From Limnochorda sp. L945t (GTDB taxonomy: Bacteria; Bacillota; Limnochordia; Limnochordales; Geochordaceae), in assembly GCF_035593305.1 (NCBI RefSeq), contig NZ_CP141615.1, positions 2,325,722-2,389,721 of the forward strand: a stretch of DNA of 64,000 bases. Direction: 5' to 3'. This document shows, in pieces, positions 1 through 64,000 of this stretch. How positions within the stretch are numbered: position 1 is the first letter of the stretch; each line of letters begins with the position of its first letter. Under the pieces are notes generated by a model. That model searched no databases. It worked only from the letters and a program-made list of their open reading frames with translations, and was not told where the DNA came from. The translations under genes were made by a program, and so were the position numbers.

Positions 1-241
1 CGAGCTCCCGGCCGAGGATGGCCGGGACGAACCACCGCTCGAGGGCCATCAGGCTCGGCAACGTGGCGTCGTGGGAGTAGATGGGCTCGCTGAAGGTCGG
101 CATCTCGCCCAGCCCGTACAACCCTTCGGAAAAGACCCGCACCAGCACGACCTCCCGTTCGGTGACGGGGCCCGAGCTGATGTGGAAAGGCTCCTTGCAT
201 GGCACGCTGACGAGCATGAGCTCCACGCGCTCGACGCGCAC
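1..241 (-). CDS. Partial enolase-superfamily enzyme (MenC/N-acylamino acid racemase-like), N-terminus only
   Basis: The first 80 residues of a gene that runs off the left edge. The product begins VRVERVELMLVSVPCKEPF and continues with SGPVTEREVVLVRV and a GLGEMPTFSEP segment. This is the capping domain of the enolase superfamily, closest in pattern to o-succinylbenzoate synthase and N-acylamino acid racemase. The barrel with the metal ligands lies outside, so the substrate cannot be judged. The GTG at 241 is preferred because GGGGAG lies about nine bases upstream. An in-frame ATG at 289 would add 16 residues of non-conserved, charged sequence. The gene diverges from the amino-sugar operon at 451, so a shared regulatory region and a role in the same sugar-acid pathway are plausible inferences. 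Confidence 0.7.
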   Translation of the reverse strand, partial: MRVERVELMLVSVPCKEPFHISSGPVTEREVVLVRVFSEGLYGLGEMPTFSEPIYSHDATLPSLMALERWFVPAILGREL

Positions 242-388
242 GTCGTCATCTCCCCGCGGCTCGGCCGCCGTCCGGCGTCCGATACCCATTTGCGGACCTC
301 GCCGGATCTTTTTCGGATCGCAGGAAGGAACTCCTCTATGTCCGCAGAAGATTTGTTCAGCCGGCGTGAAACCGAGAACGGAACGTGA

Positions 389-420
389 TGTCCGTAACGT
401 CTCGGCTAGGTGTCCGTAAC
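389..420. promoter_or_regulatory. Direct repeat TGTCCGTAAC x2, probable operator
   Basis: The decamer TGTCCGTAAC occurs at 389-398 and again at 411-420, with starts 22 bp apart (two helical turns). It lies between the divergent enolase-like gene and the sugar operon, 30 to 60 bases before the ATG at 451. A weaker match, ATGTCCGCAG, begins at 338. Spacing by whole turns is typical of a regulator binding same-face half-sites. The regulator is unknown. Confidence 0.4.
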
Positions 421-450
421 CAGACGTCGCAGGACGGAGGCCCCGGCCGC

Positions 451-1470
451 ATGCTGCAGGTAGGCCTGGTGGGGACCGGCATCATCTCCCGGGAGCACGT
501 CCGGGCCATCGCACACCATCCGCAGTGCACGCTGGTGGGGGTGGCCGACGTGGTGTCCGAGCGGGCGCGCCAGGCTGCCGAGCAATACCGGCGCCACCGG
601 GCCTGTGCAGGCAAGCGTGACGAAGAGCCCCGGCCCTTCGCCAGCGCCGCCGAAATGCTCGGGCAACTGCCCCTTGACGTCGTGGTGGTGGCCGTTCCTC
701 ACGGGCTTCACGAGGAGGTCGCTATCGCCGCCCTGCGCGCCGGCGCCCACGTGTTCGTGGAAAAGCCCCTTGCGCCCACCCGCGCGGCCTGCGACGCCAT
801 CCTCGAAGAGGCGGCGAAGATGGGCCGCCAGGTGGCCGTCGGGCACGTCATGCGGTATTTCCCGGAAATCCGCACGGCTCGTGAGGTGGTCGCGGCAGGC
901 ACGATCGGGGCCGTCGTCTCCGTGGTCGAAGTCCGTCACGCCGAGTACTTCGTCAATACCCGCCCGCGCTGGTTCTTCGACCGGGAGCTCGCGGGTGGAG
1001 GCGTACTGATGACGCAGGGCGTTCACTCGGTGGACAAGGTGCAATTCGTGACGGGCCGCCGGGTCTTGCGAGTCAGTGGCCGCGCTTGGTACCGGGAGGA
1101 CCTCGGCCTGGAGGTGGCTGGCGGGCTGTGGCTGGAGCTGGACGGAGGCGTGACCGCCACCATCGTGCAGTCGGGGTACCGGGGCGCTCCACGGCACGAG
1201 ATCGAGGTCATCGGTACGCGAGGGAGGTTGCGGGCGGAGTGGGGGCATGGAGTTTCGGTTACCACCTCGGACGCCGGGTACGAGCCCGTCCCCCTGCATG
1301 ACGGAGGGGGGGATCCGTACCAGGCACAGTGGGACGCCTTCGTGGCGTCGCTCCTCGAGGGCCGGGAGGTGCCGGTACCCGGCACCTATGGCCGGCAGGT
1401 CGTCTCGGTGATCGAGGCCTTCTACGCATCCAGCCGCACGGGTGGGAGCTGGGTTTCCATCGAGACGTGA
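451..1470 (+). CDS. Gfo/Idh/MocA-family NAD(P)-dependent oxidoreductase
   Basis: A 339-residue sugar dehydrogenase of the Gfo/Idh/MocA family. The Rossmann fingerprint is right at the start (MLQVGLVGTGIISREH, GxGxIS). The EKPLAPT motif follows near residue 104, with the catalytic Lys that normally hydrides or positions the sugar hydroxyl. The C-terminal alpha/beta domain includes GGGVLMTQGVHSVD. The ATG at 451 is chosen over the upstream in-frame start at 385 because the fingerprint begins directly after it and AGGACGGAGG sits ten bases upstream. It is the first gene of the operon with the ABC importer at 1535-4720. It probably oxidises or epimerises an imported sugar or its keto form; the substrate cannot be read from the sequence. 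Confidence 0.85.
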   Translation: MLQVGLVGTGIISREHVRAIAHHPQCTLVGVADVVSERARQAAEQYRRHRACAGKRDEEPRPFASAAEMLGQLPLDVVVVAVPHGLHEEVAIAALRAGAHVFVEKPLAPTRAACDAILEEAAKMGRQVAVGHVMRYFPEIRTAREVVAAGTIGAVVSVVEVRHAEYFVNTRPRWFFDRELAGGGVLMTQGVHSVDKVQFVTGRRVLRVSGRAWYREDLGLEVAGGLWLELDGGVTATIVQSGYRGAPRHEIEVIGTRGRLRAEWGHGVSVTTSDAGYEPVPLHDGGGDPYQAQWDAFVASLLEGREVPVPGTYGRQVVSVIEAFYASSRTGGSWVSIET

Positions 1471-1534
1471 GCCGCCAAGGTCGAGAGAGTCGTAACGCCG
1501 CACCAGGGTACAGGACAGGGGGAGGGAGTGCAGC

Positions 1535-2824
1535 ATGCAAGGGTTTGCAGGGTTGCGAGGGCCCCGTTCGAAAGGGCCGGCGGTACTGCTCCTGGCGGCA
1601 TGGTTGCTGGCAGCGACGGCGGCTTCCGCCGCGGCCGCCTCGACGCGGGTCACCGTCTGGTTCATGGCATCGGGAGGAGACTTCGAGCAGTATACGCAGA
1701 AGGTCGTGGAGCAGTTCGAATCCGCTCACCCGGGCGTCGACGTGCAGTACCAGATCATCCCCTGGGAAGGCGTCGACGAAAAGCTGGCGACCGCCGTCGC
1801 CTCGGGTACCAATCCCGACGTCATGCAGATGGGTAACGTCCGCATCGCCCCGCTCATCGACATGGGCGTCCTGGAGGACTTGACCCCCTATGTCATGGGC
1901 TCGGATCTGAGCAAAGACGTCACCCGGCGCCAGTGGGAGGTCAGCGGGGGCTTACGCGACGGTCACTACTACGCCATTCCGTTCATCCAGGCGACCCGCC
2001 CCTTCTTCTGGAACCGAGCGCTCTACAAAGAGGCCGGCCTCGACCCGGACCGCGGCCCGCGCACGTGGGACGACTGGCTGCAGATGGCGTCCAAGACCCA
2101 CGATCCCCGCCGGGGGCGTTCCGGGGTCGCGATGGGTGCCAACGATAACATGCAGCTCTCGTTCCTGTGGTTCCCGCAGCTCCTGTGGTCGGCCGGCGGC
2201 GAGATCTTCTCCGCGGACGGGAAGCAGGCCGCATTCGCCTCCGAAGCCGGCGTGCAGGCCGCCCGGTTCATGGTCGACCTCTCGAAGTTCGCCCAGCCCG
2301 GCTTCCTCGGCATGATGACCCCCGAGGCCAACGAGCTGTTCTACCAGGGACGGGCGGCGACCACCGTGCTCCCGTCGAGCAACGTGGTGGCCATCCCCAA
2401 GACCTATCCGGACCTCGACTTCGGCATGGCGCCGCCCCCCGTCAAGAAGCAGCCGGCGGCTCTGGCGGGGATGGACTCGCTGGTGATGTTCAAGTCGGCC
2501 AAAGACAAGAAGGCCGCCTGGGACGTCGTCGCTTATCTGTCCGGGGCCGAAAGCCAGCGGATGCTCGGCGAGCTGTTCGGCTTCACGCCCGTGCGCAGCA
2601 GCCTGGTCCGGAGCCGCCCGTTCGCGGACGACCCGCGCTGGCAAGCGGCGTTCGCCGTGCTCGAGTACGTCAAGGCATTGCCGATGACGGCCGCGTGGGC
2701 CCGGATCCGGCCGCGCCTGGGCGAGGAACTGCACTACGCCCTCGCGGGTCAGAAAACGCCCGAAAAGGCACTGCAGGACGCCGCCGGCTTCGCAGCCGAG
2801 ACGCTGAGGCAGTCGGGGAAGTAG
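1535..2824 (+). CDS. Extracellular sugar-binding protein of an ABC importer (family 1)
   Basis: A 429-residue solute-binding protein with a Sec signal peptide (hydrophobic core GPAVLLLAAWLLAATAAS, cleavage near residue 35). The mature start TRVTVWFMASGGDFEQY is typical of the MalE/UgpB carbohydrate group, and the KLATAVASGTNPDV segment is characteristic. There is no lipobox cysteine, so it appears to be a free periplasmic or exported protein rather than a lipoprotein. A strong ribosome site, GGGGAGGGAG, ends six bases before the ATG. The permeases follow directly. No ATPase is encoded in the operon, as is common where one shared MsmX-type ATPase serves several sugar importers. Confidence 0.9.
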   Translation: MQGFAGLRGPRSKGPAVLLLAAWLLAATAASAAAASTRVTVWFMASGGDFEQYTQKVVEQFESAHPGVDVQYQIIPWEGVDEKLATAVASGTNPDVMQMGNVRIAPLIDMGVLEDLTPYVMGSDLSKDVTRRQWEVSGGLRDGHYYAIPFIQATRPFFWNRALYKEAGLDPDRGPRTWDDWLQMASKTHDPRRGRSGVAMGANDNMQLSFLWFPQLLWSAGGEIFSADGKQAAFASEAGVQAARFMVDLSKFAQPGFLGMMTPEANELFYQGRAATTVLPSSNVVAIPKTYPDLDFGMAPPPVKKQPAALAGMDSLVMFKSAKDKKAAWDVVAYLSGAESQRMLGELFGFTPVRSSLVRSRPFADDPRWQAAFAVLEYVKALPMTAAWARIRPRLGEELHYALAGQKTPEKALQDAAGFAAETLRQSGK

Positions 2825-2921
2825 CGACAAGCGGGCAAAGGCGGCCGGCGGTCCACCGGTGGGCCGCCGGCCGTGCCCGGCGCGGCCGTGTGCCTTGTCC
2901 GCGGGTGCGGGACGGGAAGGG

Positions 2922-3800
2922 ATGCCGGTGGCAGCGGTAGGCAGTCGCCGCAGGCAGGCGTTCATCGGATGGGCGTTCATCCTTCCGGTGGCAGGGGTTT
3001 TCGCGACCTTCAGCGTGTACCCCACCCTCTACTCGCTGTACATGAGCTTCTTCAAGTGGCGGTTGCTGGGCGGGGCAGACGGGTGGGTAGGGCTGTCCAA
3101 CTACATTCGGGCCCTGCAGGACGGCGTCTTCCTGGCTTCGCTCAAGAACGTGTTCTACTATGCTCTCTCGGTGCCGGGCCGCCTTGCGGTGGGGCTCGTT
3201 CTCGCGCTCCTGCTCAACCGGGCATTCCACGGTCGTAACTTCTGGAGGACCGTCTACTTCATGCCGTACGTCACGTCGTGGGTGGTCGCCGCGACCGTCT
3301 GGAAGTGGTTGTACCAGCCGGACGGGCTGATCAACGTCTTGCTCGGGTTCTTCGGCATCGGGCCGTTTCTCTGGCTGGGTGACGCCCGCCTTGCGATGCC
3401 GTCCATCATCCTGATGAGCATCTGGAAGACGGCCGGGTTCGACATGGTCGTCTACCTCGCGGCCCTGGCGTCGATACCCAGGGAGTACTACGAAGCCGCC
3501 AGCATCGACGGGGCGTCCGCGTGGAGCACGTTCCGGCACATCACCCTTCCGCTGCTGGCGCCCACTACCCTCTTCTTGCTCGTCGTAGGCGTCATCAGCG
3601 CGATGCAGCTGTTCACCCAGCCGTTCATCATGACGGGCGGCGGACCGGGACGAGCCACCATCGCGCCGGTCCAGTACATCTACGAGAACGCCTTCAAGTA
3701 CTACGACATGGGGTATGCAGCCGCGCTGGGCTACGTGCTGTTCACCATCATCCTGGCGCTGACCCTGGTCCAGATGCGCGTCCTGCGCCCGTCCCGGTGA
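2922..3800 (+). CDS. Sugar ABC transporter permease (MalF/UgpA type)
   Basis: A 292-residue inner-membrane permease with six predicted hydrophobic segments. The first is FIGWAFILPVAGVFATFSVY. The EAA loop EAASIDGASAWSTFRHITLP, which docks the ATPase, lies near residue 192. TGGGPGRAT follows, typical of the UgpA/MalF partner. The start is uncertain: the ATG at 2922 has GGAAGG immediately before it, while the GTG two codons later (2928) has better spacing. The start at 2859 would add a non-hydrophobic 21-residue tail. It is the second part of the importer fed by the binding protein at 1535. Confidence 0.88.
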   Translation: MPVAAVGSRRRQAFIGWAFILPVAGVFATFSVYPTLYSLYMSFFKWRLLGGADGWVGLSNYIRALQDGVFLASLKNVFYYALSVPGRLAVGLVLALLLNRAFHGRNFWRTVYFMPYVTSWVVAATVWKWLYQPDGLINVLLGFFGIGPFLWLGDARLAMPSIILMSIWKTAGFDMVVYLAALASIPREYYEAASIDGASAWSTFRHITLPLLAPTTLFLLVVGVISAMQLFTQPFIMTGGGPGRATIAPVQYIYENAFKYYDMGYAAALGYVLFTIILALTLVQMRVLRPSR

Positions 3801-3832
3801 CAGCCATGGCGGTAACGGACAAGGAGCATGAG

Positions 3833-4720
3833 ATGGTCGCCCGAGAAAGTCTGGAACTCGTACAGGGGTCGAAGCGAGCACGCCGGGCGTCTCCGGCGGT
3901 GCGCCGCACGGCCCGCGGCGTGCTCTTCACGGGCGCACTGGTCGCCATCGGCCTCGCGATGGCCCTACCGTTTCTCTGGATGATTACGAGCTCGTTCAAG
4001 CCCATGCGGGAGATCTTCGCGTACCCGCCCACCCTCTGGCCGCAGTCGCCGACCCTCGACAACTACGTCACGGCGTTCGGCCGCACCCCTGTGGCCCGAT
4101 GGTTCTTGAACAGCGCCATCGTGACGGGGTCCATCACGCTCTCCAACGTCCTGGCCGACGCCATGGCAGCCTACGCCTTTGCGCGCCTGCGCTTTCCCGG
4201 CAAGGACGTGGTGTTCGTCTTGCTGCTGGTGACGCTCATGATCCCGTTCCATCTCACGCTGGTGCCGCTGTTCCTCATCCTCAGGAGCCTCGGCCTGCTC
4301 AACTCGCTGGCCGGCGTCATCGCACCGGGGCTCGCCTCCATCCTGGGCGTCTTTCTGCTCCGGGGCTTCTTCGCGGACATCCCCCTGGAACTCGAAGAGG
4401 CCGCCCGGGTCGACGGCGCGGGGGAGTTCCAGATCTTCTGGAGGGTCGCGATGCCGCTCGCCAGGCCGGCTCTGGCTACGGTGGCCATCATCGTCTTCGT
4501 GCAGAGCTGGGGCGAGTTCTTGTTGCCGCTCCTGGTGCTCAACGACCGCAGTGCCTTCACGCTGCCGCTGGGCATCCGGATGTTCCAGGGAGAGTACTCG
4601 ACGGAGTGGGGCCAGCTGATGGCGGTCACGTTCCTGGCCGACCTACCCATCCTCGTCCTATTCTTGATGCTCCAGCGGCACTTCATCCACGGGCTCACAC
4701 AGGGGGCGCTCAAGGCGTGA
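3833..4720 (+). CDS. Sugar ABC transporter permease (MalG/UgpE type)
   Basis: A 295-residue second permease half. The N-terminal membrane span (FTGALVAIGLAMALPFLWM) is followed by the TSSFK motif, and the EAA loop (EEAARVDGAGEFQIFWRVAMP) lies in the C-terminal half. Six membrane segments are expected. ATG 3833 is chosen because AAGGAG lies six bases before it; ATG 3806 is possible but has no good ribosome site. The last bases overlap the GTG of the next gene (GTGA), indicating translational coupling. Confidence 0.88.
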   Translation: MVARESLELVQGSKRARRASPAVRRTARGVLFTGALVAIGLAMALPFLWMITSSFKPMREIFAYPPTLWPQSPTLDNYVTAFGRTPVARWFLNSAIVTGSITLSNVLADAMAAYAFARLRFPGKDVVFVLLLVTLMIPFHLTLVPLFLILRSLGLLNSLAGVIAPGLASILGVFLLRGFFADIPLELEEAARVDGAGEFQIFWRVAMPLARPALATVAIIVFVQSWGEFLLPLLVLNDRSAFTLPLGIRMFQGEYSTEWGQLMAVTFLADLPILVLFLMLQRHFIHGLTQGALKA

Positions 4721-5526
4721 GGTACTCGGTTTGCAGCATCATCATGGCCGAGCACGGGCCGGAAGAAGCGGCAGAGCTCGCCGGCCGGTACGGGTACGAC
4801 GGGATCGAGTGGCGGGTGCACCCCGGCGGGCACTTCGCGCCGGTGGAGTTGCCGGCCGCCGCCTCGAGGATGCGCAGGCTGGCCGAAGACCATGGGCTCG
4901 AGATCCCCGCCCTGGCTGCGTACGTCGAGCTCGGGGCCCTGGGCGAGGGAGAGGAGCAGGCGCTCGAAGAGCTCGCACGCGTCGCCGAGGCTGCCGAGCT
5001 GGCGGGCGCCAGGCTGTTCCGGGTCTGGGCGCCGGCATACGACGGGTCCACGCCGTATGGGACGCTCTTCGACAGGGCACGCCGGGGTCTCGAGAAGGCC
5101 GAGGCCGCGGCGCGCCGCCACGGAGTGAAGGCCGCAGTGGAGATCCATCTGGGAGGCATCACGCCCAGCGCCGGCCTGGCACGCCGCCTCGTGGAGGGAT
5201 TCGACCCGGCCCATGTCGGGCTCATTCACGATCCAGCAAATCTCATCTACGAGGGGTTCGAGAACTGGCGGATGGGGCTCGAGCTCATCGGAGAGTACCT
5301 GGCCCACGTCCACGTCAAGAACGCCGCATGGCTACGCGGGCCCGACGGGCGCTGGCGGTGCGAGAGCGCCCCTCTGGCGCAGGGGCAGGTCGAATGGCCC
5401 GCCGTCGCGGCGGAGCTACGCCGCGCAGGGTACGACGGGTGGCTCTCCCTCGAGGATTTCTCGGGACAGCCCGTGGAGGACCGGCTGCGGAGCGGCATTG
5501 CCTTCCTGCATCATTTGGGCGGCTGA
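4717..5526 (+). CDS. Sugar phosphate isomerase/epimerase-like TIM barrel (AP endonuclease 2 fold)
   Basis: A 269-residue protein of the xylose-isomerase-like TIM barrel superfamily (IolE/IolI/hexulose epimerase relatives). Visible barrel strands and ligands include GYDGIEWRV near the start, AVEIHLGG (metal Glu and His), GLIHDPANL (His-Asp), HVHVKNA and a final SLEDFSG carrying the last metal Glu. It begins at a GTG that overlaps the permease stop by 4 bases, so it is coupled to the transporter. It probably isomerises or epimerises the imported sugar or the product of the Gfo/Idh enzyme. The exact reaction is not deducible. Confidence 0.8.
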   Translation: MRYSVCSIIMAEHGPEEAAELAGRYGYDGIEWRVHPGGHFAPVELPAAASRMRRLAEDHGLEIPALAAYVELGALGEGEEQALEELARVAEAAELAGARLFRVWAPAYDGSTPYGTLFDRARRGLEKAEAAARRHGVKAAVEIHLGGITPSAGLARRLVEGFDPAHVGLIHDPANLIYEGFENWRMGLELIGEYLAHVHVKNAAWLRGPDGRWRCESAPLAQGQVEWPAVAAELRRAGYDGWLSLEDFSGQPVEDRLRSGIAFLHHLGG

Positions 5527-5570
5527 AGGGACGTCTTCGCAGGCCGGGCGCTTCGTATGTCAGGGAGGGG

Positions 5571-7772
5571 ATGGCCGTGCGGTCCTGTCTTCGCGTGACG
5601 TTGCTCGCGGCGTGTCTGGCTGCGGGTTTCTCGGTCGCGTCGCTGCCCACCCGGGCCGGAGAGAACCTGGCCAGACCTGCCGGGCAGAGTTCGCGCCCGT
5701 ACGTCCTGTTCGGAAAAGACGACATTCCCCGCTTACGGGAAAAGGTGCAGTCGGGCGTGGCAGCGACCTGGTGGGCAACCGTGAGGGAGCGAGCCGAACG
5801 GGCCCTGTCGAAGGTCGTGGAGAAGACCTCCGAGCGCGACCTTCGCTACGACGTCCTGGATCTGGCCTTCGCGTACCTCATCACCGATGACGACCGCTAC
5901 GGTCTCAAGGCCAGGGAGATTCTCCTCAACATCGACAGGTCGGTCCAGTGGCGGCCTGGCCCCGGCGACTTCCCGTGGAGATGGCCGCAGCTTACCATGC
6001 AGACGGCCCTGGCATACGACTGGATAGCCGGTGCGGGGCTGTTGAACGAGGAAGAGGACCGGCGCGCCCGGGCCCTCATCGCTCAGGCTGCCAAGATCAT
6101 TTACGACGGTTTACGAGGACCCGAGGATCAGAAGGCCAACCCCTACTGGAACCTTGTGAATTTCCGGCTCCGCAACGACGCGGGTCTTGGCGTCACAGCC
6201 CTGGCCCTCGGTGACTTCGACGACCCGGAGCTGGGCAGCGCGGAGGAGTGGGCCGCATACGCGCAGGCAGATCTCTTTGGCGAATCCGGGTGGGTGGTGG
6301 ATCACTATCTCTCCCAGATGGTAACTGCAGACGGCGTGTACAAAGAGGGTTCGAGCTATGCCCAGGACAGTTTTCGAATGCTCATCCCGTATCTGTACGC
6401 CATGAAGCGCGTGCGCGGAGTGGACTACTTCCGATACCCCCAGGTGCGTAACCTATTCGGGTGGCTCGTGAAGACCATGCTCCCGGACGGTAGCCAGCCC
6501 AGCGTCGACACAGGGTGGGCACCCGCCGCTTACTCCTCCGGAATGCACCACTGGGTGGCATCACAGTACCCGGAAGAGGCGCCCGCGTACATGTGGGCCT
6601 GGCAGAAAGAAGGCCGTCCCGTGCCGGCCGGAGACCAGGTGCTGGCCATCATTTTCTACGAACCCGCGATGGAGGCGAGCGCGGCCCCGCCCCGGTGGGA
6701 GCCGACGCAGTTTTTCGAGGAGGGCGGGTATGCCGTCCTGCGCAGCGGCTGGAACGACGATGCCACCATGATGTTGCTCCTGGCAGAGCACGTTCCCGAC
6801 CGGTCCTCCCACGAACAGCCCGACCAGACCAGCTTCCTGCTCTTCTCACGGGGCGCGTACCTGGCCATCGACCCCGGGGATGGCCGAGACTACCCGGACC
6901 GGCGTCACTACTGGATCCGATCGCCATACGCTCACAACCTGGTCATCGTGGACGGGCAGTCCAGTCCCGAGGTGGCATGGAGCTACAGCGAGGTCAAGGA
7001 TCCCGCTTACTTCGACCTGACATTGGCGGCCCGAGGAGCCGACATCGCCCGGGTTCGCATGCACTACGACAAGGTCGACGTGGACATCCGGAGGACGGTC
7101 TTGTTCGCTCGCCGCGAGTACTTCATCGTGGTAGACGACCTGCACTCTGACGGTGAGCACAGGTACGACTGGCAGATCCATCTGGGCCGGGCGGATCGCG
7201 GCAAGCTTGACATGCGCCCTGACGGCGCTACATGGACGATCCCGAACGACCGGGGTCGGAATGTTTCCCTGGACATCTGGTTCGCCGCGCCTTCCGTGCA
7301 GTTGACGTCCGCGACAGGCCCGACGAACTACGTACCTCGGGAGACGTTCGACCATGTCTACCTGAAGGCGACGTCGAACGGGCAAGACGCGCGGTACGTG
7401 ACCTTCCTCTACCCGCGATACGAAAGCGACCCGCCTCCCCAGCTCGAGCGCCTTCCGGCATCCGGAGGGGAGGCCTTCGCCCTGTTCGATGGAGAGCGCC
7501 TGGACGTGCTGCTTCTTCGATCGGCGGACACGGGCGACCCTGCAACGAACTCAGCGGCGGCATCTGCGCAATCCCAGGGACGAGCACGGCTCGTTCGAGC
7601 CGTGGTGGCCGGCGAAGAGATCGAAGCCGATGCCGAGCTCCTCTACGTGAGCCGGGACCATGGAGTGACAAGGGTCATAGCCGGGATCGCCGTTGGGAAC
7701 GTGAGGATGGGAAAGGACACGCTCATCAGCACTGGGGCGCCGGTCACGGCCGTTTGGGAGACAGGCAGGTGA
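5571..7772 (+). CDS. Secreted heparinase II/III-like polysaccharide lyase
   Basis: A 733-residue protein with a signal peptide (LRVTLLAACLAAGFSVASLP, cleavage near residue 29). Its N-terminal half is an alpha-toroid of the alginate-lyase/heparinase type (YDVLDLAFAYLITDD, WPQLTMQTALAYDWI, NPYWNLVNFRLRNDAG). The Hepar_II_III beta-sandwich begins near residue 380 (GGYAVLRSGWNDDATMMLLL, HEQPDQTSFLLFSRG, HNLVIVDGQ). Family members cleave uronic-acid/hexosamine polymers by beta-elimination; the HxQPDQ and NLVxxDG motifs are the usual active-site region. With the importer upstream and NagA/NagB downstream, a GlcNAc-containing acidic polymer such as heparosan or hyaluronan-like material is a reasonable guess. 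The ATG at 5571 touches GGGAGGGG; GTG 5577 has better spacing. Confidence 0.85.
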   Translation: MAVRSCLRVTLLAACLAAGFSVASLPTRAGENLARPAGQSSRPYVLFGKDDIPRLREKVQSGVAATWWATVRERAERALSKVVEKTSERDLRYDVLDLAFAYLITDDDRYGLKAREILLNIDRSVQWRPGPGDFPWRWPQLTMQTALAYDWIAGAGLLNEEEDRRARALIAQAAKIIYDGLRGPEDQKANPYWNLVNFRLRNDAGLGVTALALGDFDDPELGSAEEWAAYAQADLFGESGWVVDHYLSQMVTADGVYKEGSSYAQDSFRMLIPYLYAMKRVRGVDYFRYPQVRNLFGWLVKTMLPDGSQPSVDTGWAPAAYSSGMHHWVASQYPEEAPAYMWAWQKEGRPVPAGDQVLAIIFYEPAMEASAAPPRWEPTQFFEEGGYAVLRSGWNDDATMMLLLAEHVPDRSSHEQPDQTSFLLFSRGAYLAIDPGDGRDYPDRRHYWIRSPYAHNLVIVDGQSSPEVAWSYSEVKDPAYFDLTLAARGADIARVRMHYDKVDVDIRRTVLFARREYFIVVDDLHSDGEHRYDWQIHLGRADRGKLDMRPDGATWTIPNDRGRNVSLDIWFAAPSVQLTSATGPTNYVPRETFDHVYLKATSNGQDARYVTFLYPRYESDPPPQLERLPASGGEAFALFDGERLDVLLLRSADTGDPATNSAAASAQSQGRARLVRAVVAGEEIEADAELLYVSRDHGVTRVIAGIAVGNVRMGKDTLISTGAPVTAVWETGR

Positions 7773-7779
7773 AGCAGCA

Positions 7780-8814
7780 ATGCCAGGCGTAGCACGAAGC
7801 AGCCCGAACCGGGGCGGTTCCATCCTGGATTTCGTGGGCAGCACACCTCTCGTGGAGATACGCAGCGACCGGCAACCGAACTGCCGGGTACTGGCTAAGG
7901 CAGAGTTCTATAGCCCCAGCGGCGGTCCCAAGGACCGCGTCGTGAAGCGCATCGTGGAAAAGGCAGAGAAGGATGGGCTCTTGAAGCCTGGCATGGCGCT
8001 CATCGAGGCCAGTACCGGGAGCACCGGTATTGCCACGGCGCTGGTTGCCGCCGTTCGGGGTTATGACGCGGTCATCGTCATGCCCGAAGGGATGAGCCGG
8101 GAGCGGCGCCAGATCATCGAGGCTCTCGGGGCGCGCCTCGAGCTTACGCAAGGGTCAGGAAGCGATATCGAGCGAGCGATCGCACGCGTGAAAGAACTGA
8201 TGGCCGGCGATCCGGGCCGGTACTTCTTCATCAATCAATTCGTCAACCGGGAGAACGTGGAGACGCATTACCGGGAGACCGGGCCCGAGATCTGGGAGCA
8301 GACGGGCGGCGCTTTGGACGCGTTCGTGGCGATGATGGGAACCGGAGGCACCGTCACCGGCGTTTCGCGCTACCTGAAGGAGCGGGATCCCCGCATCCGT
8401 TGCTTTGCGGGCGAACCCACGAGCAGTGCCACCTATCTCACGGGACAGAAAGGCGCGCATGTGATCGAGGGTGTTGGCGACGGCTTGGTCCCCGAGATCT
8501 TCGACCGAGAGGTTGTCGACGGGTTCGTGCTGATCAGCGACGAAGAGGCCCTGGGCACGTGCCGATGGCTGGCACGTCGCCACGGCCTGCTCGTGGGCCC
8601 TTCCTCTGGGGCCAACGTGGCAGCGGCGCTGAAGCTGGCCGAAGCCTATCCCGAGTTGGAGACCATCGTTACCGTCTTGCCGGATACGGCGTTGCGATAC
8701 CTGAGCACTGGACTCTACGGTCGCGCCGGCGTAGGGTTCGACGCCCAGGGGCCAGATGGCCCGGTGGAGTGGTGGCAGGAACGGTGTGTGCAGCGACTGA
8801 CGGTCGTTCGTTGA
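7780..8814 (+). CDS. Cysteine-synthase-family PLP enzyme (fold type II)
   Basis: A 344-residue fold-type II PLP enzyme resembling O-acetylserine sulfhydrylase and cystathionine beta-synthase. The Schiff-base lysine is Lys51 in SGGPKDRVVKR. The substrate loop is ASTGSTGIATAL (about 78-88), the phosphate loop GTGGTVTGVSRYLKER and the C-terminal PSSGANVAAA segment. AGGTGA lies seven bases before the ATG. The gene is only 7 bases downstream of the lyase and overlaps nagA, so it belongs to the polysaccharide operon. That is an odd place for a cysteine biosynthesis enzyme. It may instead deaminate or eliminate from an amino-sugar acid or other beta-substituted substrate; this is inference, and a conventional sulfhydrylase cannot be excluded. 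Confidence 0.85.
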   Translation: MPGVARSSPNRGGSILDFVGSTPLVEIRSDRQPNCRVLAKAEFYSPSGGPKDRVVKRIVEKAEKDGLLKPGMALIEASTGSTGIATALVAAVRGYDAVIVMPEGMSRERRQIIEALGARLELTQGSGSDIERAIARVKELMAGDPGRYFFINQFVNRENVETHYRETGPEIWEQTGGALDAFVAMMGTGGTVTGVSRYLKERDPRIRCFAGEPTSSATYLTGQKGAHVIEGVGDGLVPEIFDREVVDGFVLISDEEALGTCRWLARRHGLLVGPSSGANVAAALKLAEAYPELETIVTVLPDTALRYLSTGLYGRAGVGFDAQGPDGPVEWWQERCVQRLTVVR

Positions 8815-10049
8815 GCCTGTTGCGACCCAAAGAGCCCGGGACCGAGTGGGTCGGTCGCATCCCTGGACGCGAGGGGCTTTGGTGTGTCCGGATCGAAGGA
8901 TCTCGGGTCAGCGGGGTCCATCCTGTGTCGCAAGAGCCCGACGGCAACAGGGACTCGATACGCGCCGGTCGAGTGCCTTACATCAGCCCGGGCTTCCTGG
9001 ATCTCCAGCTCAACGGGTTCGCGGGCTTGGACCTCAATGGGGAAGCGCTGTCGCAGGAGTCCCTCGTCGTCATGATCCGGGCGCTTTGGGCTACGGGAAC
9101 GGCTCTCTTCCTTCCGACTCTCGTCAGTGCGCCCTTCGAGCGCCTTCAGGGTGCGCTGAAGGCCCTCGCGGACTTCGTGGAGGCTGCGCCGCACCTCGAC
9201 TTGCAGTCCCGTCTGGCCGCGGCCAGCATCGCAGGCATTCACCTCGAGGGCCCTTACATCTCGCCGGAGGACGGGCCGCGCGGCGCCCATGTGGCAGCAT
9301 TTGTGAGGCCGCCCGATTGGGATGAGTTCTGCCGGTTGCAGGAGGCGGCGAGTGGCAAGATACGCCTCATCACTCTGGCACCCGAATGGCCGGGAGCTAT
9401 CGATTTCATCGAACGTGCGGTGGCCAGCGGCGTCACAGTGGCTATCGGTCACACGGGTGCCGACGGTCACCAGATCCGTGCCGCGGTGGCCGCTGGTGCG
9501 CGGCTCTCCACTCACCTGGGAAATGGAGCCCACGCCCAGCTTCCCCGCCACCCGAATTACCTGTGGGAGCAGCTCGCGGCGGACGACTTGTACGCTACGT
9601 TCATCCCGGATGGCTTCCACCTTCCGCCGAGCGTTTTGAAGAGCTTTGTCCGTGCCAAAGGGGTGCACCGCAGCATTCTCATCACAGACGCCGTGGCAGC
9701 GGCAGGGGAAGCCCCCGGTATCCGTACCTTAATGGGCAGGGAGGTGGAACTCACCCCGCAAGGCAAGGTGCAGCTGCTCGGTACCCCATACCTTGCAGGA
9801 TCGGCGCTGCGCCTCGACCTGGCGGTTGCCAACGCCATGCGGATGGCCGACCTTCCGCTGGCGGACGCGATCCGAATGGTGACGGAAACGCCAGCCGCGG
9901 TTGCTGCCCTGACGTCCCGGACGGGACGACTCTGCTCGGGCATGGAGGCCAATCTTACCCTGTTCCGGCTAGGGGAAGATGCCGCCGTCGAGGTTCTCGC
10001 CACGGTGGTCAAGGGACAGGTAGTTTACACAGCAGGTGATTTCGCATGA
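8811..10049 (+). CDS. nagA: N-acetylglucosamine-6-phosphate deacetylase
   Basis: A 412-residue amidohydrolase. PGFLDLQLNGFAG is the NagA signature after the first strand. The metal Glu lies in HLEGPYIS, histidines in GHTGADG and THLGNGAH, the catalytic Asp in ITDAVAAAG, and LAGSALRLD closes the barrel. It removes acetate from GlcNAc-6-P to give GlcN-6-P for the next gene. The start is uncertain. TTG 8811 overlaps the upstream stop (TTGA) and gives a natural length; GTG 8784 is also in frame. The 3' end overlaps nagB (ATGA). Its presence implies that the operon delivers an N-acetylhexosamine into the cytoplasm. Confidence 0.9.
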   Translation: MSLLRPKEPGTEWVGRIPGREGLWCVRIEGSRVSGVHPVSQEPDGNRDSIRAGRVPYISPGFLDLQLNGFAGLDLNGEALSQESLVVMIRALWATGTALFLPTLVSAPFERLQGALKALADFVEAAPHLDLQSRLAAASIAGIHLEGPYISPEDGPRGAHVAAFVRPPDWDEFCRLQEAASGKIRLITLAPEWPGAIDFIERAVASGVTVAIGHTGADGHQIRAAVAAGARLSTHLGNGAHAQLPRHPNYLWEQLAADDLYATFIPDGFHLPPSVLKSFVRAKGVHRSILITDAVAAAGEAPGIRTLMGREVELTPQGKVQLLGTPYLAGSALRLDLAVANAMRMADLPLADAIRMVTETPAAVAALTSRTGRLCSGMEANLTLFRLGEDAAVEVLATVVKGQVVYTAGDFA

Positions 10050-10831
10050 GGCGGGGGCATGAGATGCAGCCGGTCCGAGTCCTCCGGGTCGATGGCCTGA
10101 CTGTCGAGGTCTACGAGGACAGACGGCAGATGGGAGCGGCAGCTGCGGCTCGGGCTGAACGTATCCTGACGAATGCCATAGCATCCCGAGGCCAGGCCCG
10201 GGTCGCCTTTGCCTCGGCCCCGTCGCAGAACGAGCTCTTGGATGCGTTGGTTTCGTCGAGGGTCATCGATTGGTCGTGCGTGGCGGCCTTCCATCTTGAC
10301 GAGTACGTCAACCTCCCTGCGGACGCGCCTCAGTCGTTCGGACGGTTCTTACGCGAACGGTTGTTCGCACGGGTTCGCCCGGGCGAGGTCCACTTCCTCG
10401 ACGGCAATGCCGCCGATTTGCAGGCGGAGGCGCGCCGCTATGCAGCGCTTCTCTCCCAGGCTCCGCTGGACTTGGCTCTTACAGGGATCGGGGAAAACGG
10501 CCACCTGGCGTTCAACGAGCCCGGGATGACCGACTTCGAGGATCGGGAGCTGGTGCGGGTCGTCGAACTCGATCCTCGCTCCCGTGAGCAACAGGTGCAC
10601 GACGGCTGCTTCGCGTCCCTCGAAGAGGTACCGCTTCACGCGTTGACCCTGACGGTACCCGTCATCATGGGCGCCAGGTCCATCGTCTGTGTCGTACCCG
10701 GAGCCACGAAGCGCCACGTGCTGCGTCAGGCCTTGTACGGGCCCATCACCCCCGGCCTGCCGGCGTCGATCTTGCGCCGGCATCCCGACGCAGCGGTGTT
10801 TGCCGACGTGGCGTCGGCTTCGGAGCTGTAG
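10046..10831 (+). CDS. nagB: Glucosamine-6-phosphate deaminase
   Basis: A 261-residue member of the NagB/SugarP isomerase family, which converts GlcN-6-P to fructose-6-P and ammonia. Diagnostic segments are AAFHLDEYV (catalytic Asp), ALTGIGENGHLAFNEPG (the GENGHLAFNEP signature) and LTVPVIMGARSIVCVVPG. The usual phosphate loop (TGxTP) is replaced by FASAPSQNELLDAL, as in a divergent subgroup. ATG 10046 overlaps the nagA stop and has AGGTGA about seven bases upstream; ATG 10064 is an alternative. It ends the nine-gene operon. The next gene faces it, after a 110-bp gap with no evident terminator. Confidence 0.88.
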   Translation: MRRGHEMQPVRVLRVDGLTVEVYEDRRQMGAAAAARAERILTNAIASRGQARVAFASAPSQNELLDALVSSRVIDWSCVAAFHLDEYVNLPADAPQSFGRFLRERLFARVRPGEVHFLDGNAADLQAEARRYAALLSQAPLDLALTGIGENGHLAFNEPGMTDFEDRELVRVVELDPRSREQQVHDGCFASLEEVPLHALTLTVPVIMGARSIVCVVPGATKRHVLRQALYGPITPGLPASILRRHPDAAVFADVASASEL

Positions 10832-10941
10832 ATGTCGACGCAGGGCAGACTCGGCCCGTCGACGCGACTGGCTCCGAGACCCGGCGGCGGCTCCCGTCCA
10901 CCGCCGGTGGATGACCAACGGGCGATTCACCGGCCGACGAC

Positions 10942-11862
10942 TCATCGGTGGCGCCCGGAGAGTACGGCTCGTGCCAGCCCGAGAAGCCACCGCCATCCGA
11001 GCACCCGTACCGAATAGCGCAGAGTGAGGCGGGCGATGCGTCCCGCCTGCTCGGGTGCCGGCCGCCACGCTGCCATGCCGCCGTCGAAGGGCTCGTAGGG
11101 TACGCCGCGCACCACCACGGCGGGAAAGCCTTCGGCCGTCTGGCCCATGACGAGCGCTGCCGCCGACGCAAGCTCGTGTGTCACCAGATCCGCCCCGCCA
11201 AACTTGGGCTTGCCCATCCGGTCGGGGGCACCGAACTTCCCGGCGGCGGGCTTGATCCCGTAAGAGCCGCGAGCCACGTCCTGCGTGCCCAGCCCGAGGG
11301 TATACTCGGTGTCGGTGATGACCACCGGTACGTGCAGGCCCGTGATGCGTCGCACTTCTCCGGCCAACCGGCGCGCCTCTTCGTCAGGATCGGGCGGGGG
11401 ATAGCTCACCTGCCCTTCCGGGTGGTTGGACGCGTCCACCCCAGCGCTCGAATAGACGTCGCCACCACGCAGGGTGAAGACCTCGTAGGGGAACCGCTCG
11501 ATCAGCCTCTGGACGGCCAGCGTGTCCGAGCCGAGTTGGGCCGGAGTGACGACACCCTGTCGAACGAACTCGGCCAGGGGCAGCACCATCAGCACCGCAT
11601 CGGACTGGCCCAGCACGACCTCCAGGAACCGGGCCTCCAGCCCCGTCCGGGCCGAAAGACGCCGGGCGGCTGCAGAGGGGCGCACGTCGCGAAGCTCTAC
11701 CAGGTACCCCCTGGCCTTGGAGACGATCTTGCTGGTGACGACCAGCACGTCGCCGGCCTGGAGGCCCCCGCAGGCGCGCCGGGCGCCCTCGACGAGCAAG
11801 GCGCCCAGGTCATCCCCCGGCCGCACCTCCGGCATCGGGAGCCCGAAAAGCTCGATTTTCAC
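10942..11862 (-). CDS. CofE-like F420-0:gamma-glutamyl ligase family protein
   Basis: A 306-residue protein of the CofE family, which adds glutamate to F420-0 using GTP. It shows LFGLPMPEVRPGDDL, VLVVTSKIVSKARG, GVDASNHPEG (the family GxDxSN motif), VVITDTEYTLGLG, and PDRMGKPKFGGADLVTHELASAA with the metal-binding region. No other F420 gene is in view, and CofE-like proteins also exist in bacteria lacking F420, so the cofactor role is not established. It converges on nagB and is the last gene of a minus-strand run that includes namZ and the glycosyltransferase. Confidence 0.8.
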   Translation of the reverse strand: MKIELFGLPMPEVRPGDDLGALLVEGARRACGGLQAGDVLVVTSKIVSKARGYLVELRDVRPSAAARRLSARTGLEARFLEVVLGQSDAVLMVLPLAEFVRQGVVTPAQLGSDTLAVQRLIERFPYEVFTLRGGDVYSSAGVDASNHPEGQVSYPPPDPDEEARRLAGEVRRITGLHVPVVITDTEYTLGLGTQDVARGSYGIKPAAGKFGAPDRMGKPKFGGADLVTHELASAAALVMGQTAEGFPAVVVRGVPYEPFDGGMAAWRPAPEQAGRIARLTLRYSVRVLGWRWLLGLARAVLSGRHR

Positions 11863-11877
11863 GGCGTTGGCCCTCCG

Positions 11878-13014
11878 CTACTCGTACAGTAAGCAGCGCC
11901 GCCGCCTCTCGAGGAAGGCGGCGAGCCCCGGCTGCCAGCGTTCACGCAGTGCGCGCACCGGGAGCCCGCTTTCGATGCCCTGCCGGATCCAGCCGTTGCC
12001 TGCGAGTTCGTCCAGATAGGCGTGGGTCTGGAACTGCCCCGGGTAGAGGGCCTTCGCCGCGACCAGGATCTCCAGCCCGGCGGAGACGGCGTCGAACCGC
12101 TCCCTGTCCACGACGTGGATCTGGACGCCTCCCACTGCCTCGCCCGCGTACTTCCCCCACTGCGGGACGAACTCGACCGGCCGAAACACCACGCCTTCCA
12201 GCCCCCGGGCGTTGAGGTAGCTCGCGAACTCTTCGGGCCGCACGTAGGGTGCCCCAACGAGCTCGAAGGGGCGGGTCGTTCCGCGGCCCTCGGAGAGGTT
12301 GCTCCCCTCGAGCAGCCCGGCACCCGGATAGACGGTCGCGGTGTGGAGCGTGGGCATGCCGGGCGACGGCATGACCCAGATGGGTAGGCCTGTCTCGTCG
12401 TACCACATCGTGCGCCGCCAGCCCCGCATGGGCACGACCCAGAGCCGGGCCCCCAGGTGATGCTCCTCGTTGACGTAGCGGGCCAGTTCGCCGATGGTCA
12501 GGCCGTGGCGGATCGGGATGCCCGGGTAGGCCCCCACGAACGAGGTAAAGCCCTCCTCGACCACCGGCCCCTCGACCTTGTGGCCGCCGATGGGGTTGGG
12601 ACGGTCGAGCACCACGAAAAGCAGCCCGTGGCGAGCCGCCTCCTCCATGGCATACGCCATCGTCGACTCGTAAGTATAGAAATGTACGCCGGCATCCTGG
12701 ACGTCGAAGACCAGCGCGTCGAGGCCCTCGAGCATTTCCGGGGTAGGCCGCCGCGTCTTGCCGTACAGGCTGTACACCGGCAGGCCGGTGACCGGATCCC
12801 TGGCATGGCCCACCTCGCCGGTGGCCGCCCCGCGAAAGCCATGCTCCGGAGCGAAGAGGGCCCGAAGCTCCCACCGGGTGTCCTGCCGGAAGAGGTCGAC
12901 GATGTGCCGCCAGTCCCGGTTGATGGCCGTGGCGTTGGTGATGAGGCCGATGCGCTTGCCCGCGAGCGGCCCCGGATCCTCCAGCACGACGTCGAGCCCC
13001 ACCGTTACCGCCAT
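11878..13014 (-). CDS. namZ: Exo-beta-N-acetylmuramidase NamZ family (DUF1343)
   Basis: A 378-residue cytoplasmic-looking protein that starts GLDVVLEDPGPLAGKRIGLI. It carries the family landmarks APEHGFRG, VYSLYG, DVQDAGVHFYTY, DRPNPIGG, VEGPVV and GRGTTRPFELVGAPY. Characterised DUF1343 members release MurNAc from peptidoglycan chain ends. No signal peptide is seen, although many family members are exported. Its ATG lies within the last 10 bases of the glycosyltransferase gene, so the two are translationally coupled. Close by are nagA/nagB, which would take over recycled GlcNAc; a cell-wall recycling role is inferred. Confidence 0.85.
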   Translation of the reverse strand: MAVTVGLDVVLEDPGPLAGKRIGLITNATAINRDWRHIVDLFRQDTRWELRALFAPEHGFRGAATGEVGHARDPVTGLPVYSLYGKTRRPTPEMLEGLDALVFDVQDAGVHFYTYESTMAYAMEEAARHGLLFVVLDRPNPIGGHKVEGPVVEEGFTSFVGAYPGIPIRHGLTIGELARYVNEEHHLGARLWVVPMRGWRRTMWYDETGLPIWVMPSPGMPTLHTATVYPGAGLLEGSNLSEGRGTTRPFELVGAPYVRPEEFASYLNARGLEGVVFRPVEFVPQWGKYAGEAVGGVQIHVVDRERFDAVSAGLEILVAAKALYPGQFQTHAYLDELAGNGWIRQGIESGLPVRALRERWQPGLAAFLERRRRCLLYE

Positions 13015-14225
13015 GCCCTGCCGTCTCCCGGCCGGCTCTCCGAACCGGCGTAGATCGCCGCGGTCTTCGCCGCCATCGCCTCCACGGTGAACGCTGTCTC
13101 GTAGCGCCGCCGGGCGCCCTCCCCGAGGCGTTCGCGAAGGCCGGGGTCGGCCAGCACGCGCTCGAGCGCCCGGGCCAGCGCCGTGACGTCTCCCGGAGGC
13201 ACCAGCACCCCGCTCGTCCCGTCTTCGATCAGCTCGCCCGTGCCGCCCGCGCGGCTCGCCACCAGTGCCCGCCCGCAAGCAAGCGCCTCGATCCCGACCA
13301 GGCTCAAGGCTTCGTCCAGGGACGGCATGCAGACCACGTCGGCATGGGCCATGAGCCTCGCGGCGCCCGGTACCGGCCCTGCCAGCTCGACTCGGGTTCG
13401 CAGGCTCTCGGAGCGCCTGATCCGCTCGCGCAGCTCCGCCTCCAGGGGCCCTGCGCCCACTATCACAAGACGCGCCCCAGGAGCTGCGGGTGACACCTGC
13501 TCGAAAGCTTCCAGAAGCTGGCGCACGCCCTTCTGCTCCGCGAGGCGCCCCACGAAGAGCACTCGCGGACGCCCGTCGCCGAACGGCCACGCCGGGGCAG
13601 GCTGTTGCAGGGGATCCGGCACCCCGTTGTGCACCACGCGCAGCTGCCCGGGCGGCAGCCCGGCCTTCTGCAGGCGCCGGGCCTCCTCTTGCGAGACCGC
13701 GATGACCGGCACCCTCAGCCGCCGCAGGATCCAGGCTGCCAGCCTGTAACTGGTGCGTGCGCCGGGGCCGAAGTAGCCGTGGCTCGTAAAGAGAAAGCGC
13801 GCCGGGGCCTTCTGCCTCCGGGCCTGCCGGTAGGCGAGCCACAGCAGCTCGGCTGCCCCGTGGACGTGCACGATGGAAGAGGCCCTCGTGCCGGCTACCG
13901 GCGCCGCGGATCCCGAGCCTTCCGCGAGCGCCTCGCCGAGCGCCCGGCGGAAAGTGCGCATCCCGACCCACCAGTTGCCCGTGAGGTCGTCGAAAAGGTG
14001 CATCCGGGCGCCAGCCGCCACGAACTCCGGCCTGAGCGGCCCATCGGGCGCGACGACGCGAGGGGGCTCGCGCCAGGCAATCGCGCGCACCAGGTGGAGC
14101 ACGTGGTACTCGGTACCACCGATACCGAGGTACGGAAGCACGTAGACGAGCCGGCCGGGCCAGGGGATCCGTGCCGTCAAAGTCGTCCACGTCCCGGACC
14201 TACGCCGCATTGTCGCCGGCCGCAT
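13005..14225 (-). CDS. GT4-family glycosyltransferase
   Basis: A 406-residue retaining GT-B glycosyltransferase. The N-terminal Rossmann domain contains YVLPYLGIGGTEYHVL and HVHGAAELLW. The C-terminal donor domain has LFVGRLAEQKGVRQLLEAF, VIVGAGPLEAELRERI, MPSLDEALSLVGIEALACG and the E-x7-E region of GT4 enzymes. It probably transfers a sugar nucleotide donor to a lipid, polysaccharide or secondary product; the acceptor is unknown. ATG 14225 and ATG 14210 are both possible, and neither has a strong ribosome site. It overlaps namZ and follows the methyltransferase after 34 bases. Confidence 0.87.
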   Translation of the reverse strand: MRPATMRRRSGTWTTLTARIPWPGRLVYVLPYLGIGGTEYHVLHLVRAIAWREPPRVVAPDGPLRPEFVAAGARMHLFDDLTGNWWVGMRTFRRALGEALAEGSGSAAPVAGTRASSIVHVHGAAELLWLAYRQARRQKAPARFLFTSHGYFGPGARTSYRLAAWILRRLRVPVIAVSQEEARRLQKAGLPPGQLRVVHNGVPDPLQQPAPAWPFGDGRPRVLFVGRLAEQKGVRQLLEAFEQVSPAAPGARLVIVGAGPLEAELRERIRRSESLRTRVELAGPVPGAARLMAHADVVCMPSLDEALSLVGIEALACGRALVASRAGGTGELIEDGTSGVLVPPGDVTALARALERVLADPGLRERLGEGARRRYETAFTVEAMAAKTAAIYAGSESRPGDGRAWR

Positions 14226-14259
14226 GCACTGCCATCGTCACATCCCGTGGCGTATGATC

Positions 14260-15009
14260 TCAGGGCTGCTCCGGCCTGTCCACCAGGTAGAACGCCCGGC
14301 CGGGGCCCCATGGGGTATAGACGGCGGCGGTGGAGAACCCCGCCTGTTCCAGCGCGCCCCGCACCTGCTCCTCGGCGTACGCCCGCTGCTCGAGGGCCAG
14401 GTCCGTGCGTCGCCAGGCGCCCTGCTCCAGGCGGAACAAGGTGAACTCCATACGGGCAACGCCCTGGGACGGGTCGAAGCTCGAGCGTTGAATGAGCGCG
14501 TGGTCGTCTCCCACGAGCCCGGACGAGGAACCCGTCCATCGGGTCTCATAACCCGCCCGGGTGTTGACGTCGAACAGGAACCGGCCGCCCGGCACCAGTG
14601 CGGCGTAGACGTTGCGGAAGACCGCCGCCAGTTCGTCCAGCGACATGACGTGGTTGAGGCTGTCGAACAGCGAAAGCACCGCGTGGAAGCTCGGCGCGAG
14701 GTTGAACGAGCGGGCGTCGGCCTGCACGAACTCCGCCCCTGGGGCGTTTTGCCGCGCGAAGGCGAGCATCTGCGCCGAACCGTCTATCCCCACTACCTGG
14801 TACCCACGGTCCGTCAGCAGCCTCGCCATCTGGCCCGTGCCGCAGCACAGGTCGAGAATGCGGGCGCCGGGCGCAAGCATGGAAAGCACCAGGTTTTCCA
14901 CCACGGGCAACACCCGGGCGCTGTACTCCCCCCAGTAGCGGTTGTAAAACCATGCCAGGGGGTCGTAGCCGGAGTACGTACCCGCATGAGAACCCCCTTG
15001 CTCGGGCAT
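14260..15009 (-). CDS. Class I SAM-dependent methyltransferase
   Basis: A 249-residue methyltransferase. Motif I is ILDLCCGTGQMARLL, the acidic motif II GYQVVGIDGSAQML, motif III FVQADARSF, and the post-motif LVPGGRFLFDVNT. The first 30 residues (YSGYDPLAWFYNRYWGEYS) match the usual lead-in of small-molecule methyltransferases. ATG 15009 is preferred because a GGAGG lies about eleven bases upstream; a GTG at 15018 sits too close to it. The substrate is unknown. It sits between the glycosyltransferase and the nuclease-translocase gene, in the same direction, 45 bases after the latter. Confidence 0.85.
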   Translation of the reverse strand: MPEQGGSHAGTYSGYDPLAWFYNRYWGEYSARVLPVVENLVLSMLAPGARILDLCCGTGQMARLLTDRGYQVVGIDGSAQMLAFARQNAPGAEFVQADARSFNLAPSFHAVLSLFDSLNHVMSLDELAAVFRNVYAALVPGGRFLFDVNTRAGYETRWTGSSSGLVGDDHALIQRSSFDPSQGVARMEFTLFRLEQGAWRRTDLALEQRAYAEEQVRGALEQAGFSTAAVYTPWGPGRAFYLVDRPEQP

Positions 15010-15054
15010 GGGTCCCACCCCCTCCGTGTGCCGTGCTCCGGCCTTTGGCGGTCC

Positions 15055-18000
15055 TCACGACCCGATCCTCAGGTAGCGGCGAGCCTCCTCGGGAGTGACG
15101 TAAGGAGCCTGCAGGCGCACCGGCTGGCCGGAGCCGACCACGAAGAGCATGTCGCCCTTGCCCGCCAGCGTTTCGGCCCCAGGGCGGTCGAGGATGACCT
15201 GCGAGCTGACCCGGCTGCTCACCTTCAGGGCGATCCGGGCCGGGAGGTTTTCCTTGATGGCGCCGGAGACGACGGTGCTGTCCGGCCGTTGCGTCGTCAA
15301 CACGAGGTGGATGCCGGCGGCCCGCCCCTTGCTGGCCAGCTCGAGGACGCGCTGCTCGAAGGCCTCCCGGCTTTTCCTGGACGTCATGACCAGCGTCGCG
15401 AACTCGTCGACCATGCAGAGGATCGGCGGCGCCAGAGGCTTCGGGCCGTCGTAGACCGTCTGCACGCCCGAGGCGCTGAGCCGGGCGTAGCGGCCCCTCA
15501 TCTCCTCGATGAGCTGGTCCAGGGCCTCGAGGATGCCTGACACGTCGAGGACCGGCGGGCGTAGCAAGAACGGCGACCCGTGCAGCGGCGCAAAGGTCAC
15601 CTGCTTCGGGTCGACGAGGAGCAGCTGCACGCCATCCGGGCCGTACAGCGCGCCGATGGAGGCGGCCATGGAAAGCAACAACACGCTCTTGCCGCTGCCC
15701 GTCGTGCCGGCCACGAGCAGGTGGGGCGTGTTGGGATCCGCGAAGTCGAGGAAATGGACCGCCCACCCGAGGCCCACCCCAAGTGGGATCGCAACGCTGC
15801 GAACCGCCCCCTGCCGGACGCCCTCCGAGCCCGAAGCAGTATTGCCGGGCGCCGGCCCGCCGGATCGCTCGAGCAGCTGGTGAAGGCGGACGGTCGCGGG
15901 AACGCCTCGGGCCACGTCCACGGCGATGGCGCCCGCCACGCTGTCCACCATCGGCTCCTCGGGGAGATTCAGGCGCACCTTGAGGTCCTCCGCGCGGCTG
16001 CGGATGCGCTCCACCGTGGTGCGGCTCTCGGGAGCCATCTTGTAGCGAAGGAACGAGGGCCCTTCCTGGACTTCGACGGTGCGCACGTCACAGCCGAACG
16101 CGCGCAGCACCTCCTCGAGCTGGCGCGCCTGCACGGGGAGCTCCGCCGGCTGCGACACGCCGGCAGGCCGCGCTTCGACGTCCACCGTTTCGCCGGTCCC
16201 CACCTCGCCGGCGACCGGCTCGCCGCTCGCCGCCGTCTCTTGAGAGGACGCGCCCGTCTGGCGAGCCGCTGGGACAGTCGAGGTGGCCGCATACGGTGGA
16301 AAGACGTCCGGGCAGGGCGGGTGGTAGACACACGCCTCGCAGAGCCCGGGCAGGCGACTTGCCGGGGGCGGAGGGTCGCCGGGCCGCCAGCGAGCCCACT
16401 CCCCCAGCTGAGTGACGAAGGGCCGCAGCTTTTGCTCGATGGTGGCGGTCACGTCGGCCCCCTCGAAGCGACGCACCACCGTCCCATCCGGCGTGACGTA
16501 GACCAGCACCGGCTCGACGGCGGGGGCGGCCGCTCCCGATGGCCGGCGCGCGGCCCGCCGGCCTCCCCTCTCGCCGGGGCGGTCCTCGAGCAGCCAGCTG
16601 TAGAGCGCCACCTGGAACAGGTCCAGCGGCGCATCCTGTGGCGGAGTGGTCTTGAACTCCACGACGACCTCACGGCCGTCCCTGCGCCGCACCACGACGT
16701 CGGCCACGCCGCGGACGGAGGCCCGGCGGCCGTCGCCGAGCTCGACGACCCGCTCGATCGGGACCTCCGAGCGCACATCGAGCCCACGGCGCCGGCTTCT
16801 TAGCGGCCACCACCCGCCCCCGGCCGCGTGCTCGCGGCCCACCTCGGCCAGCAGGCGGCACAAGAACCGGACGGCCCGCTCCAGGACGGCCCACAGCCGA
16901 TCGGCCTCGGCCTCCGGTACGCGTCGGCCCTCGCCGCGGCGCCACACGTCGAACAAGCTGCGCCGGGCCACCGCCACCCAGGCATCTTCGCCCGGATAAG
17001 GGGCCGGGCTCCCGTCGCTCTCGCCGGTAACGGGCGCGGCCGCCGCCGAGGGCAGGTGGGCGACGAAATCGGCCACCATCCGGTGCAACGTGGCCCCGAG
17101 CGGAAACGACCGGCGCACCTCCGTGAGGGGGCGCCGGCCCTGGCTCAGGACGAAGTAGCGAGGACACGCCAGGGCGGCGACCGCCTCGCTCACGGAGAAC
17201 GCCATCTCCCGTTCCGCCGTGGCCGGGGCGGGGAGCGAGGGCTCGCGGCCAGGCTCCGCAACGTTCTCGCTGGTGGTCGTCGCAGTCCCCGCCACCTGCT
17301 CGAGCGCCTGCAGCAGTTCGCCCAGGATCTCCTCGCCGGCCCCGTCCTCGACGAGATGGCCCAACGCCTCCCCGGCCTCGACCGGCCGGCCGCGCAGGGC
17401 CACATCCCCCGAGTCGGCCTCGCTCAGCAACGACCACAGGGCTTCCAGGCCGGCCATGGTTTCGTCGCCGGCCTCGACGACCCGGCCGCCCAGCGACTCC
17501 CACTGCCGCACGTACTCGCGGCCCTGCTTCCACCCGCGGGGCACGCCGAGGCGGCGCTCTCGCACCACGATGCCCCGATCGAGCCGGCCGTCCCGAAGCT
17601 GCTGTACCAGGGCTTGCATTTGCCTGGCAAAGCTCTGCCCGCTGGTCGTGTCGACGACGGCGATGCCCACGTGCAGCGGTTTGCCGTCCCGCTCCAAGCG
17701 CACCAGCACCACGGGCGGCTGCCCGCGCACGGGCCCCGGGCGCACCTCGGCGCCCACCGGCCTCCACCCGCCGGCAAGGCGGCGCCTGCGGCCCAGCTCA
17801 TCCAGCAGCCGCTGGACGGTCCGGGCCACCTGGGCCCCCTCGGCCGGCAGCGGCGGCCGGGCGGCCGGGTGGCGCACGGCAAGCTTCCGGCGGGCCCGTT
17901 CTGCCAGCTCCAGTCGCAGCGCCTCGCGGAGCTCTCGTGGGCGCTCCTCCGGTGGGCCGGGTTGCTTGCCCGGCGCTTCATCCGTCCTTGCTCCCGGGGC

Positions 18001-19101
18001 GACGATCGGAACGACCTGGCCCAGCGCCCGCATGCGGCGCAAGGCGTCGCTGCACTCGGCCAGCACCTTGCGCGGGCCGGCCGCGCCCGGGCGAAACAGC
18101 TCCGCAAAAAACTCGTGGCGAAACGGGTACGCGGTCCAGGGCGGCGATTCTCGGCCGTACAGGACCCGCATCCGCAAGTCGCACAACTGCTGGGCTTGCT
18201 CGGCCGTGAGCCCCCTCAGCCCGATGATCTCGCCCGCCAGGCGGTCCTGGACCGACTGGGGCCAGACCCTGGCGGCCTCGGTCGACGTCTTGTCCAGGCA
18301 CGCCAGCACGAGCAGCAAATTGGGGGCCTCGTCGTGCAGCGTCATGAGGCGGTTGCCGAGAATGGCCAGGCCCGGCTCGGCTGGGCTGCTCGCCAGGGAC
18401 TCCAGCTGGTCCCACGCCATCACCACCGGGCCCCAACCCGCCAGCATCCGGGCCAGCGTCACGATGGCGCCCCGCACGTCCTCCTCCGTCGCCAGGGCGT
18501 GGCTCAGGCCCAATGCCCGCACGTCCTGCGGATCCATCTCGTTACCCGACAGCCAGCTGCGGGCCCGCTGCCACAGCCGCCGGTGCGAAAGGAGCTCGAC
18601 CGCCCGCACGACGTCCAGGTCGATCCCCGGGTACCGGGCGACCAGTTGGCGCCGGTCGAGCCGCGTCACGGCCCTCACGACGGCCGCCAGCTGCTGGCCG
18701 GCACCGGGGGCGATCTGCTGCTCGAGGCTCGTCACCAGCTGGCGGATGAGATGCCGGTAGGGGCGTTCGGGGTCGGAAAAAGCCGTCACGTAGACGAACA
18801 GCGCCGGCATGCGGAGCCGGGCCTTCAGTCGGCCCAACAGGTGCGTCTTGCCGAACCCGGGCTGCCCGACGACCATGACCGAGCGCGTCCGGCGGTCGGC
18901 CCGTACCGCCTCGACGAGCTGCAACAGGCGCTCGGTCTCTGCCGCGTGGATGCTCGCCACGTCGGCCTCGAGCGGAGCCTCCCACGCCGAAGCCACCGTC
19001 CGGCGCTCGAACGGGTCGGGTCCGGTGAGGATGCGCCGGTCGAGCTCAGAGGCATCTGCCGGGCGTGCCCCGCCTTGCGGCTCAGAGCGTGCCGCCTGCA
19101 T
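15055..19101 (-). CDS. AAA ATPase - Fe-S PD-(D/E)XK nuclease - FtsK/SpoIIIE translocase fusion
   Basis: A 1348-residue protein joining three enzymatic parts. (1) AAA/STAND-like ATPase, about 60-350: Walker A GQPGFGKTH at 79-87 and a Walker B-like VVMAWDQLESL near 226-236. (2) RecB/Cas4-type nuclease, about 635-935: His673, Asp801 in RGVADVVV, Glu815-x-Lys817 in VVEFKTT, and the QxxxY motif (Q830-Y834). Four cysteines, C646 and C921-x2-C924-x5-C930, form an AddB/Cas4-style 4Fe-4S site. (3) FtsK motor, about 990-1348: Walker A GTTGSGKS at 1132-1139, LLLVDPK, MVDEFATLV near 1230 and the TTQRPDSTVVSG region. Residues 390-620 are a less clear linker. ATG 19101 is chosen for spacing from GGGGGA; GTG 19110 overlaps the stop of the preceding gene. 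The product probably pumps and cuts DNA. The architecture points to phage or plasmid defence, but no named system is assigned. Confidence 0.85.
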   Translation of the reverse strand: MQAARSEPQGGARPADASELDRRILTGPDPFERRTVASAWEAPLEADVASIHAAETERLLQLVEAVRADRRTRSVMVVGQPGFGKTHLLGRLKARLRMPALFVYVTAFSDPERPYRHLIRQLVTSLEQQIAPGAGQQLAAVVRAVTRLDRRQLVARYPGIDLDVVRAVELLSHRRLWQRARSWLSGNEMDPQDVRALGLSHALATEEDVRGAIVTLARMLAGWGPVVMAWDQLESLASSPAEPGLAILGNRLMTLHDEAPNLLLVLACLDKTSTEAARVWPQSVQDRLAGEIIGLRGLTAEQAQQLCDLRMRVLYGRESPPWTAYPFRHEFFAELFRPGAAGPRKVLAECSDALRRMRALGQVVPIVAPGARTDEAPGKQPGPPEERPRELREALRLELAERARRKLAVRHPAARPPLPAEGAQVARTVQRLLDELGRRRRLAGGWRPVGAEVRPGPVRGQPPVVLVRLERDGKPLHVGIAVVDTTSGQSFARQMQALVQQLRDGRLDRGIVVRERRLGVPRGWKQGREYVRQWESLGGRVVEAGDETMAGLEALWSLLSEADSGDVALRGRPVEAGEALGHLVEDGAGEEILGELLQALEQVAGTATTTSENVAEPGREPSLPAPATAEREMAFSVSEAVAALACPRYFVLSQGRRPLTEVRRSFPLGATLHRMVADFVAHLPSAAAAPVTGESDGSPAPYPGEDAWVAVARRSLFDVWRRGEGRRVPEAEADRLWAVLERAVRFLCRLLAEVGREHAAGGGWWPLRSRRRGLDVRSEVPIERVVELGDGRRASVRGVADVVVRRRDGREVVVEFKTTPPQDAPLDLFQVALYSWLLEDRPGERGGRRAARRPSGAAAPAVEPVLVYVTPDGTVVRRFEGADVTATIEQKLRPFVTQLGEWARWRPGDPPPPASRLPGLCEACVYHPPCPDVFPPYAATSTVPAARQTGASSQETAASGEPVAGEVGTGETVDVEARPAGVSQPAELPVQARQLEEVLRAFGCDVRTVEVQEGPSFLRYKMAPESRTTVERIRSRAEDLKVRLNLPEEPMVDSVAGAIAVDVARGVPATVRLHQLLERSGGPAPGNTASGSEGVRQGAVRSVAIPLGVGLGWAVHFLDFADPNTPHLLVAGTTGSGKSVLLLSMAASIGALYGPDGVQLLLVDPKQVTFAPLHGSPFLLRPPVLDVSGILEALDQLIEEMRGRYARLSASGVQTVYDGPKPLAPPILCMVDEFATLVMTSRKSREAFEQRVLELASKGRAAGIHLVLTTQRPDSTVVSGAIKENLPARIALKVSSRVSSQVILDRPGAETLAGKGDMLFVVGSGQPVRLQAPYVTPEEARRYLRIGS

Positions 19102-19106
19102 GCGCC

Positions 19107-19973
19107 TCACATCCCCCGGCGGAACCAGTAATAGAGCTGGCCCAGCCACGGATCGCGGATGGAGCCGGCCTGCTGCTCGGGCGAAAGCGAGGCGGGATGA
19201 TCATGGGGCACGAGCCACACTTCACGGCGCGCGGCCAGCTCGAGCACCAGGCGGTCGAACGCCTCGCCGTCCACCACGCCCGCCAGGGCCTTGCGCACCT
19301 GGGGAACAGGTACGAGCCCGAACTGGCGAGTCTCCCGGTCGAGACGGTCGATGGTGGCCAGGAGCCGCTCGCGGAACGCCTCCAGCGACAACGGAGGGGG
19401 CGAGCTGTCCGGTTGCGTCTCGCCGGCACCGGCCCTTGGCCGAGCGGAAGGCGCACCGAGGAGCGCTTCCAGCCGCGCCATGCGCTCGCTTGCCGAGCCC
19501 AGGAGCGCCTCCATCGCCTGCACGCGCGCTTCGACGGTGCTCAGGCGGCCTTCCAGCGCTTCGACCCGTCCGGGTATCGGATCGACCGCCGTGGCCGTGG
19601 CGCCGGCGCGCCGAGCGGCTCTACGGCGGGGGGCGACGGGCCGTGCCGGCGGCGCCTGGGCCTGAAGACGCCCGGCCAGCTCCAGCCCCGCCTCGGTCAG
19701 CCGCAGGCGCTGCCTACCCGTTCCTGTGGGCCGGGCGTCGACCAGCCCGGCGAAGACGAGGCGCTCCGCCGCGCCCTTGAGCACGTCCTCGGGAGGCACG
19801 GTCTCTCCCCTGGCGCGTGCTGCCTGAAAGAGCTCAGCAAGCGTGCGCCCTTCACCGCCGCGGCCATGCCTGGCGTGCCATCCTGCCAGCGCCAGCACGA
19901 TCGCCCGTGCGGCGTCGTCGAGTTGGGGAAGGCCTCCTGGTGCCACAGCCGGCCCTTTGCGTGCAGGAGCCAT
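19107..19973 (-). CDS. Winged-helix/coiled-coil partner protein of the nuclease-translocase
   Basis: A 288-residue protein of unrecognised family. Residues 20-105 look like a winged helix (ARAIVLALAGWHARH, VLKGAAERLVFAGLVDARP, RLRLTEAGLELAGRL). Residues 133-173 form a heptad coiled coil (VEALEGRLSTVEARVQAM). A basic Ala/Pro/Arg linker separates these two, and an acidic-proline linker leads to a conserved-looking C-terminal domain (195-288) ending IRDPWLGQLYYWFRRGM. No catalytic motif is visible. It immediately precedes the AAA-nuclease-FtsK gene on the same strand, with stop and start a few bases apart. It is probably the DNA-recognition or adaptor subunit of the same system; that role is inferred only from fold and linkage. 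Confidence 0.65.
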   Translation of the reverse strand: MAPARKGPAVAPGGLPQLDDAARAIVLALAGWHARHGRGGEGRTLAELFQAARARGETVPPEDVLKGAAERLVFAGLVDARPTGTGRQRLRLTEAGLELAGRLQAQAPPARPVAPRRRAARRAGATATAVDPIPGRVEALEGRLSTVEARVQAMEALLGSASERMARLEALLGAPSARPRAGAGETQPDSSPPPLSLEAFRERLLATIDRLDRETRQFGLVPVPQVRKALAGVVDGEAFDRLVLELAARREVWLVPHDHPASLSPEQQAGSIRDPWLGQLYYWFRRGM

Positions 19974-20067
19974 CGCCGCCGCCCGCCTCTCGCGAAAGAG
20001 CCCGTCGCTACGCTACCCTGTGAGCCGCGCGATTCGACCCGCTGGCAGTCGTCCCCTTCCCCCTCCC

Positions 20068-20130
20068 TCAATGCCCCAGGCGGTACCCGACGCCGCGCAC
20101 GGCCTGGATCAGCTCCGGCGCGCTCCACGG
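20068..20130 (-). pseudogene. 3' remnant of an OmpR/PhoB-type response regulator
   Basis: Read leftwards, the last codons before a TGA at 20068-20070 give PELIQAVRGVGYRLGH. This is the C-terminal hairpin of the winged-helix effector domain of PhoB-family regulators (…VRGVGYRL). Upstream coding sequence is lost at about 20130, where the opposite-strand receptor remnant begins. Too short to be functional. Confidence 0.6.
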
Positions 20131-20318
20131 AGGCGGTGGGCCTGGCCGCAGCCGAGCTGCACAAAGGGATCGAGGAGATTCGAGCCTCCTCCGTCGAACT
20201 TGCATCTCGCGCCACCGCCGTCGCCGAACTGGCGGGCCGGCTCACCCGCAGTGAGCGCTCCGGGTCCAATGCGGCGCAATTCGACGCATCCCACACGGAA
20301 AGAGCGGGTCCATCGTGA
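20131..20318 (+). pseudogene. C-terminal remnant of a methyl-accepting chemotaxis-type receptor
   Basis: The open frame reads VGLAAAELHKGIEEIRASS, then VELASRATAVAELAGRL, the amphipathic heptad pattern of a receptor signalling-domain tail. It stops at 20318 with TGA overlapping the GTG of the HD-GYP gene, so the two were once translationally coupled. The rest of the receptor is missing at the junction near 20130. A short peptide from GTG 20136 remains possible. Confidence 0.4.
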
Positions 20319-21427
20319 ACCTGACAACATCTTCTGCCCCCGAGCACGGAGCCCCCGGCTCAGGATCCGGGGATGTTCGCGCCCTGGCTCCGCCCGAGGA
20401 GCTATTGCACGCCCTCTTCCACCGTTCTCCCGACGGCGTCGTCGTCACCGACGCGCAGGCCCGCATCGTCGACGTCAACCCGGCCTATGAGGCCATTACG
20501 GGATATGGCCGGCAGGAGTTGCTCGGGCAAAACCCCCGGCTGCTCAAGTCCGGCCGCACCGCCCCCTCGGTCTACCGGGAGATGTGGGAGTCCCTTTCCG
20601 CCCGGGGCACGTGGCAGGGTACCTTCATCAACCGGCGCAAGGACGGGCAGGAGTTTTACGCGTTCTTCTCCACCATCCGGCTCGGCGAAGCCGGCCGGCC
20701 ACGGGGCTACGTGGGGTTCATGCGGGACATCACGCCCATGGTGCGTGACCGGCAGGAGCTTTCCCGCCGCGTCGAGGAACTGCGGGTGACCCAGCGGGTC
20801 ACCGTACGCACGCTGGCCAGCCTGGCCGAACACCGGGACCCGGGGATTGCCGGGCACCTCGACCGGGTCCAGGCGTACAGCCTCCTGCTGGCGGAGACAC
20901 TGCGCGGCATGCCGGGATGGCAGGCGGTGGTGGACGACGCCTTCCTCGACGCGCTGGCGAGCGCCAGCTTGCTCCACGACATCGGCAAAGTAGGGGTCCC
21001 GGAGGGGATCCTCTTCAAGCCGGCGGCGCTCAACGCGGCTGAGCGGGCAGTCGTGGAGCTCCATCCGCTCATCGGGGCCGATATCTTGCGTCATGCCGAC
21101 GACCGGCTCAAGGAGGAGCTGGGACTTCGCAGGAGCTTCTTGACGACGGCCCTGGAGGTCGTCCTGCACCACCATGAGCGCTGGGACGGCACCGGTTACC
21201 CCGAGCGGCTCCGGGGCGAGGCCATCCCGGCTGCCGCCCGTATCGTGAGCCTCGCCGACTTCTACGACGCACTGACCTCCCGGCGGGTGTACCGCGAGGC
21301 GTTCGAGCCCGGCCGGGTGACCCAGATGGTGAGAGAGCGGGCCGGCACCCAGTTCGATCCCGCCGTGGTGGAGGCGTTCGAGCGCCGGCACGGGGAGTTC
21401 GAGCGTATCGCGTCGGCAGCCCGCTGA
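20315..21427 (+). CDS. PAS - HD-GYP domain cyclic-di-GMP phosphodiesterase
   Basis: A 370-residue cytoplasmic signalling protein. A PAS domain spans about 25-150 (LFHRSPDGVVVTDAQARIVDVN, GYGRQELLGQNPRLLKSG, and the PAC tail GYVGFMRDIT). After a short coiled linker comes an HD-GYP domain with the metal site HDIGKVGVPEGIL and HHHERWDGTGYPERL. The intact GYP triplet suggests an active phosphodiesterase that degrades c-di-GMP to GMP. GTG 20315 overlaps the stop of the receptor remnant upstream, so it was presumably the output partner of that receptor. No membrane segment is visible; the PAS domain probably senses a cytoplasmic or redox signal. Confidence 0.88.
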   Translation: MNLTTSSAPEHGAPGSGSGDVRALAPPEELLHALFHRSPDGVVVTDAQARIVDVNPAYEAITGYGRQELLGQNPRLLKSGRTAPSVYREMWESLSARGTWQGTFINRRKDGQEFYAFFSTIRLGEAGRPRGYVGFMRDITPMVRDRQELSRRVEELRVTQRVTVRTLASLAEHRDPGIAGHLDRVQAYSLLLAETLRGMPGWQAVVDDAFLDALASASLLHDIGKVGVPEGILFKPAALNAAERAVVELHPLIGADILRHADDRLKEELGLRRSFLTTALEVVLHHHERWDGTGYPERLRGEAIPAAARIVSLADFYDALTSRRVYREAFEPGRVTQMVRERAGTQFDPAVVEAFERRHGEFERIASAAR

Positions 21428-21714
21428 AAACCGCGGGTCCGCCCAACAGGGGGTACCTGCCACGCCCGTGGACCGATATCTGTCACCTCTTCCAGATATT
21501 GTGCTTCCTGGCCTGGCCCACAGGCGGCAACGGCAGCAGGGCACCGCTCGCTCCTTTCCGAAGGGAGTTTCCTGTCAGGGGAGGCACGGTTTGGGGTGGA
21601 CGTCCAGATCTGCCCGATGGTACCTCGCTAACCCGCCTCTGCCCATCGCGTGAGCTCACGGAGTGTTCGGGTGCCCCCCTGGCCACTCTGAGAAGGGGGG
21701 ACCAGACGATACTG
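21428..21714 (+). other. Intergenic region, one small inverted repeat
   Basis: No convincing gene in these 287 bases. The palindromic arms ATATCTG (21476-21482) and CAGATAT (21493-21499) could be an operator or a weak hairpin. I looked for a recognisable riboswitch before the small gene at 21715 and found none. Confidence 0.3.
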
Positions 21715-22026
21715 ATGCACTGGCGCATCCTGTCGCTCATCGACAGGGCGCTCGGCTACCTCGAGGAGATGCCGCACCACGCACCCCGCAGCGTCGAGGC
21801 GTTGCGCCACCTGCAGCGCGGCCTGCGCTCCGGGAAAGCGCTCGAGGTACCCGAGCGCCCTGCCGGTGACATCATGCTGGAGAAGTGGCTGCAGCGCTAC
21901 GTCCGCACGCTGCAGGAACTCCACGCCCTCTCCCAGGAGGCCGGAGAGCTGACGGCTGGGTTGCCCGGCCAGCCGGCGTCATCCCGCCCGCCCGGCACCG
22001 GCACCTCCACCAACCTGCGGCTCTGA
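21715..22026 (+). CDS. Small hypothetical helical protein
   Basis: A 103-residue ORF starting MHWRILSLIDRALGYLEEMP. It is largely helical (LRHLQRGLRSGKALEV, DIMLEKWLQRYVRTLQELH) and ends in a Pro/Ser/Thr-rich disordered tail. It resembles no family I recognise. The ATG at 21715 has only a distant GGGGGG (about 15 bases) upstream, so expression is uncertain, but the amphipathic pattern and codon use look coding. It lies between the HD-GYP and radical SAM genes, all co-directional. Confidence 0.45.
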   Translation: MHWRILSLIDRALGYLEEMPHHAPRSVEALRHLQRGLRSGKALEVPERPAGDIMLEKWLQRYVRTLQELHALSQEAGELTAGLPGQPASSRPPGTGTSTNLRL

Positions 22027-22138
22027 TCGGCCGCTCCCGCTGGCATGCCCCCGGGCATAGCTTGACGGCGAACGCTCGTTTGCCTCACAATAGGAAAGCC
22101 GAACACGCATTCGCATCCGGTCGGCGAGGGGGGCAAGC

Positions 22139-23119
22139 GTGAGCGCGCCGGTGCAAGCTGCGGCAGTGCGGCCGGCACGGCATCCGTGGAGCCACCGGCG
22201 GATACAGGTCGTGCCCATGCCCACCGTGCGGGCCATCAATCCGGTGCGGGGCATGCCGTTTCGCTGGAGCTTCAACCCTTACCGGGGCTGCTCGCACGCT
22301 TGCCGGTATTGCTATGCCCGGCGGACCCACGAGTATCTGGGTTACAATGCCGGAGACGACTTCGACCGGGTGATCCTGGCCAAGCTCGATGCCCCGGAGC
22401 GCCTGAGGGCCGAGCTGTCCCAGCCTTCGTGGCGTCGCGACCGCATCGCCGTAGGGACGGCCACCGATCCCTACCAGCCGGTGGAGGGACGGCTGCGCCT
22501 GACTCGCCGGGCTATCGAGGTCTTCGTAGAGCGCGCCAACCCGATCTCGCTCGTGACCAAGTCGACATTGGTGATGCGAGATCGGGATCTGTTGGCCCTC
22601 TTGAGCCGGCGAGCGCCCGGCACCGTGGTGTGGGTAAGCGTCACGACGCTCGACCGGAGCCTGGCTCGTTCGGTGGAGCCGGGCGCTCCCCCGCCTCACC
22701 AGCGGCTGAGGGCCGTACGAGAGCTGGCACGGGCGGGCGTCCCGGCAGGGGTACTGATCGCCCCGGTCTTGCCCGGGTTGACCGACTCGGAGCAGCAGAT
22801 CGAGGAGCTCGTCCGGGTGGCGGCTGAGGCAGGAGCCTGCGACGTCGCGGTCCATCCTTTGAGGCTATGCGAAGGAGCCCGCGACGTGTACCGGGCGTGG
22901 CTCCTCGGCTACGTTCCGCGCCTCGAGCACCTGTACGACCGCCTCTATCCCGGAGGGTCGGTCAACGTAGCCGCGTCCTACCACGCGTCGCTCTCCGAGA
23001 CCGTCACCCGTGTCAAGCGGGCCATCGCCTTCCCCGGAGAGCCCGCCGCGGAGCGAGCCAACGACGAGCGGGGGAGCGGGGCTCCTGCTCGCGCCGTCCA
23101 GCTCACCCTTGGCTGGTGA
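22139..23119 (+). CDS. Radical SAM protein of the spore-photoproduct-lyase-like (Rv2578c) family
   Basis: A 326-residue radical SAM enzyme. The 4Fe-4S binding motif is C51-x3-C55-x2-C58 within NPYRGCSHACRYCYAR. It continues HEYLGYNAGDDFDRVILAKLDAP, GTATDPYQPVEGRLRLTR (the TDPYQPxE motif of this family) and VLIAPVLPGLTD. The family is widespread and mostly uncharacterised; DNA-lesion repair has been suggested by similarity to SplB. GTG 22139 follows GAGGGGGG by five bases. It stands alone between the small hypothetical gene and psuG. Confidence 0.85.
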   Translation: MSAPVQAAAVRPARHPWSHRRIQVVPMPTVRAINPVRGMPFRWSFNPYRGCSHACRYCYARRTHEYLGYNAGDDFDRVILAKLDAPERLRAELSQPSWRRDRIAVGTATDPYQPVEGRLRLTRRAIEVFVERANPISLVTKSTLVMRDRDLLALLSRRAPGTVVWVSVTTLDRSLARSVEPGAPPPHQRLRAVRELARAGVPAGVLIAPVLPGLTDSEQQIEELVRVAAEAGACDVAVHPLRLCEGARDVYRAWLLGYVPRLEHLYDRLYPGGSVNVAASYHASLSETVTRVKRAIAFPGEPAAERANDERGSGAPARAVQLTLGW

Positions 23120-23265
23120 GCGCGGCCGGGGGAGCAGGCCTGGCCGCCGGGCAGGTGTGCGCCCGGCACACCATCCGGCAGGTAGCGCCGTGCGCGTTGG
23201 GGTAAGAGATTCCCGAGGCCGGACGGGCTCGCCCGGCAACATACTCCGGGGCAGGGATGTGCAGC

Positions 23266-24219
23266 ATGACGCAAAGGGATGACGCGAAGAGGGCCTTGCC
23301 CGGCCACGTGGGGGTCTCAGAAGAGGTCGCCGCTGCGCTCCCGTCGGGCCGCGTGGTGGCGCTCGAGTCGAGCCTGATCTGCCAGGGAATGCCATGGCCC
23401 CACAACCTGGAGACCGGGCTGCAGGCAGAGGAGGCCGTCCGGACTGCCGGTGCGACCCCGGCCACCGTCGCCATCCTGGAAGGGCAGGTGCGGATCGGAC
23501 TCTCCAGAGCCCAGCTCGAAGCCCTGGCCCGCCGGGAGGATGCCGTCAAGGTCGGCATCCGGGAGATCCCGTGGACGCTGCTCCGGCACTTGACGGGCGG
23601 CACCACCGTCTCGGCCACCATGGCGCTTGCCGCGCTTGCCGGCATCCGGGTGTTCGCGACCGGGGGCATCGGCGGCGTTCACGGAAGCCATGACCTCGAC
23701 ATCTCCGCGGATCTCGTCGCACTGGCGCGGTTCGACATGGTGGTGGTGTCGAGCGGCGCCAAGTCGTTCCTCGACATCCCCGCCACCCTGGAGGTCCTCG
23801 AAACGCTCGGGGTCCCGGTGATCGGCTACCGCACGGGGGACTTCCCCGGGTTCTTCGTCCGCACGACCGGGTACCCGCTGCCCATGCGCGCCGACGAGGT
23901 CGAGGACATCGTTCGATTTGCCCGTCTCAAGTGGAAGCTTCGCCTGCCCGGTGCCGTCCTCGTGGTCAACCCCGCGCCGGAGGCGGACGCCGCAGACCCG
24001 GCCGCGGTGGATCGGGCCATCCGGCAAGCTCGCCAGGAAGCCGCGCAGCGCGGGATCCGGGGCCAGCGGGTCACCCCTTTCATCCTCGAGACGATCCGGC
24101 AGCTCACCGGCGGGCAGAGCCTGAAGGCCAACAAGGCCCTGGTCGTCGACAACGCGGCGCTGGCTGCCCGGATCGCGGTGCGGTTGGCAAACGCCCCCGT
24201 AGGGGATGAGGTGCCGTAA
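23266..24219 (+). CDS. psuG: Pseudouridine-5'-phosphate glycosidase
   Basis: A 317-residue member of the PsuG/IndA family, which cleaves the C-C glycosidic bond of pseudouridine 5'-phosphate to uracil and ribose-5-phosphate. Landmarks are VVALESSLICQGMPWPHN, ATVAILEGQVRIGL, the catalytic Lys in DAVKVGIREIP, GGTTVSATM, VFATGGIGGVHG, VVSSGAKSFLDI and TPFILETIRQLTGG with the terminal NKALVVDNAALAA. ATG 23266 has AGGG about ten bases upstream; ATG 23257 abuts it and is less likely. The neighbouring PfkB kinase is the expected pseudouridine kinase. Confidence 0.92.
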   Translation: MTQRDDAKRALPGHVGVSEEVAAALPSGRVVALESSLICQGMPWPHNLETGLQAEEAVRTAGATPATVAILEGQVRIGLSRAQLEALARREDAVKVGIREIPWTLLRHLTGGTTVSATMALAALAGIRVFATGGIGGVHGSHDLDISADLVALARFDMVVVSSGAKSFLDIPATLEVLETLGVPVIGYRTGDFPGFFVRTTGYPLPMRADEVEDIVRFARLKWKLRLPGAVLVVNPAPEADAADPAAVDRAIRQARQEAAQRGIRGQRVTPFILETIRQLTGGQSLKANKALVVDNAALAARIAVRLANAPVGDEVP

Positions 24220-24301
24220 TGGGGGATGAGGCATAGCCCGGAAAGAGGCCCTGCGGGTCTGTCCCTCCTGCGCCGGCCCTCCGGCAGTCGTAATCGGCGA
24301 C

Positions 24302-25333
24302 GTGCTCGTGGATCGCGTGCTGCGCGTCGAGGCTCTGCCCCCGCCGGGCGGGGACGCACCGGTACTGGCCGTGCAGGAACGTCCGGGCGGCGCCGGGCTC
24401 AACGTCGCCTGCGCTCTCGCCCGGCTCCGAATCCCCTGCGTGGTCGTGAGCCGCGTGGGGGAAGATGACGCGGGACGCCGCCTGATCGAATTCCTGGCCG
24501 TGTCGGGTGTCGACCCGTCGTTCGTCGCAGTGGGGGACGTGACGGGCACGGTCGTCTCGGTCGTGGACGGCTCGGCCCAGCGCACCATGTTCTCGTGGCG
24601 AGGGGCCGCCGCGGGGGTACCCGGGCTCACCCGGCGGCTCGAGATGACGTTGCGGGCCGCACCCTTTCTCTTCCTATCGGGCTACTGGCTGCGAGAGCCG
24701 CTTCAAGCAGCCTTCTGCCTCGATATGGCCCGGATCGCAAGGGAGACCGCGGTCATCGTGGCGCTCGACCCGGGCCCATCGGTGAGTGCCATCCCGAGGG
24801 AGACTCTGGCCTCCATGGTGCTCCTGACCGACGTGCTCCTGGCCGGCCAGGACGAACTCGCCACACTCCTCGAGAGGCTCTCCCCCACTGATCGGTTCAA
24901 CGGCCCTGTGCGCGGGGAGTCGCTGCAAGGATGCGCCAGACGAGCGCTCGCTCACGTGCCGTGCGTTGCCGTCAAACTCGGAGCAAGAGGGGCAGCCCTC
25001 GCGGCGGACCTCCCCGGAGGCCGTGCCGCCACGGCGGGCCCTGTGCCGGCCACCGCAGCAGCCAGCCGGGTGCCACCCAGGCTGTTGAACGTCCTGTCTG
25101 CTGTCCTCCACGACGCAACCGCCGGTCTGCTCTGGCTGACCCGTGCCGCCGAGCCCATCGAGGCCACCGACACCACGGGGGCGGGAGACGCCTTCGACGC
25201 CGGGTTCATGGCGGCCGTGGCCCGCGGCCTGCCGCCGCAACGATGGCTCGAGTGGGGCAACCGGGCGGCGGCCGACCTGCTCACCCGCCATGGGCGACCG
25301 TCCGGCCGGCCGACAACTTCGGCCGAGAGGTAG
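24302..25333 (+). CDS. PfkB-family carbohydrate kinase, probable pseudouridine kinase; start unclear
   Basis: A 343-residue ribokinase-like protein. RPGGAGLNVACALARL is PfkB signature 1, and DTTGAGDAFDAGF carries the catalytic Asp and anion hole. The long insert before that motif is atypical. The only conventional start in frame is GTG 24302, but the first core strand (VVIGDVLVDRV) is encoded upstream of it, in a frame open back to 24230 without ATG, GTG or TTG. An ATG with GGGGG before it at 24226 is in another frame. A frameshift, a sequencing error or a CTG start (24251) is therefore likely. It lies directly after psuG, so it should phosphorylate pseudouridine for PsuG to cleave. Confidence 0.75.
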   Translation: MLVDRVLRVEALPPPGGDAPVLAVQERPGGAGLNVACALARLRIPCVVVSRVGEDDAGRRLIEFLAVSGVDPSFVAVGDVTGTVVSVVDGSAQRTMFSWRGAAAGVPGLTRRLEMTLRAAPFLFLSGYWLREPLQAAFCLDMARIARETAVIVALDPGPSVSAIPRETLASMVLLTDVLLAGQDELATLLERLSPTDRFNGPVRGESLQGCARRALAHVPCVAVKLGARGAALAADLPGGRAATAGPVPATAAASRVPPRLLNVLSAVLHDATAGLLWLTRAAEPIEATDTTGAGDAFDAGFMAAVARGLPPQRWLEWGNRAAADLLTRHGRPSGRPTTSAER

Positions 25334-25461
25334 CCGGATCCGCCACGGCTCGAGCTGTCCGATCGGTCTCACAGGATGGCCTGCGGAAGAAGGGCTCCAC
25401 CACGGCGCAGGGACGGCAGCAGCGGCCCCGGACAAGAAGCAATCATGGGCACCGGGACAGC

Positions 25462-25507
25462 ATGGTGGGCAGGAAGGGACTCGAACCCCTGACCTCTACG
25501 ATGTGAG
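25462..25507 (-). repeat. Distal attachment site: 3' half of tRNA-Val
   Basis: These 46 bases are identical to 46800-46845: CCA end, acceptor 3' strand, T arm, variable loop and anticodon loop of tRNA-Val(CAC), in minus orientation. The D-arm half is absent, so this is not a working tRNA. It marks the left boundary of the island. Confidence 0.85.
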
Positions 25508-25623
25508 AGCAGCCGGGCTATTTCGCTGCTTTCCTCCGGTGTTCGTGTACCGCTTCGCTCCAGGCTTGGAAGGCCATGGCGAATCCATGTTCGCCGATCG
25601 ATGTTCACGCGTTTCTGGCCGTT

Positions 25624-25642
25624 AGGCTGTAGTTTGGCTGTA
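25624..25642 (+). repeat. Tandem GGCTGTA pair, probable integrase arm-type site (left)
   Basis: AGGCTGTA at 25624 and TGGCTGTA at 25635, starts 11 bp apart, about 117 bp inside the left attachment copy. A pair with the same spacing and orientation lies at 46711-46729, inside the right end. Confidence 0.45.
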
Positions 25643-25689
25643 CCCGGTAGCGGGAAGAGAACCCGCTCCGGCTCAGCTCGCGCGGCGAA

Positions 25690-26378
25690 CAGAAAGGGAG
25701 CTGACCAGCTTCCTGCCGCGTCATGGCGTGACCACACCCAAGGGAACGACCCAGCGGTCCCGGATGTTTCTGCGCTGGCCGGACACGATGAGCTTCCCGC
25801 ATCGGGTCATCCAGGTCGCCTAGGAGTACCTGGAGGCGGTGCGCGCGCAGCAGGCCCGGGTGGAGCGGCTCGAGGCAGAGGTCCACGCCATCGCCATGGA
25901 GAGCGGGTATGCACCGGTCTTCCAGGCGTTGCAGACCCTGAAAGGAATCCGGGAGGTCAGGGCGGTGACCCTGTGGCCGAGATCGAGAGGTTCTCCCGGT
26001 TTCGAAGCCCGGACCAGCTGATGGCGTACGCGGGTTTGGTGCCCCGAGAGCATTCGAGCAGGGCCCAGACCCGTCGGGGCGGGATCACCAAGACCGGCAA
26101 CGCGCATGTGCGGTTTGTGCTCGAGGACGCAGCCTGGGCGTATCGCCATCGGCCGGTCGTCTGGGATCCCCTGCGGCCCCCGGCAACAGGGTGCCGGTCC
26201 GGAAGTCCTGTGTATCGCCCTCAAGGCGCAGCAGCGGCTACATCGCAAGTATTGGCAATGGCTCGGTCGGGGCAAGCCGTCGGCGGTAACGGTCACGGCG
26301 GTGGCCCGGGAGTTGCTGGGGCTTGCCCGGGCCGTGGCCTGCCACGTGGGGGCGCGGCAGGCCCGACAAGCGGACTGA
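25690..26378 (+). pseudogene. Degenerate IS110-family transposase
   Basis: Fragments in several frames match an IS110/IS1111 transposase: FLPRHGVTTPKGT, then an in-frame TAG near 25820 (VIQVA*EYLEAV). These are followed by LQTLKGIREVRAVTL, a frame change, FSRFRSPDQLMAYAGLVPRE, RRGGITKTGNAHVRFVLEDA (the transposase_20 helix-hairpin-helix and Ser region), and after another shift LHRKYWQWLGRGKP. The 3' flank to about 26560 also resembles IS110 ends. It lies just inside the left end of the island and is non-functional. Confidence 0.75.
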
Positions 26379-26379
26379 C

Positions 26380-26875
26380 GGGGGGGTCTGGAAGTGACAC
26401 CACGAACTCCGGTCGGGATCCGGCCGAGCGAGTGGGCTGGAACCAACCGGGGATCCGTGAGGGGAACCCTCGAGGCTGCTATGCACACGGCACCGGAGCC
26501 GCACGTGCGCGTCGAGTTCGAGGCGGCTGCCAGACGGATGGCGTAAGATGCGCTAGCCAACCGCGGATATCAGGGTGCCAACCGTCGACGACATCCTCGG
26601 CCCGGCTCCGCCCCGGAGGATCACCCCTGGGGATTGACGGCCTCGTTCATATCAGTAGCGTCGAAGCGTCAACCGACGTACCCGCTACGGCCTCACTCGA
26701 ACCACTGCAAGAGAACTGCCACTGTCTCCGCTCCTTCCCCGTCAGGAGATCGGTGACGGCTTCCCTGGGCTTCGAGGTTGAGCGTGGCACCTTGCTCGGA
26801 TGCGTGCGGTTACCTCCTCGGAAGGGAACTCCACTCGAGCGTCGTATACACCCAACCAGAATGGACGAGACGGGT
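26380..26875. other. Intergenic tract between IS110 debris and the IclR gene
   Basis: Nearly 500 bases with no gene I can support. The first 180 bases look like decayed IS110 flank. A possible -10-like TATACA lies at 26845-26850, upstream of the operator at 26876. Confidence 0.35.
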
Positions 26876-26892
26876 GTCTCATCATGCGAGAC
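26876..26892. promoter_or_regulatory. Palindromic operator at the iclR-type gene
   Basis: GTCTCATCATGCGAGAC, a 17-bp near-palindrome (arms GTCTC/GAGAC), overlaps the putative ATG of the regulator gene at 26884. The same 17-bp pattern lies at 27911-27927 before the catabolic operon, suggesting one regulator binds both and represses itself. Confidence 0.6.
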
Positions 26893-27792
26893 GAGCCGCT
26901 TGGGCAGGTTGCCTTTGGCGAGCCACGAGCGGACCGGCCCAGAAGCGCCAAACCGGTTGCTGGGCGAGCAGCCCTTCGTTCGGACGTACTGAGCGGGCCC
27001 AGCAGCCTGGTCGCTGTTCGGAAAAGAGGTCCGGAAGGTGTTCAGGCAGTGGAGCGGGCCTTCCAACTGCTTGATGCGCTTGCTCGTAGCGACGCGGGGG
27101 TTTCCGAGCTCGCCAGGACGACCGGGCTTCACAAAGCTACGGTGCATCGGCTCCTCCGCACGCTCCGGGAGCTGGGTTTGGTGGAGGTGGGCCCGGATGG
27201 TACGCGGTACCGCTTGGGGCTTCGCCTCCTGGAGCTCGGGGGGCGGGTGCTGGCTCGGCTCGACCTGCGCGACGTGGCTAGGCCGTACCTCATGGAGCTC
27301 CGGGATCGGACGCGGCTAACGGTTCACATGGCGATTCTCAACGGAACAGAGGTCGTGTACATCGAAAAGCTTGATTCCCCTGCCAACCTGCGCATGGCCT
27401 CCTTTGTCGGTACCCGAAACCCGGCGTACTGCACCGCTCTGGGAAAGGCGATACTCGCCGCCCTTCCCGAGGGAGAGCTTGAAAGCGTTCTAGCCATGAC
27501 CCGGTTGTTGCCCAGGACACCCAATACGATCACTTCTCGCGGCGCTTTGCGCGAGGAATTGGCGGCAGCCCGCGCCCGCGGCTATGCCATCGACAACGTC
27601 GAAAACGAAGAAGGCATCCGCTGCGTGGGGGCGCCGGTTTACGGCCACACGGGAAGAGTCGTGGCTTCCATTAGCGTATCGGGACCGATCTTCTCCGTCA
27701 CGATGGAGGGGATCGACGAGCTCGGCCAGCTGGTCGGTGACACAGCGCAGCAAATCTCCCGAGCATTGGGTTATCCGGGGATGAGCCGGTAG
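26884..27792 (+). CDS. IclR-family transcriptional regulator
   Basis: A 302-residue regulator if started at ATG 26884. The N-terminal winged helix begins near residue 52 (GVQAVERAFQLLDALARSD, VSELARTTGLHKATVHRLLR, RYRLGLRLLELG). The C-terminal IclR effector domain contains LRDRTRLTVHMAILNGTEVVYIEKLDS, GKAILAALPEGEL, YAIDNVENEEGIRCVGAPVY and VVASISVSGP. The start is doubtful: ATG 26884 lies inside an operator-like palindrome, and GTG 27049 with GGAAGGTG upstream is the only other in-frame start near the domain. It probably represses the downstream sugar-acid operon and is released by a pathway intermediate such as KDG, as known for IclR relatives like KdgR. Confidence 0.85.
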   Translation: MRDEPLGQVAFGEPRADRPRSAKPVAGRAALRSDVLSGPSSLVAVRKRGPEGVQAVERAFQLLDALARSDAGVSELARTTGLHKATVHRLLRTLRELGLVEVGPDGTRYRLGLRLLELGGRVLARLDLRDVARPYLMELRDRTRLTVHMAILNGTEVVYIEKLDSPANLRMASFVGTRNPAYCTALGKAILAALPEGELESVLAMTRLLPRTPNTITSRGALREELAAARARGYAIDNVENEEGIRCVGAPVYGHTGRVVASISVSGPIFSVTMEGIDELGQLVGDTAQQISRALGYPGMSR

Positions 27793-27910
27793 GGCAGGGC
27801 CGGTTTACCCCGTGCGCAGGGCGGCGACCCGTATTCGGCTGGGCAGCAGTATCCGCGAAAGGGACGTCAGACTAGAGAGCCATATATGAGCCACCAGCTG
27901 AGAAACGGCC

Positions 27911-27927
27911 GTCTCGTTATACGAGAC
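27911..27927. promoter_or_regulatory. Palindromic operator before the sugar-acid operon
   Basis: GTCTCGTTATACGAGAC is a perfect inverted repeat (7-bp arms, 3-bp centre), 114 bases before the first gene of the operon. It matches the site at 26876 in 14 of 17 positions. The arrangement fits control of the operon by the adjacent IclR-type protein. Confidence 0.65.
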
Positions 27928-28040
27928 AACACGGGGATGCTTCTATGGTTCTGAGCAGCACAACTGAGCCGTAGCGTCTTTGAGGATGGGCAGGTGCCAA
28001 GGCACAGTTCGCTCCAAGCAGGGCAGGGGAAGGATTCGTC

Positions 28041-28697
28041 ATGAACAGTCCGCAGCTCCAGAGGCTTGTGACGGGTTTCCTGAACACAACCACGGCATCG
28101 GTCTCGGATGCGCTTGATCGGCGTGGGATCCGGGGATTCATGAGCCACGAGATCAAGCCGCGGACAGTGTCCAGGAAGATCGCCGGTATTGCGGTGACCA
28201 TCCGAGAGGTCCCGTCGACCGAGCGACAGCCACCGCTGCGTGCCATCGAAGCGATAGACAGCGCGCCTGCCGGTGCCGTCATCGTAATCGGCGTTGACAA
28301 CGGGGCTGACGTTGCAGTTTGGGGTGGCCTGATGACGGCGGCTGCGTTGGCCCGTGGGCTTGCAGGAGCGATACTCGATGGGGGAGTCCGAGATGTCGCC
28401 GAGATCCGTCGTGACTACGACTTTCCAGTGTATGCCCGCAGCATCGTACCATCGACGACCGTCGGCCGCTACGTCGCCATCGAGCACGATGTGGTCGTGG
28501 TGTGCGGTGGGGTTCGGGTGGCGCCGGGCGACATCGTCTTGGGTGATGACGACGGGGTAGTCGTCGTGCCGGCCGCGGTGGCCGAAGGGGTGCTACAAGA
28601 AGCGCTCTCGATTGACGCTCGGGAGGCTCAGATGGCCCAAGAGTTGCGAGAAGGCCGTCGCTTCATGGAGGTCTTCGAGAAGTATGCCCGCATCTGA
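28041..28697 (+). CDS. RraA-family aldolase-like protein (first copy)
   Basis: A 218-residue RraA/HMG-aldolase family protein. Family marks are TTASVSDALDRRG, the glycine-rich GVDNGADVAVWGGLMTAAAL, the substrate/metal motif GAILDGGVRD (Arg and Asp), and VAPGDIVLGDDDGVVVVP. Characterised metal-dependent relatives cleave 4-hydroxy-4-methyl-2-oxoglutarate or related 2-oxo-acids to pyruvate; others (RraA proper) inhibit RNase E. The context with KDG kinase and a sugar-acid dehydratase favours an aldolase role. GGGGAAGGA lies seven bases before the ATG. It is the first gene of the IclR-controlled operon and overlaps the kinase gene by 14 bases. Confidence 0.82.
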   Translation: MNSPQLQRLVTGFLNTTTASVSDALDRRGIRGFMSHEIKPRTVSRKIAGIAVTIREVPSTERQPPLRAIEAIDSAPAGAVIVIGVDNGADVAVWGGLMTAAALARGLAGAILDGGVRDVAEIRRDYDFPVYARSIVPSTTVGRYVAIEHDVVVVCGGVRVAPGDIVLGDDDGVVVVPAAVAEGVLQEALSIDAREAQMAQELREGRRFMEVFEKYARI

Positions 28698-29697
28698 CCA
28701 GCCCATGCTGATTCTCTCCATGGGCGAACCCATGGTTGAGCTTTTCGCGGAGGAGCCTGGGCCTCTGCACAAAGCCTCCCGATTCGTCCGGGGGTTCGGA
28801 GGCGATACATCGAACTTCGCGGTGGCCGTGGCGCGGCTCGGCGGGCGGGCCGCCTACCTGTGTCGGGTGGGCGGTGACGAGTTCGGCCACGCGTTAAGGG
28901 AACTCTGGAACCGTGAGGGGGTCGACATCTCTAGGGTCAAAGTAGTGCCGGGCGGGTTCACGGCGGTGTATTTCATATCGTGGCGCGAAGACGGCACGCA
29001 CGAGTTTACCTACTTCCGGCAAGGCTCGGCAGCGAGCACCCTTCAACCGAGCGATCTCAGCCCGGAACAGTTCAGGAACGTCCGCCTCTTTCATGTGTCA
29101 GGCATCACCCAGGCTATCAGCCTTTCCGCCTGCGATGCGGCGTTCCGCGCCATGGAGCTTGCGCGCCAAGCAGGGGCTTGGATTAGTTATGATCCCAACT
29201 TCCGCCCGCGCTTGTGGCCCCCCGCCAGGGCAAGGGCCGTCATGCTGGAGTCCATTCGGCAGGCCGACGTGGTGACGCCGAATCGAGAGGAGGCCGCGCT
29301 GCTGACCGGCACAGAGGATCCAGAACAGGCGGTCAGTTCCTTGCTGGCGCTCGGCCCTCGTATCGTGGCACTAAAGCTCGGGCCAGAGGGCTGTCTCGTA
29401 GGTACGCGAGACGGGCAACGCATTCGTGTCTCGCCCCCGGCAGTCCAGACCGTAGATACGGGCGGTGCGGGTGACACTTTCGATGCGGCATTCGCCATTG
29501 GACTGGTCGGGGGCTGGGCCTTGACCGAGGTTGCAAGATTTGCGACCGCGGCCGGCGCGCTGACTACCGCCGGTAAGGGCTGCGTGGCGCCCATTCCAAC
29601 ACGGGCGGCTGTGGAGGCAGCCATGGCCGGTACCACAAATGATGCAAGGCGTCCTCCCGCTGCGCAAAGCAGCGGACGAGACGGTAAGGGGGAGTGA
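28684..29697 (+). CDS. PfkB-family sugar kinase, probable 2-keto-3-deoxygluconate kinase
   Basis: A 337-residue PfkB kinase. The N-terminal strand LILSMGEPMVELFAEE is followed by FGGDTSNFAVAVARLGG (signature 1), then ISYDPNFRPRLW with the Asn and Arg positions typical of KDG kinases, VTPNREEAALLTG, and the catalytic VDTGGAGDTFDAAFAIG. The product would be 2-keto-3-deoxy-6-phosphogluconate. ATG 28684 overlaps the RraA gene; ATG 28705 is an alternative that trims MPASDQP. It sits between the aldolase-like gene and the transporter of the operon. Confidence 0.83.
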   Translation: MPASDQPMLILSMGEPMVELFAEEPGPLHKASRFVRGFGGDTSNFAVAVARLGGRAAYLCRVGGDEFGHALRELWNREGVDISRVKVVPGGFTAVYFISWREDGTHEFTYFRQGSAASTLQPSDLSPEQFRNVRLFHVSGITQAISLSACDAAFRAMELARQAGAWISYDPNFRPRLWPPARARAVMLESIRQADVVTPNREEAALLTGTEDPEQAVSSLLALGPRIVALKLGPEGCLVGTRDGQRIRVSPPAVQTVDTGGAGDTFDAAFAIGLVGGWALTEVARFATAAGALTTAGKGCVAPIPTRAAVEAAMAGTTNDARRPPAAQSSGRDGKGE

Positions 29698-29767
29698 TCT
29701 GGGAGTTATCGTGTTCGACATTCACGAGCGGACCAGGATCCCGTTTCCCTGCTGGGGGGGGCTTAAC

Positions 29768-31069
29768 ATGCTACGACGACTCTTTGGCACGCAAATCGTG
29801 GTGGCGCTGTTGCTGGTAGGTGTCCTCGCTCATTCGGTAGGCGCGGCACCCGCTAGACGAATCGTCATTTGGGACAAAAGCGAATACATTCCGGCATATA
29901 ATCGGATCATGAACGAGCGGATTCGCGAATGGGGCCAGGCAAACGGCGTTGACGTCGTGTACGTGGTGATCCCGCCCCGGGAGTTGATTACGAAGCTTAT
30001 GGCTGCTGTTGAAAGTGGAGATGTGCCTGACATTGCGACGGTAGAGGTGGGCATGGTCCTTCAGCTGGCCGGCATGGGGGCAACCCTGCCCACCGACCAG
30101 TTGATGAAGACCATCGAGCAGGAGCAGAACACGAAGTTCGTAGAGGCGGCATACGATCTTGCCTCAGTTGACGGTGTACCTTATGGTGTCCCATCGGCGC
30201 TGTTTCCGGCAGGCCTGTACTACCGCAAGGATCTATTCCAGGCGGCAGCCGTCGCTGCGCCGAAAACGTGGGATGAGTTCCTGATTGCCGCCCAAAAGAC
30301 CACCAACCCTCGCACCAACGTCTTCGGAGCCGGGCTCCCGATGGGCCGGTCGGGAGGTGGAGACGCAGAAGGGTTCATCCGGTCGGTAATTTGGGGCAAT
30401 GGCGGCTCCATCTTCGCCAAAGACGGCCACACGGTGGTTGTTGATTCCGATCGCAACGTGGAGAGCGTCAGATGGATAGCAGATCTCTGGCGCAAGCATA
30501 AGGTAGTGCCTCCGGGCTCGCTCGCCTGGGACGACAACGGAAACAACAACGCGTACCTGTCTGGCACCGTAGCAATGGTCATCAATTCCGGCAGCATCTG
30601 GGCTAACATGCGCGACACGAATCACCCGCTCTTCGAGAAGAGCGGCGTCGTTCCGATACCTGCAGGTTCGACCGGCCGAGCATTTAATGTAGGCGGTGGC
30701 AACACCTTCGTAGTGTTCAAGAAGGGCCACCCAGACCTCGCTAGTTCACTGATTCGGTATCTCTTCGACAAAGACTTCTACGGCAGTCTCGTGGAGAGAA
30801 TGTCACCCATGTGGTCCCCGACGCTGATGGGTTTGGAGTCTCGGCCCTTCTTCCAGCAACCGGACAACCGGGCCTGGCTGGAGGCGGGAAGGCTAAACGT
30901 CAACGTGGGCTACCCCGGCCCCGCCACGCCTTGGGCCGGCGAGGTAATGAGTTCCCAGGTGATGGTTTCGGCGATACAGTCCGTCATCCTATATAACACG
31001 CCTGAGAAGACGGCCCTTCAGGAGGCGCGTAAGCGCATTGAAGAGATCGTAGCCAAGTACCAGAAATAA
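29768..31069 (+). CDS. Extracellular sugar-binding protein of an ABC importer (island operon)
   Basis: A 433-residue solute-binding protein. The signal peptide is QIVVALLLVGVLAHSVGAAP with cleavage near residue 25 and no lipobox cysteine. The mature start RRIVIWDKSEYIPAYN is followed by ELITKLMAAVESGDVPDIATVE, GVPYGVPSAL and a C-terminal PEKTALQEARKRIEEIVAKY helix, as in the UgpB/MalE group. GGGGGGG lies seven bases before the ATG; the frame open back to 29639 has no better start. A strong hairpin separates it from the permeases. The ligand is probably the sugar acid or oligosaccharide used by this operon. Confidence 0.88.
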   Translation: MLRRLFGTQIVVALLLVGVLAHSVGAAPARRIVIWDKSEYIPAYNRIMNERIREWGQANGVDVVYVVIPPRELITKLMAAVESGDVPDIATVEVGMVLQLAGMGATLPTDQLMKTIEQEQNTKFVEAAYDLASVDGVPYGVPSALFPAGLYYRKDLFQAAAVAAPKTWDEFLIAAQKTTNPRTNVFGAGLPMGRSGGGDAEGFIRSVIWGNGGSIFAKDGHTVVVDSDRNVESVRWIADLWRKHKVVPPGSLAWDDNGNNNAYLSGTVAMVINSGSIWANMRDTNHPLFEKSGVVPIPAGSTGRAFNVGGGNTFVVFKKGHPDLASSLIRYLFDKDFYGSLVERMSPMWSPTLMGLESRPFFQQPDNRAWLEAGRLNVNVGYPGPATPWAGEVMSSQVMVSAIQSVILYNTPEKTALQEARKRIEEIVAKYQK

Positions 31070-31086
31070 GGGGGTTGGGGGGAGCC

Positions 31087-31121
31087 GTTCCCGGAGGAGC
31101 CCCTGCGGGCCCTCCGGGAAC
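31087..31121 (+). terminator. Hairpin between binding-protein and permease genes
   Basis: Perfect 11-bp arms, GTTCCCGGAGG (31087-31097) and CCTCCGGGAAC (31111-31121), with a 13-base loop and no T-tract. In many importer operons such a hairpin protects the upstream binding-protein mRNA or attenuates transcription, giving more binding protein than permease. Confidence 0.55.
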
Positions 31122-31154
31122 CGTCACTGTCTACCTGCGGGGGAACGAACGAGT

Positions 31155-32057
31155 ATGGGGCAAATCGAAACTCATCGCCTCCGAACGCGAGCGGCCTTTG
31201 GTGACACATGGTTAGCCATTCTCCTCCTCGTGCCTCTCATCGTTACGATTTTCGGTGTCATCGGCCTGCCCTTTGTGAATGCGATACTCCAGAGCTTTAC
31301 GGATAAACGAGTGGGGCTCCCAGGTCACTTCGTGGGGCTCCTGAACTACAGAGAACTGGTACGAGACCCCGCCTTTTGGATTGCGGTCAGAAACAGCGCC
31401 GCGTACGCCGTTGTCGCCGTCGCGTTGAAACTCATAGCTGGCTTCGTGATGGCTCTTGTGCTTGACAAGCCTCTTCCCGGCAGGCCCTTGTGGAGAGCAT
31501 TGATACTGCTTCCCTGGGCCATTCCGGCCCTGGTGGCGGCACTTACGTGGCGGTGGATGTACAGCGACACCAACGGTGTCATCAATTCCATACTCATTCG
31601 ATTGGGCCTTATCAACCATCCGATCCCGTGGCTGGCTGCCCTTTCGATTGCCCTTATTTCGGTGATTATGGTCAATGTCTGGAAGGGCGTACCGTTTTTC
31701 ACGTTTACGTTACTCGGGGGGCTTCAGAGCATCGATCGGCAGCTATATGAGGCTGCGGCTATTGACGGCGCTACGGGGTGGCAACAGACCCGACATGTGA
31801 CGATCCCGGGGATTCTCCCCGTCACTTTGACAGCGACACTTCTCTCGCTGATCTGGACCTTCAACGACTTCCAGACAGTGTTCGTCTTGACGGGAGGGGG
31901 CCCCGGCCACGCGACGACTATCGTAGCGACTCTGACTTATGAGTACGCTTTTTGGAACCTTGAGCTGGGTAAAGCTGTGGCCGTCTCCGTGGCTGTCGCA
32001 CCGGTTTTCATCATTGGCATCCTGGCTCTGAGCCAACTCATTTCGAATGGGGACTAG
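31155..32057 (+). CDS. Sugar ABC transporter permease (MalF/UgpA type, island operon)
   Basis: A 300-residue permease with six membrane segments (first: WLAILLLVPLIVTIFGVIG). The EAA loop is EAAAIDGATGWQQTRHVTIP, followed by VLTGGGPGHATT typical of the UgpA-type half. The ATG at 31155 has GGGGGAACG some ten bases upstream. It ends six bases before the next permease and pairs with it to form the channel for the binding protein at 29768. No ATPase is encoded nearby. Confidence 0.87.
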   Translation: MGQIETHRLRTRAAFGDTWLAILLLVPLIVTIFGVIGLPFVNAILQSFTDKRVGLPGHFVGLLNYRELVRDPAFWIAVRNSAAYAVVAVALKLIAGFVMALVLDKPLPGRPLWRALILLPWAIPALVAALTWRWMYSDTNGVINSILIRLGLINHPIPWLAALSIALISVIMVNVWKGVPFFTFTLLGGLQSIDRQLYEAAAIDGATGWQQTRHVTIPGILPVTLTATLLSLIWTFNDFQTVFVLTGGGPGHATTIVATLTYEYAFWNLELGKAVAVSVAVAPVFIIGILALSQLISNGD

Positions 32058-32063
32058 GCGGAG

Positions 32064-32888
32064 ATGGTGGGATATAACAAAGTCGTCACATGGGGATTCC
32101 TGGGCATTGCGCTGGTCATAACGTTGTTTCCGATATACTGGATGCTCGCCACATCGCTGACGCCCTACAGCGCGATGTTCAATCCCGTGCCAACGCTGAT
32201 CCCGCCGTCGGTGTCGGTCGAGCACTACGTAGACCTCTTCAGAAACACACCGTTCCTCACGTTTACGAAGAACAGCCTGATTGTTTCGACGGCCTCCATG
32301 TTGCTGTCGGTATTTATATCGACCCTGGCTGCGTACGCGATCACCCGGATGAGGTTGCGGGGCAGGCACGCTCTCGCGACCCTGGTGATGGCGACATATC
32401 TGTTACCACAGTCCATGCTTTTCATTCCCATGTACATCCTGGTGAGTTCCTTGAAGCTAGCTAACACGTTACTTGGGCTCATCCTGACTTATCCAACCTT
32501 CTTGGTGCCGTACGGGACCTGGATGCTGATGAGTTACTTCAAGACGATTCCGCGTGAGATCGAGGAGGCAGCCCTCATAGACGGATGCTCCAGGTGGGAA
32601 ACCCTATGGCGAATTATTGCTCCCCTCGCGGCTCCCGGGATTTCCGTTGTTGCCATCTTCAGCTTCACTCTGGCGTGGGATGAGTTTTTGTACGCGCTCG
32701 TCGTGACGACCAGTCCGTCCGTTCAGACGTTGCCAGTTGGTATCGCGGGTTTCATTGTCGGAGATATCTTCCTGTGGGGGCGCATCATGTCGGCGTCGGT
32801 ACTGACCGCCATGCCCATGGTGCTCCTCTACACTGTAGTTCAGCGCTGGGTCGTTTACGGGATGACGGCGGGGTCAGTAAAGGGGTGA
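32064..32888 (+). CDS. Sugar ABC transporter permease (MalG/UgpE type, island operon)
   Basis: A 274-residue permease. The N-terminal span is FLGIALVITLFPIYWMLATSL. Further spans include LIVSTASMLLSVFISTLAAY, and the EAA loop IEEAALIDGCSRWETLWRII is near residue 165. The C-terminus VVQRWVVYGMTAGSVKG is the usual MalG-group end. It follows the first permease with only six bases between. Confidence 0.87.
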   Translation: MVGYNKVVTWGFLGIALVITLFPIYWMLATSLTPYSAMFNPVPTLIPPSVSVEHYVDLFRNTPFLTFTKNSLIVSTASMLLSVFISTLAAYAITRMRLRGRHALATLVMATYLLPQSMLFIPMYILVSSLKLANTLLGLILTYPTFLVPYGTWMLMSYFKTIPREIEEAALIDGCSRWETLWRIIAPLAAPGISVVAIFSFTLAWDEFLYALVVTTSPSVQTLPVGIAGFIVGDIFLWGRIMSASVLTAMPMVLLYTVVQRWVVYGMTAGSVKG

Positions 32889-32973
32889 TGGAGGCCGGAA
32901 CATCTGGTAGAGCGTTCATCTACCGCACACCGCGCGAGTTACGCCACGGGTGAAGGTAAGAGGGGGGCAAAGA

Positions 32974-34134
32974 GTGAAGATTACCGACATCAGGACCGCC
33001 GTTGTGGAGGGTAACTTCGATTGGGTTCTTGTCCGGGTTGACACGGATGCGGACGTCAGCGGCCTCGGGGAAGCGTACTGGGGCGCTGGAGTGGCAGAGT
33101 TGGTGGAGAAAGCCAAGCGGTTCGCTTTAGGAGAAGACCCGCGAGACGTCAACAAGATCGTGGATAAAATGATCCGGGGGCTTTCCGGCGAAGGGTCTTT
33201 GGCCGGCACGACAGTTACGGCGGTCAGTGGTATTGAAATCGCGCTGTGGGACCTGATGGGCAAGGTAACACGCCTTCCGGTGTACCGGCTGCTGGGCGGA
33301 AACTACCGAGACAAGGTTCGGGTTTATTGCGACCTCCACGCGGGGCAGAAGTACGAAGACACTGCTTCCTTCGTCGAGCGAGCGCGTCATGCTATTGACA
33401 TGGGTTTTACCGCTATCAAGTTTGATATCGACCTCCCGAATCCGTTCAATCCTGAGGGTACAACAGACCCTGAGCTCTCGTGGTTCATGCCGTATAACCG
33501 CACACTGACTCCACGGGAAATCAAGTGGATCGAGGGAATCGTAAGGGCCGTACGGTCGGCCGTTGGCGATGATGCCGACCTATTGATCGACTGCCACTGG
33601 AAGTTCAATGTCAGCGACGCCTTGGCGCTCGCCAGGGCTCTTGAACCGTACGGTCTGTACTGGCTTGAAGATCCTGTCCCACCTGAGAACATTGACGCAT
33701 TGGCCAAAGTTAGCGCGGGGACGACTATCCCCATCGCTACAGGGGAGAACCTGTACCGCGCTCACGGGTTCCTTAAGCTCATTTCGCAACAGGCTTGTAG
33801 CATCGTGACCCCTGATATCCCCAAGATGGGAGGGCTGCGAGAGGCACGTCGGGTAGCCGAACTGGCTGACCTTTACTACATGGGGATCGCCCCTCACAAC
33901 GTTTGCAGCCCCATCGGCACAATGGCAGCCGCGCACGCCGGTGCATCCGTCCCGAACTTCCTTGTCCTCGAGTGGCATGCCATCGACGTGCCGTGGTGGG
34001 CGGACATGGTGACGTCCAAGGTGATCGAGGGTGGGTACATCCGCGTTCCCGAACGTCCCGGCATCGGTTTGGAGCTCAATGAGGACGTGGTGAAGGCCCA
34101 CCTGAAACCGGGTAGCACGTTCTTTGGCGAGTGA
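32974..34134 (+). CDS. Enolase-superfamily sugar-acid dehydratase (mandelate racemase/galactonate dehydratase-like)
   Basis: A 386-residue enolase-superfamily enzyme. The capping domain begins VKITDIRTAVVEGNFDWVLV. Barrel ligands are Asp in LLIDCHWKFN (with the His two residues on, as in DgoD-type dehydratases), Glu in YWLEDPVPPEN and Glu in IATGENLY. The general-base/acid His lies in APHNVCSPIG and a late EWHAIDVPW. Such enzymes dehydrate aldonic acids to 2-keto-3-deoxy acids, matching the KDG kinase in the same operon. GTG 32974 follows GAGGGGGG by six bases; the earlier GTG at 32950 lacks a site. Substrate stereochemistry cannot be read. Confidence 0.85.
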   Translation: MKITDIRTAVVEGNFDWVLVRVDTDADVSGLGEAYWGAGVAELVEKAKRFALGEDPRDVNKIVDKMIRGLSGEGSLAGTTVTAVSGIEIALWDLMGKVTRLPVYRLLGGNYRDKVRVYCDLHAGQKYEDTASFVERARHAIDMGFTAIKFDIDLPNPFNPEGTTDPELSWFMPYNRTLTPREIKWIEGIVRAVRSAVGDDADLLIDCHWKFNVSDALALARALEPYGLYWLEDPVPPENIDALAKVSAGTTIPIATGENLYRAHGFLKLISQQACSIVTPDIPKMGGLREARRVAELADLYYMGIAPHNVCSPIGTMAAAHAGASVPNFLVLEWHAIDVPWWADMVTSKVIEGGYIRVPERPGIGLELNEDVVKAHLKPGSTFFGE

Positions 34135-34176
34135 GCGAATGATAGCCGGAACTGACGCCAGGAGGCGATACAGGAC

Positions 34177-34869
34177 ATGAAAGAGCCGACCTCGATCCGA
34201 GAGATGGCGCAACGGTACCAGCGGTTGTACACGGCGGCGATTTACGATGTACTGGATTCCATGGGCTATCCCAACCAGTGTCTCGACCTGGGAATCCGCC
34301 CGCTACTACCCCATATGAAAATCGCGGGTGTGAGCTTTACCGTGGTGGGATACCGCGACCCGAGGCCACAGGAGGAATACGAACCAGAAAAGACTCGGGG
34401 TTTTGCCATCTTCGACCACATTACTCCAGGCTCGGTAGTGGTCATCAATGCAGAGAAGGATGACCAGTGCGGACACTGGGGCGAGCTCATGAGCACAGCG
34501 GCTCAGGCTCGCGGAGCAGTCGGAGTCGTTATCGATGGAGGCATCCGGGATTGGGGCCACCTTGCGCGCATGGAGAACTGGTCAGTCTTCGCTCGGTACA
34601 CGTCACCTATCGAGTCCGGCAAGCGCTGGAAGGTTCACGATTTTGGGGTACCCATCGTTATGAGTGGCACGCTTACTCGGCAGGTCAGGGTAAGTCCGGG
34701 CGACTGGATCGTGGGCGACGGTGACGGGGTCATCGTTATTCCCAAAGAACTGGCCACTGAGGTGTTACTGAAGGCCGAATCCATGAAAGAGGTCGAAGAC
34801 AAGGTGCGGGCCGAAATCCGGGCTGGCCGACGAGTGAAGGACGTGTTTGACGAGTACGGACAACTTTGA
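34177..34869 (+). CDS. RraA-family aldolase-like protein (second copy)
   Basis: A 230-residue RraA-family protein, distinct from the copy at 28041. Marks are YTAAIYDVLDSMGYPNQ, DQCGHWGELMSTAAQARGA, GVVIDGGIRDWGHL and VSPGDWIVGDGDGVIVIPKE. The conserved GGIRD motif supplies the Arg and Asp used for substrate and metal binding in the aldolase members. AGGAGG lies about eleven bases upstream. It is the last gene of the operon and is followed by a strong hairpin. Two RraA paralogues in one pathway suggest either different substrates or a hetero-oligomer; this is inference. Confidence 0.82.
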   Translation: MKEPTSIREMAQRYQRLYTAAIYDVLDSMGYPNQCLDLGIRPLLPHMKIAGVSFTVVGYRDPRPQEEYEPEKTRGFAIFDHITPGSVVVINAEKDDQCGHWGELMSTAAQARGAVGVVIDGGIRDWGHLARMENWSVFARYTSPIESGKRWKVHDFGVPIVMSGTLTRQVRVSPGDWIVGDGDGVIVIPKELATEVLLKAESMKEVEDKVRAEIRAGRRVKDVFDEYGQL

Positions 34870-34875
34870 CCGAGC

Positions 34876-34901
34876 TACACCCCGGTCAGGACCGGGGTGT
34901 A
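34876..34901 (+). terminator. Hairpin at the end of the sugar-acid operon
   Basis: Eleven-bp perfect stem (TACACCCCGGT at 34876-34886 with its complement at 34891-34901) and a 4-base loop, 7 bases after the last stop codon. There is no T-run, so termination efficiency is uncertain; mRNA 3'-end protection is also possible. Confidence 0.6.
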
Positions 34902-35109
34902 CTGGACCTCTCATCGGCCAGGGTGCGGGCCGCCACGGCGGCCATGGACGAGAACGCGGCACGACTGCACGGCCGGCGCCCAGGAGCGCGGATGCCGGGA
35001 GGGTAACGTGCCAGCGCGTTGCACCAGCCGGGTCCCCCTCAGGCCCCAGCGGGCGGCAAAGCGGCGGATGCTCAGCGCCGACACGTCGGTCGATGGGGGA
35101 AGGCGCCTT

Positions 35110-35436
35110 ATGCCTCTCCGCCTTGAGTTTGCAGGTTTCGCCACCGAAAACGAGTACCTGGCGTTCGCTCGCTCCCGGGGCCCGCTCGGGGTCCACGTAC
35201 TTCCCGCAGACATGATGATCCCGTCAAAGGACAGCGGGGTAGACTTCACGGAGGGCGACCACCTCCCAGGCCTCGAGACCGTGCTCGCTATCTTCAAGCT
35301 ACTCTGGTCGACAGTGGGCGATGGCCAGATGGTGGATTCAGCCGAGGGCGACGCGTGGCTCCGCGGCCCGTTCGTCCAGGCAGGGCACGACCTCTTTGAG
35401 GTGTCCGACTTTGTCAACCGCGATATAGAGTTTTAG
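35110..35436 (+). CDS. Small hypothetical protein
   Basis: A 108-residue ORF (MPLRLEFAGFATENEYLAF, VHVLPADMMIPSKDSG, HLPGLETVLAIFKLLW, ending FVNRDIEF). GGGGGAAGG lies six bases before the ATG, which supports translation. It is acidic, has no signal peptide or membrane segment, and resembles no family I recognise. It sits between the sugar-acid operon and the DnaA-box hairpin at 35477, inside the island. The upstream 200 bases hold no other supported gene. Confidence 0.45.
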   Translation: MPLRLEFAGFATENEYLAFARSRGPLGVHVLPADMMIPSKDSGVDFTEGDHLPGLETVLAIFKLLWSTVGDGQMVDSAEGDAWLRGPFVQAGHDLFEVSDFVNRDIEF

Positions 35437-35476
35437 GGTTGATTCCCTTGTTCCGAGACCACGACCTCGTAGCAGG

Positions 35477-35535
35477 CCCTGTGGGGATGTGGATAACTCG
35501 GAGCGGAGCGGAGAGTTATCCACATCCCCACAGGG
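35477..35535. repeat. 23-bp perfect inverted repeat containing two opposed DnaA-box-like sites
   Basis: Arms 35477-35499 and 35513-35535 are exact complements around a 13-base loop (GGAGCGGAGCGGA). The inner part of each arm holds TTATCCACA, the consensus DnaA box, in opposite orientations. There is no T-tract. It lies about 50 bases beyond the 3' end of the DUF1670 gene. It could be a replication or regulatory site of a mobile element, or a terminator that matches DnaA boxes by chance. Confidence 0.6.
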
Positions 35536-35585
35536 CGGGCCCCTTGACCCGGCAGGCCGGCTGGCTCGGGCGGTCCGGTGCGGCG

Positions 35586-36435
35586 TCACGCATGCTGAGA
35601 AAGCTCAGCAGGGAGCCTCACCCCTCGGCCGCGTAAGTAATCCCGCATCGCCTCCACGTCCTTGAGGTGGCGGTCGATGAGGTCCAGATACTCATATACC
35701 AGCGTCTCGCCCCGCCCCAGCGCCCGGGCCATGAGGTGGGGCGGAAGTCCATAAAGGTGAAGGATGAGGACGCTGTCAAGCGCCTTCAGGTAGGCGTCCA
35801 CCGAGCGGGGGTGGTGGTAGGTGTGCCGGGCGATCTCCAGCACCGACATCCCTTGCAGGTGAAGGCGTACGATGAGGTCCTTGTGGGTCAGCGTACGGCC
35901 CATGTCCAGCACCGTGCCGGGACAGGGCAGGATCACCTGGTGCTGGCGCTGGTACCAGTCCAGCGCCCGGGAGACCGTAGCAATCGACGTCAGGAAGATC
36001 CACTGCAGCTCCATGTGCGACAGCAATCCGTCCTGCGTGTAGGCCTCCACCATCGCTCGCCCCATCCGCCGGCCGTAGCGCTCCATCAGCTCCTCATAGG
36101 TCCGGGGTGGGTAGTGGCGAAGCCGCTGGCTCTCTTCGCCCGTCACCCAAGTGACGACGACGGGCGCCAGGGGTTGGTAGCGCGTCGGCTGCCAGAGGCT
36201 GCGCCCGCTGTCCACATGCATGGCCGCCAGCGGCATCTGACCGGTCGCCAGTACGGAGACCCGCGGGCAAAAGCGCGCCCGCAGGCTCATCAGATCGAGC
36301 AGCATGGGCTCCTGGACAGCCGGTGCAATCCCTGCTTCGTTGCGCAAGAAGGCCTGGAGCTTGGCCAGCGTCTCCGGGGACGTTGTCCCACGGCGTGTGG
36401 AATTTGAGTAGCGCCTCCGGGCTCGTTTTTTTCAC
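35586..36435 (-). pseudogene. DUF1670 family protein, probably frameshifted near its N-terminus
   Basis: The frame 35586-36347 gives about 254 residues with the DUF1670 C-terminal helix-turn-helix region (LDMGRTLTHKDLIVRLHLQG, VLEIARHTYHHPRSVDAYLK, YGLPPHLMARALGRGETLVYEYL). Upstream, the frame from GTG 36435 (KKTSPEALLKFHTPWDNVP) has better codon bias but is out of phase, so a frameshift near 36380 is likely. Otherwise the gene would start at TTG 36347 or be truncated. DUF1670 proteins are of unknown function and often lie near transposases. The 5' end abuts the stop of the IS256 transposase fragment, so the insertion may have removed the real start. Confidence 0.6.
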
Positions 36436-36697
36436 CCGGTAGCGAGCGCAGGGTTGGGCATGGCTACTTCCGCTCCGATGGCTCGGCGTAGCGCGGTCTG
36501 CAGCATCGGAATGAGGCGATGGCCCCGAATCCGTCGAAAGCCTGCCTCCGCTGCCAGCAGACCCATGCCCACCCAGTGCTCGGCCTGCCGGCCCGACGTC
36601 CAGCGCTTGACCCGACCCACCTTGGTGCGGACCACCGACAGCGCCGACTCCACCGTGTTGGTGGGGGCCAGCGACATCCGCAAGAGGCCCGGAATGC
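36432..36697 (-). pseudogene. C-terminal fragment of the split IS256-type transposase
   Basis: The fragment reads IPGLLRMSLAPTNTVESALS, VVRTKVGRVKRW, EHWVGMGLLAAEAGFRRIRG to ALATG*. SLAPTNTVES is the C-terminal IS256/Mutator signature with the last acidic catalytic residue. It is the missing end of the 40307-41316 ORF: removing the 3.6 kb element between them joins LHRLGIP to GLLRMSL in frame. Confidence 0.85.
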
Positions 36698-36796
36698 TCT
36701 TGCGTTGATCGCTATTTGACCACGGTCGTCGCGCGCTCAATGAGCGGGAAAGGGCGTGGTTCGCCGGATGGTCCGGCCTGCCACGCCCTTGGGATG

Positions 36797-37018
36797 TCAG
36801 GGTAGCCGCCGAGGGTTGACCCTGCCGTCGGCCTCCTGGGCCTCCGCCCAAAGCAGCACCAGGCGGACGGCCAGCTCGTAGATGGCGCGGCGGGACGCAA
36901 AGGCCAGCACTACCTCCCGCGGGCCGTCGACCAGGCGTAGCCGGGCCAGGGCCCCGGCCCGGCGGGTGCAGCGCCACTCGACGGTGATGGGCGTGGTCCC
37001 CCGCAACCAGAGCCGCAT
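36797..37018 (-). CDS. Small transposon-encoded protein
   Basis: A 73-residue basic protein (MRLWLRGTTPITVEWRCTRR, ending GRVNPRRLP). GGGAGGTGA lies about eight bases before ATG 37018, overlapping the end of the ATPase gene region, so it is co-transcribed with it. No domain is recognised. It is the last gene of the four-gene transposon and may be an accessory or targeting subunit; that is a guess from position. Confidence 0.5.
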   Translation of the reverse strand: MRLWLRGTTPITVEWRCTRRAGALARLRLVDGPREVVLAFASRRAIYELAVRLVLLWAEAQEADGRVNPRRLP

Positions 37019-37023
37019 CACGC

Positions 37024-37845
37024 TCACCTCCCGGTGCCCTGGGGTGCCTGCCACTCGGCGGCGATGACGGCCTCGACCAGCTCATGGTCGACCACGCGCT
37101 CCTGCCGGGCCGCCGCCGCCATGAGGCAGAGGTGGGCGAGCTGGTTGATGGGCCGCGGTAGCCCGTTGCAGGCCCGGTGGATGTGGTCGAGGGCCTTGGC
37201 GGTGAACAGCTCCTGGTCGGCCCCGGCCAGCTTCAGGTGGTGACGGATGTAGGCGGCCGTCTCCTGGGGCGAAAAGCCGCCCAGGTGGTAGCGGAGATCG
37301 ATGCGCTGGGCAAGCGCCTCGGCAGAGCGAAGGGCCAGCCGCTCCGCAAGCGCCCGGGTGCCGCACAGCACCAGGGCGAAGGGGGCGAAGGCGTCGCATT
37401 CGTAGTTGAGCAAGCCCCGGATCTCCTCCAGCATGGCCGGGCTCAAGAACTGCGCCTCGTCCACCAGCAGGACCGGCGTGCGATGCTGCGTGCGCCAGCG
37501 CTCGGCCAGCGCCTCCCGGGCAAGCTTCTTGAGCTTAGGCAAAGCGTGCGGCGCATCGAGTCGCAGGGCGTCGAGCAGGCTCTGGAAGAAACTGCGGGGG
37601 GTGAAGGCGACGTCGGCCAGATAGACCACCTCGTAGCGGGTGGCATCGAGCTCCGCCTTGAGCCGCCGCAGCGCGGTGGACTTACCGGCACCCACCTCCC
37701 CGGTCAGCACCATCACCCGCCGGCGCTCGGCGACATAATGCAGCCTCGCCAGGGCTTCGCGGTGGGCCTGGGAGGGAAACAGTTGCTCGACGGGGATCTC
37801 CCGGGCAAAGGGTGTGGCGGTCAGGCCGAAGTGGGCTTCAAACAT
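37024..37845 (-). CDS. ExeA/TnsC-like AAA ATPase of the transposon
   Basis: A 273-residue AAA ATPase. MFEAHFGLTATPFAREIP is the ExeA-family opening. Walker A is LTGEVGAGKSTALRRL, Walker B PVLLVDEAQFLSPAML, and sensor 1 LVLCGTRAL, followed by an arginine-rich IDLRYHLGGFSPQET and a lid helix. In Tn7-like and Tn552-like elements such ATPases (TnsC, TniB) select target DNA and activate the DDE transposase. The ATG overlaps the transposase stop by 8 bases, with GGAGG upstream. It appears intact. Confidence 0.85.
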   Translation of the reverse strand: MFEAHFGLTATPFAREIPVEQLFPSQAHREALARLHYVAERRRVMVLTGEVGAGKSTALRRLKAELDATRYEVVYLADVAFTPRSFFQSLLDALRLDAPHALPKLKKLAREALAERWRTQHRTPVLLVDEAQFLSPAMLEEIRGLLNYECDAFAPFALVLCGTRALAERLALRSAEALAQRIDLRYHLGGFSPQETAAYIRHHLKLAGADQELFTAKALDHIHRACNGLPRPINQLAHLCLMAAAARQERVVDHELVEAVIAAEWQAPQGTGR

Positions 37846-39211
37846 CGGGCATCGCCTCCGGCTCATCCACGAGACTCAGGCGCAGGGGGGAGAGGGCTCG
37901 GGCCTGGCGCTGACGCCGGCGCTGGACCAGGAGCTCCAGGTAGGGGATCGATGGCGCGACCGGGCGGCTCGGCTCGGGGTGGTGGACCCGGTCGAGGCCG
38001 CGGTAGACGGGGTGGGCCAAATCGAGCGGGACGGCGTCGCCCGCGTGGCGGCCCTCGATGAACAGGCTGAGGCGCTCCAGGTGCAGCGGATGGAAGCGGA
38101 TCTCAACCTTGCGGCCTTCCAGGCCGGGCGGCGCTTCGTAGCGGTTGCCGTCGAAACGAAGACACCCGGTCTTGTCCACCCGGCGCACCCGCCGCCACAA
38201 AAAGACGTGGGCCAGCTTTTCGGCCGAGACGGTCCGGCGCGCCTGCAGGCGGGCGAAGCGGACCGCGGGTGCCTCGCCCGTCTCGGAGTGCACCTGGACG
38301 TGGTACGCCTCTTCGATCCAGGCCGCAAGCCTTTCGTTGAGGGCCGCCAGGTGCGGGACGGGGTGGTGGGAAAGCTCCCGCAGGAACTGGTCTTGCAGGG
38401 TTTCGAAGAAGCGCTCGATCTTGCCGCGGCCCTCGGGATGGCCGGGCGTGCCGGAGATGTGGCGGATGCCGAGCTCCGCGCAGGCCCGGGTGAACACCTC
38501 GGCCTGGAAGATGAGGCCCCGGTCGACGTAGACCCGCCAGGGAAGGCCCCGGCGCAAGAGGGCCTGCTGGAAGCACAGCTCCAGGGCGTAGAGGTCTTCG
38601 GCCCAGAAAAACTCGGCATGGGCCACCAACCGGGAGTGGTCGTCGAGGAAGGCCAAAAGATACGTGCGCCGCATGCGGCCCGGCTGGAAGGGATCCGGCA
38701 GCGCCGGACCGGGCGTGGCATCGCCCTGCCAGAGGTCATTGGGGGCCCTGGCTTCGAAGCGGCGCAAGCCCGGCTTGGGGGGAAGGACCCGCTGGCTGAG
38801 GCCTTCCCGGTGCAGGTGGCGCCAGAGGGTGTTGGGCTTGAGGGTCTGCGGGGCCACCAGCCCGGCCGCCTCCAACAGCCGCACCACCTGGGGCAGGCTG
38901 CGGGCAGGGTCCTGACGTTTGAGGGCCTTGGCCTGCTCCAGAAGCTCGGGGGTGACGACCCGCACCGATCCCCGGTCCCGCCGCAGGGCCGGCCGCAGGG
39001 CCTCCAAGCCACCGAGTCGGTAGCGGCGGACCCACCGGCGCAAGGTCGGGGCACTCACGTGCACCCGCCGGCCGTCCGGGAGCAAATGCTGGCGAGCGAG
39101 CACATCCTGCCGCCAGCGGCGCTTCTCCTCCGCGTCGGCCAGGGGATCCAACAGCGGGGCGATGAGCGAGTAGCGAAACAACGCCAGCGTGTCGTCGGGC
39201 CAGGAAGCCAC
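37838..39211 (-). CDS. DDE-type transposase (Mu/Tn552 integrase core)
   Basis: A 457-residue transposase. N-terminal helix-turn-helix: SAPTLRRWVRRYRLGGLEAL. An HTH_29-like second DNA-binding region follows (SLPQVVRLLEAAGL). The rve catalytic core has LWQGDATPGPAL (Asp1), VYVDRGLIFQ (Asp2) and EGRGKIERFFETLQ (Glu). The Mu-type C-terminal beta-barrel follows, with VDKTGCLRFDGNRYEAPPGL. GTG 39211 is chosen because GGGAGGATG precedes it by about eight bases and the HTH follows soon after. It is coupled to the ATPase downstream. It appears intact, although its upstream zinc-ribbon partner is broken. Confidence 0.85.
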   Translation of the reverse strand: MASWPDDTLALFRYSLIAPLLDPLADAEEKRRWRQDVLARQHLLPDGRRVHVSAPTLRRWVRRYRLGGLEALRPALRRDRGSVRVVTPELLEQAKALKRQDPARSLPQVVRLLEAAGLVAPQTLKPNTLWRHLHREGLSQRVLPPKPGLRRFEARAPNDLWQGDATPGPALPDPFQPGRMRRTYLLAFLDDHSRLVAHAEFFWAEDLYALELCFQQALLRRGLPWRVYVDRGLIFQAEVFTRACAELGIRHISGTPGHPEGRGKIERFFETLQDQFLRELSHHPVPHLAALNERLAAWIEEAYHVQVHSETGEAPAVRFARLQARRTVSAEKLAHVFLWRRVRRVDKTGCLRFDGNRYEAPPGLEGRKVEIRFHPLHLERLSLFIEGRHAGDAVPLDLAHPVYRGLDRVHHPEPSRPVAPSIPYLELLVQRRRQRQARALSPLRLSLVDEPEAMPDV

Positions 39212-39372
39212 CGAAGCATCCTCCCTGCCGTGGGGTTTGCTTCCAGTCTCCGGCAGCCGGGCTCTCTCCGGGAAGGCGCCAGGGTTTGGGGAGTCCGGCC
39301 GCCCGGCCATAGGCGAACAGATGATCGATTCGAGCTGGGCGCAGGCGACCCCGCCCCCGGCCCCTGACGCTT

Positions 39373-39973
39373 TCAAAGCCAGGCCGGGTCGCCCTGGAGC
39401 AGGAGGTTGACGATGTCCAGAAGGCCGGCCGCTGTCGGCCCAGGATGCGCCTGCCTCACTCCCTGGCGCAGTGTCTCGGCGAAGTCCAGGCACGCTCCCA
39501 ACGGGTCATCTTTGGGCGGATGCAGGACCGGCGGGCCGGTCGGAAGGCCCCCGGCCAGCTCCCCCCACCATTCCTGCAGCCGAGCCAAGACTCCCGGCGC
39601 CTCGGCTGAGGCCTTCGCACCAGCCGGCGCACGGTGGCCACCGAACGGCCTACCGACTCGGCCAACGCCCGCCACGACATCCCCGCCGGCGCCCCTGATA
39701 GAGGCGCTGGCGGACGGTGCTGAGCAGGCTCTGGTAGGGGCGCAGGAAGCTGGGCAAAAACGAGACCGTCCGGCTGCAGCGCGAGCAGCGCCGCCGGCGC
39801 ACCGGAATCCGCTGATAGCCATCCGGCCCGGTCTCGTCGGCGCCGCGCGGATAGCACCCGTGTCCCCACAGCCGCCCGCCGCAGGCCGGACACAGGCGGG
39901 GCAGTCGCAACCGGCCCGCTTCTTCGGCGGCCAGGTAGGAGCGCACGTCTCGTCCGGCGAAAATGGAGATCAC
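39373..39973 (-). pseudogene. Zinc-ribbon/HTH transposon protein (DUF6431-like), frameshifted
   Basis: From GTG 39973 the frame gives VISIFAGRDVRSYLAAEEAG, then a zinc ribbon (CPACGGRLWGHGCYPRG ... RRRRCSRCSRTVSFLP) and PSFLRPYQSLLSTVRQRLY. It then shifts. Continuations appear in other frames: MSWRALAESVGRSVATVRRL, an HTH, and later FAETLRQGVRQAHPG to the stop at 39373. At least two frameshifts are needed. The intact family member would recognise DNA ends or targets for the element. The naming as DUF6431-like is from memory of this gene order and moderately sure. Confidence 0.6.
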
Positions 39974-40306
39974 CAAACCGGCTCCCTCCCCTCCGGGGAG
40001 GCTCCCGATCCGGGAGAGCAGCCGGGGGCGGTGTTGGGGGAGCATCCCGGGCGTGGCGACCGCGTAAGGGGTGCTCCCGCTTGTTTTCCCTCCCTGACCG
40101 CCCCGCTTTCGCTGCCGGGATCGGGCGGCAGCGAGGCACGGGCCTCCCCGTGGCCCGACGATTCGGCTCCCCGGCCGCTCTTCCTTCCAAAAAGCCCCAG
40201 CCCCCGGCTAGCCGGCGGGCTGGGAGGGGTCCTCCTGGAGATCCCGATGCTCAAGCTACGCGCGAGATCCACCCTCTGAAGCGCTCAAAAAGCGGGAGGC
40301 GCGAGA

Positions 40307-41316
40307 GGAATGCCCAGCCGGTGCAGGGTCAACGTTTCGTCCAGCCCCTCGCGCAGACTGTCGGCTGCCCCTGGATGCTCCATCTCGAGCTGGTCGGCCA
40401 GACGCTCCAGCGCCGCCTTGGCGACCGCGTAGTCCGGCTCCCGGTAGGCCTGACCCAGCTTGCGGGCCACCCAGGCCTGGGCCGACTCGGGCAGGTGGTC
40501 CAAGACGTTCGTCTTCTTATGAACCTGACACCGCTGGACGAGAGCCTGCTGGCCAAACACGGCTCGCACGGCCGCCCGAAGCGCTTTGGCACCATCCATC
40601 ACCACCAGCAGCCCCTGGTCGTAGCGCAGGTCCCGTTCGACCAAGTCCTGCAGCAGTCCCTTGACCACCGCTTCGTTTTCCGTGGCCCCTTCCCGCAGGC
40701 CCAAGAGCCGCTTGTGCCCGTCGGCATCGATGCCAAGGACCACCACCACGGTAGACTCGCCCAGCCGCACCCCATCCACGACCAAGACGACGATGGGCCG
40801 ATCCTCCAGCCGCTCGGCCAGGCGCTCCTCCAGCAGCTGCCGCATGGCCTGGGTGAAACGAACGCTGATACGGCTCCGGGAGACACCCTTGCCCGGGAGC
40901 TCCTCGACCCCATCCAGGGTCGCCCGGTAGCCCCGGGTCGACACCCCGTGCAGCAGCCGGGCCATCACCGCTTCCGTCAAGCAGTCGTCCTGCTGGGCCC
41001 ACAGGTAGGTGTCGAGCACCACCTCCTGGCCGTCCTTGGAGCGGGCCCGTGGACGCTCGATACGTACCTTGCGGCCGAGCACCACCACCCAGCCGTGGGC
41101 GTGGCCATGGCGGTAAGCCGGACGCTCCCGGCGATGCTGCCCCTTCGGGCCTACACGCTCCGCGGTCTCGGCCTCCATCATCTCTCCCAGGGCCGCGACC
41201 GCCAGTTGCAGCACCAGCCCCGTCATGCTTCCCTTCACCTGCTCCCCGAGTCGGCGCAGGGGAAGCCGGAGGCTTTCGGGCAAGAAGGGCAGCGTTCGGG
41301 CCTTCGGACGGCCCAC
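40307..41316 (-). pseudogene. N-terminal part of the split IS256-type transposase
   Basis: From GTG 41316 the product runs VGRPKARTLPFLPESL, through an RNase-H-like core (VVLVVDGVRLGEST with Asp, LLVVMDGAKALRAAV with Asp, VQRCQVHKKTNVLDHL), to DETLTLHRLGIP. There transposon sequence takes over and a stop follows at 40285. Together with 36432-36697 it forms a 422-residue Mutator-family transposase. The interrupted copy lacks the final catalytic Glu, so it is inactive. Confidence 0.85.
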
Positions 41317-41369
41317 CTCAATGAGTAACTTTTAGGTGGGCATGGGTGTCAGGATCCGGTAGGGGAGGC

Positions 41370-41400
41370 ACATCCCTCCAGCCTGAGGCTGGAGGGATGT
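41370..41400. repeat. 14-bp hairpin upstream of the ISLre2 remnant
   Basis: ACATCCCTCCAGCC (41370-41383) pairs perfectly with 41387-41400 around TGA. No T-tract. It lies between the IS256 and ISLre2 remnants and may be a terminator or part of an IS end. Confidence 0.5.
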
Positions 41401-41416
41401 AGGAAATCGCAACGAA

Positions 41417-41460
41417 AAGACCCCGCCTTGAAAGTACCACACCATGGAAGGCGGGGTCTT
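41417..41460. repeat. 13-bp inverted repeat at the left end of the ISLre2 element
   Basis: AAGACCCCGCCTT (41417-41429) and its complement (41448-41460) enclose 18 bases and end one base before the transposase ATG. AGACCCCGCC recurs inverted at 42918-42927, so it is probably the element's terminal repeat, duplicated internally. Confidence 0.5.
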
Positions 41461-42927
41461 CATGGAGCTTGGCTTCATTGTACCCAGCGACATCCGGTCG
41501 TTCAAGGACCTGGAGCGGTTCATCGTGGCCACCGTCTTGGCCAAGGTCGCCGAGCTGGTCGAAGCGGCCGTCCGGCGCATCGACGAGAGCCTTTCGCCCC
41601 CGGGTCGCGGATGGAAGTCGGTGGGGCGTAAGACCAAGCGGGTGACAGGGCTTTGGGGGCTGGAGTACCGGCTGCAACGCCGCATGTACCGGCGGCGTCG
41701 CCCCGACGGGTCCTGGGAGGAGTGCTGCCCGCTCGACGACAAGCTGGGGCTGCCCCACAGGGAGCGTTTCAGCCCCGGGGTCCAGGAGTGGGCGGTGGAA
41801 CTGGCGACGCGCCATCCCTTTCGGGTGGCGGCGGCGATCCTGGCCGAAGCCGGGATCCCTGTGAGCGCCCAGACCATCCATCGCTGGGTGCAGGAGGCGG
41901 GCGCGAGCCGGGAGGCCGAGCAGCGCCGGGCGGTGGAGGCGATGGAGCAAACGGGCGAGCTGCCTCCCGGCGAAGGGCGTGAGGCGACGGCGGTGATCTG
42001 TGAGGTCGACGGGGTATGGGTGGCGCTGCAGCGGGAAAAGCAGCGGCGCTGGGAGTTGAAGCTCGGCGTTTTGCACGAGGGCTGGGAGCCGGAAAGCCCG
42101 GCCGGCCGGTGTTTTCGGCTGAAAGGGAAGGGTGTTTAGGGCGGGGATCTGCAGACCGAGGAGTTTTGGTCGAGGGGATTGCTGCGTTTCGTCGAGCGCT
42201 ACGACCCCCGCCGGGTGCGGCGGTTGGTGGGCAACAGCGACGGGGCTGCGTGGGCCCAAGAGGGTCGGGCGTGGCTGGGCATAGAAGAGTGGCACCTCGA
42301 TCCGTTTCATCGCAATGCGGCGCTGGAGCGGTCCTGGGGTGGCATACGCCCCTGCTGCGCCGGGCCAAGCAGGCGGCCCGGCGAGGGGATTGGGCGAGGC
42401 TGGTGGCCGTGTTCGACCAGGCGAAAGCCGACCCGGCCTGTGCCGTGGCGAAGGAGGAGCTGGAGCGGGTACGGGCTTACCTGGAGGCGAACCGGGACGG
42501 GTTGGATGACTGGCGGCTGCGCGACCAGCCGTTACCCGAGCCGGCTCGGGGGCTGGGGGCGACAGAGCCGTCGGTCCGCCACGTGGTCGCAGACCGGCTC
42601 AAGGGGAAAGCGGCCTGGTCGCGCCGGGGGGCCCACCCCATGATGCAACTGCGCTGCCTGCGCCACGAGGGGCGGCTGAAGGGGTGGCTGGCCAACTGGA
42701 CGGCCGGGAGCTGGCCGGTGCGATCGGAGCAGCCGGTGCTGGTCCGGCTGGCCCGGAAAGTTCGCCGGGGGCTGGTCGAGATCGACCCGCAAGCTTGGCT
42801 TCAGGCCCATGTGCCGATACTGAGCCACCCCGACGCCCGTCAGACGGCCACGGGCGTGGCGTTGCGCAGCCGCCTGGCCTGGGCTGCGCCGTGGGGGGCC
42901 CGGCTATAGGAGGGACTGGCGGGGTCT
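41418..42927 (+). mobile_element. ISLre2-family insertion sequence remnant
   Basis: Bounded by the inverted 10-mers AGACCCCGCC (41418-41427) and GGCGGGGTCT (42918-42927). It contains one transposase gene (41462-42909) broken by a stop and a frameshift. Target duplications were not found. Confidence 0.55.
41462..42909 (+). pseudogene. ISLre2-family (UPF0236) transposase, interrupted
   Basis: The first frame (41462-42139) gives MELGFIVPSDIRSFKDLERF, VAELATRHPFRVAAAILAE-like and VICEVDGVWVALQREKQRRW, then stops at TAG 42137. The next frame continues FWSRGLLRFVERYD, RRLVGNSDGAAWAQ, WHLDPFHRNAALERSWG. After a further shift near 42340 come RRAKQAARRGDWARLVAVF, TEPSVRHVVADRLKGKAAWS and RRGAHPMMQLR to 42909. 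The ISLre2 order of domains is complete, so only a point stop and one frameshift inactivate it. Confidence 0.8.
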
Positions 42928-43092
42928 CACAAAACCCCACCGGGGCTTGACACATACACGTCCGGTGGCAGGATTGACTAGCGTGCCTTTCCGCCTTATG
43001 GGTCTTCGGCCTCTGTGCATTTCCAGATCACGACCGGGTGGCAGAGGTCTGACCATCTTTGCTCGTGCCCATCAGTGGCTGCCCTGTGGACC

Positions 43093-44583
43093 ATGGCCCG
43101 TCGGCTCCGTTTCGTCGAGCACGTCGACGCCCGCGCCCCCAAGCGAGACCAGGGCCCCAGCGTGGGCGACTACATGCTGATCGCGGCCCTCAACCGGGCG
43201 GTGCCGCCCACCAGCAAGGCCCAGATGGGCGAGTGGTTCGAAGGCACCGTGCTGCGCCGGCTGATGCCCCATGTGCAGGCCCGCCAGCTTTCCAGCCAGC
43301 GCTTCTGGGACCACATGGACCGCCTGGACGCCGCAACGTTGCGGGCCATCGAGCGGGATCTGACCGCCCACATGGTCCGGGAGTTCGCGTTGGACTTGCG
43401 GGCGCTCGTCTACGACACGACCAACTTCGTCACCTACATCGACTCGAGCACCGATTCCGAGTTGCCCCAGCGGGGAGCGAGCAAGGCCAAGCGCTTCGAC
43501 CTCAAGCAGGTGGGGCTGGCCCTTTTGGTCACGCTGGATTTCCACGTCCCGCTCTTCCACGAGGCCTACCCGGGCCACCGGCCCGACAGCCGGGAGTTCG
43601 AAAGCGTCATCGACGAACTCGTCGCACGCTACCGGATGTTGGCCGAGCAGTGCGAGGACATCACCCTCATTTGGGACAAGGGTAACAACGCCCGCGCCAA
43701 CTACCAGCACCTGCAAGGCTATCACGTGGTCGGCTCCCTGGTCCCCTCCCAGCATCCGGACCTGCTTTCCATCCCCAAATCCGCCTTCCACCCCCTCCAA
43801 GGGCAGTGGGCCGGGCACTGGGCTTACCGGACCACCCAGACCCTCTTCGGACGGCCCCACACGGTGCTGGTGGTCTACCACGAAACGCTCTTCTTGGGGC
43901 AACTCCAGGGCATGACGACGAAGTTGAAAAAGGCGACCCAGGCCCTGCGGGAGATCAGCGCCCGCCTGGAGCGCTATCGTCAACATCGACGCGGCCAGCC
44001 GCCCACGCTGGAGAGCGTGAAACGCCAGGTCGAAGGCATTTTGAAAGGAGAGTCTTTGAACGAGTTGATTCACATGGACCTCCGCCTGGAAGAGGGAGGG
44101 CCCGCCCTCCACTTCGCAATCGACCATGCCGCCTTGCAGGCGCTGGCGGAGCGGCGCTTTGGCAAGACGCTGTTGTTCACCGACCAGGCCAGCTGGACCG
44201 ACGAGCAGATCGTGGCCGCCTACCGGGGCCAGGCGCACATAGAGCGGGCCATCCGCCAGATGAAAGACCCCCACTTCGTAAGCTGGCGGCCCATGTTCCA
44301 CTGGACCGACGGGAAGATCCGGGTGCACGCTTTTTACTGCGTCATGGCTCTGGCCCTCGCCTCCCTGCTGCTGCGGGAGGTGCACCGCCGGGCCCAGGCC
44401 CGGGGGATGGAGCCGCCGGTCGACAGCATCCCCGAACTGCTGGGCACGCTGGGAGCCATCTACGAGGTGGCTCACCTCTACCCGCCCGCGTCCAAGATGC
44501 CCGGCCATCTGACCCTCTCCGAGATGACCCCCCGCCAGCGGCTCCTCTTCGACCTGCTCGAGCTGGCCGCCCTGGCCCCCTGA
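43093..44583 (+). pseudogene. IS1634-family transposase, 5'-truncated
   Basis: An open frame gives about 497 residues: MARRLRFVEHVDARAPKRDQ, SVGDYMLIAALNRAVPPTSK, LVYDTTNFVTYIDSST (catalytic Asp), LIWDKGNNARANY (Asp) and TDEQIVAAYRGQAHIERAIR (Glu), ending LLFDLLELAALAP. IS1634 transposases normally have about 90-100 more N-terminal residues. Upstream sequence does not supply them, although VAALWT just before the ATG is still family sequence. The catalytic core is complete, but the missing DNA-binding end makes function unlikely. Confidence 0.75.
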
Positions 44584-44763
44584 GTTGGGGTAATACACTA
44601 GCACCCACGCCAAAGGCCCGTCATGACGCTCTTTTCGGCCCATCGCGCGCACCTAACTCGTAAAGTCACGCTAGCCGCCGGGTAGGAAGGAGCCTTGTCC
44701 ACGGGCTCGAACGATCTAACCCGGAGATCCCCGACCGATCGAGGACATCCTTCCTCGAGGGGG

Positions 44764-45051
44764 GTGAACAGCTTGGAAAACCTGTCGGGCCTGTGGAGGC
44801 GTCTGGTTCCCCGCTCTCCGTTGGGAATGGCGCTGGGCGCGGCGCTCGTGCTGCTCGTAATCTCCCCGGATGCCCGCCGCGTGGTCCGCAAGGGTCTTGT
44901 CCGAGCACTGGCTGCCGGCTTGGCCCTGAGCGAGGAGGTGCGCGACCTGAGCAAGGGGGTGCGCAACGAGATCAGCGCGCTGGTGGCAGAGGCACAGCTT
45001 ACCCGTAGCGCAGGCGACGGGGCCTCCTCGTCCATTACCCCCAACGGCTGA
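44764..45051 (+). CDS. Small DUF5132-like membrane-anchored protein
   Basis: A 95-residue protein from GTG 44764. It has a hydrophobic span (GMALGAALVLLVISPDA) and then an amphipathic helix (VVRKGLVRALAAGLALSEEV, RNEISALVAEAQLTR). The pattern of a glycine/alanine membrane span followed by KG-x-x-R and a long acidic helix is that of DUF5132 proteins. GAGGGGGG overlaps the start; TTG 44773 is better spaced. It converges on the unknown gene at 45088 and lies near the right end of the island. Confidence 0.5.
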   Translation: MNSLENLSGLWRRLVPRSPLGMALGAALVLLVISPDARRVVRKGLVRALAAGLALSEEVRDLSKGVRNEISALVAEAQLTRSAGDGASSSITPNG

Positions 45052-45087
45052 CGACGAGAGGCCCGGCTTCTGGACGGCGCCAGCAGG

Positions 45088-45681
45088 TTAGAGCGTAGCC
45101 GCCGTCCGTACCGCCGGGCCAAAGCGGGGGTCCGTTCGATAGCGCGCGATCTCACGGCTTGCCAGGTACGCTTCGACTGCCTCCAACAAGGTCGCTTCGG
45201 CCCACCTCCGCCAGCCTTCGTCCGTGGACGCCCATCCCCCAGGCAGGGCAGCTTCGACGGACGGCGCCCCGGGCCGGCCTGGTTGCTCCATCCATGAGTA
45301 AATGGCGGTCGAAATCGTAGCCACGGCCTCTCCTGCCAGGGCCAGCATCGTCCCCCCAGGAGGAAACGGCAGCGCGGCGCCTACGATCTCCATGGCCGCG
45401 TCGCCCATACGGCGCACCCAAAGGCTCTTGCGGCGTTCGCCGCGGTACAGGGAGACAAGCCGCTGGTCCGCCCTGCGGTCTGACGAGGTCAAGCCCGCCT
45501 GGCGCTCCAGCCGGCGAGCCCACTCTGCCAGGATGAGAGCTGCTCCTTGCTGGCCAAACGCCTTGCGAAGCGACGCGCGCACGCGACCCACCGCGTCGCG
45601 CACGCTGGCCATACCTTCCAGGCTCTCACGCACAGCCGCCAGGCTGCGGGTGACTGCCCACTCAAAGCTCTCGTCCGCCAC
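45088..45681 (-). CDS. Hypothetical protein
   Basis: A 197-residue protein of no family I recognise. From GTG 45681 it reads VADESFEWAVTRSLAAVRES, RLERQAGLTSSDRRADQRLV, WVRRMGDAAMEIVGAALPF and TLLEAVEAYLASREIARYRT. It is helical, with one mildly hydrophobic stretch (GGTMLALAGEAVATISTAIY) that could associate with membranes. The open frame continues upstream to 45996 but overlaps the GT2 pseudogene, so those residues are discounted. It is paired tail-to-tail with the DUF5132-like gene. Confidence 0.45.
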   Translation of the reverse strand: MADESFEWAVTRSLAAVRESLEGMASVRDAVGRVRASLRKAFGQQGAALILAEWARRLERQAGLTSSDRRADQRLVSLYRGERRKSLWVRRMGDAAMEIVGAALPFPPGGTMLALAGEAVATISTAIYSWMEQPGRPGAPSVEAALPGGWASTDEGWRRWAEATLLEAVEAYLASREIARYRTDPRFGPAVRTAATL

Positions 45682-45791
45682 GGGGCTTTCGCTCTCCCCC
45701 GCTCCCGTGTGCAGCCACGTGACGGGCGCTGGCTCCCCCGACGTTCCCAAGCCGAGGCCCTCCCCCGCATGACCACACGGTCTCTCTGTGC

Positions 45792-46670
45792 TTATGGCGG
45801 CGCGGCATTGTCTATCGGGACGCGAAAGGAACGTAAGAAACACGTTACGGCCTGGAGAAAACCACGTAACGGCGGAACCGAACCACCGGGCCGGCCACCT
45901 GGGTAAAGAACGACCAGTCCTCCGGAGGGCAGGAGGTCCTGCCGGCCCCCGGCTGCCCTGAGAACGGCTCCGAGCTTGATGGCGGCGTCGATGCAAAGCC
46001 GGATGGCCTCATGCCCACCGGCCTTCCGGTACACTTCTCGGCGCATCAGGTTGAACGCGCCGACCCCGCCCGGCGGCCATCTTCCCGGAGCGGATGCGCT
46101 CGCGAGAGTACAGCAGGGCCATTAGGGCGGAGAAAGAGGCCATGACTGCCTGCAGCCAAAGGCCCCTGGCACTTAAGCGCGGCGCCACGGCGAGGTGGTC
46201 GAGGCCCTCCGATTCGGCGTAGCCGACGGCGCGGGCCACGGCATCGGGAGCGAAGTGCACGTCGGCGTCGGTGAACAAGAGCCAATCCCCGTCCGCCATC
46301 TCCGCGCCCATGGCGAGGGCATGTGTCTTTCCCAGCCATCCCGGCGGAAGCGCCTGTACCTCCAGAACTCTCGCATTTCGGTGTGCGGCGGCCACGCGAT
46401 TCAGGTAGATACCCGTGTCATCGTCCGATCGTCGTTCACCGCGACCACGTTGAGCTGCGGGTACCGTTGCTCGGCCATGGACCGGCATGCCTCTGCAACC
46501 TCCGGCCCCTCGTTACGGGCGGCGAAGATCATCGTGACTGTAGGAGGGCTGGCGGGCAGCTCCGCAGGTAGGTCGCCGAGAAACCGGAGCATTCGCCGTT
46601 CCCGGAGGGTATTCACGCCGGCCGCCGTCCACACGAGCAAGAGCAGCAGGCCTACTAGCGAGCCCGTCTT
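45792..46670 (-). pseudogene. GT2-family glycosyltransferase, frameshifted and C-terminally truncated
   Basis: Three frames are needed. 46401-46670 encodes a membrane span (VGLLLLLVWTAAGV) and TVTMIFAARNEGPEVAEACR. 46009-46450 encodes RVAAAHRNARVLEVQALPPG, WLGKTHALAMGAEMADGDWL and FTDADVHFAPDAV (the DxD motif). 45900-46060 encodes GGVGAFNLMRREVYRKAGGH and EAIRLCIDAAIKLG. The C-terminal membrane part is missing. Relatives act in carotenoid or hopanoid-type lipid glycosylation. The gene lies at the right end of the island and is inactive. Confidence 0.7.
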
Positions 46671-46710
46671 GCCCTGTTTGACGTACTCGACGCGGCGAAC
46701 CTCGGGAGTC

Positions 46711-46729
46711 AGGCTGTAATTAGGCTGTG
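46711..46729 (+). repeat. Tandem GGCTGT pair, probable integrase arm-type site (right)
   Basis: AGGCTGTA at 46711 and AGGCTGTG at 46722, starts 11 bp apart, 71 bases inside the right attachment copy. Same orientation and spacing as the pair at 25624-25642. Confidence 0.45.
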
Positions 46730-46755
46730 CGAGGAGCCCTGACCATGTGAGCCCA

Positions 46756-46792
46756 ACAAAAACGCCCGCTCACGAATCCAGCCGTGACGGGC
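46756..46792 (-). terminator. Terminator downstream of tRNA-Val
   Basis: On the minus strand GCCCGTCAC pairs with GTGAGCGGGC (one bulge), followed by a GTTTTTGTT tract. On the plus strand the same hairpin precedes a short T-run, so it may act in both directions. Confidence 0.65.
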
Positions 46793-46799
46793 TTTTTCG

Positions 46800-46845
46800 A
46801 TGGTGGGCAGGAAGGGACTCGAACCCCTGACCTCTACGATGTGAG
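46800..46845 (-). repeat. Proximal attachment site, 3' half of tRNA-Val
   Basis: Right copy of the 46-bp direct repeat shared with 25462-25507. Here it completes a functional tRNA-Val gene, as expected when an integrating element restores the tRNA it targets. Confidence 0.85.
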
Positions 46846-46877
46846 CGTAGCGCTCTAACCGGCTGAGCTACCTGCCC
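46801..46877 (-). tRNA. tRNA-Val (anticodon CAC)
   Basis: A 77-nt cloverleaf. Acceptor GGGCAGG/CCTGCCC, T8-A9, D stem GCTC/GAGC, anticodon stem CTACG/CGTAG with loop CTCACAT (anticodon CAC), a five-base variable loop, T arm AGGGG-TTCGAGT-CCCTT, discriminator A and encoded CCA. It reads GUG valine codons. It is the integration target of the island to its left. Confidence 0.95.
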
Positions 46878-47051
46878 ACGCTCTTGCGGTGCACCGGCGC
46901 TCGGGGCTTGGGCCCGCCGGCTCCGCCGGCCCGGCGTCTCCTACTCTACCGGGCGCCGGGCCGAGTGTCAAGGCAGACAGCCTCGCAGGCCGTATCGGGT
47001 GGTTACCGGAGCGACCCCCGGCCTCTCGGGGGCTCCGGCCGGGCCGGCGGC

Positions 47052-47198
47052 TTACCGCAGCGAGCCCAGCAGCAGCTGGATGAGACCCTTGCGCAGCACC
47101 GGCGACGACGGGGCCGTCTTCTTGTTGAGGTCTGCACCGCACTTCTTGCAGTACAGGCTCCCCGCGTAGTTCTGCGTGCCGCAGTCCTTGCAAACCAT
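47052..47198 (-). CDS. Small zinc-ribbon protein
   Basis: A 48-residue protein, MVCKDCGTQNYAGSLYCKKC then GADLNKKTAPSSPVLRKGLI and QLLLGSLR. Two CxxC knuckles (C3-C6 and C17-C20) form a zinc ribbon, and the C-terminal helix is amphipathic. AGGGGAG lies seven bases before the ATG. Such mini-ribbons are common in Gram-positive genomes and their roles are mostly unknown. It stands alone 170 bases upstream of tRNA-Val, on the same strand. Confidence 0.7.
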   Translation of the reverse strand: MVCKDCGTQNYAGSLYCKKCGADLNKKTAPSSPVLRKGLIQLLLGSLR

Positions 47199-47879
47199 CT
47201 TTGCGCTCCCCTCTCCTGTGGGCGGGTCGGTCTGTGTCCCACCCGTGTCGTTTTCGTCCCGCCTGCTCTATATAGACACCCCTCCCGCGAACTGTAAAGA
47301 GCGGATCCGTAAAGGAAATGTAAACACTGCGGCCCAACCGTCAACCGGATGTCCTGGCGAGTCATCGAGTGCCGGCAGGCGACAGAGGCCCGGCTACCCC
47401 TGCCTGCGGGCCGTTTGTGAGGCTCCAGCTCGAGGATCGGGAAGCCGCTACGCTCTCAGCGGCCCGTCACGATGCCCAGGTTGCGGAGGACCCAAAGCAC
47501 CAGGTAGGCCCCGACCAGCACGGCCAGCCTCCACAACCCGTCACGCAGCGTGGACGACCGCAAGCCGGATCATCCCCCGCAGGTCCGTGAATCCGTTCAC
47601 AGCGTGCCTCGGCTGCGTTAACGCCCCGTGAACGTTGAGTTACAGGACTGTTGAACCCGCGGACGAGCTGCCCTTTCTTTCCCGGAGCCGAAGTGCTACA
47701 GGAACCGGTATGCCCATCTCGAATGAGTGTCGTGGGCGGCCGATGCATACAACGTACACGGCCGTACACAGCGGCTCCCGGCGCGGAGGCGAGAGCCGAG
47801 GGTGGGACGCGGCCTGCACCGTCCCGCCGGCCGCTGGGACGCCCAAGGATGGCCGCAAGGCGCGGCCGGGAAAGGCGTG
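47199..47879. other. Long intergenic region with one possible small peptide gene
   Basis: 681 bases without a firmly supported gene. Only the 35-codon frame at 47456-47563 deserves mention. The promoter of the dehydrogenase at 47880 should lie in the last 250 bases; no clear -35/-10 pair was picked out. Confidence 0.4.
47456..47563 (-). CDS. Possible 35-residue single-span membrane peptide
   Basis: From TTG 47563, preceded by GGGGGATGATCC at about ten bases: a short basic head (RSSTLRDGLWR), one hydrophobic span (LAVLVGAYLVLWVL) and RNLGIVTGR*. Topology and ribosome site are plausible, but no homologue is recognised and the frame is short. Confidence 0.3.
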   Translation of the reverse strand: MRSSTLRDGLWRLAVLVGAYLVLWVLRNLGIVTGR

Positions 47880-48959
47880 ATGCGCAGCATGACGGTCTTC
47901 GAGTCGATAGCCCGTCTGGGGCCCCACGAGCAGGTCGTCTTCGCCCATGACCCACCCCGCCGCTTGCGGATGATCATCGCCGTCCACGACACCACCCTGG
48001 GCCCGGCCCTGGGAGGCTGCCGCATGTGGCCGTACCGCACCGAGGAGGAGGCGCTGGAGGACGTGCTCCGCCTCTCCCGGGCCATGACGTACAAAAACTC
48101 TATCCACGGGCTCCGCCTGGGCGGGGGCAAATCGGTGATCATCGGCGACCCCCGTACCGACAAGACCTCGGACCTCTTCGAGGCGGCCGGCGAGGCGGTC
48201 GAGCGGCTCCAGGGTCGCTACATCACGGCAGAGGACGTCGGCACCAACGCCCAGGACATGGTCATGATGAGAAATGCAACCGCTTACGTAGCAGGCCTCC
48301 CGCAGACGAGCGGCGACCCGTCCCCGTTCACCGCGCTCGGGGTCTTCCGAGGCATCCAGGCTTGCGCCCAGGCGCTTTGGGGCTCTTCCGACCTCGATGG
48401 GCGCCGGGTCGCCATCCAGGGGGTCGGCAGCGTCGGTTTCCATCTGGCCCGTCACCTCGTGCAGGCCGGCGCTCGGGTCACCGTGACCGACATCCGCCCG
48501 GAGAAGATCCTGAGGGCCGTCGAGCAGCTAGGCGTCGACTCCGTCGAGCCTGACGCCATCTTCGACGTGCCGTGCGACGTCTTCTCGCCGTGCGCGCTCG
48601 GCGGGGCCATCAACGACGACACCATCCCCCGCATCAAGGCGCCGATCATCGCCGGCGCCGCCAACAACCAGCTCGCCGAACCCCGTCACGGCGACATCCT
48701 CCAGCAGCGCGGGGTCATCTACGCCCCGGACTACGTCATCAACGGCGGCGGGGTCATCAACGTCGCCGAGGAACTCACCCCCGAAGGGTACAGCGCCGAG
48801 CGCGCCAGAGCCAAGGTAGAACGCATCTTCGACCGGGTGCTCGAGGTGATCGAGCTCTCCCGGCGCCGCAATATCCCGACCTACCGCGCCGCCGACGAGA
48901 TCGCCTGGCAGCGGGTGCAAGACGCCCGGGCGGCTCTCAAGGCCCACTCCCGGCGCTGA
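47880..48959 (+). CDS. Leucine/glutamate-type amino acid dehydrogenase (ELFV family)
   Basis: A 359-residue NAD-dependent dehydrogenase. N-terminal domain: LGPALGGCRMWPYRTEEEAL, then the catalytic lysine regions MTYKNSIHGLRLGGGKSVII and YITAEDVGTNAQDM. The Rossmann domain has VAIQGVGSVGFHLARHLV and a basic/acidic turn VTDIRPEKI, then AGAANNQLAEP. Length and GGGKSVI favour leucine/valine/phenylalanine dehydrogenases over hexameric glutamate dehydrogenase. ATG 47880 is preceded by GGGAAAGG; the frame upstream to 47727 lacks conserved sequence. It interconverts a branched-chain amino acid and its 2-oxo acid. Confidence 0.88.
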   Translation: MRSMTVFESIARLGPHEQVVFAHDPPRRLRMIIAVHDTTLGPALGGCRMWPYRTEEEALEDVLRLSRAMTYKNSIHGLRLGGGKSVIIGDPRTDKTSDLFEAAGEAVERLQGRYITAEDVGTNAQDMVMMRNATAYVAGLPQTSGDPSPFTALGVFRGIQACAQALWGSSDLDGRRVAIQGVGSVGFHLARHLVQAGARVTVTDIRPEKILRAVEQLGVDSVEPDAIFDVPCDVFSPCALGGAINDDTIPRIKAPIIAGAANNQLAEPRHGDILQQRGVIYAPDYVINGGGVINVAEELTPEGYSAERARAKVERIFDRVLEVIELSRRRNIPTYRAADEIAWQRVQDARAALKAHSRR

Positions 48960-49189
48960 GCCGGCCGGGCCCCATCGTTCCGGCCCGAGATGCGGTCAAG
49001 CCGGAGCCGGGGGCAGCCCCCTGCTCCGGCGCGCGGGCACCCGATGCCCGTACCGCCCTTGCCCGCGTGGAGGCGGTCGGGCCTGGCTCACACCCCGGCC
49101 CCGGGTCCTGCGTAGCATGGGTCTGCGGCCGGCAAGTGCGCTCGAGAAGCCATCCGGCCGACACCCCACGCTTCGAGGACGGGACGGCC

Positions 49190-51064
49190 ATGTGCGGGAT
49201 TGCCGGCTGGGTCGACTGGCGACGAGACCTGACCCACGAGATGCCCACGGTGGAGGTGATGGGCAGCACGCTGGCGTGCCGGGGGCCCGACGAACGAGGC
49301 AACTGGATCTCCCCGCATGCCGCGTTCAGCCACCGGCGGCTGGTGGTCGTCGATCCGGCGGGCGGGCACCAGCCCATGGTCCGTTCCCGGGGACCGTATC
49401 GCTTCGTGCTGGTGTACAATGGAGAGCTGTACAACACCGAGGAGCTCCGCCACGAACTGTTCGCACGGGGCCACCGGTTCGAGGGCCGCTCCGACACCGA
49501 GGTGTTGCTGCTCGCCTACGTGGAGTGGGGCCCCCGGTGCGTGGAACGCTTCAACGGCATCTTCGCGTTCGGCATCTGGGACGAGGAAAAGCAGTGGCTC
49601 TTCGCCGCCCGGGATCGCCTCGGAGTCAAGCCCTTCTTCTACGCCGAGCGCGACGGCGGGCTGCTGTTCGGCTCGGAGTTGAAAGCGCTGCTGGCGCACC
49701 CCCTCGTGCCGCCGGAAGTGGATGCCGAAGGGCTTGCCGAAGTGTTCGTGATGGGGCCGGCGCGCACTCCCGGGCATGGCGTGTTCCGGGGAGTGCGAGA
49801 GCTCGAGCCCGGATGGTGGATGATCTTCGAGCGGGATCCGTCCGCCGGGACGCCCCCGAGAGGCCGCATCCGGATGTCCCGGTACTGGTCGCTCGAAAGC
49901 CGGCCGCACGAGGACGACCTCCCCACGACCGCCGAGCGGGTGCGCTCCCTCGTCGAGGACAGCGTCTCCCGGCAGCTCGTCGCCGACGTCCCCGTATGCA
50001 CCCTGCTCTCCGGAGGCATCGACTCCAGCGCGGTGACCGCGTTTGCCCAGGCCGAGTTTCGCCGCAGGGGCATGCCTCCCATTCGCACCTATTCCATCGA
50101 TTACCGGGGCAACGAGCAGCACTTCCGGCCGAGCGAGTTCCAGCCTCACTCGGACGGGCCGTGGGTGCACAGAGTTTCCGAGTTCCTGGGGACCGACCAC
50201 CGTCGCGTGGTCATCGACACGCCGGAGCTGGCCGAGGCGCTGCGATGGGCGGTGCGCGCCCGGGACCTCCCCGGCATGGCCGACGTCGACTCGTCGCTGC
50301 TCCTGTTCAGCCGGGCCATCAAGCAGGAGAGCACCGTGGCGCTGTCAGGCGAGTGCGCGGACGAGGTGTTCGGCGGGTATCCGTGGTTCTGGCGGGAAGA
50401 GGACCTGAGGGCGGACACGTTCCCCTGGGCGAGATGGCTGGCAGGCCGGGTGCGGCTGTTTTCCCGGGACCTGGTCGCCACCGTGCAGCCGGAGCAGTAC
50501 CTGCGCCGCCGCTACCACGAGGCCCTCGACGAGGTGCCGCGGCTCGAGGGCGAGAGCCCCGAGGAGGCGCGCCTGCGCGAGATCGCGTACTTGAGCCTGA
50601 CCAGGTTCATGCCGACGCTGCTCGACCGCAAGGACCGCATGAGCATGGCGGTGGGTCTGGAGGTGCGGGTGCCGTACTGCGACCATCGCCTCGTCGAGTA
50701 CGTCTGGAACATCCCGTGGCGCATGAAGATGCACGAGGGCCGGGAGAAAGGCATCCTGCGGCTGGCGCTCAAGGGCGTGCTGCCGGACGACGTGGTGGCG
50801 CGCCGCAAGAGCCCTTACCCCAAGACCTACGACCCGGCCTACCTCGAGGCCGTGCGCGACTGGGTGCTGGGGCTCCTGGACGACCCGTCGTCGCCGCTGC
50901 GGCCGTTCGTCGACCGGGAGCTCGTGCGGCGCTTCGCCGTCGAGGAAGCCGGATCGGTGCACCTGCCGTGGTTCGGCCAACTGATGAGCGGGCCGCAGCT
51001 GCTCGCCTACCTGGCGCAGGTCGACACGTGGCTTCGTGACTATCACGTGCGCGTGCGCGCCTGA
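49190..51064 (+). CDS. asnB: Asparagine synthetase (glutamine-hydrolysing)
   Basis: A 624-residue class II amidotransferase. Cys2 of MCGIAGWVDW is the glutaminase nucleophile. RGPDERGNW, HRRLVVVDPAGGHQPM, LVYNGELYNTEELR and SDTEVLLLAYVEWG complete the N-terminal domain. The ATP pyrophosphatase domain has LLSGGIDSSAVTAF, SGECADEVFGGYPWF and LDRKDRMSMAVGLEVRVPY. The product is asparagine from aspartate and glutamine with ATP. The ATG fixes Cys2; the frame open upstream is not coding. The 230-base leader has no recognised riboswitch. No obvious operon partner. Confidence 0.93.
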   Translation: MCGIAGWVDWRRDLTHEMPTVEVMGSTLACRGPDERGNWISPHAAFSHRRLVVVDPAGGHQPMVRSRGPYRFVLVYNGELYNTEELRHELFARGHRFEGRSDTEVLLLAYVEWGPRCVERFNGIFAFGIWDEEKQWLFAARDRLGVKPFFYAERDGGLLFGSELKALLAHPLVPPEVDAEGLAEVFVMGPARTPGHGVFRGVRELEPGWWMIFERDPSAGTPPRGRIRMSRYWSLESRPHEDDLPTTAERVRSLVEDSVSRQLVADVPVCTLLSGGIDSSAVTAFAQAEFRRRGMPPIRTYSIDYRGNEQHFRPSEFQPHSDGPWVHRVSEFLGTDHRRVVIDTPELAEALRWAVRARDLPGMADVDSSLLLFSRAIKQESTVALSGECADEVFGGYPWFWREEDLRADTFPWARWLAGRVRLFSRDLVATVQPEQYLRRRYHEALDEVPRLEGESPEEARLREIAYLSLTRFMPTLLDRKDRMSMAVGLEVRVPYCDHRLVEYVWNIPWRMKMHEGREKGILRLALKGVLPDDVVARRKSPYPKTYDPAYLEAVRDWVLGLLDDPSSPLRPFVDRELVRRFAVEEAGSVHLPWFGQLMSGPQLLAYLAQVDTWLRDYHVRVRA

Positions 51065-51210
51065 CGCGGCCCCCGTGAGTCGACTCGGCCGCGGTGCAGG
51101 GCGCGGCAGGTGCGCCCTCCTGTGCCTCGAATTGCTCGCGGCGTACCCCGTCGCCCCCATGGCGCCGGAGGTCGGCGGGAGGGCCGGGGTCTCGGGAGGG
51201 GTGGCCGGGA

Positions 51211-52278
51211 TTGGCGTTTGTCGAGGGGTGGCTGCGGCGCTTCGCGGGCACGCTGTGGCTGCTGCTCAAGGTGCTGGTGCCCGTGTACGCGGCCGTGGGG
51301 CTGCTTCAGGCTTCCGGATGGCTCGTGCCGTTCAGCGAGAGGCTGCGGGGCCCGCTCGGGAGCGTGGGCATCGTCCCCGAGGCCGTGCTGCCCCTGGTGA
51401 TAGGGCTATTGACGGCCCTTTACGGCGCCATCGGTTCGATGGCCTCGGTAGGGCTGAGCCCCCAGCATGCGCTGCCGGTCGTACTCTTCCTCAACTTCGC
51501 ACACGCGCTGCCCATCGAGGTCTCCGTGGCCGCTCGATGCGGGGTCAACCCCTGGAAGCTCGCCGCGGCACGCATTGGCATGGGGGTAGCGGCCGCGGCA
51601 GCTTCTCCGCTGCTGCTGCCCCTCCTGGCGGTGGGGCGGCCTGACGGTGCCCCCGTGGCAGCCGCGGGCTCCGCCGGAGCCGCCGCGCCAGGCATCGTGC
51701 CGGCGGGCGGCACCTGGACCGCGATGGCGGCTCTGGGCCCTGCCACGGTGGCCTGGGTGAACGCCGCCGCGGGCCTGCTCCGCACGGTGGGGCTGCTCGT
51801 GCTGGTGCTGGCGCCTCTCACGCTGGCGATGGAGTGGTTGGAGCGGCGCGGAATCCTCGACCGCTGGGCTACCGGCCTGGCTCCGAGCATGGGGCGTCTG
51901 GGGTTGTCGGGGGATGCGGCGTTCGCCATACTGGCGGGTCTCTTCCTGGGGCTCGTCTACGGCGCCGGTGTCATCGTCGATCGCATGAACCGCCGGCGGC
52001 TCGATGCCCGGCAGGCGTGGAGGATCTTCCTGTTCCTCGGGGCGTGCCACTCGCTGCTGGAAGATCCGTTCACCTTCAGCGTGGTAGGGGTGGGCCCGCA
52101 CGTGCTCCTGCCCGTGCGGCTGGTGGCCGGGGCCGCCGTGCTGGGGGCCATCGCCCTGGCCAATGCCGGGCAGCGCCGCGTCGAAGGGATACAGCGGGAG
52201 GCCCATGCAAACGGGTCCGGGCTGCGGAGACTCCGGGACCTGCTGAGGAGGGCATGGTCGGCGCATGGAAGCCACTGA
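51211..52278 (+). CDS. Nucleoside-recognition (Gate) domain membrane protein
   Basis: A 355-residue inner-membrane protein with about eight hydrophobic segments. Two Gate-type halves are visible: TLWLLLKVLVPVYAAVGLLQ ... LTALYGAIGSMASVGLS, and LVLVLAPLTLAMEWLERRGI ... AILAGLFLGLVYGAGVIVDR. This is the arrangement of SpmA/SpmB and YjiH-like proteins thought to move nucleosides or small solutes. TTG 51211 is chosen because GGAGGGG lies eight bases upstream and no ATG is near. It overlaps the HAD phosphatase start by 14 bases, so the two are coupled; a link to nucleotide or sugar-phosphate salvage is inferred. Confidence 0.78.
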   Translation: MAFVEGWLRRFAGTLWLLLKVLVPVYAAVGLLQASGWLVPFSERLRGPLGSVGIVPEAVLPLVIGLLTALYGAIGSMASVGLSPQHALPVVLFLNFAHALPIEVSVAARCGVNPWKLAAARIGMGVAAAAASPLLLPLLAVGRPDGAPVAAAGSAGAAAPGIVPAGGTWTAMAALGPATVAWVNAAAGLLRTVGLLVLVLAPLTLAMEWLERRGILDRWATGLAPSMGRLGLSGDAAFAILAGLFLGLVYGAGVIVDRMNRRRLDARQAWRIFLFLGACHSLLEDPFTFSVVGVGPHVLLPVRLVAGAAVLGAIALANAGQRRVEGIQREAHANGSGLRRLRDLLRRAWSAHGSH

Positions 52279-53032
52279 ACAGGCTCCCAGGAGCGAGCGC
52301 GACGCAAGGCTCGACGCGTTGTGCCAGCGAGTCGCGCCGCATCTGCGGGTGGTGCTGCTGGACGCCGGCAACACGCTGATTTACCCCGACTGGGAACGTG
52401 TAGCCGCATGGTGCCGCCACGAGGGCGTCCAGGTGACGGCCCGGCAGCTCGTCCAGGCCGAGTACGTGGCAAAGGCGGCCGTCGACGCGCTCGTGCAACG
52501 CCGCAGGCCCAGCATGCCGGAGGGCTACTTCGGGGTGGCGATGGAGGCGGCGGGTGTGCCGCCCGAGGTGCGCCAGCGCGTGCTGCCCCGTATCGCAGAA
52601 GCCGAGCACGCCGGGGTGATGTGGCTCGTCGTGCGGGAGGGCACGGCCGAGGCGCTGCAGCAGCTGCGCGGTGCGGGGCTCCGCCTGGGCGTGGTGTCCA
52701 ACGCCGACGGGCGGGTCGAAGCCTTCCTGGAGCAGGCGGAGCTGCGCCGGTGGTTGGACTTCGTGGTGGACTCTCACCGAGTCGGGGTCGAGAAGCCCGA
52801 CCCGGCCATCTTCCGCATCGCGCTAGAGCGAGCCGGGGTGGCGCCAGACGAGGCCATCCACGTCGGGGACATCTGCGCGATCGACGTGGCGGGAGCTCGG
52901 TCAGCGGGCATCGAGGCGGTGCTGATGGACCCCATGGGGCTGTACGCCCGGTGCGACGTGGCCAGGATTCACGACCTGGGAGAGCTCGCTGCCGCCATCG
53001 TGGCCCACCGGGGGCCCCGGCAGGCCGGATGA
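52265..53032 (+). CDS. HAD-superfamily phosphatase
   Basis: A 255-residue haloacid-dehalogenase-type hydrolase. Motif I is VVLLDAGNTLI, with nucleophile Asp33; the usual second Asp (DxD) is replaced by Gly, as in a subset of family members. Motif II is GVVSNADGR, motif III VEKPDPAIFRIAL (Lys) and motif IV IHVGDICAIDVAGARSAG. A helical C1 cap lies between motifs I and II. The substrate is unknown. The ATG lies within the end of the membrane protein gene, with GAGGAGGG about twelve bases upstream. Confidence 0.85.
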   Translation: MEATEQAPRSERDARLDALCQRVAPHLRVVLLDAGNTLIYPDWERVAAWCRHEGVQVTARQLVQAEYVAKAAVDALVQRRRPSMPEGYFGVAMEAAGVPPEVRQRVLPRIAEAEHAGVMWLVVREGTAEALQQLRGAGLRLGVVSNADGRVEAFLEQAELRRWLDFVVDSHRVGVEKPDPAIFRIALERAGVAPDEAIHVGDICAIDVAGARSAGIEAVLMDPMGLYARCDVARIHDLGELAAAIVAHRGPRQAG

Positions 53033-53138
53033 GGTGGAGCCGGCGCCCTCGGGTGCTGCCGTACCGCCGTTTGACAGCTACCGAGGATGCCCTTATCATG
53101 AGGCTGGTGCCAGCGGGCGCGCTGGCCCTTTTCGTCGT

Positions 53139-53215
53139 GGCGCCATCGTCTAGGCGGCCCAGGACGCTGCCCTTTCAAGGCAGAAACACGGGTTCGAATC
53201 CCGTTGGCGCTACCA
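53139..53215 (+). tRNA. tRNA-Glu (anticodon TTC)
   Basis: Acceptor GGCGCCA pairs with TGGCGCT (one G-T). The D arm is GTCT...AGGAC. The anticodon stem CTGCC/GGCAG carries loop CTTTCAA (anticodon TTC). T arm ACGGG-TTCGAAT-CCCGT, discriminator A and encoded CCA. It reads GAA/GAG. Its 3' end is the start of the degenerate accessory region to the right, where recombinase-like tails abut it. Confidence 0.93.
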
Positions 53216-53410
53216 GCTCGGCGACGTAGCTTCCTTCTTTCTCCCGGAACACCGCTGCCAGGGGATGGTACGGCCAGCGGACATCGGCCAGGAACTCCGC
53301 GATCACTCGCCGCGAGTCGGGCTCCAGTGTCGGCCTGCGCACAAAGCCACGAATGAAGGCGCGGCGTTCGCCGCGCGAAACCAGCGTTTTTCGCGCGCCC
53401 GGGTTCACGA
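53216..53410 (-). pseudogene. Recombinase-like C-terminal remnant adjoining tRNA-Glu
   Basis: The minus frame reads ERRAFIRGFVRRPTLEPDSR, VIAEFLADVRWPYHPLAAVF and REKEGSYVAELVAPTGFEP, and runs into the reverse complement of the tRNA T arm. ERRAFIRGF-VRR is reminiscent of the C-terminal end of large serine recombinases, but this assignment is tentative. A homologous tail lies at 54990-55200. N-terminal and catalytic parts are absent. Confidence 0.45.
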
Positions 53411-53619
53411 GAGAGACGGAGCGCAAACTGACCGCGGCTATCCTGGAGATCGCGCGACGTGGCCAACTCGTCACAGCGGTCGATTCGCCCTACGGCACGA
53501 AGTACATCGTCGACGGGATTCTCACGGGGCCGACCGGGAGAGTAGCTTCGGTGATTACGGTATGGGTCGTCGAGCCTGACGACCCGCGCCCCCGATTTGT
53601 AACGGCGTACCCAAAGTAA
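53353..53619 (+). CDS. DUF6883-like protein, N-terminally truncated
   Basis: An 88-residue ORF whose C-terminal 70 residues (GFTRETERKLTAAILEIARR, PYGTKYIVDGILTGPTGRVA, SVITVWVVEPDDPRPRFVTA) match the DUF6883 pattern. The first 15 residues come from sequence antisense to the recombinase remnant, so the true start was lost at a junction near 53390. DUF6883 and DUF4926 genes are commonly adjacent, as here, in toxin-antitoxin-like pairs of unproven function. No clear ribosome site. Confidence 0.55.
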   Translation: MKARRSPRETSVFRAPGFTRETERKLTAAILEIARRGQLVTAVDSPYGTKYIVDGILTGPTGRVASVITVWVVEPDDPRPRFVTAYPK

Positions 53620-53647
53620 TGTGGAAAGGGGGGGGGACACCTGAGAC

Positions 53648-53896
53648 ATGGTCCGCGAGCTGGAGATGGTCGTCCTAACCAAAGACCTACTGGAGCATGG
53701 GTTACTCCGGGGCGACGTTGGCACCGTCGTGCACGTCTATCATAGTGGCGAGGCGGCAGAAGTCGAGTTCGTAGCGGCGGATGGCCGCACTGTGGCGCTG
53801 CTCACGCTGAAAACCGACTCGATTCGTCCCATGGATCGCTCGGAAATCCTGCATGCCCGCCCGTTGTCGTTATCCCCTCAAGGAGGGGGTTATTGA
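53648..53896 (+). CDS. DUF4926 domain protein
   Basis: An 82-residue protein (ELEMVVLTKDLLEHGLLRGD, VGTVVHVYHSGEAAEVEFVA, GRTVALLTLKTDSIRP). It matches the compact beta-barrel pattern of DUF4926 (VVLT-D-HGL-GDVGTVVHVY). A G-rich tract lies about twelve bases before the ATG. It follows the DUF6883-like gene after 28 bases and is probably its partner; function unknown. Confidence 0.7.
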   Translation: MVRELEMVVLTKDLLEHGLLRGDVGTVVHVYHSGEAAEVEFVAADGRTVALLTLKTDSIRPMDRSEILHARPLSLSPQGGGY

Positions 53897-54344
53897 CCAC
53901 AGCATTTGTTGCACCCTTAGCACTCCGCTGGGCCCCCGGTACGTCTAGCTCAGCAGGACGTGGAGGCACTGCGCCGCGCTACCGCCCGCTATGGCCTCGG
54001 GGCTGGCACGCTGGCCCGAGTTTGGATCCTTGAACGCCTGCGGGGGAAAAGGCGCAGCAGCCGTAATCACCCTTCACCCTGCGCCAGCCGCCTTCGACCG
54101 CGGCCGGCCCCTGGGGTGCGGCATCGCGTCGACGACGAATCCCCTAGGCGCTCCCACTTGCTTCCAGTTACTCTCCAGGCCTCTGGGCTGTATTGACGGG
54201 GGCCTGGGGGCAATTCCCTCTTGGCGCTCGGGCGAGAATCGCGTCTTGCAGTGCTGTCCCCCGGATCGACGAGGAGGGGGCGTGACGCGCCTCGGGGCTT
54301 GGCCGTGCACGCTCGCCGTGAGCCGGCGCGAACCCCCTGTCGTG
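53897..54344. other. Degenerate accessory tract containing an antitoxin fragment
   Basis: About 450 bases without an intact gene. The plus frame 53930-54052 (VRLAQQDVEALRRATARYGL, GAGTLARVWILERLRGK) resembles the C-terminal end of CopG/BrnA-type ribbon-helix-helix antitoxins but has no start. At 54123-54151 a T-arm-like segment, ACGAATCCCCTAGGCGC, echoes the tRNA-Glu 3' end and 54992-55020. Confidence 0.45.
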
Positions 54345-54560
54345 CTAGAACTCCTCCACCGTCAGGCCAGCTTCTCGAATGATGGCCCGCACTGTACCTT
54401 CAGGAAGCTCTCCGGGATGGTGCGGCACGGTCGTGCGGCGTTTGGTCGAGGGGTTTCGCCAGATCTCATGGCTGCCTTTCGCCATCCGGTCGAACTCAAA
54501 ACCGGCAGCGCGCAGCTTCTGAACTACGTCCCGATATCGAAGGCCCGCCAGTACACCCAT
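54345..54560 (-). CDS. hicA: HicA-family toxin
   Basis: A 71-residue HicA mRNA interferase. RYRDVVQKLRAAGFEFDRMA leads into the catalytic GSHEIWRNP (the conserved GSH histidine) and TTVPHHPGELPEGTVRAIIR. The length is normal. Its ATG shares a base with the stop of hicB upstream (TGATG), so translation is coupled and the antitoxin is made first. It appears intact and co-exists with its partner. Confidence 0.9.
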   Translation of the reverse strand: MGVLAGLRYRDVVQKLRAAGFEFDRMAKGSHEIWRNPSTKRRTTVPHHPGELPEGTVRAIIREAGLTVEEF

Positions 54561-54805
54561 CAGTCGACGGCAATAGGGGTAACAACCTCACCGCGCCCGG
54601 AGAAGACCTTCTGAAGGGCAGGGGGAAGGAGTTCCCCGTGCTCTCGGTAGGACTCCACAATCTTTCGGGCTATGTCCTGGGCGATCTCGACCGCTTCCGC
54701 GACCGTACGCCCCTGCGCCACGAGGCCCGGAACGTCGTCGCTCGTGGCCAGAAACACACCTTCCGGTAGCTTCTCTACTCGAAGGCGTATCAGTACCTCG
54801 GCCAT
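54560..54805 (-). CDS. hicB: HicB-family antitoxin
   Basis: An 81-residue HicB-type antitoxin with the partial RNase H fold: VLIRLRVEKLPEGVFLATSD, VPGLVAQGRTVAEAVEIAQD. It is short and lacks a distinct C-terminal DNA-binding domain, as in many hicB-first loci. GAGAGGCGGGGG lies about seven bases before the ATG. It precedes and overlaps hicA; the pair should be autoregulated. Confidence 0.88.
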   Translation of the reverse strand: MAEVLIRLRVEKLPEGVFLATSDDVPGLVAQGRTVAEAVEIAQDIARKIVESYREHGELLPPALQKVFSGRGEVVTPIAVD

Positions 54806-54989
54806 GATGTTGCCCCCGCCTCTCCTCGGCCGTCATCATAACATGCTCCCATTAAGCCGGCAAAGGACGTCCTGGAAGTCTCAGGGAATCCGAGCGACCT
54901 CGGGCCAATTTCGGGGGCCGCGGGCCGTCCTACGGTCGTGAGCTGGCATGATAAGCTCCGCGCAGACAGGTTCGTCCCCGCTGAACCGG

Positions 54990-55200
54990 GCGTCGCGTCT
55001 ATGACGAATCCCCTTGGTGCGACCATTTCGGCTACGCAGTCCTTCCCTTGATGCCGGAGGACCGTGGCCTGCGGGTGGTACGGCGAGGCCGTGTGGGGGA
55101 GAAAGTCTGCCACCGCCCGCCGTGAGTTAGGCTCCAGGGTAAGCTTCCGTGCAAAGCCACGGATGAAAGCTCGACGTTCCTCGACGCTGCCGTTTCGTCC
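54990..55200 (-). pseudogene. Second recombinase-like C-terminal remnant
   Basis: The minus frame reads ERRAFIRGFARKLTLEPNSR, RAVADFLPHTASPYHPQATV and LRHQGKDCVAEMVAPRGFVI. It is clearly homologous to the remnant beside tRNA-Glu (53216-53410) at protein and DNA level. It too ends in a T-arm-like segment (ACGAATCCCCTTGGTGC). The upstream part does not match. The duplicate suggests two successive element tails at the same target. Confidence 0.45.
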
Positions 55201-55455
55201 GGCACCAGGCAATGTGCAGCCCAGCACCACGCCCGAGCCTCTGCCAGCAGGGCCCCCGGCTCGACCGGGAGGGCCAGCGACCCGGGACCAAGGGTGACGC
55301 GATGGTCTAGCTACTCCGCCAGCACGACCCGCAAGGTGAAGGGTTCATGAGCCAACCCGCTATCCAAGTAGTCTGACAAGCTTTACTCCGTCTGTGGGCC
55401 TGTTCCATCTAGGCCAGGTGAAGGCATTTACCAGAGATGAGATAGCGTCCCCGCA

Positions 55456-56933
55456 AGTGGTGTAAATTGGGTTCCCACTTGAACGTCACCCGTTACGCCG
55501 CGATGTCAGGCAGCTGCGGCATTCCCTCGCTTTCACCCCCTGTCGTTCTTTGCCGGGCAGCATAGAGCTTGGCCATGGACTCCTGGCTGAAGTAGCGCCG
55601 GGACGCCATCCACTCTTCGTGCTGCTCCTGCAGCACCGCCCCGATCAAGCGCAGCGCAGCCTCCGGGTTGGGGAAGATGCCCACGACGTCCGTGCGCCGC
55701 CCGATCTCCCGGTTCAGGCGCTCCAAGGGATTGGTCGAGTAAATCTGCCGCCAATGCTCGGGCGGAAAGGCCATGTAGGTCAGTACGTCCTCGGCCGCCT
55801 CCAGCAGCCGCTCGGCCGCTTGGGGAAAGCGCCGCCTCAGGCTCTCGGCCACCTTTTCCAGCTGTTCCCGGGCCAGCGCCGCATCGGGCTGCACGAAGAT
55901 GGTGCGCACCAACGCCGCCACCATGGCCTGGGCCTGCTTGGGCACCTGGGCCAGGAGGTTGCGCATAAAGTGCACCCGGCACCGTTGCCAGCTGGCCCCG
56001 GCCAGGATCTCCGCAATGGCCCGCTTCAGGCCTTCGTGGGCATCCGAGATGACCAGCTGCACCCCCTTGAGGCCCCGGTGCACCAGGTGCCGCAAAAACT
56101 CGCTCCAAAACTCGTAGCTTTCGGCCTGGCCGATGGCATACCCCAGGACCTCCCGCTCCCCCGTCTCCCGCACCCCGATGGCCACCACCGCAGCCATGTT
56201 GACCACCCGGCCGTCCTGGCGGACCTTGACGGCCTTGGCGTCCAGCCAGACGTACGGGTACTCGCCGGTCAGCTCCCGCTCCCGGAAACGGGTGAGGTGG
56301 TCATCGAGTTCCTGGCACAGCCGGGAGACCTGGCTTCGGCTGATCCCCTCCATCCCCAGGGCTTTGACCAGCTCGTCCACTTTCTGGGTGCTCACCCCTT
56401 CGACGTAGGCCTCCTGGACCACCGAAAGCAGCGCCTTTTCGGCCCGCCGGCGGGGCTCCAGAAGCGACGGGAAGTAGCTGCCTTCCCGCAGCTTGGGGAT
56501 GCGCAGGGGGATCGTCCCGACCCGGGTGTCCCACTCGCGGTCCCGGTAGCCGTTCCGCTGGGTCTTGCGCTGGGGCGAGCGTTCGTAGCGCCCCGCCCCC
56601 ACCTGCTGGCTCACCTCCAGCTCCATAAGGGCCTGGGCCAGCAGGCGGACCCCCTCCCGCAGGGCGTCGAGCTGGGGGTCGTCCTGGTACTTGCGCAGCA
56701 GGTCCAAGAGTGCGATGCTGAGATCGGTCACCGGCGGCGATGCTCCCTTCGTTGTGACGGTGCTGTCTGTCACCTCGTAGGGAACCCGCTGGTGACCGTT
56801 TTTGTCAAGGTCCTCCAGCCCTCCGCCCGACCCCTTCCCGAGGCTCCGGCCTACGGCCTCCGCCTCGGGAAGCCTCGCGCGATCCTCCTGTTGATCACGC
56901 GTGCCCGATCGATCCGGAGGAATTTACACCACT
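55456..56933 (-). mobile_element. IS256-family insertion sequence, apparently intact
   Basis: Inverted ends AGTGGTGTAAATT at 55456-55468 and its complement at 56921-56933 bound one full-length transposase gene. The size, 1478 bp, is normal for IS256 relatives. No 8-9 bp target duplication is visible, so the flanks may have rearranged after insertion. Its right end lies about 50 bases before vapC. Confidence 0.8.
55493..56773 (-). CDS. IS256-family (Mutator) transposase
   Basis: A 426-residue transposase from GTG 56773. DDE residues are visible in YVWLDAKAVKVRQDGR, LVISDAHEGLKRAI (with WQRCRVHFMRNLLAQVP following) and STNPLERLNREIGRRTDVVG. The N-terminal part has RNGYRDREWDTRVGTIPLRI, the family zinc/HTH region. 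There are no stops or frameshifts, so it is probably active. It is only distantly related to the split IS256-type copy at 36432/40307. Confidence 0.92.
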   Translation of the reverse strand: MTDSTVTTKGASPPVTDLSIALLDLLRKYQDDPQLDALREGVRLLAQALMELEVSQQVGAGRYERSPQRKTQRNGYRDREWDTRVGTIPLRIPKLREGSYFPSLLEPRRRAEKALLSVVQEAYVEGVSTQKVDELVKALGMEGISRSQVSRLCQELDDHLTRFRERELTGEYPYVWLDAKAVKVRQDGRVVNMAAVVAIGVRETGEREVLGYAIGQAESYEFWSEFLRHLVHRGLKGVQLVISDAHEGLKRAIAEILAGASWQRCRVHFMRNLLAQVPKQAQAMVAALVRTIFVQPDAALAREQLEKVAESLRRRFPQAAERLLEAAEDVLTYMAFPPEHWRQIYSTNPLERLNREIGRRTDVVGIFPNPEAALRLIGAVLQEQHEEWMASRRYFSQESMAKLYAARQRTTGGESEGMPQLPDIAA

Positions 56934-56980
56934 ACCAGGGACTATAGCAGAGATGACCTCTACGCGGAGCGTCTGGAACG

Positions 56981-57442
56981 GTGATCCTCCTCGATACGAA
57001 TGTGCTGGTCTACGCCGTCAACGTGGACGCCCCGCAACACTCGGCAAGCCGCGCTATCCTTGACGCCGCCTTGGGCCATCGGCTCCCGGCCATGCTGGTT
57101 CCCCAGGTGCTGGTGGAGTTCTACGCGGTGGTTACCAGCGCCCGGCGGGTCGAGCATCCTTTGGATCCGGAGGCGGCATGGAAGGAGGTGGCCGGGCTGC
57201 GGGCGGCCCTTCCGGTGCTGGAGGTCACCTCGGGCGCCCTGGATGCTTTGGGCCGACTCGTATCTGAGCGGAGGGCGGCGGGGCAACACGTTTTCGATTT
57301 GTTCCTTGCCGCGCAGATGCGAGCCCACCGGGTCAACACGGTGTGCAGCTATGACCGTGCGGCTTTCGAGGGGATAGCCGGAATCATGGTAGTGACTCCC
57401 GAACAGCTCCTGCCGATACTGTCCCCGCCAACTGAGACGTGA
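56981..57442 (+). CDS. vapC: PIN-domain ribonuclease toxin (VapC family)
   Basis: A 153-residue PIN nuclease. MILLDTNVLVYAVNVDAP supplies the first Asp, VPQVLVEFYAVVTS the Glu, GQHVFDLFLAAQMRAHRVN the third Asp, and TVCSYDRAAFEGI the fourth. GTG 56981 overlaps the stop of an upstream antitoxin (GTGA), of which only the tail RDDLYAERLER remains before the IS256 end at 56933. The toxin thus seems separated from its antitoxin gene and may be unexpressed or neutralised elsewhere. Confidence 0.85.
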   Translation: MILLDTNVLVYAVNVDAPQHSASRAILDAALGHRLPAMLVPQVLVEFYAVVTSARRVEHPLDPEAAWKEVAGLRAALPVLEVTSGALDALGRLVSERRAAGQHVFDLFLAAQMRAHRVNTVCSYDRAAFEGIAGIMVVTPEQLLPILSPPTET

Positions 57443-57674
57443 TGCTCCGGCAGTCATTGACGCATCATGGGCGCCGAAATGGGCCGTTTGCCGTCATCTT
57501 GTTTGCGCTCCGCCACCCTGGGCTGTGCGAGCGTTGTGTGCGGACGATTTCCGTGATCTGTACCCCGAGGTGCTCCCGAACGACAACGACTTCTCCCCTG
57601 GCAACCAGCGTGCCGCGTAGCCCATAGCGCCCGGCACAGCCTGATACCCGACGAGGTGGAGGAGGCCTGAGGGC

Positions 57675-57926
57675 ATGGAAAAGCTCTATCCGCCCGATAC
57701 GGATGACATCGAGCAACTGGCTCGTTTCTTCGACGAGGTGGATTCCATGGACCTGGCCGAGATCGAGGAGGTCCGAGACGTCCCGGCTCGGGAGCTTGTG
57801 CACGTCAGCGTGCAGCTGCCCAAGGAGGACGTCCAGCGCTTTAGGCGCTTGGCGGAACGGGAGAAGATCCCGTACACGACTCTGATTCGCTGCCTACTGC
57901 ACAAGGTTGCCGTCCGGTTGTCGTGA
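57675..57926 (+). CDS. CopG-family ribbon-helix-helix antitoxin-like protein
   Basis: An 83-residue protein. The acidic N-terminal half (EQLARFFDEVDSMDLAEIEE) is a toxin-binding type segment. The C-terminal half is a ribbon-helix-helix (ELVHVSVQLPKEDVQRFRRL, AEREKIPYTTLIRCLLHKVA). GAGGAGG lies nine bases before the ATG. The cognate toxin gene would be expected next to it; the 232 bases upstream hold only open-frame scraps, so it looks orphaned. Confidence 0.75.
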   Translation: MEKLYPPDTDDIEQLARFFDEVDSMDLAEIEEVRDVPARELVHVSVQLPKEDVQRFRRLAEREKIPYTTLIRCLLHKVAVRLS

Positions 57927-57949
57927 CGCCCTTAGCACCAACTGGCATC

Positions 57950-58152
57950 CGTTGCCGAGCTCGTCGAGGTGGTGCGCAGGAAACGGCTACTCTCCGTCCG
58001 CCGAGAGCAGCCGTGGGCGCACAGTCAAGCATCGGACCCTGGCCAACCTCTCCCAGCTGCCCGAGGCCACCTTCGAGCTGGTCCGCCGGTCCCTGCGCGG
58101 CCAGCCGGTGGCGCCGGTACCCGAGACGGTGCGCCAGATGTTGTCCTCATGA
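57950..58152 (+). pseudogene. IS1634-family transposase N-terminal fragment
   Basis: The frame contains TVKHRTLANLSQLPEATFEL then VRRSLRGQPVAPVPETVRQM, the N-terminal DNA-binding region of IS1634 transposases (VKHRTLANLS). It stops at 58150. It carries the part missing from the 43093 copy but need not derive from it. Confidence 0.6.
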
Positions 58153-58187
58153 GGACTTGAGGATGGCCGGGTCCGCGCACCTTCCGT

Positions 58188-58622
58188 TTAGCTACGGGTT
58201 CCCTCGCCGGCGAATAGCTCTACACCGGCCGCCGTCGCCGCCTCCTGCAGTGCCGCATCCTGAGTCGCCAGCGGAGCCCCCAGCGACATCGCGAGTGCCA
58301 GGTAACTCGCGTCGTACGCCGAGAGGTTGTACTCGCGAGCCGCGTCGACGAGCGAGCCCATCGAACCAAGCTCAAAGGACTCTACCTGTACCGGCAACCG
58401 ACCGATCAACGAAAGAAATCGGGCGGTCTCTGCCGGCGTGATCCGGCCGCGTCGCTGGGCGGTAACGAGACCGTTAGAGACCTCCACGGGCCACACGGCC
58501 GGCACCACCACCACCCCATCCACGAGCGCATCGAGCACCCGATCCGACAGGACGTCCGCCTCGTCCTCGAAGGCCCAGCTCAAGGCCACGGACGCGTCGA
58601 TGACCAGGCGGCTGCTCATCAT
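58188..58622 (-). CDS. vapC: PIN-domain ribonuclease toxin (VapC family), second locus
   Basis: A 144-residue PIN nuclease. RLVIDASVALSWAFEDEADV (Asp), VWPVEVSNGLVTAQRRGR (Glu), LSAYDASYLALAMSLGAPLA (Asp) and TQDAALQEAATAAGVELF (Asp) give the complete acidic quartet. ATG 58622 or 58619 follows GGTGGGG. It overlaps the antitoxin remnant by 4 bases in the normal vapB-vapC order. Confidence 0.87.
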   Translation of the reverse strand: MMSSRLVIDASVALSWAFEDEADVLSDRVLDALVDGVVVVPAVWPVEVSNGLVTAQRRGRITPAETARFLSLIGRLPVQVESFELGSMGSLVDAAREYNLSAYDASYLALAMSLGAPLATQDAALQEAATAAGVELFAGEGTRS

Positions 58623-58715
58623 TTGCGCCCCACCTCGATGAGCTCGCGCAGGGACAGGTCCCCAAGGCGCCTGCCTTTTCGAAACGCGCGGAGCTCTGCG
58701 ACCACCTCGGCGACG
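58619..58715 (-). pseudogene. Antitoxin C-terminal remnant (VapB-like)
   Basis: The frame VVAELRAFRKGRRLGDLSLR-ELIEVGRK* is the typical toxin-binding tail of VapB-type antitoxins (RKGRRLG-LSLRELI). The N-terminal DNA-binding part is missing: from about 58715 the sequence becomes the truncated metallophosphoesterase. A very short product from GTG near 58703 could still bind VapC. Confidence 0.6.
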
Positions 58716-59297
58716 GCCCCGGTGCTGCACGTGCGGGGCAACCACGACGTGCCGGATGGCCCGCCGGAAAACCCGGTGGCGGAAACGAAGGCCGTCGCCC
58801 CGGCGCGCGGGCCCGGGGCCGTCAAGCTGGGCGATGTGACCTTCCTCGTGCTGAACACCAGCGACCCCGCGCTGGGCGGTGTCGGCGGGTCGGTGTCGAC
58901 GGAGCAGCTCCGGGCGTTCGAACGGCTCCTTGACGAATCGACAGGGCCTGTGGTCGTCCTCGCACACCATCCTCTCGACGATCACAGCATTGAAGGCAAC
59001 CCGCTGTTCGCCCCCTTCCCGAGCTGGGCCTTCACCCGCGAGCGGGAAGCCCTGCGATCCGTCATCGAACGCAGCGCCCGGGTGGTGGCCGTCTTCACCG
59101 GGCACGTGCACTGGGGAAGTGTCCGCCTCGTCAACACCATCCCCTACGTGTCGGTACCCTCTTTCCTCGAACGCTGGCACGAAAGCGGCGCTGCCCCGGG
59201 GGCCTACGCGGTCGCGACGCTCGGCCCGGGGCGCAGGCTGCGCGTGGACTTCCGCTCCCTCGAGGCGGGCATGGTCGTCAGCTTCCAGCACGGTTGA
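58714..59297 (+). pseudogene. Metallophosphoesterase, N-terminally truncated
   Basis: The coding pattern starts abruptly at APVLHVRGNHDVPDGPPENP, the GNHD/E motif of calcineurin-like phosphoesterases. It continues LGDVTFLVLNTSDPALGG, VVVLAHHPLDDHSI (HH motif) and VVAVFTGHVHWGSVRLVN (GHxH) to the stop at 59295. The first metal motifs (DxH and GDxxD) are missing, so it should be inactive. The junction with the antitoxin remnant marks a deletion or insertion. Confidence 0.75.
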
Positions 59298-59311
59298 GCG
59301 CCGTTCAAGCC

Positions 59312-60508
59312 TCATGACCGCGGCTCATCCCCGGGCATGGCAAGCTCCGGCTCGGTACCGGCGTACCGGTTGGCATCGAGATGCAGGCTCGGCCATTCCA
59401 TCATGGCCCGCAGCTCCTTGCCTCGAGGCAGGCCGGCCTGGCCCGCGATACGGGCCTCGACGCGGGCCGCCTCTTCGAGGATGGCCGCCACGTCGAGTCC
59501 CAGGTAGGATGGGGCGTAGCGAGCAAGGCGCTCTCGAGCCTTGCGGAGTTGGTGCAAGACTCCGGAGGGGTTGCCCCGCTGCGCGTGGACGAATGCGCTG
59601 GCATAAAGGATGAGGCCGCGGTAGAAGTCGCTACGGGTGCGGCGCCACTCCGGCTCCAGCGCCTCGTGGGCGTGCCAGTAGCGGCGGGTGTTGAAAAGGT
59701 CGACGAACGTCACGAGGGCCACCGGCCACGCCGGGTCGACGACGAACTCCCGGGGTGACTCCCAGTCGAAGGATCCATCGACCCCCGTGCAGCGCAGGAC
59801 GACCCTCCTGGCCGCCTCGATACGGGAAGCAAGGTCCGGTGCGCCGTGGAAGGCTCTCAGGAGTTGGAGCAACGCCGGATCGATCTCGCAGGTGCGCGTC
59901 GCCAGCTCTTTGTCCCGGGGCTCCCAGCGTCCCGCGACCGCGCACCGGTAGCGCAGCGCCCCATCGACGGCTCGCGCCGCGAGTAACAGCGACGACATCG
60001 GGTCCGTACTCTGCGAGTCGATGGCGTCCTCCAGGAGGCTCGCAGCCACGTATCGCATCCTGACGGCCTCTTCGAGCCCGAGCGGCGGGGGGCCGGCATC
60101 TAGCATCGCCCTCGCCTGCTCCCGCAAGGCCCTGGCTCGTTGATCTGCCTCTACCATGGCAAATCCGGTGGCGATCATGTGGGCCGTCGGAGCCCGCCGC
60201 CTCCTGCGCTCCTCTTCGAAGTCGCGGCGAATCTGGGACGGCGGGTTGAAGAAGATCTCGACGGGGACGCCGTTCAAGCGCACCTGCACGCGCTGGCGCC
60301 AGCGGTGGTCGTGGACGGCGAAGAGGTCGAGATCGCTCAGCGGCCCCCCTTCTCCGCGTACCACACTGCCCGCCGCGTACAGCGCCAGCAGGTGCTCGAT
60401 GCCGCCCATCCGCTCGAGAATCAGGCGGACTGCCGATTGGAGGGCCCCGTCGAAGGGCGGCCCGAGCACAGGCCATTGCAGCTTCCCGGCCCTCTCGGAC
60501 GACACCAT
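59312..60508 (-). CDS. Nucleotidyltransferase - DUF309 fusion protein
   Basis: A 398-residue two-domain protein. N-terminal: a MNT/KNTase-type nucleotidyltransferase with LYAAGSVVRGEGGPLSDLDL, i.e. G47-S48-x10-D59-x-D61, and LNGVPVEIFFNPPSQI. The middle helical region (MRYVAASLLEDAIDS) resembles the four-helix partner domain of such enzymes. C-terminal, about 285-375: DUF309 with FNTRRYWHAHEALEPEWRRT (the His/Glu pattern) and FYRGLILYASAFVHAQRGNP. The function is unknown; nucleotide transfer to a small molecule or protein is likely. ATG 60508 has AAGGAG eight bases upstream. It diverges from the MFS gene. Confidence 0.8.
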   Translation of the reverse strand: MVSSERAGKLQWPVLGPPFDGALQSAVRLILERMGGIEHLLALYAAGSVVRGEGGPLSDLDLFAVHDHRWRQRVQVRLNGVPVEIFFNPPSQIRRDFEEERRRRRAPTAHMIATGFAMVEADQRARALREQARAMLDAGPPPLGLEEAVRMRYVAASLLEDAIDSQSTDPMSSLLLAARAVDGALRYRCAVAGRWEPRDKELATRTCEIDPALLQLLRAFHGAPDLASRIEAARRVVLRCTGVDGSFDWESPREFVVDPAWPVALVTFVDLFNTRRYWHAHEALEPEWRRTRSDFYRGLILYASAFVHAQRGNPSGVLHQLRKARERLARYAPSYLGLDVAAILEEAARVEARIAGQAGLPRGKELRAMMEWPSLHLDANRYAGTEPELAMPGDEPRS

Positions 60509-60689
60509 CCGGCCTCTCCTTCCAAGAGCCTGCGACCGATCCCGGCGCCCACCACAGGAAAGCGGCCAGCAGTAGGGAATATTTCGCTGCCCGGTCGGCT
60601 CCCTGCAGAACCGACCGGCGCGCTCGGCAGTGTCCCGCGGGCGCCAGGCTCGCGAGGCTCGATCTGGCTCCACACCCGGGGGGTCGAGG

Positions 60690-62744
60690 ATGACCACGAT
60701 GCTGCAATCCCGGCGTGCGAACGCCACCATGGCCGTCCTGCGCCAGCCTGTGTACCGGCGGGTATGGCTCGCGCAGGTCGTCTCGCAGTTCGGAGATGCG
60801 CTCACCGAGATTGCCCTGATCTACTACGTGGCGACCCTCTCCCGAGATCCGCTGCTCATCAGCCTCGTGATCTTCGCGATGCTCCTGCCCACGGCCCTGG
60901 TGGGGCCCTTCGCAGGGGTGGTCGCTGACCGTAGTTCGCAGCGGCGCATCATGATCCTGGCCGACCTCGCCCGGATGGTCGTGGTGGCCGCGATGGTCCC
61001 GGCCGCCCTGGCAGGGCATCTCCCCCTGTTGTTGGGTCTGGTCTTTCTGGAGGGGGTGGGCACGTCCTTCTTCGGGCCTGCCCGGGCCGCCATCATCCCA
61101 AAGGTGGTCGGAGCAGAGCACGTCGCCGAGGCGATCAGCGTGAGCCAGGCGACCACCGCGATCATCGGCGTGCTGGGCCCGGCCGCCGGGGGCGTGCTGC
61201 TCGGGCTGACCCAGCCGGTCTACGCCTTCGTCATCGACGCGGCCACGTTCGCCGTGTCCGCGCTCTTGCTGGCCTCCGTGCAGGTGGCCCCTGCAGCACT
61301 GGCCCCCACTGCAGGGGCAGGCGCCGGCTACTTCCAGGCGTTGCGCACGGGGTTGCGTACCTTGGGCCACAACTCCCGGCTTACTTTCCTTCTGGGGATC
61401 CTCGTCTTCTTCTCGCTCATCTTCGGTGTGGTCAACACCACGTTCAACGCGGTTTTGCTCCAGGAGTTCCGCCTCGGACCAGGCGCTTTCGGAGGGATCC
61501 AGGCATCCAACGGGGTCGGTGCCGTTCTGGGCTCCGTGCTCGCCCCGCTGGCGATTCGACTGTTGGGCGGCACGGTGATGCTGCTCTCCGGCACCGGCCT
61601 TCTCGGCCTCGTGATCGCTTCGGTAGGGCTGGTGGGGCAGATGGTGGCCGGCGGCTACGCGTGGGCAACGTACCCCTGGGCACTGATGCTCGGCGCCGCT
61701 ACCGCAGCGGTCAGCGTCGCCTCCTCCACCCTCGTCATGACCCTGACCCCTGCACAGGTGCTGGGCCGCATCGCAGCCCTCATGCAGGCCGGCACTAATG
61801 CGGCCAACATCGCAGGCATCCTGGCAGGAGGCGGCATCGCGGCCGCCCTGGGAAGCCTTCGCACGACCGTCGGCGCCGGCCTCGTGACGGCGGTGATGGC
61901 TCTGCTATCGCTGGCTGCCTCGGGCTTCCGCGCCCTGCGGCAGCAAGAAGCGCAACTGCGTGCCACCCAGCCCGAGGGCCAGGCGGCGGGTCACGTGACG
62001 GAGGCCGAGGATGCGGCCGCCGTGGCCGTCGCTGCCAGCCTCAGGGGCGTTCCGATGAGGGAGGCCATGGTCGTGAGGGAGGCCGTGCAGTGGCAATGGT
62101 TGGCCTCGGCATGGCCCGTGCGCGTCCTGGCGCTACTCGAGAAACACCCTGCCACGCCGCGAGAGCTGGCCAGCCAGCTCCAGGCGCCTGAACCGGTCGT
62201 GGAACGCCAGCTGGCCGGGCTGGCCCGGGCCGGGCTGGTCGCAGCGAGCGGCCCGGGAGGAGCCTACCGTCTGGTCGCCCGCGACGTCCGGGTGACCCCC
62301 GACGCGGTGGGCGGCCCGGAGGGCATGGAACGGATGATCGCCCGGTTCGTCCAGCCGGGAGTCGACCAGCTGCGGCAGATGATGCACGCCATCCCGCCGG
62401 AGCTGAAGGGCCAGGCACTGGCCCGGTGGCTCGCCGACCACGGCTATCTGCTACGGTTTTCGGCCCAGGTCCTGTGCATGTCTCGCAAGCAGTGGGAGCG
62501 GCTCTCCGAGCAGCTGGAACGGTCGCTCGTCGAGCTTTCCCGGCATGGCGGGGCAGGCGGGGACGATGCGGAAGACAAGGCTCCCGACGATCCAGAGGAG
62601 GCGTTCGTCTTCACGCTCCTGAGCTTCCGCCTGCCCGACGAACGCCCGGCCGAGGAGGTCGCGCCGGAAGCCACCCGGGCCCGGACCGGCCGGCCCGAAC
62701 CCGATCAGGCGCACCCGAGCCAGTCGCACAGGATGCCGGCGTAG
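60690..62744 (+). CDS. MFS exporter with C-terminal winged-helix domain
   Basis: A 684-residue protein. Residues 1-440 are a 12-span MFS transporter of the EntS/macrolide-exporter group (WLAQVVSQFGDALTEIALIY, GPFAGVVADRSSQRRIMILA, the motif-A loop). After a linker, about residues 465-545 form an ArsR-like winged helix (WQWLASAWPVRVLALLEKHP, ATPRELASQLQAPEPVVERQ, AGLVAASGPGGAYRLV). A further ~130 residues of helical and acidic tail follow. The MFS-to-HTH fusion is unusual and suggests a membrane-tethered sensor or self-regulated exporter. ATG 60690 or 60699. The 3' end overlaps the converging peptidase gene by 40 bases. Confidence 0.82.
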   Translation: MTTMLQSRRANATMAVLRQPVYRRVWLAQVVSQFGDALTEIALIYYVATLSRDPLLISLVIFAMLLPTALVGPFAGVVADRSSQRRIMILADLARMVVVAAMVPAALAGHLPLLLGLVFLEGVGTSFFGPARAAIIPKVVGAEHVAEAISVSQATTAIIGVLGPAAGGVLLGLTQPVYAFVIDAATFAVSALLLASVQVAPAALAPTAGAGAGYFQALRTGLRTLGHNSRLTFLLGILVFFSLIFGVVNTTFNAVLLQEFRLGPGAFGGIQASNGVGAVLGSVLAPLAIRLLGGTVMLLSGTGLLGLVIASVGLVGQMVAGGYAWATYPWALMLGAATAAVSVASSTLVMTLTPAQVLGRIAALMQAGTNAANIAGILAGGGIAAALGSLRTTVGAGLVTAVMALLSLAASGFRALRQQEAQLRATQPEGQAAGHVTEAEDAAAVAVAASLRGVPMREAMVVREAVQWQWLASAWPVRVLALLEKHPATPRELASQLQAPEPVVERQLAGLARAGLVAASGPGGAYRLVARDVRVTPDAVGGPEGMERMIARFVQPGVDQLRQMMHAIPPELKGQALARWLADHGYLLRFSAQVLCMSRKQWERLSEQLERSLVELSRHGGAGGDDAEDKAPDDPEEAFVFTLLSFRLPDERPAEEVAPEATRARTGRPEPDQAHPSQSHRMPA

Positions 62745-63901
62745 AGCAGGGCCGCCTGCTCGAGCTCGGCGACGGCCACCGACTCGTCGACGGTGTGGGC
62801 CTGGTCGAGCTGGCCGGGGCCGAGGATCACCGTGGGGATGCCTGCCTGGTTGACGAGGAAGCGGGCGTCCGTCGTGCCCGGCATCCCTGCGGGCGGCGCC
62901 GGCTGCAGCCCGAGAAGGGCGCGGACGCGGGCCACTGCCTGTACGATGGGCTCGTCCGGGCCTACTTCGGATGGCTGCGCGTGGTGGAGCACCCGCACCC
63001 GGGCTTGGCAATCGGGATCCGACGCCTCGAGCGCCCGCAGCTCCTGCTCGATGGCGGCCAGGGCGCTCTCCGGTGACTCGCCGGGGACGAGTCGCCGGTC
63101 GAGGGTGATGGTGCAGCGGTCGGGCACCACGTTGGTCTTGCTGCCGCCTGCGATCGTGCCGACGCTCAACGTCGGCGAGCCGAGCAGCGGGTGACGGGCC
63201 GTGAATCGCAGGCCGTGCAGGCTCTGGATGACCGCCGCCATCTTCACGACGGCGTTGACCCCCAGGTGCGGCGTGGAGGCGTGGCAGCTGCGGCCGGTGG
63301 TCGTGATCTCCACCCACAAGAGGCCTCGGGCCGCCACGAACGGCCGCAGACCGGTGGGCTCGCCGCAGATGGCCGCATCCGCGCGCACGGGGAAGCGCTC
63401 CACGAGGTACTGGGTCCCGAAGGGGCCCAGCATCTCTTCGTCCGCGACCGCCTGCACGACGAGGCGCCCCGCCGGGCGCAGGCCGGCCCGGCGCAGGATG
63501 GCGACGGCCTCCAAGATGGCCGCCACGGCCCCTTTCATGTCGGCGCTACCCCGGCCCCACAGGCGGCCGCCGTCCACTACTCCCGCGAAAGGCGGGTAGC
63601 GCCACGCCGAGGCGTCACCCGCCGGCACGACATCGAGGTGGCCGTTCCAAAGAAGGCTCCGGGTCGCCCCCCAGCCGGGCGTCCCCCACTCGCCCACGAC
63701 GCTCGCCCGTCCCGGATGAGGCTCGACGAGCTGCACGTCACGAAAGCCCAGCTCGAGCATGCGCTCCCGCACCCAGCGAGCGGCCGGCGCCTCGTTGCCC
63801 GGAGGGTTGGTGGTGTCGATCCGGATGAGCGCGCGGGCCGCGTCGAGCAGTGCATCCCGATCGAGATGGGCTTTCAGGGCCTCCACGGGGACGTCTCCCA
63901 T
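62705..63901 (-). CDS. M20-family metallopeptidase (ArgE/DapE type)
   Basis: A 398-residue zinc amidohydrolase. Metal ligands: LLWNGHLDVVPAGD (His, catalytic Asp), GRGSADMKGAVAAIL (bridging Asp), VQAVADEEMLG (catalytic Glu and metal Glu), ICGEPTGL (Asp position is Glu here) and the C-terminal LDQAHTVDESVAV (His). The lid dimerisation domain lies between (GRSCHASTPHLGVNAVVKMA). It removes an acyl group from an amino acid or cleaves a small peptide; ArgE, DapE or carboxypeptidase specificity cannot be separated. GGGAGG lies about eleven bases before the ATG. Confidence 0.88.
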   Translation of the reverse strand: MGDVPVEALKAHLDRDALLDAARALIRIDTTNPPGNEAPAARWVRERMLELGFRDVQLVEPHPGRASVVGEWGTPGWGATRSLLWNGHLDVVPAGDASAWRYPPFAGVVDGGRLWGRGSADMKGAVAAILEAVAILRRAGLRPAGRLVVQAVADEEMLGPFGTQYLVERFPVRADAAICGEPTGLRPFVAARGLLWVEITTTGRSCHASTPHLGVNAVVKMAAVIQSLHGLRFTARHPLLGSPTLSVGTIAGGSKTNVVPDRCTITLDRRLVPGESPESALAAIEQELRALEASDPDCQARVRVLHHAQPSEVGPDEPIVQAVARVRALLGLQPAPPAGMPGTTDARFLVNQAGIPTVILGPGQLDQAHTVDESVAVAELEQAALLYAGILCDWLGCA

Positions 63902-63953
63902 GCTGCGCGGTTCCTCCCTTTGGGCCGAGCCCTTCCCCGTTCTGTGAGAAGGC

Positions 63954-64000
63954 TCACCGCACGGCCGCCACGAACGGATCGGCCCGCTCCACGGTCTGGG
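63954..64000 (-). CDS. 3' tail of an unidentified gene (partial)
   Basis: The last 14 codons (QTVERADPFVAAVR) of a gene that continues beyond the right edge, ending in TGA at 63954. It reads in the same direction as the peptidase, 52 bases upstream, so the two may share an operon. Too little remains for identification. Confidence 0.4.
   Translation of the reverse strand, partial: QTVERADPFVAAVR

What the first reader, a model, noticed from the sequence alone, without database searches (positions are those of the whole stretch)
36691..40313. Nested transposon with readable ends: Tn7/Tn552-like element splitting an IS256 gene
Removing 36698-40306 and one GGAATGC copy restores the IS256 transposase in frame. 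The ends share TCTyGCG-n5-CGCTwTTTGAsC. This fixes the boundaries of a four-gene element whose DDE transposase and TnsC-like ATPase are intact.
Basis: seen in the sequence. Interest (0 to 1): 0.65.

Follow-up and report, generated by a model that had tools for sequence, protein, structure and literature searches.

The report
Small transposon nested inside IS256
A 3.6-kb jumping DNA element has landed inside another one; its exact ends and a 7-base target duplication are confirmed by sister copies, and it belongs to a widespread but apparently unnamed group that pairs a DNA-joining enzyme with a TnsC/MuB-like helper ATPase and a zinc-ribbon protein of unknown role.

Summary
Window 36698-40306 (3,609 bp) is an insertion in an IS256-family transposase gene, flanked by GGAATGC. 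Three uninterrupted IS256 relatives in the same genome align across the joined flanks with no gap at the junction and overlap by exactly 7 bp. Sister elements in two related genomes share the boundaries; one has an independent 7-bp duplication (GGACGAC). All sister ends begin TGT, whereas the window copy begins TCT at both ends. The four genes are real and under purifying selection: transposase (rve + Mu-transpos_C), AAA+ ATPase, DUF6431 and a small ORF; DUF6431 is split across frames in every sister copy. "Tn7/Tn552-like" is only partly right. The machinery works like Tn552/Mu/Tn7 (ATPase model matches MuB and TnsC best), but no TnsA, TniQ or resolvase was found, and the transposase lies outside the Mu/TniA/Tn552 clade, nearer IS481 profiles. 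The element belongs to a broad family (DUF6431, transposase, ATPase; about 3.0-3.7 kb; TGT...ACA ends; mostly 6-bp duplications); its transposase is in 67 of 398 sampled genomes of the phylum. I found no paper describing it; ISfinder could not be searched.

The parts
36691..36697 (.). Left copy of the 7-bp target-site duplication GGAATGC
   Evidence: Sequence; 7-bp overlap of half-matches to intact IS256 copies
36698..36721 (+). Left terminal inverted repeat TCTTGCGTTGATCGCTATTTGACC; sister copies begin TGT
36735..36749 (-). Candidate second transposase-binding site near the left end (TCCCGCTCATTGAGC, inverted)
   Evidence: Motif scan of the element: third-best site after the two terminal ones
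36749..36791 (.). Hairpin at the 3' end of the gene block, possible terminator
36797..37054 (-). Small ORF (85 aa), no family match; present in sister copies and weakly in L065
   Evidence: pN/pS 0.26-0.35 in its own frame; homologs
37024..37866 (-). AAA+ ATPase (TnsC/MuB-like; likely start at 37845)
   Evidence: Pfam AAA_22 E 6.6e-25; structure matches MuB Z 18.1, ShCAST TnsC Z 17.4; pN/pS 0.06-0.15
37838..39211 (-). DDE transposase (HTH, rve, Mu-transpos_C); GTG start preceded by GGAGG; D258, D324, E360 in the numbering of the 551-aa ORF 37838-39493
   Evidence: pN/pS 0.10-0.18
39373..39680 (-). C-terminal (HTH) part of the DUF6431 protein, in a different frame (-1) from the zinc-ribbon part; broken by a further 1-nt deletion in the window copy
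39650..40045 (-). DUF6431 zinc-ribbon ORF
   Evidence: Pfam PF20020 E 4.3e-9; pN/pS 0.23-0.55
40196..40224 (-). Subterminal G+C-rich hairpin followed by a T run, reading towards the genes (may block read-through from outside)
40283..40306 (-). Right terminal inverted repeat TCTCGCGCCTCCCGCTTTTTGAGC; sister copies begin TGT
40307..40313 (.). Right copy of the 7-bp target-site duplication GGAATGC
36432..36697 (-). C-terminal part of the interrupted IS256-family transposase gene (host of the insertion)
40307..41316 (-). N-terminal part of the interrupted IS256-family transposase gene
   Evidence: Pfam Transposase_mut E 4.5e-38; 84% identical to intact copies

Best explanation
The feature is an autonomous-type transposon that inserted into an IS256-family transposase gene with a 7-bp staggered cut. 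It belongs to a family whose core is DUF6431 protein, DDE transposase (IS481/Mu-like core) and AAA+ ATPase. Inferred mechanism: the transposase binds the terminal repeat and further sites inside each end, frees the 3' ends at the terminal CA, and joins them to target DNA that the TnsC/MuB-like ATPase has bound and presented. Gap repair leaves the 7-bp duplication. With no TnsA-type nuclease and no resolvase, it probably moves replicatively or by copy-out, and any cointegrates depend on host recombination. Shown: boundaries, duplication length, gene content, selection on the genes, family spread, ATPase fold match. Inferred: binding sites, target-selection role of the ATPase, replicative route, role of DUF6431.
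For: Ends and empty-site comparison; sister copies with the same ends and an independent 7-bp duplication; domains; pN/pS well below 1 for transposase, ATPase and small ORF; ATPase model nearest MuB and TnsC; at least 75 of 93 transposase matches in the phylum have DUF6431 upstream on the same strand; 18 exact duplications of 5-6 bp directly outside TGT...ACA in distant members; repeated motifs at the ends.
Against: The window copy has TCT...AGA instead of TGT...ACA at both ends, so it may no longer be mobile. The 7-bp length rests on two clean insertions; distant members give 6, sometimes 5. Full copy L050 has no duplication. No transposition was observed. The Orc/Cdc6 fold also scores high, so the fold match alone does not fix the ATPase's role.
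Confidence: 0.85

Rival explanations
1. It is a true member of the Tn7 or Tn552/Tn5053 families that has lost its TnsA, TniQ or resolvase genes.
For: Same transposase and ATPase domain architecture as Tn552 p480/p271; ATPase fold match to TnsC and MuB; Tn552 also makes 6-bp duplications (PMC3276174).
Against: Transposase tree puts MuA, TniA and p480 in a separate clade (96/96); the ATPase has no significant BLAST match to Tn552 p271 or TniB and TniB Pfam is below cut-off; many phylogenetically spread members share the same triad with DUF6431, so the missing genes are not a recent loss.
Confidence: 0.12
2. It is an IS481-family insertion sequence that carries an ATPase and DUF6431 as passenger genes, with the transposase acting alone.
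For: Best NCBIfam match is IS481 (185 bits); IS481 ends and mostly 6-bp duplications are similar (PMC10045372; TnRErm46 IR begins TGTTGCG, PMC6794481).
Against: Score is below the IS481 cut-off of 224; the transposase has a Mu-transpos_C domain; the ATPase is kept in nearly all examined members and is under the strongest purifying selection.
Confidence: 0.2
3. The matching flanking 7-mers are partly chance, with a true duplication of 5 bp (AATGC) and 'GG' belonging to the right end of the element.
For: Right flanks of all three full copies start with GG.
Against: Other right ends (L115, L118, L120) are not followed by GG; distant members have duplications directly outside TGT...ACA; two chance GG matches on the left would be needed.
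Confidence: 0.07

Closest known systems
Tn552 (p480 + p271, staphylococcal)
   Same: HTH-rve-Mu-transpos_C transposase of about 450-480 aa next to an AAA_22 ATPase of about 270-280 aa; 6-bp duplications reported for Tn552
   Different: Tn552 has a resolvase and about 120-bp inverted repeats (PMC3276174) and no DUF6431; transposase identity 24%, ATPase without significant match
IS481 family (e.g. ISRe46/TnRErm46)
   Same: Nearest transposase profile; TGT ends (TnRErm46 IR begins TGTTGCG); mostly 6-bp duplications
   Different: Typical IS481 has one gene and no dedicated ATPase; score is below the family cut-off
Tn402/Tn5053 (TniA, TniB, TniQ, resolvase)
   Same: DDE transposase with Mu C-terminal domain plus AAA+ ATPase
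   Different: No TniQ, no resolvase; ATPase below the TniB cut-off
Tn7
   Same: TnsC-like ATPase fold; TGT...ACA ends in sister copies; several candidate binding sites in the ends
   Different: No TnsA, TnsD or TnsE found; no attachment-site targeting seen
Phage Mu (MuA/MuB)
   Same: ATPase model's best structural match is MuB; rve and Mu C-terminal domains
   Different: Not a phage; 5-7-bp duplications in this family; MuA groups with TniA and p480
DUF6431/transposase/ATPase triad on the Planococcus lenghuensis plasmid (NZ_CP019641)
   Same: Same three genes in the same order; a member of the same group
   Different: 35-42% protein identity; annotated only with generic names

Membership tests
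DUF6431-transposase-ATPase elements (group described here) | DUF6431, DDE transposase and AAA_22 ATPase in that order and on one strand | tested here: met
DUF6431-transposase-ATPase elements (group described here) | TGT...ACA ends with 5-7-bp target duplication | tested here: inconclusive
   Duplication 7 bp; sister copies TGT...ACA; the window copy itself has TCT...AGA
Tn552 | p480-type transposase in the Tn552/TniA/Mu clade | tested here: not met
   Separate clade 96/96
Tn552 | Resolvase gene and long (about 120 bp) inverted repeats | tested here: not met
   No resolvase among the main ORFs of the element; similarity between the ends limited to about 24 bp
Tn7 | TnsA endonuclease and TnsD/TniQ target selector | tested here: not met
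   Main ORFs scanned; none matches
Tn7 | 5-bp target duplication | tested here: not met
   7 bp; the 5-bp value for Tn7 is from general knowledge
Tn5053/Tn402 | TniB-type ATPase and TniQ | tested here: not met
   TniB 17.5 bits against cut-off 22.4; no TniQ
IS481 | Transposase above the NCBIfam IS481 cut-off (224 bits) | tested here: not met
   185.1 bits
IS481 | TGT ends and about 6-bp duplication | tested here: inconclusive
   Sister copies TGT; duplication 7 bp here, 6 in distant members
TnsC/MuB-type target-binding ATPase | AAA+ fold nearest TnsC/MuB | tested here: met
   Top matches MuB Z 18.1 and ShCAST TnsC Z 17.4; Cdc6 (7jgr_G) similar at 17.7
TnsC/MuB-type target-binding ATPase | ATP-dependent target DNA binding and transposase activation | not testable with these tools
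   Needs biochemistry

The most novel reading that the evidence does not exclude
This is a separate, unnamed superfamily of ATPase-assisted transposons in which DUF6431 (zinc ribbon plus HTH) takes the place of TniQ as target adaptor or regulator, and in the Limnochordales lineage is produced as two proteins or through a -1 frameshift.
Probability: 0.15. Interest if true: 0.6.

Novelty: new variant of a known kind. Interest (0 to 1): 0.35.

Why it matters
It fixes exact ends, duplication length and gene content for a common but apparently unnamed group of small transposons that pair a transposase with a TnsC/MuB-like ATPase. These elements seem to lack TnsA, TniQ and resolvase, so they are simple natural comparisons for how the ATPase helper and target selection arose in Tn7-like and CRISPR-associated transposons. 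DUF6431, a family of unknown function, is tied here to transposition.

Tried and rejected
A 5-bp duplication: rejected (see rivals). Small ORF as non-coding: my first pN/pS run used the wrong frame and gave ratios above 1; corrected, where it is constrained. A specific -1 ribosomal frameshift in DUF6431: not established, because the same-order relative L065 needs a +1 shift at the same place and its transposase is frameshifted too. Site-specific targeting: duplicated sequences in distant members show no common motif; 'GGA' at the flanks of three sister copies is too few to judge. DUF6431 structure: model too poor (pLDDT 50), no fold search made. Sequence search of solved structures with the ATPase gave only weak P-loop matches. 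Literature: one paper mentions DUF6431, once in its text (not read); searches for ExeA/IS481, Tn552/IS21/TnsC/MuB and TnsB/TnsC/TniQ gave no title or abstract describing this group. ISfinder and TnCentral could not be searched. A short transposase stretch on a Salmonella plasmid record came up as a search hit; it was not used in any analysis.

Full report
Observation. The window lies at 2,325,722-2,389,721 of a 3.31-Mb genome. The described ends are exact: TCTTGCGTTGATCGCTATTTGACC at 36698-36721 and, inverted, TCTCGCGCCTCCCGCTTTTTGAGC at 40283-40306, flanked by GGAATGC on both sides. The pattern with up to two mismatches occurs three times in the genome; the reversed control occurs zero times.

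Empty site. Three uninterrupted IS256-family copies (84% protein identity) exist in the same genome. One of them, examined in detail, matches the two halves separately with an overlap of exactly 7 bp. The joined flanks, with one GGAATGC, form one 427-codon frame that aligns over 1.33 kb at 85% with no gap at the junction, and all three copies give one continuous match. The insertion and a 7-bp duplication are therefore shown.

Sister copies. Two genomes of the same family hold copies with about 90-92% identical DNA over the aligned lengths: L050 and L051 in one, and L121, cut by a contig end, in the other. They share the boundaries that can be seen and start TGT. L051 has a clean 7-bp duplication, GGACGAC. 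L050 has no matching flanks (ggagttg/ggactgc), as expected after recombination between copies or an intramolecular event. In the window genome further end fragments start TGT. The window copy is thus the only one seen with TCT, and it has it at both ends. How both ends came to carry the same G-to-C change is not explained; it predicts poor or no mobility.

Genes. Pfam finds rve plus Mu-transpos_C in the transposase, AAA_22 in the ATPase and DUF6431 in the third gene; the 85-aa ORF matches nothing. The presumed catalytic residues are D258, D324 and E360 (551-aa numbering), with 35 residues between the second D and the E. The likely start is GTG at 39211, preceded by GGAGG; L050 and L121 have ATG there. 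Comparing sister copies, pN/pS is 0.10-0.18 for the transposase, 0.06-0.15 for the ATPase and 0.23-0.55 for the DUF6431 zinc-ribbon part, and 0.26-0.35 for the small ORF. All four behave as constrained proteins. DUF6431 needs a frame change at a conserved GGGGCKCCGGCGGGGATG stretch in all four copies; the downstream HTH part matches the C-terminus of single-frame homologs and is also constrained. The window copy has one additional deleted base that breaks this tail. Two coupled ORFs are as good a reading as a frameshift.

Family. The transposase matches 67 of 398 sampled genomes of the phylum at E <= 1e-40. Of 93 matches compared (66 genomes), at least 75 (58 genomes) have a DUF6431 match upstream on the same strand, mostly within 0.2-0.6 kb; this is a lower bound because the DUF6431 list was cut. 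ATPase genes follow in nearly all loci examined. A Planococcus plasmid carries the same three genes in order. Distant members with several copies give precise ends TGT...ACA and exact duplications: seven of 6 bp in G371, three of 6 and one of 5 in G112, two each of 6 in G048, G237 and G357, and one of 5 in G263. In G371 two full copies lack a duplication, and one of them (L143) shares ATAAGG with the neighbouring copy L144, a sign of exchange between copies. The ends of several members contain two or three repeated motifs, in the clearest case about 24 bp apart, probably transposase-binding sites. Hairpins sit just inside one or both ends in several members, including the window copy.

Comparison with known systems. 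Tn552 p480 and p271 have the same domains and similar sizes, but identity is 24% for the transposase and not significant for the ATPase, and a tree places MuA, TniA, p480 and a p480 relative in their own supported clade (several long branches, so deep placement is uncertain). The best NCBIfam profile is IS481, 185 bits against a cut-off of 224; distant members score similarly. The ATPase model (pLDDT 77) matches MuB (Z 18.1), Drosophila Cdc6 (17.7) and ShCAST TnsC (17.4). No TnsA, TniQ or resolvase was found among the main ORFs. The element therefore works like an ATPase-assisted DDE transposon but is not a Tn7, Tn552 or Tn5053 member by the tests made. Published IS481 elements have mostly 6-bp duplications (PMC10045372), and one, TnRErm46, has inverted repeats starting TGTTGCG (PMC6794481); Tn552 makes 6-bp duplications and carries a resolvase (PMC3276174).

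Mechanism and limits. Shown: boundaries, duplication, gene content, constraint, family spread. Inferred: transposase binding to the end repeats, ATPase-directed target choice, replicative or copy-out movement, DUF6431 as regulator or adaptor. The host is probably a Limnochordales bacterium such as Carboxydochorda; this rests on genome sizes, kinship and my own knowledge, and was not verified.

Verdict. It is a modestly interesting new variant of a known kind.

Noticed in passing
L116 2228-3322 and L123 8772-9865 (same genome, near 1,429,700 and 1,609,800): Two remnants share a 1.1-kb block that runs exactly from the element's TGT end (about 665 bp of it) to a 5S rRNA gene, with different sequence beyond the TGT end; one lies at a full rRNA operon, the other at an orphan 5S. 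May reflect a transposase-made deletion or a copied segment.
   Followed up: partly
window 39650-39720: DUF6431 is split over two frames at the same conserved G-rich stretch in all four Limnochordales copies; the same-order relative L065 is split near the same place but in the other direction.
   Followed up: partly
window 36698-36700 and 40304-40306: Both ends of the window copy carry the same change (TGT to TCT), unlike all other copies seen.
   Followed up: partly
L143 and L144 (genome G371): One copy's right flank and the next copy's left flank share the 6-mer ATAAGG while neither shows its own duplication: exchange between neighbouring copies.
   Followed up: no
window 41444-42909: UPF0236 (ISLre2-like) transposase gene that seems broken by a frameshift, adjoining the 5' end of the interrupted IS256 gene; the area is dense in insertion sequences.
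   Followed up: no
window 43015-44583: 522-aa ORF with a weak DDE_Tnp_1 match, apparently an intact transposase gene.
   Followed up: no
L065 3900-7500 (genome G288, same order): Degenerate relative of the element: transposase and DUF6431 both split over frames, no clear second end or target duplication found.
   Followed up: partly
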